Below, piece after piece: positions 1-25,397 of a stretch of DNA of 25,397 nucleotides; the first letter of the stretch is position 1; every line of letters starts with the position of its first letter. The notes under the pieces are model-generated. The model was not told where the DNA came from and made no database searches. It saw only the letters and a list, made by a program, of their open reading frames with translations. The stretch spans positions 129,318 through 154,714 of the forward strand of contig NW_003151765.1 in assembly GCF_000003605.2 (NCBI RefSeq). Reading direction: 5' to 3'. A program made the position numbers and the translations under genes. Source of the stretch: Saccoglossus kowalevskii (taxonomy: Eukaryota; Hemichordata; Enteropneusta; Harrimaniidae).

Positions 1-373
1 TTCCGCGACTGATGAATATCGAAGTACAACTTTCATAAAAAAAGGTAATTAATTCTCCGATAATTTTCGATCTAAAACTTCGATAGTTAGGCAATCGGAG
101 GATTTAAGCTTGGAACCACATCCAACAGACACGGATATTGTCAAATAATTGTCGAAGTATTAGAATGATACAATGGGCAACATTGTTTGATAATTCTCTG
201 ATAATTATCCGATAACATTATGCAAGATACCGCCTTCACAGACTTTCGAGCATCATGGCCGGACTACACTACAGTTGGATTTCCAGTATTAACCCACAGG
301 ACATCCTGGTTATATCAAGGTAGTAAAAGGTCACGCACGGCTATCAGATTAAGTTTGACACAAGTATACTGTG
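1..373. other. No gene seen, left edge
   Basis: AT-rich sequence with two loosely similar stretches around 51-71 and 191-212 (both contain TCTC[CT]GATAATT). A 60-codon open frame at 220-402 has no domain-like character and runs into the short repeat at 374. I see nothing else. Confidence 0.5.
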
Positions 374-435
374 TGTCGGAACATAGGGGTGTCGGAGTAT
401 AGTGGTGTCGGAACATAGATATGTCGGAACATAAA
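374..435. repeat. 16-bp tandem repeat, about four units
   Basis: Units begin at 374, 390, 406 and 422, each starting TGTCGGA and continuing with ACATAG or GTATAG. The exact 16-bp spacing is visible by eye. The second unit differs most (GTATAG). No function is apparent. Confidence 0.8.
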
Positions 436-948
436 GCAGTCCCCACTTCTCAGACACCCCCTGTTCGCGCAAGCGCGGACATTGGCCGCTTACGCGGACA
501 CAAAAGTGTCCCCCTCACTTTTCAGAATGGATCGACGCTCCTGCAAATCTTCTATGATTTTTTTATAATATCATTAATTCAGTCCAGCGGTTAGATAGGT
601 TATTTATTAGAGACGCTTGGGGGACCCAAATTGACGATGTAAATCACTCCGGTGACGGACAATCGGCGATAATAGCCATGGGGTGAGGGTCTGAATTTCA
701 AAAACATATTTCATATATAGGCTATAGTTTAGGGTATATAAATATAATAACATGCTATGTAGTGAAAAGTAAGTACTCCAGTTTTGTTCTTATTTTCTTT
801 TAGTTTCATCTTTTCAGATTTATGAGTCCGGGTGATGAGTAGATTCTACCTATAACTGAATAAATTTATTAACAATTTGGTCTCTGACGGGATATACAAA
901 ATCACTATTTGGTCTATAATGGCTTATGGTTTTTGAAGTGAAAATGGT
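436..948. other. Non-coding, downstream of the minus-strand ORF
   Basis: No supported gene. It includes a GC-rich patch at about 460-515 with repeated GCGCGGAC/ACGCGGAC words, then AT-rich sequence. It would be the 3' flank of the minus-strand gene at 949-1521; TATTTATATACCC-like runs near 735-745 are not convincing signals. Confidence 0.4.
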
Positions 949-1521
949 CTATGATGGGGTCTGGGGTTTTACTTCCCGGCCGCACACCCCTGTCAAACTG
1001 AAAGGCCAGTGTCTCCCCCGGGACCCTATCTTTCTCAGGGTTTCGCTAATAATATTTAACTCCCTACCTTTTGTAGGTTCGTCGTTTTCAGAATCACTAT
1101 TTGCATCTACCGGCCAGCTGGAGGTCTTCACATAGCTTCCCACACGCCATTGCTGTATAACTTTTTCAATCTCCCGTTTGAATGCCATACCATTGCGAAC
1201 TGTGACACAATGGCCATCGATTGATGTTATTCGGCGGACCCTACTATCATCGAGGCACTCCAGTTTTCGAACAACAATTTTCTCGATAATATCTAAACTC
1301 TCCAGCAATTTGTACAGGTAAAGACGTCTGTTCCCAGCGTAGACTCGCCATGTCCCGTCCAGTTGTTTAAACACAGCAATCTCTTGCAGCGAACTGGGTG
1401 TTATATTTCCGTGAAGTAGTTGCTGGAGTGTAGATACAAGCGGTGTACCATCTTTGAAACAGTCCTGTATTAAATCCTTCGAGTACCGAATGTCGGAAGG
1501 CTTCAGCTCTACAAACCTCAT
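949..1521 (-). CDS. ParB/sulfiredoxin-like fold protein, intronless
   Basis: An uninterrupted 190-codon frame, ATG at 1521 and TAG at 949-951. The N-terminal 90 residues have the layout of the ParB/sulfiredoxin fold as found in small animal and protist proteins: a short beta element near residues 6-12 (LKPSDIR), a YSKDLIQDCFKDG helix, a central hydrophobic strand followed by DGTWRVYAGNRRLYLYKLLE (residues 55-74), where the NRRL pair takes the place of the ligand-binding loop, then a beta strand IVVRKLE. Residues 91-190 are polar and low in recognisable motifs, with an acidic patch SDSENDE near 142-148. I know of no assigned role for this animal variant; nucleotide or phosphate binding is only implied by the fold. 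The GC-rich stretch at 1630-1800 lies upstream and could be its promoter. It could also be the single coding exon of a larger gene. Confidence 0.5.
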   Translation of the reverse strand: MRFVELKPSDIRYSKDLIQDCFKDGTPLVSTLQQLLHGNITPSSLQEIAVFKQLDGTWRVYAGNRRLYLYKLLESLDIIEKIVVRKLECLDDSRVRRITSIDGHCVTVRNGMAFKREIEKVIQQWRVGSYVKTSSWPVDANSDSENDEPTKGRELNIISETLRKIGSRGRHWPFSLTGVCGREVKPQTPS

Positions 1522-2029
1522 ATTATTTCCGATTAAACAGTTGCTGCGTTTACACTCAGAAAACTAATACATTACTAAAGTGTTAGTAGTCTGAGGTTTA
1601 CACGGCAGCATTTAGCCTGACATGTAGACGTGAGTATGCCCTCGCCGGCCGAACGGCATCAGTGTGTTGGGTTTGAAGCACTGCGGAGGGCGCAACGCAC
1701 GCGACCTCGGCAGGCTGGGCAGCAGTTTTTACAGTCAGGCCATGGAGGTAGGAGGTCAGGCCGAACGAGAGCCGAGATATGCCAGAGCCGAACGAAACAT
1801 GTACAGCGACCTAAAATATTTAGTAATAATAATAATAACTTTATTACGCAACTTAACCGTCTGTGGGTTTAGTAAGGTAAAAAATGATTACAAAAGACAA
1901 ATAAAACAAGACACACTGAACGCTAAAAAAATACACTGAAATTCAACAAAAGAAAGAAAGAAAAATTAGAAAACCTCTGAAAAATTGATTAAACAGCAGC
2001 AAGGTTCTCCCAGACCACAGTTACATATT
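1522..2029. other. Intergenic, GC-rich patch then AT-rich
   Basis: Bases 1630-1800 are unusually GC- and CpG-rich for this window, with repeated GCCGAACG words, and lie just upstream of the minus-strand ORF at 949-1521, as a promoter would. An (AAT)5-like run at 1822-1838 follows. Short overlapping open frames at 1630-1939 look incidental. Confidence 0.4.
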
Positions 2030-2365
2030 TTAACTTTGAACAATTGTATTTTTTAAATAATATGATAAAGCCATATTATTTCCCATTATTTTCACGAAGC
2101 TTTCCATTCTGAACAACTCATTAATTTTTATTTTAAAATACTTCAAGACATGTTTGATCTCTACTTCATAGAAATTGCAATCTAAGATTTCATCTTCAAT
2201 TTGATCTGAATTGGATTTTTTGCAAGTTCTTTCATTTTCTGGGGGGTTTGGTTTACTCTTGCTTCCCAATTTAATTCCAAGGTTGTGGTCACTGAGCCTG
2301 AACTTTGCTAACACTCTACGTTGGCTGAAGTTTTTCATTTCATTTAAATAGTTTTCCAATAGGTG
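2030..2365 (-). pseudogene. LINE ORF2 C-terminal segment
   Basis: The frame reads NYLNEMKNFSQRRVLAKFRL, then SDHNLGIKLG, then PENERTCKKS and IEDEILDCNFYE. This follows the conserved LINE C-terminus (RxxLtKFRxSxHxLxIExG ... ERxCxxC ... IEDExHFLxxC). A CK-S replaces the usual second cysteine, and the residues between IEDEI and LDC are shortened, so the zinc-knuckle-like part is damaged. Confidence 0.75.
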
Positions 2366-2720
2366 ATTTTCCGAACAATTGCGAGATCTCGCGAGATGCA
2401 TGAAAGACGCGCGTCGAACGTCTGCCGCAAAAATCGAACGATTTGATTTTGAACTAGAATTTCTTTATTTCGCAGCTTACATTGACCGGCCGATCTTCCA
2501 CAGAGGAATATTGCTTCCGAATACCCTTACTTAATCGAAATTGTCTATCATCAAATGTGGACAGCACATTATTTAAAGCATAGAAATGTCCCCGAAATAC
2601 TTTCGCGTTTGTCGAATCCCACGCGATGTTTGACGCGACTACGACGCTATGACCTTTGTTTGTCCTGTTTTTACGTTCGATTTCACGCATAACGCGTGAT
2701 TCTCGCAGTGTACGGAAAAT
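2366..2720. mobile_element. Candidate small inverted-repeat element nested in the LINE
   Basis: The left end, ATTTTCCGAACAATTGCGAG (from 2366), is mirrored on the other strand at 2720-2701 as ATTTTCCGTACACTGCGAGA, an imperfect terminal inverted repeat of about 20 bp. The roughly 355-bp interval separates two halves of the LINE C-terminal region that should be adjacent, so it looks like a later insertion. No clean target-site duplication is visible (AGGTG left, GGTCT right). The 78-codon frame inside (2454-2690) resembles nothing I recognise. Confidence 0.5.
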
Positions 2721-3043
2721 GGTCTATTCAAAAGTTTGTTTAAACATTTTTTATTTAACTGTTTTCTCCATGATTGAATAAATTCATTTGTTAGCTTAGT
2801 TTTTACAACATTGGTTAGTTGATTTATAACATTGTTGATCTTGTAAGTTTCTTTTATTTTAGACAATTTATTTTCTCCAAAAATTGTTTTTATTTGAGTA
2901 ATCCAGGCAGAATTATGTTGTATTTCCTTTAATGCACATTTTAATATGTGATTTTCAGGAAGCAAATTTATTCTGTACCAGTATTTAACCTTTGAAACCA
3001 TTGCATTTATTCTTACTGGTAATCTACCTAGTACACCCCTCAT
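2700..3043 (-). pseudogene. LINE ORF2 post-RT segment
   Basis: In a shifted frame overlapping the end of the RT piece by four bases, the residues RGVLGRLPVRI then KVKYWYRI then WITQIKTIF match the post-RT region of LINE ORF2 proteins (family pattern GxLGRxPl..I..KYWxRl). The match ends near NRPFSVHCEN, where the inserted inverted-repeat element begins. Confidence 0.7.
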
Positions 3044-4044
3044 ACCAACTGATGGTGTAAATTTACTAACACAATAAAACGATAATAATTAATACAAACT
3101 TGCTCTAGGTTATTTGTGTCATTTGTTAGTTCACCTGCCCAAATTTCTGGCCCATACTTTAGAATGGGTGTAACAAAATGATCAAATAATTTTAAACAGA
3201 ATGAAGTTGAAATCATTTTATGACTCAGTATAGTTTGTCTAATGGCAAATAATGTCTTCATTGCTTTATTGTTTAGCATACAATAGTTTGTTTTAAATTT
3301 TCCATTCGGAGTGAATATCATACCCAAATAACAGAACTCCTTGACTGGTGTTATGTTTTTACCATCTATAATAAAAGTTTGATTTTTCAGTATTCTGTTA
3401 CTTGTGTTGAATATCATCACTTTGGTTTTCTTAACATTCACATCAAGATTCCAGGTTTTACAATAGTCTGCTAATTTATTCAGACAATTTTGTGAACCCT
3501 CTGCAGTCTGTGAAAACAAAACAAGATCGTCTGCATATAAAATAGAGTTTAAGGGTTTATCACCAATCATGATTGGTGTATCACCACTTTTACCAAAATG
3601 ACCTGGAAGATCATTGATGAATATGTTAAAAAGGGTGGGTGAGATATTACAACCCTGTTTCACACCACATGTGCACTGAAAACCTTCTGTTAAATCATTT
3701 GACATCTTTACCTTGTAGTTTATGTTATTGTACATGGATTTAATGATTTCATAAATGTTACCATTTATTTCTAAATTTTGTAATTTTAGGAATAATGCCT
3801 TTCTCCAGACGCTGTCGAAAACTTTTCTGAAATCTATAAAACATGAGTACATGCGTTTTGGTTTATCAGAATTTTTTCCTTGAGTGCTGTACAATGTTTT
3901 ATCTATAGCTGTTTTAAGTAAAAATATATCATCTGTTGTGCGTCTCTGTTTTTTGAAACCAAACTGTACTTGTGTCAGTAAATCATTTTTTTCCAAATAA
4001 GATGTCAGCCTTTGATTTAATATGCTGGTAAATAATTTGGCCAT
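3040..4044 (-). pseudogene. LINE reverse transcriptase palm and thumb fragment
   Basis: A 334-codon frame. Visible RT motifs in order are AKLFTSILNQRL (residues 2-13), QFGFKKQRRTTDD (27-39), CFIDFRKVFDSVWRK (motif A, catalytic Asp in FID), GVKQGCNISPTLFNIFINDL (motif B), ILYADDLVLFSQ (motif C, YADD), and NVKKTKVMIF plus EFCYLGMIF (thumb side). In an intact element it would copy RNA into DNA at a nicked target. The first methionine is internal to the family alignment: upstream in the same frame EGRIIC continues the match before a stop, so this is a fragment of a longer ORF, not a gene. Confidence 0.88.
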
Positions 4045-4063
4045 ACAAATAATTCTCCCCTCA

Positions 4064-4375
4064 TTAGAATATGATTAAATATTTTAGTAAAGATTTGTTA
4101 ATTAAATTATTATCAATTTTAAGCATTTCATTTGTGATGCCATCTTCCCCTGCAGACTTATTATTTTTCAAATTTGTTATTGCATTAATAATTTCAGACT
4201 TTTTAATCTCTTCGTTCAACACTGCATTGTAGTTTTTTAAGTTCTCCTTTGCTAATAAGTCTTGGTCAGTTTTATTACTATTAATGTTATTATTATTATA
4301 TAGCTTATTAAAGGGATCCATAAAAGTTTCACTTGTTATAATGGCATCAGATTTTCTATTTTCTGCATTTCTCAA
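4064..4375 (-). pseudogene. LINE reverse transcriptase, fingers fragment
   Basis: A 103-codon remnant. Its C-terminal half carries the LINE RT block around NNKSAGEDGITNEMLK (LKNNKAxGxDGIxNEmlK in family members), preceded by a LNEEIKKSEIINAI helix. The following conserved stretch (usually WxxGxIxPIxKxGDxxxPxNYRGI) is missing before the next piece starts at 4044, showing a deletion and frameshift. Confidence 0.8.
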
Positions 4376-4581
4376 ACGTTTTAGTACTGACCAATACTAC
4401 GCAGATTGTTGTCACCCATTTCCTGCAACTGTTTTTTTCTTATTTTTGACTATTTTTTTGTAATGTTTTTGAATGTACAGTAAGTATGTTTAACAATACA
4501 ATTGTTTGGCTGATGAGATAATGTTTTTGCCAGTTTTATAAGTTCTCCTCTGACTTCATTGCACGTTTTATCAAACCAAGG

Positions 4582-6967
4582 CAATTAGTATGAAAACTAG
4601 TAGCTTCGTGATAAGTGGCTTTCGCAATGAATTGGGCTTTGTCGCAGTAATTGGTCCTTTCATCAGAGTTGAGAATTTATGTTTATTGCGTCATTACCAA
4701 CTAGTGTTAATCGTTTCGTGTATATTGTACCTTTGTATAGATTGTGACATTGCTTGATATAGATAGTTAAATTGCTTTGTATAGATTGAAACATTGATTT
4801 GTGTTTGCTTTGTATTGTCTTTCGTAGTTCAAAATACCATCCTTAGGAGCTGTTAATTTTTCCTTATAATTTGTACAGTTGCTTTGCCAGGAGCTCCTAA
4901 ATAAGACCCATGATCTGATATTGCCCCCTAGTTTCTTACTTAGACCATGGAGGTAAAAAAGGAGTCACAGCCAAAATAATGATATGCATTCCCATATGAA
5001 AATGATCTATTTCAATACACCATTGTGTAACACACTGGAGATTACCACAATTATGCTGGCTTTGCTTGCAGGCCAAAATGTACAAATTCTCAAAATGCAG
5101 TGTTTCATATGGCTAATTTTCTTGTCTAATTATGCATAAATAAGCATAATTTGAGTATTATCATTGTTAGCCACAAACAATCACACACAAATAGAACATT
5201 GGCTAGATAACCTTTGAAACTTTCAGCCACTTACCCGGTTTATTAGTCATTTGTGTATCCGGAGAGTGGCAGAGAAAATATGCACTTTCAATACATATAT
5301 ACGTAACACATAGGATACAAACGCAGCCTAAGAATTGACTTAATAAAAAGTTAGATAAATACAACTCACCAATTCTGGTTTTCTGGATGATTCTTCTGAA
5401 TATTTATGTGGGATGTGGTGCTTCACAATACTGCTGAAATAGTTAGTAAAAAAACTTCATTTCTTTCCATGAATTCTAGTAATTATCACAGCAAAATCAG
5501 ATTTCAGTGCTCTATGGTCTGATGCTCTAGGAGGAAATCGCCGTAATACAGTGAACGATCGGATCCCTTTAGTATGGTGAATACTAACGCTTACAAGTTT
5601 GTAATACCGCCCTCTCGCGAGCAATTCTGCATGACCCCTGTTATGGTGAAAATGTGTCAACTATCCTGAAGCCTTATCACGCTGTTGATCCGTGAAGGCA
5701 TTGCTAGACGTGTTAAAGTGTGTTGATAAACAACAGATCACACGATGTGTACCAGTATATGGTGTTAATGACTACGTATACCCGGGCTGGATTCGGCATA
5801 TCTGTGTTGGTATAAGCATAGTACATCAATGGTTTAACGTATGCTAGTATATGAAACATACATACAGGTAAACATTCAATACATAAAGCCAGTATTTGCC
5901 GTAGAATACGTTGAATGATATATACATGCTGTTTTAGCGATTTCACGTAAATTGCTCTAATGTTAATTAACTAAACTGACAACACTCATATTATAAGTGT
6001 AGACTGTGTTTGTCATGCTAGTACGATGACGTATGTGTAAAGCGTAAGCGTGACACAGATGCGGTGAGTGTTGTATAGTACGGATGGCTTCCGCTTTACT
6101 TACTGTGCTTTATCGGTGATTTAAAGTACCATTCCGTAATATATGGCTGTGATATAGCGTTAGTCTGAGATATAACGAAATACAATAGCGGTGCAGACAC
6201 CACGTGATTTCGCTTCACAGTGGCTTTTGTTCAAACCACGGTTACGAGGAACCGTGTTCAAACGCAGTGAACGCAGGTCGGGTAGATAATAAAAACTGCC
6301 GTGACCCTACACTACGAGGAAGTAACACTAATTACGCTTCGATTCTTGGAAAGTATAACGTCATATATTTCCGCTAATATATAACCAGTCGATGGTAATC
6401 ATGCAACGTATGCGATAGTAACTGGAGATTCAAATTTCACCAAAATTATGTTTAATTACAGAAGCAGATCACCACAGAGAATGCCGGTTAGCATCCCCCT
6501 TATGTGTACATTGTTTGTACGAGTGGTTGGCGACGTCAGAGATCTGTGGCAGGTAGCATGTCTGGTAACCTGCCTTGTGTTTGGATATGGGGTCCTTTGC
6601 TGGAAATTTCCCAAACACACAGAGGAGGAGACCGTTGTACACACACCTTGTGAGTATGGGGCTAATACTAAATCGTGATAACAAGGAAGTGAAAATATAA
6701 ACGACTGAAATGTCCTATAGTGATAGTAGACTTCACACAAAAGCCCGTCTAAAAAAGTTCTTATTTTATTCGTAACGGAAAAAATAAAAAACGGAATTTA
6801 TTCATCGTTGTATCAATATGTTTAACGAAAAACGTGTGGTCAATATATAATATTGTTGCAGTGATATGGTGTTTTGTCATTTACCGGAGTGATTGGGAAA
6901 TACTTCAACGCGACACCTCAAAATTTCGTTAAACTCTTATTCACAGGGTAAAGCAATACGATTCACA
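4582..6967. other. Long stretch without a supported gene
   Basis: AT-rich DNA. Short open frames at 5457-5660 (minus), 5713-5946 (minus) and 6448-6678 (plus) have no recognisable domain. The plus frame at 6448 has one hydrophobic stretch (LWQVACLVTCLVFGYGVLCW) but no exon signals or relatives I know. A phrase ACCGCCCTCTCGCGAG near 5608 is of the sort seen in dispersed repeats of marine invertebrates; I cannot define its ends. Confidence 0.5.
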
Positions 6968-7508
6968 GTCAATTCGTCCCAACACATTCGTCCCACAAGT
7001 CGATTCATCCCAATTCACATTCGTCCCACGAGTCGATTCGTTCCAATTCACATTCGTCCCAATTCACATTCGTCCAATTTATTTAATTTTTGGTCAGCAT
7101 TACGATCTTGAGCAGGGTCAATTTCTATGCCAACTGTTACTGACACGCTAATTAATAACTCCACGTTGCGTGAACGGTGTATTTGTATTTATTTATTTAT
7201 TTATTAACTAATAACTCTACGTTGCGTGTACGGTGTATTTGTATTTATTAACTAATAACTTGAACGGTGTATTTGTATTTATTAACTAATAACTTGTACG
7301 TTGCGTGTAAGGTGTATTTGTTTTTATTAACTAATAACTCTACGTTGCATATAAGGTGTATTTGTATATAACGTCGGCAAAAACAGTGCGTGGGACGAAT
7401 CGACTTTGGGACGAATCAACTTGTGGGACGAATCGACTTGGGACGAATTAACTTGTGGGACGGAACGACTTGGGACGAATGTGATTTGGGACGAATCGAC
7501 CGTCCCCC
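6968..7508. mobile_element. Foldback-type element with repeat-built inverted arms
   Basis: The left arm (about 6968-7076) contains seven copies of ATTCGTCCCA or close variants, separated by CACAAGTCG- or ACAC-like spacers. The right arm (about 7391-7508) contains seven copies of the reverse complement TGGGACGAAT with the same spacers. The arms are thus inverted repeats made of short tandem units, as in foldback transposons. The centre holds a 45-bp minisatellite (7150-7369). No coding capacity is present. Exact ends and target duplications are not visible. Confidence 0.7.
7150..7369. repeat. Minisatellite of about 45 bp, five partial units
   Basis: The phrases CTACGTTGCGTGTACGG, TGTATTTGTATTTATTAAC and TAATAACT recur about five times head to tail. 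One unit carries an expanded TTTA run (about 7190-7204), and one lacks the CTACGTTGCG part. It sits between the two inverted arms of the foldback element. Confidence 0.8.
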
Positions 7509-8092
7509 AAGCAATACGAGTCGAATTCAATATTTCCATTACTGAGCATTTCACTGCGCATATGTGCATTACAAGAAATACATTACCGTTATATATATAA
7601 TTTGAACCATATCCCACTGGAAACTCGCTAAATTATATAGGGTTTATTAGAATTCGCATCAATAATGATATGTGAAAAGTTCACTATAGAAACCAGTACA
7701 AAGATGCAAATTGTGCATGTCATTTTCGACTTTTGTTTCTGAGGACTGTTTATTAACCGTAATTCTTGTTTTCAAATCAGTGTGGCAGCATGACAGACTA
7801 ATTATTGTGCTATAGGTTGTCTCGAACCAATTCGCCTGGCCAAGAAAGTCCGGCACAGTATTCACTCGACCACAATGAATGCACGTAGAAAAGACGGGTC
7901 TTACACTGCTTAGTACAAATGGCTAACACTGGCATTCTAACAAATCCCTAACAGAATAAGTCTGTACATGTAGGTAATGACAACATTGATGTAACCTCTG
8001 CGAAGTTTTCATGTACAAACTGCGTTATATAGGCGTATGTACTATCTTATCGAATAGCTGACGCAAAAGTCGAGACTAATGCAGTCCATCCA
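7509..8092. other. Upstream flank of the RHIM/TRADD-N gene
   Basis: No gene is supported here. The last in-frame stop before the chosen start is TAG at 8030-8032, and no other ATG lies between it and 8093. The promoter is presumably in this interval, but no NF-kB- or interferon-type site is obvious by eye. Confidence 0.4.
8026..8032 (+). promoter_or_regulatory. Possible TATA box
   Basis: TATATAG lies about 60 bases before the first methionine of the RHIM/TRADD-N gene. If used, transcription would begin near 8056-8062 with a very short leader. AT-rich DNA gives such matches by chance. Confidence 0.25.
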
Positions 8093-8303
8093 ATGATGAC
8101 ACCGTCGCGGAAGAGTAAACGGAAACGAAAAAAGAAATCTTCAAAGGATCCACAATTCAAGAATACACATAGAAAAGATGGGACGTCCAGTATACCTGAC
8201 AAGCTGCAGGACCATAACAAGCCGCCAATAGTTGCTAATGTCACCAAAAGTAGAAATGTTATAGTAGGGAATCACAATATCATGAATGTTAACATAAATT
8301 CTG
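8093..8303 (+). CDS. Exon 1: basic N-terminus and RHIM-like motif
   Basis: Encodes residues 1-70 plus one base, ending at donor CTG|GTAAGT. The N-terminal [15 protein letters not shown] could act as a nuclear-localisation or acidic-membrane-binding patch. Residues 55-68 read [14 protein letters not shown] and fit the RHIM layout [IV]-Q-[IV]-G-x-x-N-x-[ML] except that the glutamine is isoleucine. The motif is preceded by a proline-containing linker (HNKPPIV) typical of a disordered tether. Confidence 0.75.
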
Positions 8304-10472
8304 GTAAGTCAAGTAACTGGAGACTCATTTTCAGTTGGTTATAACCTCATTCTTCGAGGTTACGCTAAAACATAATATTAACATCACGTTTGGGTAATGT
8401 GGGTTGTCGTTTTTAATGCCGGTTGTCTGCGGTAGAGGTATTAAAACGTATTACGCAAAGACCTATGGGAAAAAGAATGTCCTGCCGGAACGCAGCCGAG
8501 CGTTTTGGCCATTTTTGGGCGTGATTACTAGTATTAGATTTCAGTTGCGCCACTAACGGTGCGAAAGCATGTTTTAAACTACTAGTACTATCAGTACTAC
8601 CAGAGGTACATTACTTGGGGTTTGCAACGCGCATAGTACTGTATGGTGACATCACAGTCAGCCGGCGCACACGTGATAATAAAATAAATACGATATTTAC
8701 TATATGGGGGCCGCCATCTTGAATGCAGCATAAAACTAAATAAGAGACAAGTTGTGAAACGCGTTTTTCAGATTCCTACAAATCAGGACAAAAATACCAA
8801 TCTTTCACAAAAATACGATCCGTTGGGGTTATATTAAGCCAACCGATAACAAAATTCGGCCGAATTCGGCGTTTTTGTGTGGAAAAATCCCTTACATACG
8901 AACACCTAGTTACACGATGAACCTAGAACACTAAGCCGGGGTATTTGAAACCGAAATTGTCATCTAAGTGTAAGCCGTCGCTGATTGGCTGCTGAGCTGG
9001 AATGACAATTTTTGGTTTCAAATACCCCTGGAAAGTGTTCTATGTTCTTCGTGTAAAACAAAAGTGACATGTGTACCAACCTGAACACACTTTCTGTTGC
9101 ATGATTTCATATTTATGAACATCACCGTATTTATTTCGTAAAAAATCATAAAGTTTATACGCATATAATCTTTGTTTGACCAAAATGTGGTGAGTCACCA
9201 CATTTTTTATGCAAATTACAGACATATGCAAATTACGGTGTGACAGTGGTGAAAACCCGAACGAGAGGAACGGAAGTGAGGGCGCCGCCAGTGTTTGAAG
9301 TGTGCCTTCTGACATGACACAGGCGGTTTGTAATAAAACATGTATTACCACATTCGTAGTAAAAAATGTAATACATCGAAAATGTACAGTTATAGTTATA
9401 GTTATCGTAATCCGTCATGTCGTGAGCAGCTAATTTGATCCACCTGGACATCCCAGTATCCTAGTTACCTCGGGCATGCGCATTCGAAAGCGAGATTGAA
9501 ACGGGATCTTGGTATCATGTCACCGTAGTTGCAAACCCCAAGTAATGTACCTCTCGTACTATATATATATATTCGTTTAACCTCCTCTCATTAGTAAATA
9601 GCGCCCTCACTCCACAATATTTAGAATGAGTGGTTGGTCAAAAGTTTGATGAGTCAGGTGCATCTATTGGCTAAGCTTGTTGTACATAAATGCAAATGAG
9701 TATACCATTAATGCTGTAGGGTGTACTGGGAGGGGTGGAGGATTTCATGTTTGTAATGACTGGTTGTAATGCGGTATCTCGTTGTTTTCAAGATGCAGCC
9801 TGATATTTGTTGCTTTCTTGGTTGTTCAATTGTGGCTAAAATTTGTGTGGTGAGTGGAAGATGTGTTTATTGTTTGTTGAGTCATTATTTAGATACCCTG
9901 CAGCTTGAAATGGTATGGTCCAAATCCAAATTCGATATGGTGGTGTTGAAAATCTGTGCGATATGGCAGTGTCATCTAAAACCAGCATCAAAATGATTTC
10001 TGTTTATTTATTTACTGTTGTAGATCCTGAGAACTAGCCATTGAATATGATGTCGGGAATAAATGGTTTTCTGAACAAGCTTTATTAATTATTGCTGGCA
10101 ATATTCCAGTATGAATTGGGAGCAAACTGTGACACCAAATCTAGTCGTTGTATTGTTATGCTTCTAAAATATTTTTCTTTAAATAAAATAAATTAAATAG
10201 AAATATCATGTGTATTTTTGTATGTGGAAACATGGCTTGCCCACTAAAAAATATAAAGAAGTGTGGTCTGCAGCTCTTTTTTTTTTAATTTTTTTTATTT
10301 GTGAAAAAAAACTGGAGTGTAAACAATAAAACACTCACAGTGCAAGGCTAGCTCACCAACATGTCTATTCTCTTGCTTGAGTGTGAAAGTACATGGTTTA
10401 GTGACTACCTCTTATATTTTTAAATTTTAGATTTTTTTTTTATTTGGGATGGTTCTTCTATAAAAATAGAAC

Positions 10473-10566
<94 letters not shown>

Positions 10567-13500
10567 ACCTTCAGCGTGCTTTGCGATTTTGACCTTTGTA
10601 CTGGCGTGCGTCACAGGCCACTTTCTCTCCCTATCTGTCGGCGTTGACAGAAAATGACAGAAAACAACAACAGAAAATTACTAATATGCACACTGTACAT
10701 TGTTTCCCGTGAATTGTAACTCTTGTACACGACTGATCGTTGTTCAGTAACTCGGATGACGAGTCAACTAATAACACGACGCCTACATACAGTGGGAATG
10801 ACGACAATTTCATATTTTCCTGGAGAAAACGGAGCCAAATATCCACTTTAATTTTTTCATCATTCACGAATTATTGCCTCCTGAAAATGTTAATGTCACA
10901 AAAATGAAGAAATTGTTCATAATTAGTATGACTATAACAACCGGTATTGAAGATACAGTCATTGTTTCTTTGGCTTTTAGAAAAAGCAGTGCAAAGATTA
11001 TAAACATTGTGACCATTGTAATTAAACTATAAATTATAAAAATATTAATTATAATTATGATTTTTTTAAATTAATTATAAATTATTAAGTCCTAAAGAAA
11101 ACATCATGATTTTCGTGTACTTATACTCTTTTTTNNNNNNNNNNNNNNNNNNNNNNNNNNNNNNNNNNNNNNNNNNNNNNNNNNNNNNNNNNNNNNNNNN
11201 NNNNNNNNNNNNNNNNNNNNNNNNNNNNNNNNNNNNNNNNNNNNNNNNNNNNNNNNNNNNNNNNNNNNNNNNNNNNNNNNNNNNNNNNNNNNNNNNNNNN
11301 NNNNNNNNNNNNNNNNNNNNNNNNNNNNNNNNNNNNNNNNNNNNNNNNNNNNNNNNNNNTGTGACCATTGTAATTAAACTATAAATTATAAAAATATTAA
11401 TTATAATTATGATTTTTTTAAATTAATTATAAATTATTAAGTCCTAGAAAACATCATGATTTTCGTGTACTTATACTCTTTTTTTCTGTTCGTTGTGATG
11501 TATATATACTTCATCGTGTGTAATTCACTTATTGTTTAGATTTTGCCGAGAGTGGAACTCTTGCATTCGATGTCAACCCTGTTGTACAAACTATAAGGCT
11601 GAAAATTGATATAGGGCTACGGAGGAATGGCAATCGTAACACGCAAATATTTCACAAGGCGGAAAAAGAAATACTGAAAACACAAGGAACCGAAGAATTC
11701 CGCAACGAGTGTTGTGACCGCTACAGCGCCGGTTCTGTAACCCTCACATGTGGGTGCGTGGAACTGTCAATGGAGATCAACGACAAAGCGGGTCTCTGGA
11801 GGCTGAAGAGAGAGCTGGAAAATGGAGAATTCGTCAAACTTGTACAGAGAACTCTGATCACGCAGCAGATGACACAAGTAGCAAAGACGAGAAATGTCGT
11901 TATAAAGGTCACTATCGACGACGAACAACTGAAACATATTACAACAATATTACAGAAAAAAGGTAAGCAGTGTACGACCGATAAGCATTGAATGCATGAA
12001 CTTACTAAGTGATAATTATAACTCGATGTTAAAGGGCGGTAGTCGTCGCGCAGCGCGTGTTCGAATTTCATGTAAACAAACAATGTATTTCACATGTTTG
12101 TCAGTATACGTCGATGTGAGTCCCATATCGAATAGAACGCGGTGCGACGACCACCACCCTTTAAATTCAGAGTTTACCAAAAACATCGAGTTATGGACAA
12201 TCTGTATTATTACTATTATTGTTGTTTTTGTTGTTATCGAAGTTCGGTTAAAGCGGGAGGGTCGTCACCTGCGCACACGCGGGAATTGAGTCCCAAGCGA
12301 CGATAACAACACACACTAAAAACTCAAAGGCTCATGGGTAGACGCTTGTTTGTTGACAAGCTATGGCTATCTGACGCATGCGCAGGTGACGACTCCCCGC
12401 TTTAACTGTTAATTGGACATCAAGTATAGTGTGGTCAGTTTTGTAACTTGATGGCCGTAGCTCCAACAATTCAGGCACACCTAACTTGTGCTTTTTTATC
12501 CTTATCATTATGATGATAACATACGCTTATAATATGTGTGCACTATAGATGCGCGATGTTTGTATTTCCGGAATGACGCGTGCATATTTCAATCATCTAT
12601 TCTCTGAAGACTACTACTGTTTTTAGACAGCGAACAAAATCAAAGCCATTTGCCCACAATCAGTGATATTCACTATATAGGGGGTAGCCAGCTGTCCAGA
12701 GAATGTTTTATTGGAAATCGTCACCAAACCCTTCTCGCTATACCATAATGGCTTTTATTTTATCACTTGAACACCAGCTGAATGTGCATTTGCTACTATG
12801 ATGCAAACGTTATGTTACGTGTCGTATTTGCGTTATCTGATTCATCAGTTTGTCGTTCTTGTGAAATGTATACATTTTATCGTTTCTATGTTAGCTGTAG
12901 GTGCCAGTAAAGCTACTCTGTGGAAACGCATGTTAGATTCTGGTAATTCAAAACTTCGGAATATTTCTAAGTTCAAAGTCAAGGTGAGCATTCTGCAAAA
13001 TATTCAACACGAGTTTGTAGCGTTTTAAGTTTTACGTTGAACTGCCCCCAGACATACAGTGAAGGGCAGAAACCCGGGGACGGTTTGAATATACATTTTT
13101 ATAATTCAAGATGGCTGTTAGATTTTAATCGAGCAATCCAGAATTACTTAATATTGTAACATCGTACTTAGTCCTAATTATTATTAATGTATTAGTTCGA
13201 CGTCATCCAATCAGCCGGCACTTCATTTTGCATAGGTGGGTGGTCGCAGTTGTCACGTGCAAGGCATTCATTTGTTGAGCTATTATTTTATAAATATGTT
13301 TATAAACTAAGGTGCCGCCTTCTGTGACATTATGTCATCAATTTATGTGTTCATTGCAGATACCACGCTGGATGGTGACATTATGTCATCAATTTATGTG
13401 TTCATTGCAGATACCACGCTGGATGGTGACATTTTATTACGTTCTTTTGACGCTTTTAATCATGTTATTAATATTAACACAACTGATGAAGTCCAGAGAC

Positions 13501-15085
13501 CGGCTTCTTTTTCTCGAGTCGTGTATTGGTACTGTCGAAGGAGAAGACAGATGTGTGGAACTATGGATTCCATTTGTTGGTATTTTAGACAATGACCAGC
13601 CACTTTACTGGTCATGGTGCGTTCTCCTGAAAGATATCCATTGTATTGATTTTCCGTCCTTCTCCTCGTGGAATGAGCAGATGTTCCGGCTTGTGGTTAC
13701 AGAATTAGTCATCTTGTCATTTGTGCCCGTCATTCTATCATCATCCCGCTACCCAAAGAAAGCTAAAGAACAACAGATAAGAGTAGCCACGTTAATTTTT
13801 GTCAGTTTCTGCCTTGCAGTCATATGGTGCCTAGACTGTACTATTGTATATATGGGCTTCCGACAAACAGATCATTCGTGGTCGATTTTAGGAATTGTGG
13901 AATTGCCGCTAGCTGTTACATTTATTGTATCCATCATCGCCGCTCGACCGAAGCTTACCAGGGCGTGTGATTTGTTAGTCTGTGTGTCAGCTATCAAGTA
14001 CACCATAGAAACTTTGATAGATGCAATCAAAGTAACCAAGCTGGTTCTGACAATGTATCGTAGTTGGAGTAATGATGAACACCTGGTGGTCAGTGCAGTA
14101 ATACTTGTGTTAGCATCATTAACACGGTGAGTTCATTCAAATAATTGAGTCCCAAGTGACGACGGCAACGCACATGAAAAACGCAAAGGCTCCGTAACTT
14201 TTCATCAATTTATGTAGTCCGCCATCTTGATACTTTAGAAAGGATTATAGGTAAAGTGTGGCATCATAGAGTCTGTTGTCAGAAATTGAGAAAATGATTT
14301 CATCTATAGCTTCAAAAGTTGAGCTTCAAATTGGCTGAAAGTTTGGAACATGCGTGGTAGCATATATGTACTGGTGCCAAACTTGCTTCTAAAATAGTTG
14401 TCATGGAAATAGAACTGAAAATATTTATTTTTATGTTTTTCTACCAAATGATCAAATTTTCTTAATATTGTATGTAATTTACCGATGTGAGTAGGTTATA
14501 TAGGTGATATATTACCTGTTGACCACTAAAAGGTAACAAAAAATTGTCATACTATATTTCACAACCAAAATAACAATTTTTATTTTTTTAACGTGTTTGG
14601 CAATATCGTCACTTTATGTATATTTGCAACATTTTAATTTCCATTACTACAATTATATACATGAGTAATATGCACAACGCAAATTTGAACTAATTCGTAT
14701 CAATATTTCTTATGTCTAGGATGTCAAACTTTCCTCATAATCCTTTGCCTGAGAATCAAGATGGCTGACTACATAATACTGATGAAAATTTGAATATCTA
14801 GAGAATGAAAAGTGATATAAAAAAACTGTAAATTGCATTCCCCTACATTTGTGGAGCTTTTTCTTGAGGGGTCATTATGTTGATTGGCATGATGTTTCTT
14901 TAAACTGAACTCATTTTATTACTTCTTACAGAGTGTGTGTTATTTACGTGCTGATACGGAAGCTGCATCTGTTCCAGGGAGTAAATTGCAGAGGAAAGAC
15001 GCAGAATAAAAATGTCGTTGATAGGAAGCAAGACTCCAGGGAGGAATATCAACGGATAATATCCGGTCTGGACAACGTAGACTAA
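8093..15085 (+). CDS. RHIM-like / TRADD-N / multi-pass membrane protein (5 exons)
   Basis: Join 8093-8303, 11540-11962, 12901-12983, 13360-14126, 14932-15085: about 545 residues. All introns are GT-AG and all junction phases agree (G|AT Asp71, G|GT Gly212, phase 0 before Ile240, CG|A Arg495). Domains: basic lysine/arginine-rich N-terminus (6-18); RHIM-like motif (55-68); TRADD-N-like domain (about 72-211); linker (212-260); hydrophobic domain with about six membrane segments near 264-282, 348-366, 381-404, 424-443, 452-472 (weak) and 481-503; a charged tail to 545. TRADD-N couples TNF-receptor signalling to TRAF in vertebrates, and RHIMs form amyloid-like assemblies in RIPK and TRIF signalling. 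A membrane-tethered innate-immune or cell-death adaptor is inferred, not shown. Two start codons are adjacent (8093, 8096). An exon lost in the N gap of intron 1 cannot be excluded, though phases do not require one. Confidence 0.75.
8255..8296 (+). other. RHIM-like amyloid motif (codons 55-68)
   Basis: V56, V58, G59, N62 and M64 sit where the RHIM cores of RIPK1, RIPK3 and TRIF have their hydrophobic pair, glycine, asparagine and methionine or leucine. I57 replaces the usual Gln. Alternating hydrophobic and Asn residues suit a stacked beta arch. The identification is by pattern only. Confidence 0.65.
8910..9058. repeat. Large hairpin: inverted repeat with about 55-bp arms
   Basis: The arm at about 8910-8963 (TAGAACACTAAGCC, GGGGTATTTGAAACC, ATTGTCAT) pairs with the arm at 9002-9058 (ATGACAAT, GGTTTCAAATACCCC, AGTGTTCTA) around a 38-base loop. 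Mismatches are few. It forms the core of the surrounding MITE-like element. Confidence 0.8.
9182..9233. repeat. Perfect 25-bp palindrome with AP-1 core, two octamer motifs
   Basis: AAAATGTGGTGA-G-TCACCACATTTT at 9182-9206 is a perfect inverted repeat with a one-base centre. Its centre is TGAGTCA, the consensus AP-1 site. ATGCAAAT, the POU octamer, follows at 9209-9216 and again at 9226-9233. The sequence match is certain; regulatory use is speculative. Confidence 0.6.
10475..10563. repeat. (TA)44 microsatellite
   Basis: An uninterrupted alternating AT tract of about 89 bases inside intron 1. The Tyr-Ile open frames across it on both strands are artefacts of the repeat. The true length is uncertain in any assembly. 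Confidence 0.95.
11008..11484. repeat. Gap flanked by near-identical 127/125-bp copies
   Basis: Sequence at 11008-11134 (from TGTGACCATTG to ACTCTTTTTT) recurs at 11360-11484 with one 2-base difference (CCTAAAGAAAA versus CCTAGAAAA). Bases 11135-11359 are all N. Two copies exactly abutting an N run usually mean that overlapping contigs or haplotypes were not merged; a genuine tandem repeat is the alternative. Confidence 0.9.
11540..11962 (+). CDS. Exon 2: TRADD-N-like domain
   Basis: Encodes residues 71-211 plus one base, from acceptor TTGTTTAG to donor AAAAAAG|GTAAGC. The core aligns by eye with human TRADD residues of about 50-120. [12 protein letters not shown] (135-146) is the central strand. 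[20 protein letters not shown] (156-175) matches the helix pair beginning RFLRAYREGAL in [18 protein letters not shown] (189-201) is the next strand, and [10 protein letters not shown] the closing helix. In TRADD this alpha-beta domain binds the TRAF2 TRAF domain. The first 60 residues of the exon form a preceding strand and helix. Conservation of the TRAF-contact residues cannot be judged here. Confidence 0.7.
12029..12164. mobile_element. Short MITE, TTAAAGGG-ended family, copy A
   Basis: TTAAAGGGCGGTAGTCGTCGC at 12029-12049 is matched by the inverse GCGACGACCACCACCCTTTAA at 12144-12164. The element is about 136 bp and lies in intron 2. TTA/TAA at the ends would suit the 3-bp target duplication of PIF/Harbinger-type MITEs. 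Related copies are at 12248-12405 and 18211-18397. Confidence 0.75.
12248..12405. mobile_element. Short MITE, TTAAAG-ended family, copy B
   Basis: TTAAAGCGGGAGGGTCGTCA (12248 on) and the inverse TGACGACTCCCCGCTTTAA (to 12405) continue into CCTGCGCA/TGCGCAGG, giving arms of about 28 bp. It lies 83 bases after copy A in the same intron. Its inner sequence GAGTCCCAAGCGACGA recurs at 14147. Confidence 0.75.
12901..12983 (+). CDS. Exon 3: short basic linker
   Basis: An 83-base exon between GCTGTAG and AAG|GTGAGC. It completes Gly212 and encodes residues 213-239, [20 protein letters not shown] and then ISKFKVK. It is basic and possibly helical, connecting the TRADD-N-like domain to the membrane part. 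It is supported by phase agreement on both sides, not by homology. Confidence 0.65.
12984..13359 (+). other. Intron 3
   Basis: A 376-base intron from GTGAGC to TTCATTGCAG. Its last 36 bases are the intronic part of copy 1 of the 51-bp tandem duplication, so the next copy supplies a second, identical acceptor downstream. Confidence 0.7.
13324..13425 (+). repeat. Perfect 51-bp tandem duplication spanning a 3' splice site
   Basis: Two identical copies, 13324-13374 and 13375-13425, plus the first 8 bases of a third. Each holds 36 bases ending in TTCATTGCAG and 15 bases ATACCACGCTGGATG. The unit is 17 codons long and free of stops, so acceptors at 13359 and 13410 both keep the frame. The upstream acceptor adds 17 residues ([17 protein letters not shown]). 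Confidence 0.97.
13360..14126 (+). CDS. Exon 4: multi-pass membrane domain
   Basis: Encodes residues 240-494 plus two bases, ending ACACG|GTGAGT. Hydrophobic segments: [19 protein letters not shown] (264-282), [20 protein letters not shown] (348-367), [20 protein letters not shown] (382-401), [20 protein letters not shown] (424-443), a weaker [20 protein letters not shown] (453-472), and [13 protein letters not shown] (481-493), which continues into exon 5. The 65-residue loop after the first segment has four cysteines (294, 304, 316 and 324 approximately) and could be lumenal or extracellular with disulfides. I do not recognise the fold as a known channel or receptor. Animal TRADD-N proteins can carry a dedicated membrane domain, and this may be one. 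With the second acceptor (13411) the exon is 51 bases shorter. Confidence 0.75.
14127..14931 (+). other. Intron 4
   Basis: An 805-base intron from GTGAGTT to ACTTCTTACAG. At 14147-14193 it has a partial copy of the inner part of the MITE at 12248 (GAGTCCCAAGTGACGACGGC, then CGCAAAGGCTC). The rest is AT-rich and unremarkable. Confidence 0.7.
14932..15085 (+). CDS. Exon 5: end of last membrane segment and tail
   Basis: The first base completes Arg495. Then [16 protein letters not shown] (496-511) extends the last hydrophobic segment across the splice junction, which is good support for the join. The tail to residue 545 is hydrophilic ([16 protein letters not shown]) and stops at TAA 15083-15085. 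Confidence 0.75.
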
Positions 15086-15100
15086 AATTATTATTTTACT

Positions 15101-15106
15101 AATAAA
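15101..15106 (+). terminator. AATAAA polyadenylation signal
   Basis: AATAAA lies 16 bases after the stop codon of the RHIM/TRADD-N gene, so the 3' untranslated region would be very short. Confidence 0.6.
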
Positions 15107-16349
15107 TATAGGGTGTACAGTATACTAATCGACACTACATGCGATACCGCTGCACTTGACCGTGGTAGGCTTATATTGTAACCAATATCACATGTACTGT
15201 AAATGCATTAATTATTCGCTGTTTTTTTTTAATTTCGCTATTTTTTTTTTTATTTAAATCATTGACCTTATAAAATACATGTATTTTAACGTATATGATT
15301 AAATGAACCTCAACATGTAAAATAAAAATATAACTCATTGTTTTTCTGCCAAAACACTGTGATAAAGTCTTTCCGTTTTCGACATTGTGAAATTCTTTCG
15401 TTTTTTGGGAAGCAAAAAAATGAAAATAAAAAACGATTATGACAAAATAATTCAGAAATGTTTATTAAGAATAATTCATACCTAAATGTATTTCCCATGC
15501 ACCCATAATAGTTTTCATAATTACCGATTACATAAGAATATTACAGAAAAAAATAATTTGCTATATTCTCTATATTTTTGCCTTTTATTTGTTTTGAATT
15601 ATGACTGAAGGAAGCTGAATGAAATTACAAACTATGTAGTGTGTTCTACAACTCGTATATGAACAATAACTTTAATAAATATGATTTTACTCTGTAAAAA
15701 TACTATATTTTCAGACATCACAATTACAGTGAAATTAAACACCAGTGAAAATAAATTGTTTTACAGTATGTGTGGTAGGTGTGGTACATGCTCTTAGTAC
15801 CCAATGGTACTGTACATTCTGAAAATAATATACAAATATAGTAAGAGATTCATTAAATATTTTTATTTTAGTTATATTTGTAAATACAATTTGTACATGT
15901 ACTTGAAATCCAATAATCTGGTTTCTTAGTTGCATTAGGCAATGCAAAAGTATGAATAGTCCACAGCCAGTTGTTATATATTCTCATTAAAAAATAAAAA
16001 TTAAAATCGTGGAATCCTAGGTTCAAAATAAATAGCTTTATAAAACGTATGTTTCTTAACAACATTTTCAAGTAATACGAATTTAGAGCGACGGACAAAT
16101 ATTCAGGGGTACATAAAATACTAGGTTTTTATGCCGAAAAAAAACAATAGGTAAGTGTTATATTTGAAAATATACTAGTTTTATTGTAATTTGTCATTTA
16201 TACTTACCAAAAGTAGCAAAAGTTGGCAATATTATACGGGATCGTGCACGCTGATTGTCGTCAAATCACACTGTAGTGGCGCCCTCAGCGACATACAGAT
16301 ATACGCTTTCTTTTTTAAGGTTCGCGTGTTACAACGCGCAACTAAACTC
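15107..16349. other. AT-rich intergenic stretch
   Basis: No coding region is supported. Short minus-strand frames at 15310-15498 and 15735-16098 are rich in Phe, Tyr, Asn and Lys, as expected from AT-rich random sequence. Confidence 0.5.
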
Positions 16350-16560
16350 AGACGTATATTATTAAACTCATCATACGCATATTCATACGCATATTCATAC
16401 AACTAAACTAAACTAAACTCAGACGTATATTATTAAACTCATCATACGCATCCAGACTCCAGGGAGGAAGCTGATGGTGAGGGAGGGAGCTGATGAGGGA
16501 GGGAGCTGATGAGGGAGGGAGCTGATGATGCGTATATTATTAAACTCAGACGCCGAAACT
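16350..16560. repeat. Mosaic of short tandem repeats
   Basis: CGTATATTATTAAACTCA appears three times (about 16352, 16423, 16530), CATACGCATATT twice, ACTAAA three times, and GAGGGAGGGAGCTGAT about three times (16477-16528). The units are interleaved, suggesting repeated slippage or rearrangement. GCGTATATTATT also occurs at the (ATT)n tail at 16703. Confidence 0.8.
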
Positions 16561-16705
16561 GACAGTACGTGTACGTTTAGACCAGACGCTTGGAATCACT
16601 TACGCGTAACTAAACCTCTCTAATGGAGAGGTTGAGCCAACGCGTGCGTGCAGTGTCAATGACGTCACGGTCCCGCGTAAATAATAACGCAATGACGTAA
16701 TGCGT

Positions 16706-16706
16706 A

Positions 16707-16743
<37 letters not shown>

Positions 16744-16744
16744 T
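16706..16744. repeat. (ATT)n microsatellite, probable LINE 3' tail
   Basis: About 13 ATT units, directly adjoining the 3' end of the minus-strand LINE at 16745. On the element's own strand it is (AAT)n, the sort of simple-repeat tail CR1/L2-like LINEs carry. Confidence 0.75.
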
Positions 16745-18175
16745 AGAGGACTTATCATGCGCATATTCTCCTAAAATGAGCTCTATGCGCATTACAGAAC
16801 GTAAGTCTATCTATAACAATCACAAGTACTATAGAAAAGAAAAACAAATTAAAACTAGTAAAATTTACTACAGTGATATTCTTAAAAGATGAATTTGAGA
16901 CTGAATGGCGGATTGAGAAGGGTATGCAATTCCAAATGTTTGGACCTGAATATTGGAATGCACGTTCACCGTATGATTTCGTTTTGGTGCGTGATTTCGT
17001 TAATAAACGGTCGTCTGATGACGAACGCAATTGTCTAGCGGGATGGTATTTATCATAGAAAATCTGACAGGTGTCGTGAGTCAATGTAACTTATTGATAA
17101 GTAGCACAAACTTCACATTTTATATTCAATACGTCTGTTAACTAGGAGCCAGTGAAGCGATTTTAATAGTGGTGAAATGTGAGAAGATAACCCTTGCTTG
17201 CAGACAAGACGAGCTGATGAATTCTGAACTCGTTGAAGTGTCTTTATCAAATAGTCAGGGCATCCGGCTAATAAGATATTGCAATAGATAAGACGAGATA
17301 GTATAAGAGCACAGGCGTTAGTTTGTGTTGCTTTTGGTGTAAGATAGTGGCAAATAGAATAAATACGTCTCAGTTGAATTTAGCATGATTTGCATATATT
17401 ATGTACTTGCTGTGACATATTGATATTGCAATCAAGTGTGGCACCAAGATTGCAGACTGATGAGGAGAAAGAGATAACAAACTCGCCAATGGACATCATC
17501 GAGGCTAGTAAAGATCTAGATGCTACTTTTGATGAGCATACAAGCATAGCCTCGGTTTTTGAGTCATTAAGTTGTAATTTGTTCTTTGTCATCCATTTTT
17601 TGATGTCGGTGAAGCAATTCTGGACAATCATGATAGTTGAACCAATTTGATGAACATTAGTGTGTGTGTATAGTTGATTGTCATCGGCAAAGGCGCGATG
17701 ATTCATTGAATGTGCTTTAACAATATGTGGAACACCGAAGTGCAATGGTGATGCATCCGACTTCACACCATTAATACAATTGGTCTGTGATCTTCCAATC
17801 AGATATGACTCGAACCAGGTAAGCGCTAACGATGTAATGCCAAAAATGTGTTCGATGTAGTAGAATCGTGTGGTCGATGGTGTCAAAGGCAGCGGGAAGG
17901 TCCAATAAAGTCAACATTCTGACCTTCCCCTTGTCTACCGCGTTCAGAAGGTCATTAACGATTTTTAGTAAGTCGGTTTCTGTACTGTGGTGTGATCTGT
18001 ATGCAGACTGTAGTGGGTTCAATAGGTTGTTGGAAACTAAATGGTCATTTAACTAAAGTAGGACGATTTTTTTCTGTAATCTTTGAGAGGAACGATACAT
18101 TGGAAACGGGACAATAGTTCTTTAAATCCACAGGGTCGAACGATGGCTTTTTAATTAAGGGCATATACATAGAGT
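16745..18175 (-). mobile_element. Second decayed LINE, CR1/L2-like group
   Basis: The minus strand reads through the RT of a CR1/L2-like LINE in order: MPLIKKPSFDPVDLKNYCPV (about 18170-18110); [20 protein letters not shown] (about 18035); [19 protein letters not shown] (motif A); [27 protein letters not shown], where the QGSVLGP block and about 20 residues are lost; RAFADDNQLYTH (motif C); WMTKNKLQLNDSKTE. The unlisted interval 17370-17120 has ATQTNACALILSRLIYCNIL and LQRVQNSSARLVC, and 17060-16880 the C-terminal YHPARQLRSSSDD, GERAFQYSGPNIWN. Frameshifts and stops break it repeatedly. It is 5'-truncated and lacks the endonuclease. Confidence 0.9.
17380..18022 (-). pseudogene. LINE reverse transcriptase fragments
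   Basis: Two overlapping frames (18022-17771 and 17886-17380) hold the RT core. The motif A aspartates ([13 protein letters not shown]) and the catalytic pair in AFADD survive. The motif B glycine-rich loop after GVP is deleted, so the enzyme is dead. The frameshift lies near 17830, before FGITSL. Confidence 0.85.
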
Positions 18176-18210
18176 ATTCAGTAAACTGTACAAAACAAAA
18201 GCTAAAATGA

Positions 18211-18397
18211 TTAAAGGGCGACAGTCATCGTACCACGCATGCGCGAGATATATGGGTCTCATATAAACAAAAATAGCGACTTTGACTGTTGCGCAGATCA
18301 CCGTGTACAAACTGAGACGTTACCTAGTTTTTTTAGGGGATTGTTTATATGAGACAATATCTCGCGCATGCGCGGCGCGGCGACTACCGATCTTTAA
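18211..18397. mobile_element. MITE, TTAAAGGG-ended family, long-armed copy C
   Basis: The left arm 18211-18272 (TTAAAGGGCGACAGTC, CGCATGCGCGAGATAT, TCTCATATAAACAA) pairs with the right arm 18341-18397 in inverse (TTGTTTATATGAGA, ATATCTCGCGCATGCGCG, GACTACCGATCTTTAA). Arms are nearly 60 bp with few mismatches around a loop of about 70 bases. The outer 20 bp match copies A and B at 12029 and 12248. It sits just upstream of the second LINE. Confidence 0.85.
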
Positions 18398-18854
18398 GTC
18401 AAAACTTGCATAGAAAATTATTATGCAATAATAACACAGCCAATTTGTTTGGTAAGCTTGTCACATGTGAAATACCGTATGATTGAAACTTTATTTTCGT
18501 GTTCATTGTTATTTTTAATGTGAATTTATTTTTTATATACTTCATTTGTTATTATTTATTTGCTGGCATCTTAGGTTTTTGTATTCACAAACACCTTCAA
18601 TTAGATTATGTGGCAATAGTTTAAAAAATACAAAATAAGATAATAATAATAAATAATAATAATTAAAAATATGTAAAATAAAAAAATACACGTAGTACAT
18701 TACACAAGATTTTAATCGGATTGTGTTTGTGGTAAATACCCCCCCCCCCACCCACCCCGATCGAATCCACTTTACTAATGATTACCAAGAACTTAGTTAT
18801 TGCATTAAAATTGCGACGTAATACAATTCTACTCGTATTCATTTTTATTTTCAG
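18398..18854. other. AT-rich interval with simple repeats
   Basis: Contains an (ATA)n-like run near 18640-18665 and a run of about eleven C at 18739-18749 followed by CCC/A repeats. If the exon at 18855 is real, the end is its polypyrimidine tract (ATTTTTATTTTCAG). Confidence 0.5.
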
Positions 18855-19026
18855 ATGCGAAAATTACAATAATTATTTAACACTCATTAATGGAAGAATT
18901 CTGTTGACCAACTGGGTTAAATCTTTTCAGGCATCATTGAGACAAAATGGAACGTTAGTGATTGTCGACACTAAATACCACGTAATAGACTCCCAAATGA
19001 ATTGTGGTTGTGTTTCACAGCAGTAA
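18855..19026 (+). CDS. Candidate terminal exon, or small secreted ORF
   Basis: A strong acceptor (ATTTTTATTTTCAG) precedes a frame of 56 codons: CENYNNYLTLINGRILLTNW, then VKSFQASLRQNGTLVIVD, then TKYHVIDSQMNCGCVSQQ and TAA at 19024. An AATAAA follows 44 bases later. Codon use and the cysteine, tryptophan and glycine pattern look protein-like, but I do not recognise a family; the closing CGC and paired Cys only suggest an extracellular module. The first base completes a codon, so it takes a phase-2 donor. Exon 4 of the RHIM/TRADD-N gene has that phase, but exon 5 is its better partner. Alternatively, ATG at 18778 gives an 82-residue protein whose NTILLVFIFIF stretch could be a signal peptide. 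Confidence 0.35.
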
Positions 19027-19069
19027 TAATTACATATATCCTATTAAGATACCTTTTGTTTTAACTCTA

Positions 19070-19075
19070 AATAAA
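19070..19075 (+). terminator. AATAAA polyadenylation signal
   Basis: Lies 44 bases after the TAA of the candidate terminal exon, followed by a second AATAAG. The spacing is normal for a true 3' end. Confidence 0.4.
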
Positions 19076-19462
19076 TAAGACTAAATAATGTACTAGTATC
19101 CATAGTCCCCACTCGAACGTACAGGCAGATCTTGATGTAGCGCCCTCTGGAAACGTATATGAAACGTTCACTATGTAGCAATTTGAATGATAATGGTATC
19201 ACGTGATTCAGTTTTGAGACAGCATAGCAAAGTTGTTTGTCGCCAATGAAATTAATTAGTTACATTTGAGGCGAGGTTTAATGTAACAGTTATTATATAA
19301 AACCATTATAGAGAGTATCGTCGTGTTTGTTTATATCTCTACTCTATGACGGAATCGAGGAAAACCAAGTATATATTTATTGACGCCATTTTGGTTTTTA
19401 CATAACCGAATGCTCTGTTAGGTCGCCTTACAATATATCCTTCGCTTGTGTCTATTAACGGT
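19076..19462. other. Upstream flank of U2 snRNA
   Basis: No gene. A snRNA proximal element would be expected around 19400-19415, but no consensus can be assigned for this unknown species. GATGTAGCGCCCTCTGG near 19132 looks like part of a dispersed repeat. Confidence 0.4.
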
Positions 19463-19653
19463 ATCGCTTCTCGGCCTTTTGGCTAAGATCATGTGTAGTA
19501 TCTGTTCTTATCAGCTTAATATCTGATACGCTGCTCATTGAGTAGCTCGATATTAAACTGATTTTTGGAAACTGGCCATGGAATAGGGGCTTGCTCCGTC
19601 CTGGCCACGGATCGACCCGGTATTGCAGTACTTCCGGGAACGGTCCACCTCCT
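19463..19653 (+). ncRNA. U2 spliceosomal snRNA
   Basis: Begins ATCGCTTCTCGGCCTTTTGG, the invariant U2 5' end. Next come the branch-point recognition sequence GTAGTA (19495-19500), stem IIa (ATCTGTTCTTATCAGCTTAA), the Sm site ATTTTTGG (19561-19568), stem III (AACTGGCCATGG with its partner CCTGGCCACGG) and stem IV (ATCGACCCGGTATTGCAGTA, then CTTCCGGGAACGGT). The length of about 191 bases matches animal U2. Stem IIb is the divergent part (TACGCTGCTCATTGAGTAGC), still able to pair. A 3'-box-like AATAAAAAAATAGATTG follows at 19660-19676, which argues for a functional polymerase II snRNA gene rather than a processed pseudogene. No poly(A) tail or truncation is seen. Confidence 0.96.
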
Positions 19654-19659
19654 TAATCA

Positions 19660-19676
19660 AATAAAAAAATAGATTG
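19660..19676 (+). terminator. snRNA 3'-box-like element
   Basis: AATAAAAAAATAGATTG begins 7 bases after the U2 3' end, similar to the animal 3' box (GTTT-N-AAARNNAGA). The GTTT part is not clear. Confidence 0.4.
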
Positions 19677-20430
19677 AAAATGAATTTCTTGTGACACTTG
19701 TGCAGGTCATATCAATATTTATGCAGTAAGACAACCTACTTCATTCTTAGTTTAGTACCTTGCTCCTTTTTATTAATTTTAATCGTAACTATTTTAATCC
19801 TTTTTGAGGGTTGTATCAATAAAATTATTACATTATGTGTGTTATAAATTGTAAAAGTTTATGTTGAATGATCGATGGATGGCGATTTTACATGTAAAGC
19901 CACTCGTCATTTTGGAGCTTCTAACTGGAGAATACCCATAATGCTCTGCTTCACTATAATGGAGTAATTTTTAATGCATAGTTGGTCAATGATGATTGGA
20001 GGAGACCCGCAAAGAATCGTTGGTAATTTGAGACACTGAATAACTTGTGTGGATTTGAATAACATTTCTTCTTTCAAGAAATTCACTGTAATATCTCAAA
20101 CAAAATTATTGAAATAAGTTCAAAAATGCTCAGCTAACATCATCATTTTAATTTTCATAACTTTTATAGCTAGTGTATCATTTTACCTGGTATGTAATTT
20201 CGCTAATGTTGGAGCCAATTAGGTTTAATTATCAGACGATCAAACCTGGGAATTTACTACTGTCATTTCAAATGGCCTACCCATAGCCTGGAGGGCCGTG
20301 CCCGACCGTGGTCCACCCACAGTCTTCGACCGCCTTTTGTGTCACTCTGAATCATTTAATAATGTATATTGTATATTCCTGGAAAATCGGCGTGGAAAAT
20401 GTATTTCGGGTCAAATTGGGGTCAAAGCAA
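19677..20430. other. No gene seen
   Basis: Mostly AT-rich. CpG content rises after 20280 towards the candidate first exon at 20459. An open frame at 20298-20537 overlaps that exon in another frame and is probably incidental. Confidence 0.4.
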
Positions 20431-20432
20431 TG

Positions 20433-20465
20433 AACATGCGCAGAAGGAAAGTTTCAAAATGGCGT
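20433..20465 (+). promoter_or_regulatory. NRF-1-like and YY1-like promoter motifs
   Basis: CATGCGCAG at 20435-20443 resembles half of an NRF-1 site. AAAATGGCG at 20456-20464 matches the YY1 core AAnATGGCG and also contains the start codon, an arrangement known from short-leader housekeeping promoters. The match is by eye. Confidence 0.35.
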
Positions 20466-20533
20466 CCAGGGAAGGGCGGGGATGCTTTCTGTGCTCGTGT
20501 TGCAAACCACGGGATGACAACACGGAGGAAATG
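20459..20533 (+). CDS. Candidate first coding exon, Cys-rich N-terminus
   Basis: ATG in good context (AAAATGG) opens 25 codons, MASREGRGCFLCSCCKPRDD then NTEEM, ending at donor ATG|GTGAGT in phase 0. The cluster of four cysteines within the first 15 residues could be palmitoylated. The pattern recalls the N-terminus of DAAM formins (basic GRG, aromatic-Cys-Cys, acidic residues, then T), but that is a weak resemblance and the formin domains would lie outside the window. The surrounding DNA has promoter-like CpG content. Confidence 0.45.
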
Positions 20534-22424
20534 GTGAGTACACTAATTATGGATTAACCACACACAATTCTTTTGATGTTACTTGTAGTATTTAAAGTAT
20601 TCTCGGTATGCTTAATTACGCGAACGTCCAAGCGAGCTTTTGATCAGTTCGATTGTGCGGCACATGTATTGTTATTGTTGAGGTTACGAACTGAAAGGGG
20701 CGTGTAACCTTGTGAATCGGTTATCCCTTGGCTCACCGTAGAGGCGTATGTAAACGTACTTTGTTCGCATGTATTATACGCAGTTGTTTAACAAATAACA
20801 GTTGCAGCCAGCCATCGTAGACTACAGTCCTCATAAAATCACGCGTTTCTCAGGCTGTTGAATGTTTTATTAGCTGGCTCTCTCGAAATCGCCTAGCTAC
20901 GGTGATATCTCATTGTTGACTATTTCGCCGTAAAATTGTTGGTTGAAGGAAAATGCCATCAACGCACTGCAATAATCTGAGATCGTATAATTATGGGTAA
21001 TTCCCGGCAAGCAACATTTACACATATAATTTTAATGAATAATTTTATTCAAGATGCGTAAGGCACACATAGTGACTCACATTGACGTTTGTATAAATCT
21101 GAATGGGTAATGAGATATTACCAGCATCGTAGCTAGGCATATATAGGAGGATAGTAAGAGTTACCATTGGATAGTAAGAGGTTGCATTCACCTACTCTCA
21201 TGAAAACTGGACACATGGATATTTTTATATATTTACAGAACACTGTTTTGAATGTTTTTTTGTTACGAATAAAAACAAATCTTTGTATAAGCCATTATCC
21301 TCACCTCTGCTTTAGCATTTGTTTGCTTGACTGATAGAAGCGTGTCTTTTTCTTTGCATTTGGGCCATATGTTATCACATGAATGATTTTATTAACACAA
21401 AATAAAAAAAAGAAATACAGAAGTGGAATGTACACAATTGACATTGAGTATAAAGTCCAATAAAATCATAAACCTTATGAATATAGTAAACATAATACGT
21501 CACTATAAAATATACTATGTTGCAATTTGTTATTACAGAAGTTTAAGTATGGGTTGAATATAAGGCCAATGTGATAGTGACTGTAATATAAGTTCTCTAA
21601 GACGAACAATTTACAATATTGATACTTGTACCATATGTTTTTTGAATTAAAGACTGGTGTGATAAACAAGAGCAGGTGGAGTCTATTATTTAAATGAAGA
21701 CACCCTCACCCACACCACCCACACCAACAGTGACTAAATGCTCCACAAAAACATGAGAAACAGTGATTTATTGCATTATATTTTCAGACATGAATGGCGC
21801 CTCAAAGCCATAAATAAAATAGGAGTTTGCATTTCTCTTTTTCCATACTATGGCAACCATGCATTCCCTGCTCTATGTCTCCTCAGCCCCACACATTCAG
21901 GGCCATGCTTCCCAGCCCCACACCTCTCGGCTAGACCTACACCCAAATCTGTTTCCTAATTGTTCTTAATTTCTGTTTCAAAATGAGGATGTTTCTTGGC
22001 ATTTTCACATTTTGGTTTTAATCAACTTATGAAAGACTTGCATGGCTGTTTAAAACATGCTTTTGCATAAACTTTAGACTAGAATTATCATTAAATCTAA
22101 TGTAAACTAATGTCAAAACCATATTTCACCATGGAGTGAATGAAATTTGCTTACTGAAATGAAGTTGTCATCTTTCCTTTTATATCCAAATTTGCGTTAG
22201 ACCCTTGCAATTTCGATGGAGTTTCTACAATTACTATACCTCCACGGCTCCACCATATTCTTTTTCTTACGCCCTCTGAAAATGCATCATGGTGACATTT
22301 GGCCTGTCCATGTTGTGCTTAATTTTGGCCAAAAATGGATTTTTGTTTTTTTACATGATTTACATTGTGTGTTTGGCATTGAATGCATTTAATAATCATT
22401 AATACTCTCATTTTTAATTAACAG
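20534..22424 (+). other. Putative intron of the right-hand gene
   Basis: Runs from GTGAGTACAC to TTTTTAATTAACAG. A CpG-richer stretch continues to about 20960. A small direct repeat GGATAGTAAGAG occurs at 21147 and 21170, and CAGCCCCACAC twice near 21882 and 21912. No other exon was found. Confidence 0.4.
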
Positions 22425-22481
22425 ACTGTGCTTGGTGCCAACCGAGAAGAACAAGGTAGCCTTCCACAGAAAGATTATGAG
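22425..22481 (+). CDS. Candidate second exon of the same gene
   Basis: A 57-base phase-0 exon between TTAACAG and GAG|GTACAG, encoding TVLGANREEQGSLPQKDYE. It follows the phase-0 first exon without a stop. It is hydrophilic with no domain recognised. Both splice sites are good but not decisive. Confidence 0.4.
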
Positions 22482-23936
22482 GTACAGATGTTATTATTAA
22501 AATGGAGAAGTAAAACTGATTTTTGACCTACTTTTGTATGGTTTAATTTTGTGAGCGCTTTTAATTTAGAATCATGCTTCTGCTATTTGTTTTTCATATT
22601 CCATGGATACTCAAAATGAATTGGAGAAAGGGATGTGTTAATGTGGTGTGCCTTTATTGTTCTCCTTCATTAGCACTGAACAGTGTTCACCTAATCAAAT
22701 TCAGTACTGAGAAATATTATGATTTTATCTTTTAAAACACCAGGTCTATTTGAATACAAAAAAAGGTATGAAAGTGAAAAAAAAATTCTCAGAATGCCTA
22801 ATTTCACTAAAAAATTTTGACTCCAGCCTCACTAAGAAAAGTTTGTAAAATCCATGATAGTAAGAGTCAATTAAAATAATACATACCGTATTTGCTCTAT
22901 TAGCAGCACATACACATGAGATTTGTACATGTGTTGTGTTAAGCATTTTGATCATTATCATTAGTAAACAATTATTATTGCATTATCGTAGTTTTCTTAT
23001 TTTTTGCATAATCGATATATGCACAATTTTTTGCTTTAAACCACATCTATAAATAGACATGTTGTTGACAGAAGTGCGAAAGTGATAGAAAACACCACTT
23101 TATTACGTAGCTCTATAATGTTAACTTTCGGCCAATTAGAGACATTCCCGCCTAGGGTTCAATATCCTACCGAGACTATAAGTAGGACGCGCAACTATTT
23201 CAGCGCTAGTCTTTACCGCGTTGTTGTGTTTTACGCTTGTATCTCTTTTGTTTATGTATTACTAACTTTCTGGTAAGGTCTCTGGTGTATCAGTGCACAT
23301 ACTGTATTGACGTAATAAACTATTCTAGTTTTTATTACTTGCGCATACATTTTCTAGTGATTGATTTGTTTGCATAACCTGGCATTTTTTACTCATTTTG
23401 AATATGGCCCAGTTACGAATCATATACCCACACCATGGTCAAATAAAGTAATATTTTAAGCATTCAGTATACAACCAATACGATTTTTGGTTTATATGCC
23501 CTTTTGTTGGAAATGAGCTACTAATATAGCAAATATGATACATGTCAAATAACTAGTGTCTCTTAAATCATTTGTCTTTTTTTTAGCTTAAACGCATTCC
23601 ATAAAATAAAAATATTTTAATCTGTCCCGACCCAGATTCCACTCATCCAAAGAAAATAGTAGAATTTCATTAAAAGTATTTTATTCAATTTACATGATCA
23701 TGTCCTGTTCCATTTGATATCTACTACACAGAATTTTCAAATATTTCATCTTAAAATGAGTAGTGTAATGTTTGTATCTAAACACTTTATATGTGCAATA
23801 CCATTCGCAGTTATTTCTTTCAGACAGCCCATAGGATACTTCTTCATAAATGTTACAGAAATGGATACCCATGCACACATTCAAGGCACTTTTCATGTCT
23901 GAACAACATACTTTGGGGATTAGTTTTTTTTTTCAG
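22482..23936 (+). other. Putative intron before the microexon
   Basis: AT-rich. Bases 23060-23340 are locally richer in GC and CpG, with a palindromic phrase CCTAC-CGAGACTATAA-GTAGG and AATAAA at 23315; it could be a solo LTR, but no target duplication is visible. Two small open frames there are not convincing. Confidence 0.35.
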
Positions 23937-23948
23937 TTGATGCTGGAG
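23937..23948 (+). CDS. Candidate 12-nt microexon
   Basis: A long pyrimidine tract TTAGTTTTTTTTTTCAG is followed by TTGATGCTGGAG (Leu-Met-Leu-Glu) and donor GTAAAAAG. It is in phase with the preceding candidate exon and would extend it to KDYELMLE. Twelve bases could arise by chance; the strong acceptor is the main support. Confidence 0.25.
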
Positions 23949-25142
23949 GTAAAAAGTTTTTTTTTAAAGATTTGTCATGTTTGAAGTGCATCTCTGATAG
24001 AGATGCACATAACCCAAACATTGTATTAATTTTATGCTGGATATCATTAAAATATGACAATATTTGACCATAGACACACTGTCATTTATATTAAGCAGCT
24101 ATGCACTACTATTGGTAAAAGATCAAATACAGTATCGATAATAAAATTGGAAAGATTTTGCAACCCAAGAGATGGCGTGCTAACGCATGCACCTTGTCCT
24201 ATTGTCATGGAGAATTTATTTTAGTTGGAATTATAGCAGACACTGAATTAAACTGATAAAATAAATCACTATCTCTGTCAATCTCTCTAGGAACATTGCC
24301 AGCATGATGGAAATTAATAACACTCAAAAATAATCAAATGTTCCACTTTTTCAACACAATTTTACTACAATATTTCCATTATTTTTATGTATTTTTCTGA
24401 ATTTTATTATTTTGAACATAATTTCCTATTTAATATATGTTTTAATAAAAATTTGGGAAAAATTAAGAAAAAATATATGGGTTTAAAATTTGTGAATGCT
24501 CAAAGGATTTAAAGGGGATGCTTGAATTGAAATGAAGTTACATGTATATACTTTTGTGATCAAATAATAGTTCTATTCAAATGAAGAACGTAATGATGCA
24601 ATAATTTCCCTTCATAATTTCCTCTACAAATACTAGCCTCATTTAATAATAATAATAATTTGCATAATAATAATAATAATAATAATTATTACATATGTAC
24701 TGCAGTTTATTTTGATTCGTCCCTGAAATCAAAATCAGTATTTCCACAACCCATCTGCAAATGAGGTCTGAGAGCAAACAAAGTAGTCCCTTCAGGAGTA
24801 CAGTTTTTCGAAATAAACAATATTTAGAAGTATGATATTTTCCCCTTGGGGTACATGAATATACTTGCCGAGTGAAATGAAATTTGAACAACAGTAACGG
24901 TACTTTTAGGCAGTCACTTATTTTGGCCCAAATTAATTTGCATATCACCCATGCAATAATGTTTTCGGTATTTTCACGGTCGATATGCAAATGAACATGG
25001 TATTTTCATTGGCTACCGAACTATTTTTATTTTGTAAACACATTTTCGTCTGCTATTTTTATCCAGTTCAAATCGTTCAACAACATTTTTGGCATGTCAG
25101 GTGTACATCACATGGAATACTACTATTGGGAGAACTTAATGT
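23949..25142. other. AT-rich, no gene seen
   Basis: Includes an (AAT)n pair of runs at about 24645-24692. An acceptor-like TCTGTCAATCTCTCTAG at 24274-24290 leads into stops without a donor. Octamer-like ATGCAAAT words near 24757 and 24984 are noted without interpretation. Confidence 0.45.
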
Positions 25143-25298
25143 ATGTTGACCACCTGGAAACTGAGTTTTATAAACCTTGAAGGGCTCTCAGAAGATCCAC
25201 CAGCAGTAAAATCAGCGATTACTATGCAGGCGCAACCATCAGCATCGAGATACCAGGTTTCTGCTGGCGACGTTGCGGCGTTACTCAGTTCCAAATAA
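25143..25298 (+). CDS. Small open frame, possible exon
   Basis: 51 codons from ATG to TAA. The second part, GLSEDPPAVKSAITMQAQPS then ASRYQVSAGDVAALLSSK, has protein-like composition in a GC-richer patch, unlike the AT-rich random frames nearby. It does not join the preceding microexon in phase 0. No family is recognised; it may be part of a dispersed repeat. Confidence 0.15.
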   Translation: MLTTWKLSFINLEGLSEDPPAVKSAITMQAQPSASRYQVSAGDVAALLSSK

Positions 25299-25397
25299 AC
25301 AATACCAACGCCAAAAGAGCAACATTTTAACCGGTAATCAAGACTCAGTCAATCCACGACCAGCAAGCAACATCACACACGAAGTTGTAGCGTGCAG

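Follow-up and report, generated by a model that had tools for sequence, protein, structure and literature searches.

In vertebrates RHIM fibres and TRADD share TNF-receptor pathways while residing on separate proteins. An earlier note on the window (the whole analysed stretch of 25,397 nucleotides from the hemichordate Saccoglossus kowalevskii) had proposed that one gene unites a RHIM, a TRADD-N domain and a multi-pass membrane domain, which raises the question whether this gene is real and whether its parts are what they resemble.

Results and Discussion

Gene model

At the level of the gene model, as read from the genomic sequence, the observation at 8093–15085 could be confirmed: as the earlier note had claimed, five phase-matched exons join in frame; they have GT-AG borders and predict a protein of 528 amino acids up to the stop codon. 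All exons and the features inside them lie on the + strand. Exon 1 (8093..8303) opens with the start codon at 8093, encodes residues 1–70 plus one base and ends in phase 1; its K/R-rich N-terminus, also described earlier and comprising 17 K/R among the first 55 residues, is followed by the RHIM-like motif. The TRADD-N-family domain is encoded by exon 2 (11540..11962; residues 71–212), a phase 1-1 module, and exon 3 (12901..12983; residues 212–239) adds a basic linker leading to the membrane domain. Hydrophobic segments 1–5 and most of segment 6 fall into exon 4 (13411..14126, alternatively 13360..14126; residues 240–478), the rest of segment 6, a basic C-terminal tail and the stop codon into exon 5 (14932..15085). 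A small test of codon usage, trained on 1211 codons and run against 2000 random background windows, ranked the frame used first of three in all five exons, and the exon score was reached by a fraction of 0.0085, 0, 0.029, 0 and 0.054 of the random windows for exons 1–5, respectively, this null being lenient since stop codons penalise the background windows.

Two assembly-level caveats are found within the gene. Intron 1 contains a gap of 225 N (11135..11359) flanked by copies of a 92-bp direct repeat (11008–11099 and 11360–11451), and an exact 51-bp tandem duplication (13324..13425, + strand) doubles the exon-4 acceptor, giving an exon start at either 13360 or 13411. Usage of the first acceptor would add 17 in-frame residues and extend the protein to 545 amino acids.

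The model might also be a fusion of two genes, with exons 1–3 belonging to a soluble TRADD-N protein and exons 4–5 to an unrelated membrane protein. For a gene model read from genomic DNA, this idea would fit with the gap in one intron, the position of the exon-4 acceptor within a tandem repeat and the presence of an ATG (residue 244) close to the start of exon 4. However, exons 3 and 4 are joined by phase-matched GT/AG sites at 12983/13411 across an intron of just 427 bases, exon 3 is stop-free up to its donor in the frame used, and that frame ranks first of three throughout, making two separate genes very improbable.

Exon 2 as a TRADD-N domain

The claim that exon 2 is TRADD-N-like held up through relatives in the same genome, without a direct Pfam match. 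Against an HMM of eight other domains from this genome, from which the window had been left out, exon 2 scored 54.0 bits (E 4.4e-15), the best of 5000 shuffles reaching 13.4 bits. Comparison with the alignment of the same eight relatives by hhalign gave a probability of 95.7 (E 1e-8), and genome searches between exon 2 and the relative C303 were reciprocal (E 1.6e-5 and 1.4e-5). The profile search suggested in the earlier note was answered in part, being positive with the eight-relative HMM and silent with the Pfam TRADD models: scanning the protein and its parts against Pfam returned no TRADD model for the window domain, only non-significant unrelated families. The Pfam family TRADD-like_N (PF20694) was reached by four of the eight relatives with E 0.00087 to 0.026, all below the cut-off, and in the relative C935 it ranked behind two unrelated weak families. 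The same model matches the N-terminus of human TRADD at 1.3e-12 and, above the cut-off, an NCOA6-like gene of the same genome. From the family side human TRADD-N was not recovered, neither by hhalign with an eight-member alignment including the window (probability 1.3) nor with a nine-member HMM (1.2 bits, with -0.1 bits for the NCOA6-like sequence), and thus the superfamily link rests on the sub-threshold PF20694 matches.

TRADD-N domains are described to carry a tiny residue plus Ser, sometimes Cys, at the turn between beta2 and beta3 (PMC8195603), and the window shows Gly-Cys at this position (residues 142–143, 11752..11757). In the turn column of alignment A2 C is present in five of eight rows and S in one; the other two have I and T, with S one column earlier. 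A two-layer alpha+beta (RRM-like) fold is expected of TRADD-N; the AlphaFold2 model of exon 2 from the single sequence, without relatives, reached pLDDT 35 with no residue at or above 50 and was too poor to count either way. A sequence search of the PDB with exon 2 gave one match only (E 1), and TRADD was absent from the 21 rows obtained with the eight-relative profile; the best of these rows, a designed helix bundle (E 0.0042), was rejected as it looks like helical noise. Taken together, these data support the assignment of exon 2 as a predicted TRADD-N-family domain, with membership in the superfamily reached indirectly.

Sister loci and the upstream slot

A phase 1-1 module is a possible reading for each of the nine TRADD-N exons. 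Donor phase 1 is the top reading in 9/9 (one tied) and acceptor phase 1 in 7/9, with the window tied and another exon having phase 1 second. Five of the seven other loci carry a DED or CARD on the same strand, upstream of their TRADD-N exon, and hence the RHIM-like exon occupies the position of the homotypic assembly domain of its relatives: in the window gene this death-fold slot is taken by the basic tail and VIVGNHNIM. On the other side of TRADD-N, the multi-pass C-terminus of the window gene has its counterpart in modules of another kind (NB-ARC, NHL repeats) at sister loci. In agreement with the earlier note, neither Death, DED nor CARD matched the 528-residue protein or its parts (Pfam, E up to 10), and Pfam likewise showed no kinase there. 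Hidden death-fold exons and kinases were also missing from three ORFs of intron 1 and four upstream ORFs, a set not counting ORFs within the TA repeat or the gap, nor one further upstream ORF that overlaps. A second membrane form seemed conceivable at C935, where a hydrophobic ORF lies 3' of the TRADD-N exon (L021), but as judged by eye a donor-like site precedes the hydrophobic stretch, and the candidate was dismissed.

The RHIM-like motif

The ten-residue motif (8255..8284; residues 55–64) has the tetrad VIVG at residues 56–59. VIVGNHNIM resembles IQIGNHNYM of RIPK1 without the tetrad glutamine, and its G-N-H-N-x-M is identical in the RIPK1 chain of 8ib0. With the RHIM core tetrad defined as (V/I)-Q-(V/I/L/C)-G (PMC9444067), positions 1, 3 and 4 fit and I stands instead of Q, leaving the motif outside the definition. 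On a matrix of five RHIM sequences it scores 13.4 bits, with RIPK1/RIPK3 at 26–33 bits and TRIF, when left out, at 10.0 bits. This score was reached by 9/5000 shuffles of the whole protein and 7/20000 shuffles of exon 1, and the ORFs of 172477 fetched bases (190910 residues) contain just one higher-scoring site, at a locus fetched by the RHIM model. The RHIM profile search proposed earlier came out empty, as Pfam RHIM (PF12721) left the 42-residue stretch unmatched up to E 10. Searching the genome with the RHIM model (15 candidates scored) gave two matches, the window motif not being among them; both of these sites, with E 0.49 (just over the cut-off) and 5.45, contain an internal stop, so that there is no convincing partner in the genome. 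Neither a second copy of the exon-1 stretch in the genome nor a match for exon 1 in a PDB sequence search was found. Regarding the missing glutamine, ThT fluorescence in cells was seen with mosquito cryptic RHIM proteins, among them two that have VHIG and no Q (PMC9531809), and NF-kB activation by human RIPK3 is lost upon certain single changes in the tetrad (TQIG, VQSG), the variants named there all retaining Q (PMC12119088). Of the earlier RHIM claim, the similarity stands and the match to tetrad and Pfam model does not: judged by its sequence the motif appears RHIM-like, a resemblance unlikely to arise by chance, and is not a proven RHIM.

It is nevertheless possible, though we regard it as unlikely, that the resemblance is accidental. 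In this case exon 1 would provide a basic tether or a nuclear localisation signal, and the protein would act as a TRADD-N adaptor in the ER or inner nuclear membrane. The basic residues of exon 1, the silent Pfam model together with the absent Q and the lack of a second genomic copy would all suit such a protein, as would the described nucleolar localisation of DEDD2 and the role of NCOA6 as transcription coactivator (PMC8195603). Against it stand the rarity of the score among exon-1 shuffles, the single higher site in all ORFs compared and the position of the motif, which is that of the assembly domain in most sister loci.

Putative membrane region

The hydrophobic C-terminus claimed earlier reappeared as a pattern of six segments, five strong and one weaker (244–262, 330–348, 367–385, 398–416, 427–445 as the weakest, and 464–482). 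Near the membrane 18 K+R are located inside versus 9 outside, a charge bias that fits both termini being inside; hydropathy and charge thus suggest six membrane helices with both ends in the cytosol. The loop between segments 1 and 2 (13480..13680; 67 residues, 263–329) has four cysteines and is predicted to be extracytosolic. An AlphaFold2 model made without relatives gave six long helices at low confidence for the membrane part (pLDDT 44.6). Pfam returned only the non-significant DUF6377 (E 1.3) for this region, and the sole candidate for a copy of exon 4 in the genome at E up to 0.1 was the window itself. As this region stands where the sister loci carry different modules, it might be the effector, with oligomerisation via exon 1 and TRADD-N opening a six-helix pore or channel that kills or depolarises the cell. 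However, the Pfam and genome searches give no positive pointer to a channel and the cysteine-bearing loop is equally compatible with a sensor, which is why we consider a pore improbable.

Comparison with known systems and proposed mechanism

Vertebrate TRADD carries a Death domain and is not known to possess a membrane region. The window protein shares with it a TRADD-N-type domain in a putative signalling adaptor, but no Death domain was found and direct sequence similarity was not detected. From RIPK1, RIPK3 and TRIF it differs by the absence of a kinase and a Death domain and by the tetrad VIVG without Q. The insect receptor PGRP-LC is located in the membrane, and STING is a multi-pass protein. 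PGRP-LC resembles the window protein in having a RHIM-like element of a motif class tolerant of tetrad changes in its N-terminal domain (PMC9531809), but has a peptidoglycan-recognition part where the window gene has TRADD-N and the predicted six-helix region. As in the invertebrate TRADD-N proteins of the DEDD2/NCOA6 clades (Kaur et al. 2021, PMC8195603), this genome has several TRADD-N-family genes, most of them near DED/CARD and one with NB-ARC; in contrast to the window gene, the constant regions described in that work usually combine TRADD-N with a Death-like domain, and RHIM is not mentioned in the main text. The same paper reports membrane forms, namely a single-helix protein of Crassostrea virginica and fusions to STING, and therefore a polytopic membrane part may not by itself be a novelty for a TRADD-N protein. 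RIPK1 homologues with a RHIM tetrad are reported outside vertebrates from zebra mussel, Lingula and lancelets (PMC12119088), and no RHIM was found in two nemertean data sets (PMC9835746). One pattern-based scan of viral contigs and one of bacterial/archaeal genomes, which reach close relatives only, gave no relative, and in the literature listings we recognised no description of a RHIM-like, TRADD-N and six-helix architecture.

We favour, with a probability of roughly 0.48, an integral-membrane signalling adaptor as the product of this gene, one that belongs to the invertebrate TRADD-N family of immunity and cell death and has a RHIM-like element in place of the death fold of the sister genes. 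Six helices would anchor the adaptor with N- and C-terminus in the cytosol. Upon clustering of the membrane part or a sensed change, the RHIM-like amyloid element in the DED/CARD slot might nucleate homotypic or heterotypic fibres, and TRADD-N could then relay the signal via a MATH/TRAF-type or other adaptor, as TRADD does. Such a mode of action would be similar to that of PGRP-LC with its amyloid-forming cryptic RHIM, with TRADD-N and a polytopic membrane part in addition. More tentatively, an exon-shuffled TRADD-N family might have exchanged its death-fold slot for a RHIM-type amyloid element and coupled it to a private six-helix domain, resulting in a sensor/adaptor made of one membrane protein, which would nucleate amyloid signalling at a membrane and bring the RHIM branch and the TRADD branch together in one chain.

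Conclusion

Should the motif function as its sequence suggests, a hub of cell-death or immune signalling would be placed directly in a membrane. RHIM and TRADD-N in one membrane chain would point to amyloid and death-fold assembly elements being exchangeable as cassettes among animal immune adaptors, for which the symmetric exon phase would provide a simple genetic route.

Results and Discussion

The sequence lies on contig C4182 of a 572-Mb genome with introns, a U2 snRNA gene and animal immune domains including CARD, DED, ZU5 and Death. The five-exon gene proposed for the forward strand (8093–15085) could be confirmed at sequence level: its exons (8093–8303, 11540–11962, 12901–12983, 13411–14126 and 14932–15085) have GT-AG borders and join in one frame of 528 codons plus stop, or 545 codons if the first of two duplicated exon-4 acceptors is used (exon 4 then being 13360–14126), and the exon coordinates give introns of 3236, 938, 427 and 805 bases. 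A codon-usage test, for which 1211 codons from exons elsewhere in the genome served as training set and in which background windows were penalised for stops, ranked this frame best of three in all five exons, with a less decisive signal for exons 3 and 5, which are both short. The two in-frame acceptors of exon 4, 51 bases apart, result from an exact 51-bp tandem duplication spanning the acceptor (13324–13425), which may reflect a recent duplication, an assembly error or alternative splicing. Intron 1 contains a 225-N gap between two 92-bp copies with 98% identity (11008–11451), which might be a duplicate left unresolved or a join between haplotypes, and a dispersed 50-bp repeat (84% identity) is found in intron 2 (12284–12333) and intron 4 (14143–14192). 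The gene is flanked on both sides by reverse-transcriptase ORFs on the reverse strand (RVT_1; 3043–4074, E 2.6e-33, and 17383–17910, E 2e-5, the latter below cut-off), and an association of TRADD-N genes with retrotransposons has been reported (PMC8195603). Also present are a full-length U2 spliceosomal RNA match (19463–19653, forward strand; Rfam RF00004, 189.4 bits) and a 204-residue open frame on the reverse strand (949–1563) that is ParB-like by eye and for which Pfam gave nothing at E up to 0.1.

Exon 2 gave no TRADD match in a Pfam scan, and its assignment as a TRADD-N-type domain was borne out using relatives from the same genome. With exon 2 as query the whole-genome search found one other place, C303 (E 1.6e-5), and the search back from C303 returned the window at 1.4e-5 together with six further places whose E-values lie between 0.0013 and 0.98, the majority not significant when taken singly. 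One additional domain of this type was read by eye in the flank of the C4614 locus, and an eighth other locus, C3686, which by eye looks NCOA6-like, matched above the cut-off of Pfam TRADD-like_N (PF20694). An HMM built from eight TRADD-N-type domains of the genome, excluding the window and C3686, matched exon 2 with 54.0 bits (E 4.4e-15) vs 13.4 bits for the best of 5000 shuffles, and hhalign was concordant (probability 95.7). In leave-one-out searches all nine domains were retrieved by the remaining eight, at scores between 20.2 bits (the second C4614 domain) and 89.2 bits. PF20694 itself was reached singly by four of the eight relatives (E 0.00087 to 0.026, every one below cut-off, and for C935 outscored by two unrelated weak families) and not by the other four; it matched the human TRADD N-terminus at 1.3e-12. 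Human TRADD-N was retrieved neither by the eight-member alignment including the window nor by the nine-member HMM. The relation is good among the domains of this genome, and the link to TRADD itself is indirect.

Both borders of exon 2 are in phase 1. When splice candidates were read around all nine TRADD-N exons, with acceptors ranked by pyrimidine content, the top donor was phase 1 in every case (one tied) and the top acceptor in seven; in the window the phase-1 and phase-0 acceptors are tied, and in one C4614 exon the phase-1 site comes second. Upstream on the same strand a DED (C4670, C4178, C1348 and, below the Pfam cut-off, C1613) or a CARD (C303) is present in five of the seven other loci. 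At C4614 and C935 neither was seen by eye among upstream ORFs of at least 72 residues, of which one from C4614 was scanned; at C935 under 2 kb of contig precedes the TRADD-N exon. Downstream modules are NB-ARC at C4614, NHL repeats at C4178 and, on the same strand, ZU5 and Death at C303. From order and strand we infer that these death-fold and other neighbours belong to the same genes as the TRADD-N exons, and the pattern fits the picture of metazoan TRADD-N proteins outlined by Kaur et al. 2021 (PMC8195603). Three of the loci suggest further architectures. C303:8000-27000 (L005/L006) has CARD, TRADD-N, weak fn3, ZU5 and Death matches, all in one orientation, and is possibly a single large UNC5/PIDD-like adaptor gene with TRADD-N; at C4614:622000-641800 (L017/L018) an NB-ARC domain comes after a pair of TRADD-N-type exons, which might make this an NLR-like gene carrying tandem TRADD-N; and C4178:315000-334800 (L025/L026) has DED, TRADD-N, NHL repeats and then a second DED exon just below the Pfam cut-off, possibly a local expansion.

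The RHIM proposed in the earlier note for exon 1 held up in part. Residues 55–64 read [10 protein letters not shown] and score above nearly all shuffles, but the tetrad is VIVG and lacks the Q of the published (V/I)-Q-(V/I/L/C)-G (PMC9444067), and the Pfam RHIM model reported nothing there. Scored with a matrix built from five RHIMs, the motif reached 13.4 bits, lower than RIPK1 and RIPK3 (25.8 to 32.7 when left out) and higher than TRIF (10.0 when left out). This score was matched by 9 of 5000 protein shuffles and 7 of 20000 exon-1 shuffles, and among 190910 ORF residues a single site scored higher, at a locus fetched via the RHIM model itself. G-N-H-N-x-M is identical between the motif and RIPK1 (PDB 8ib0 chain). 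Mosquito PGRP-LE and IMD have VHIG, likewise without Q, with ThT fluorescence described in cells (PMC9531809); for human RIPK3, loss of NF-kB activation is reported with some single tetrad changes, Q being retained in the variants named (PMC12119088). A genome search with the exon-1 stretch found no second copy. The main rival, in which exon 1 is only a basic tether or nuclear signal, treats the motif as a chance resemblance, with the basic N-terminus and the missing Q in its favour and the shuffle result against it; we consider it less likely than the favoured model. The motif is a plausible but unproven RHIM-like element.

The C-terminal region contains six hydrophobic segments, and a low-confidence model (pLDDT 44.6) has six long helices; both support a predicted polytopic domain. 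Assuming the N-terminus inside, K/R near the membrane number 18 inner vs 9 outer (15 residues of each terminal part counted, segment 6 taken as reaching to 486). In that orientation a loop of 67 residues containing four cysteines would face outward. The domain had no significant Pfam match, and a genome search at E up to 0.1 turned up no second copy.

Conclusion

A membrane-resident adaptor is the likeliest of the readings considered and our favoured working model. Clustering of the membrane domain, or a change sensed by it, would bring RHIM-like elements together. These could then form a fibre by stacking, or seed a presumed partner, with TRADD-N relaying the signal onward; the nearest working analogue is PGRP-LC. 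On sequence grounds the gene is real and is a member of the TRADD-N family with an unusual architecture.
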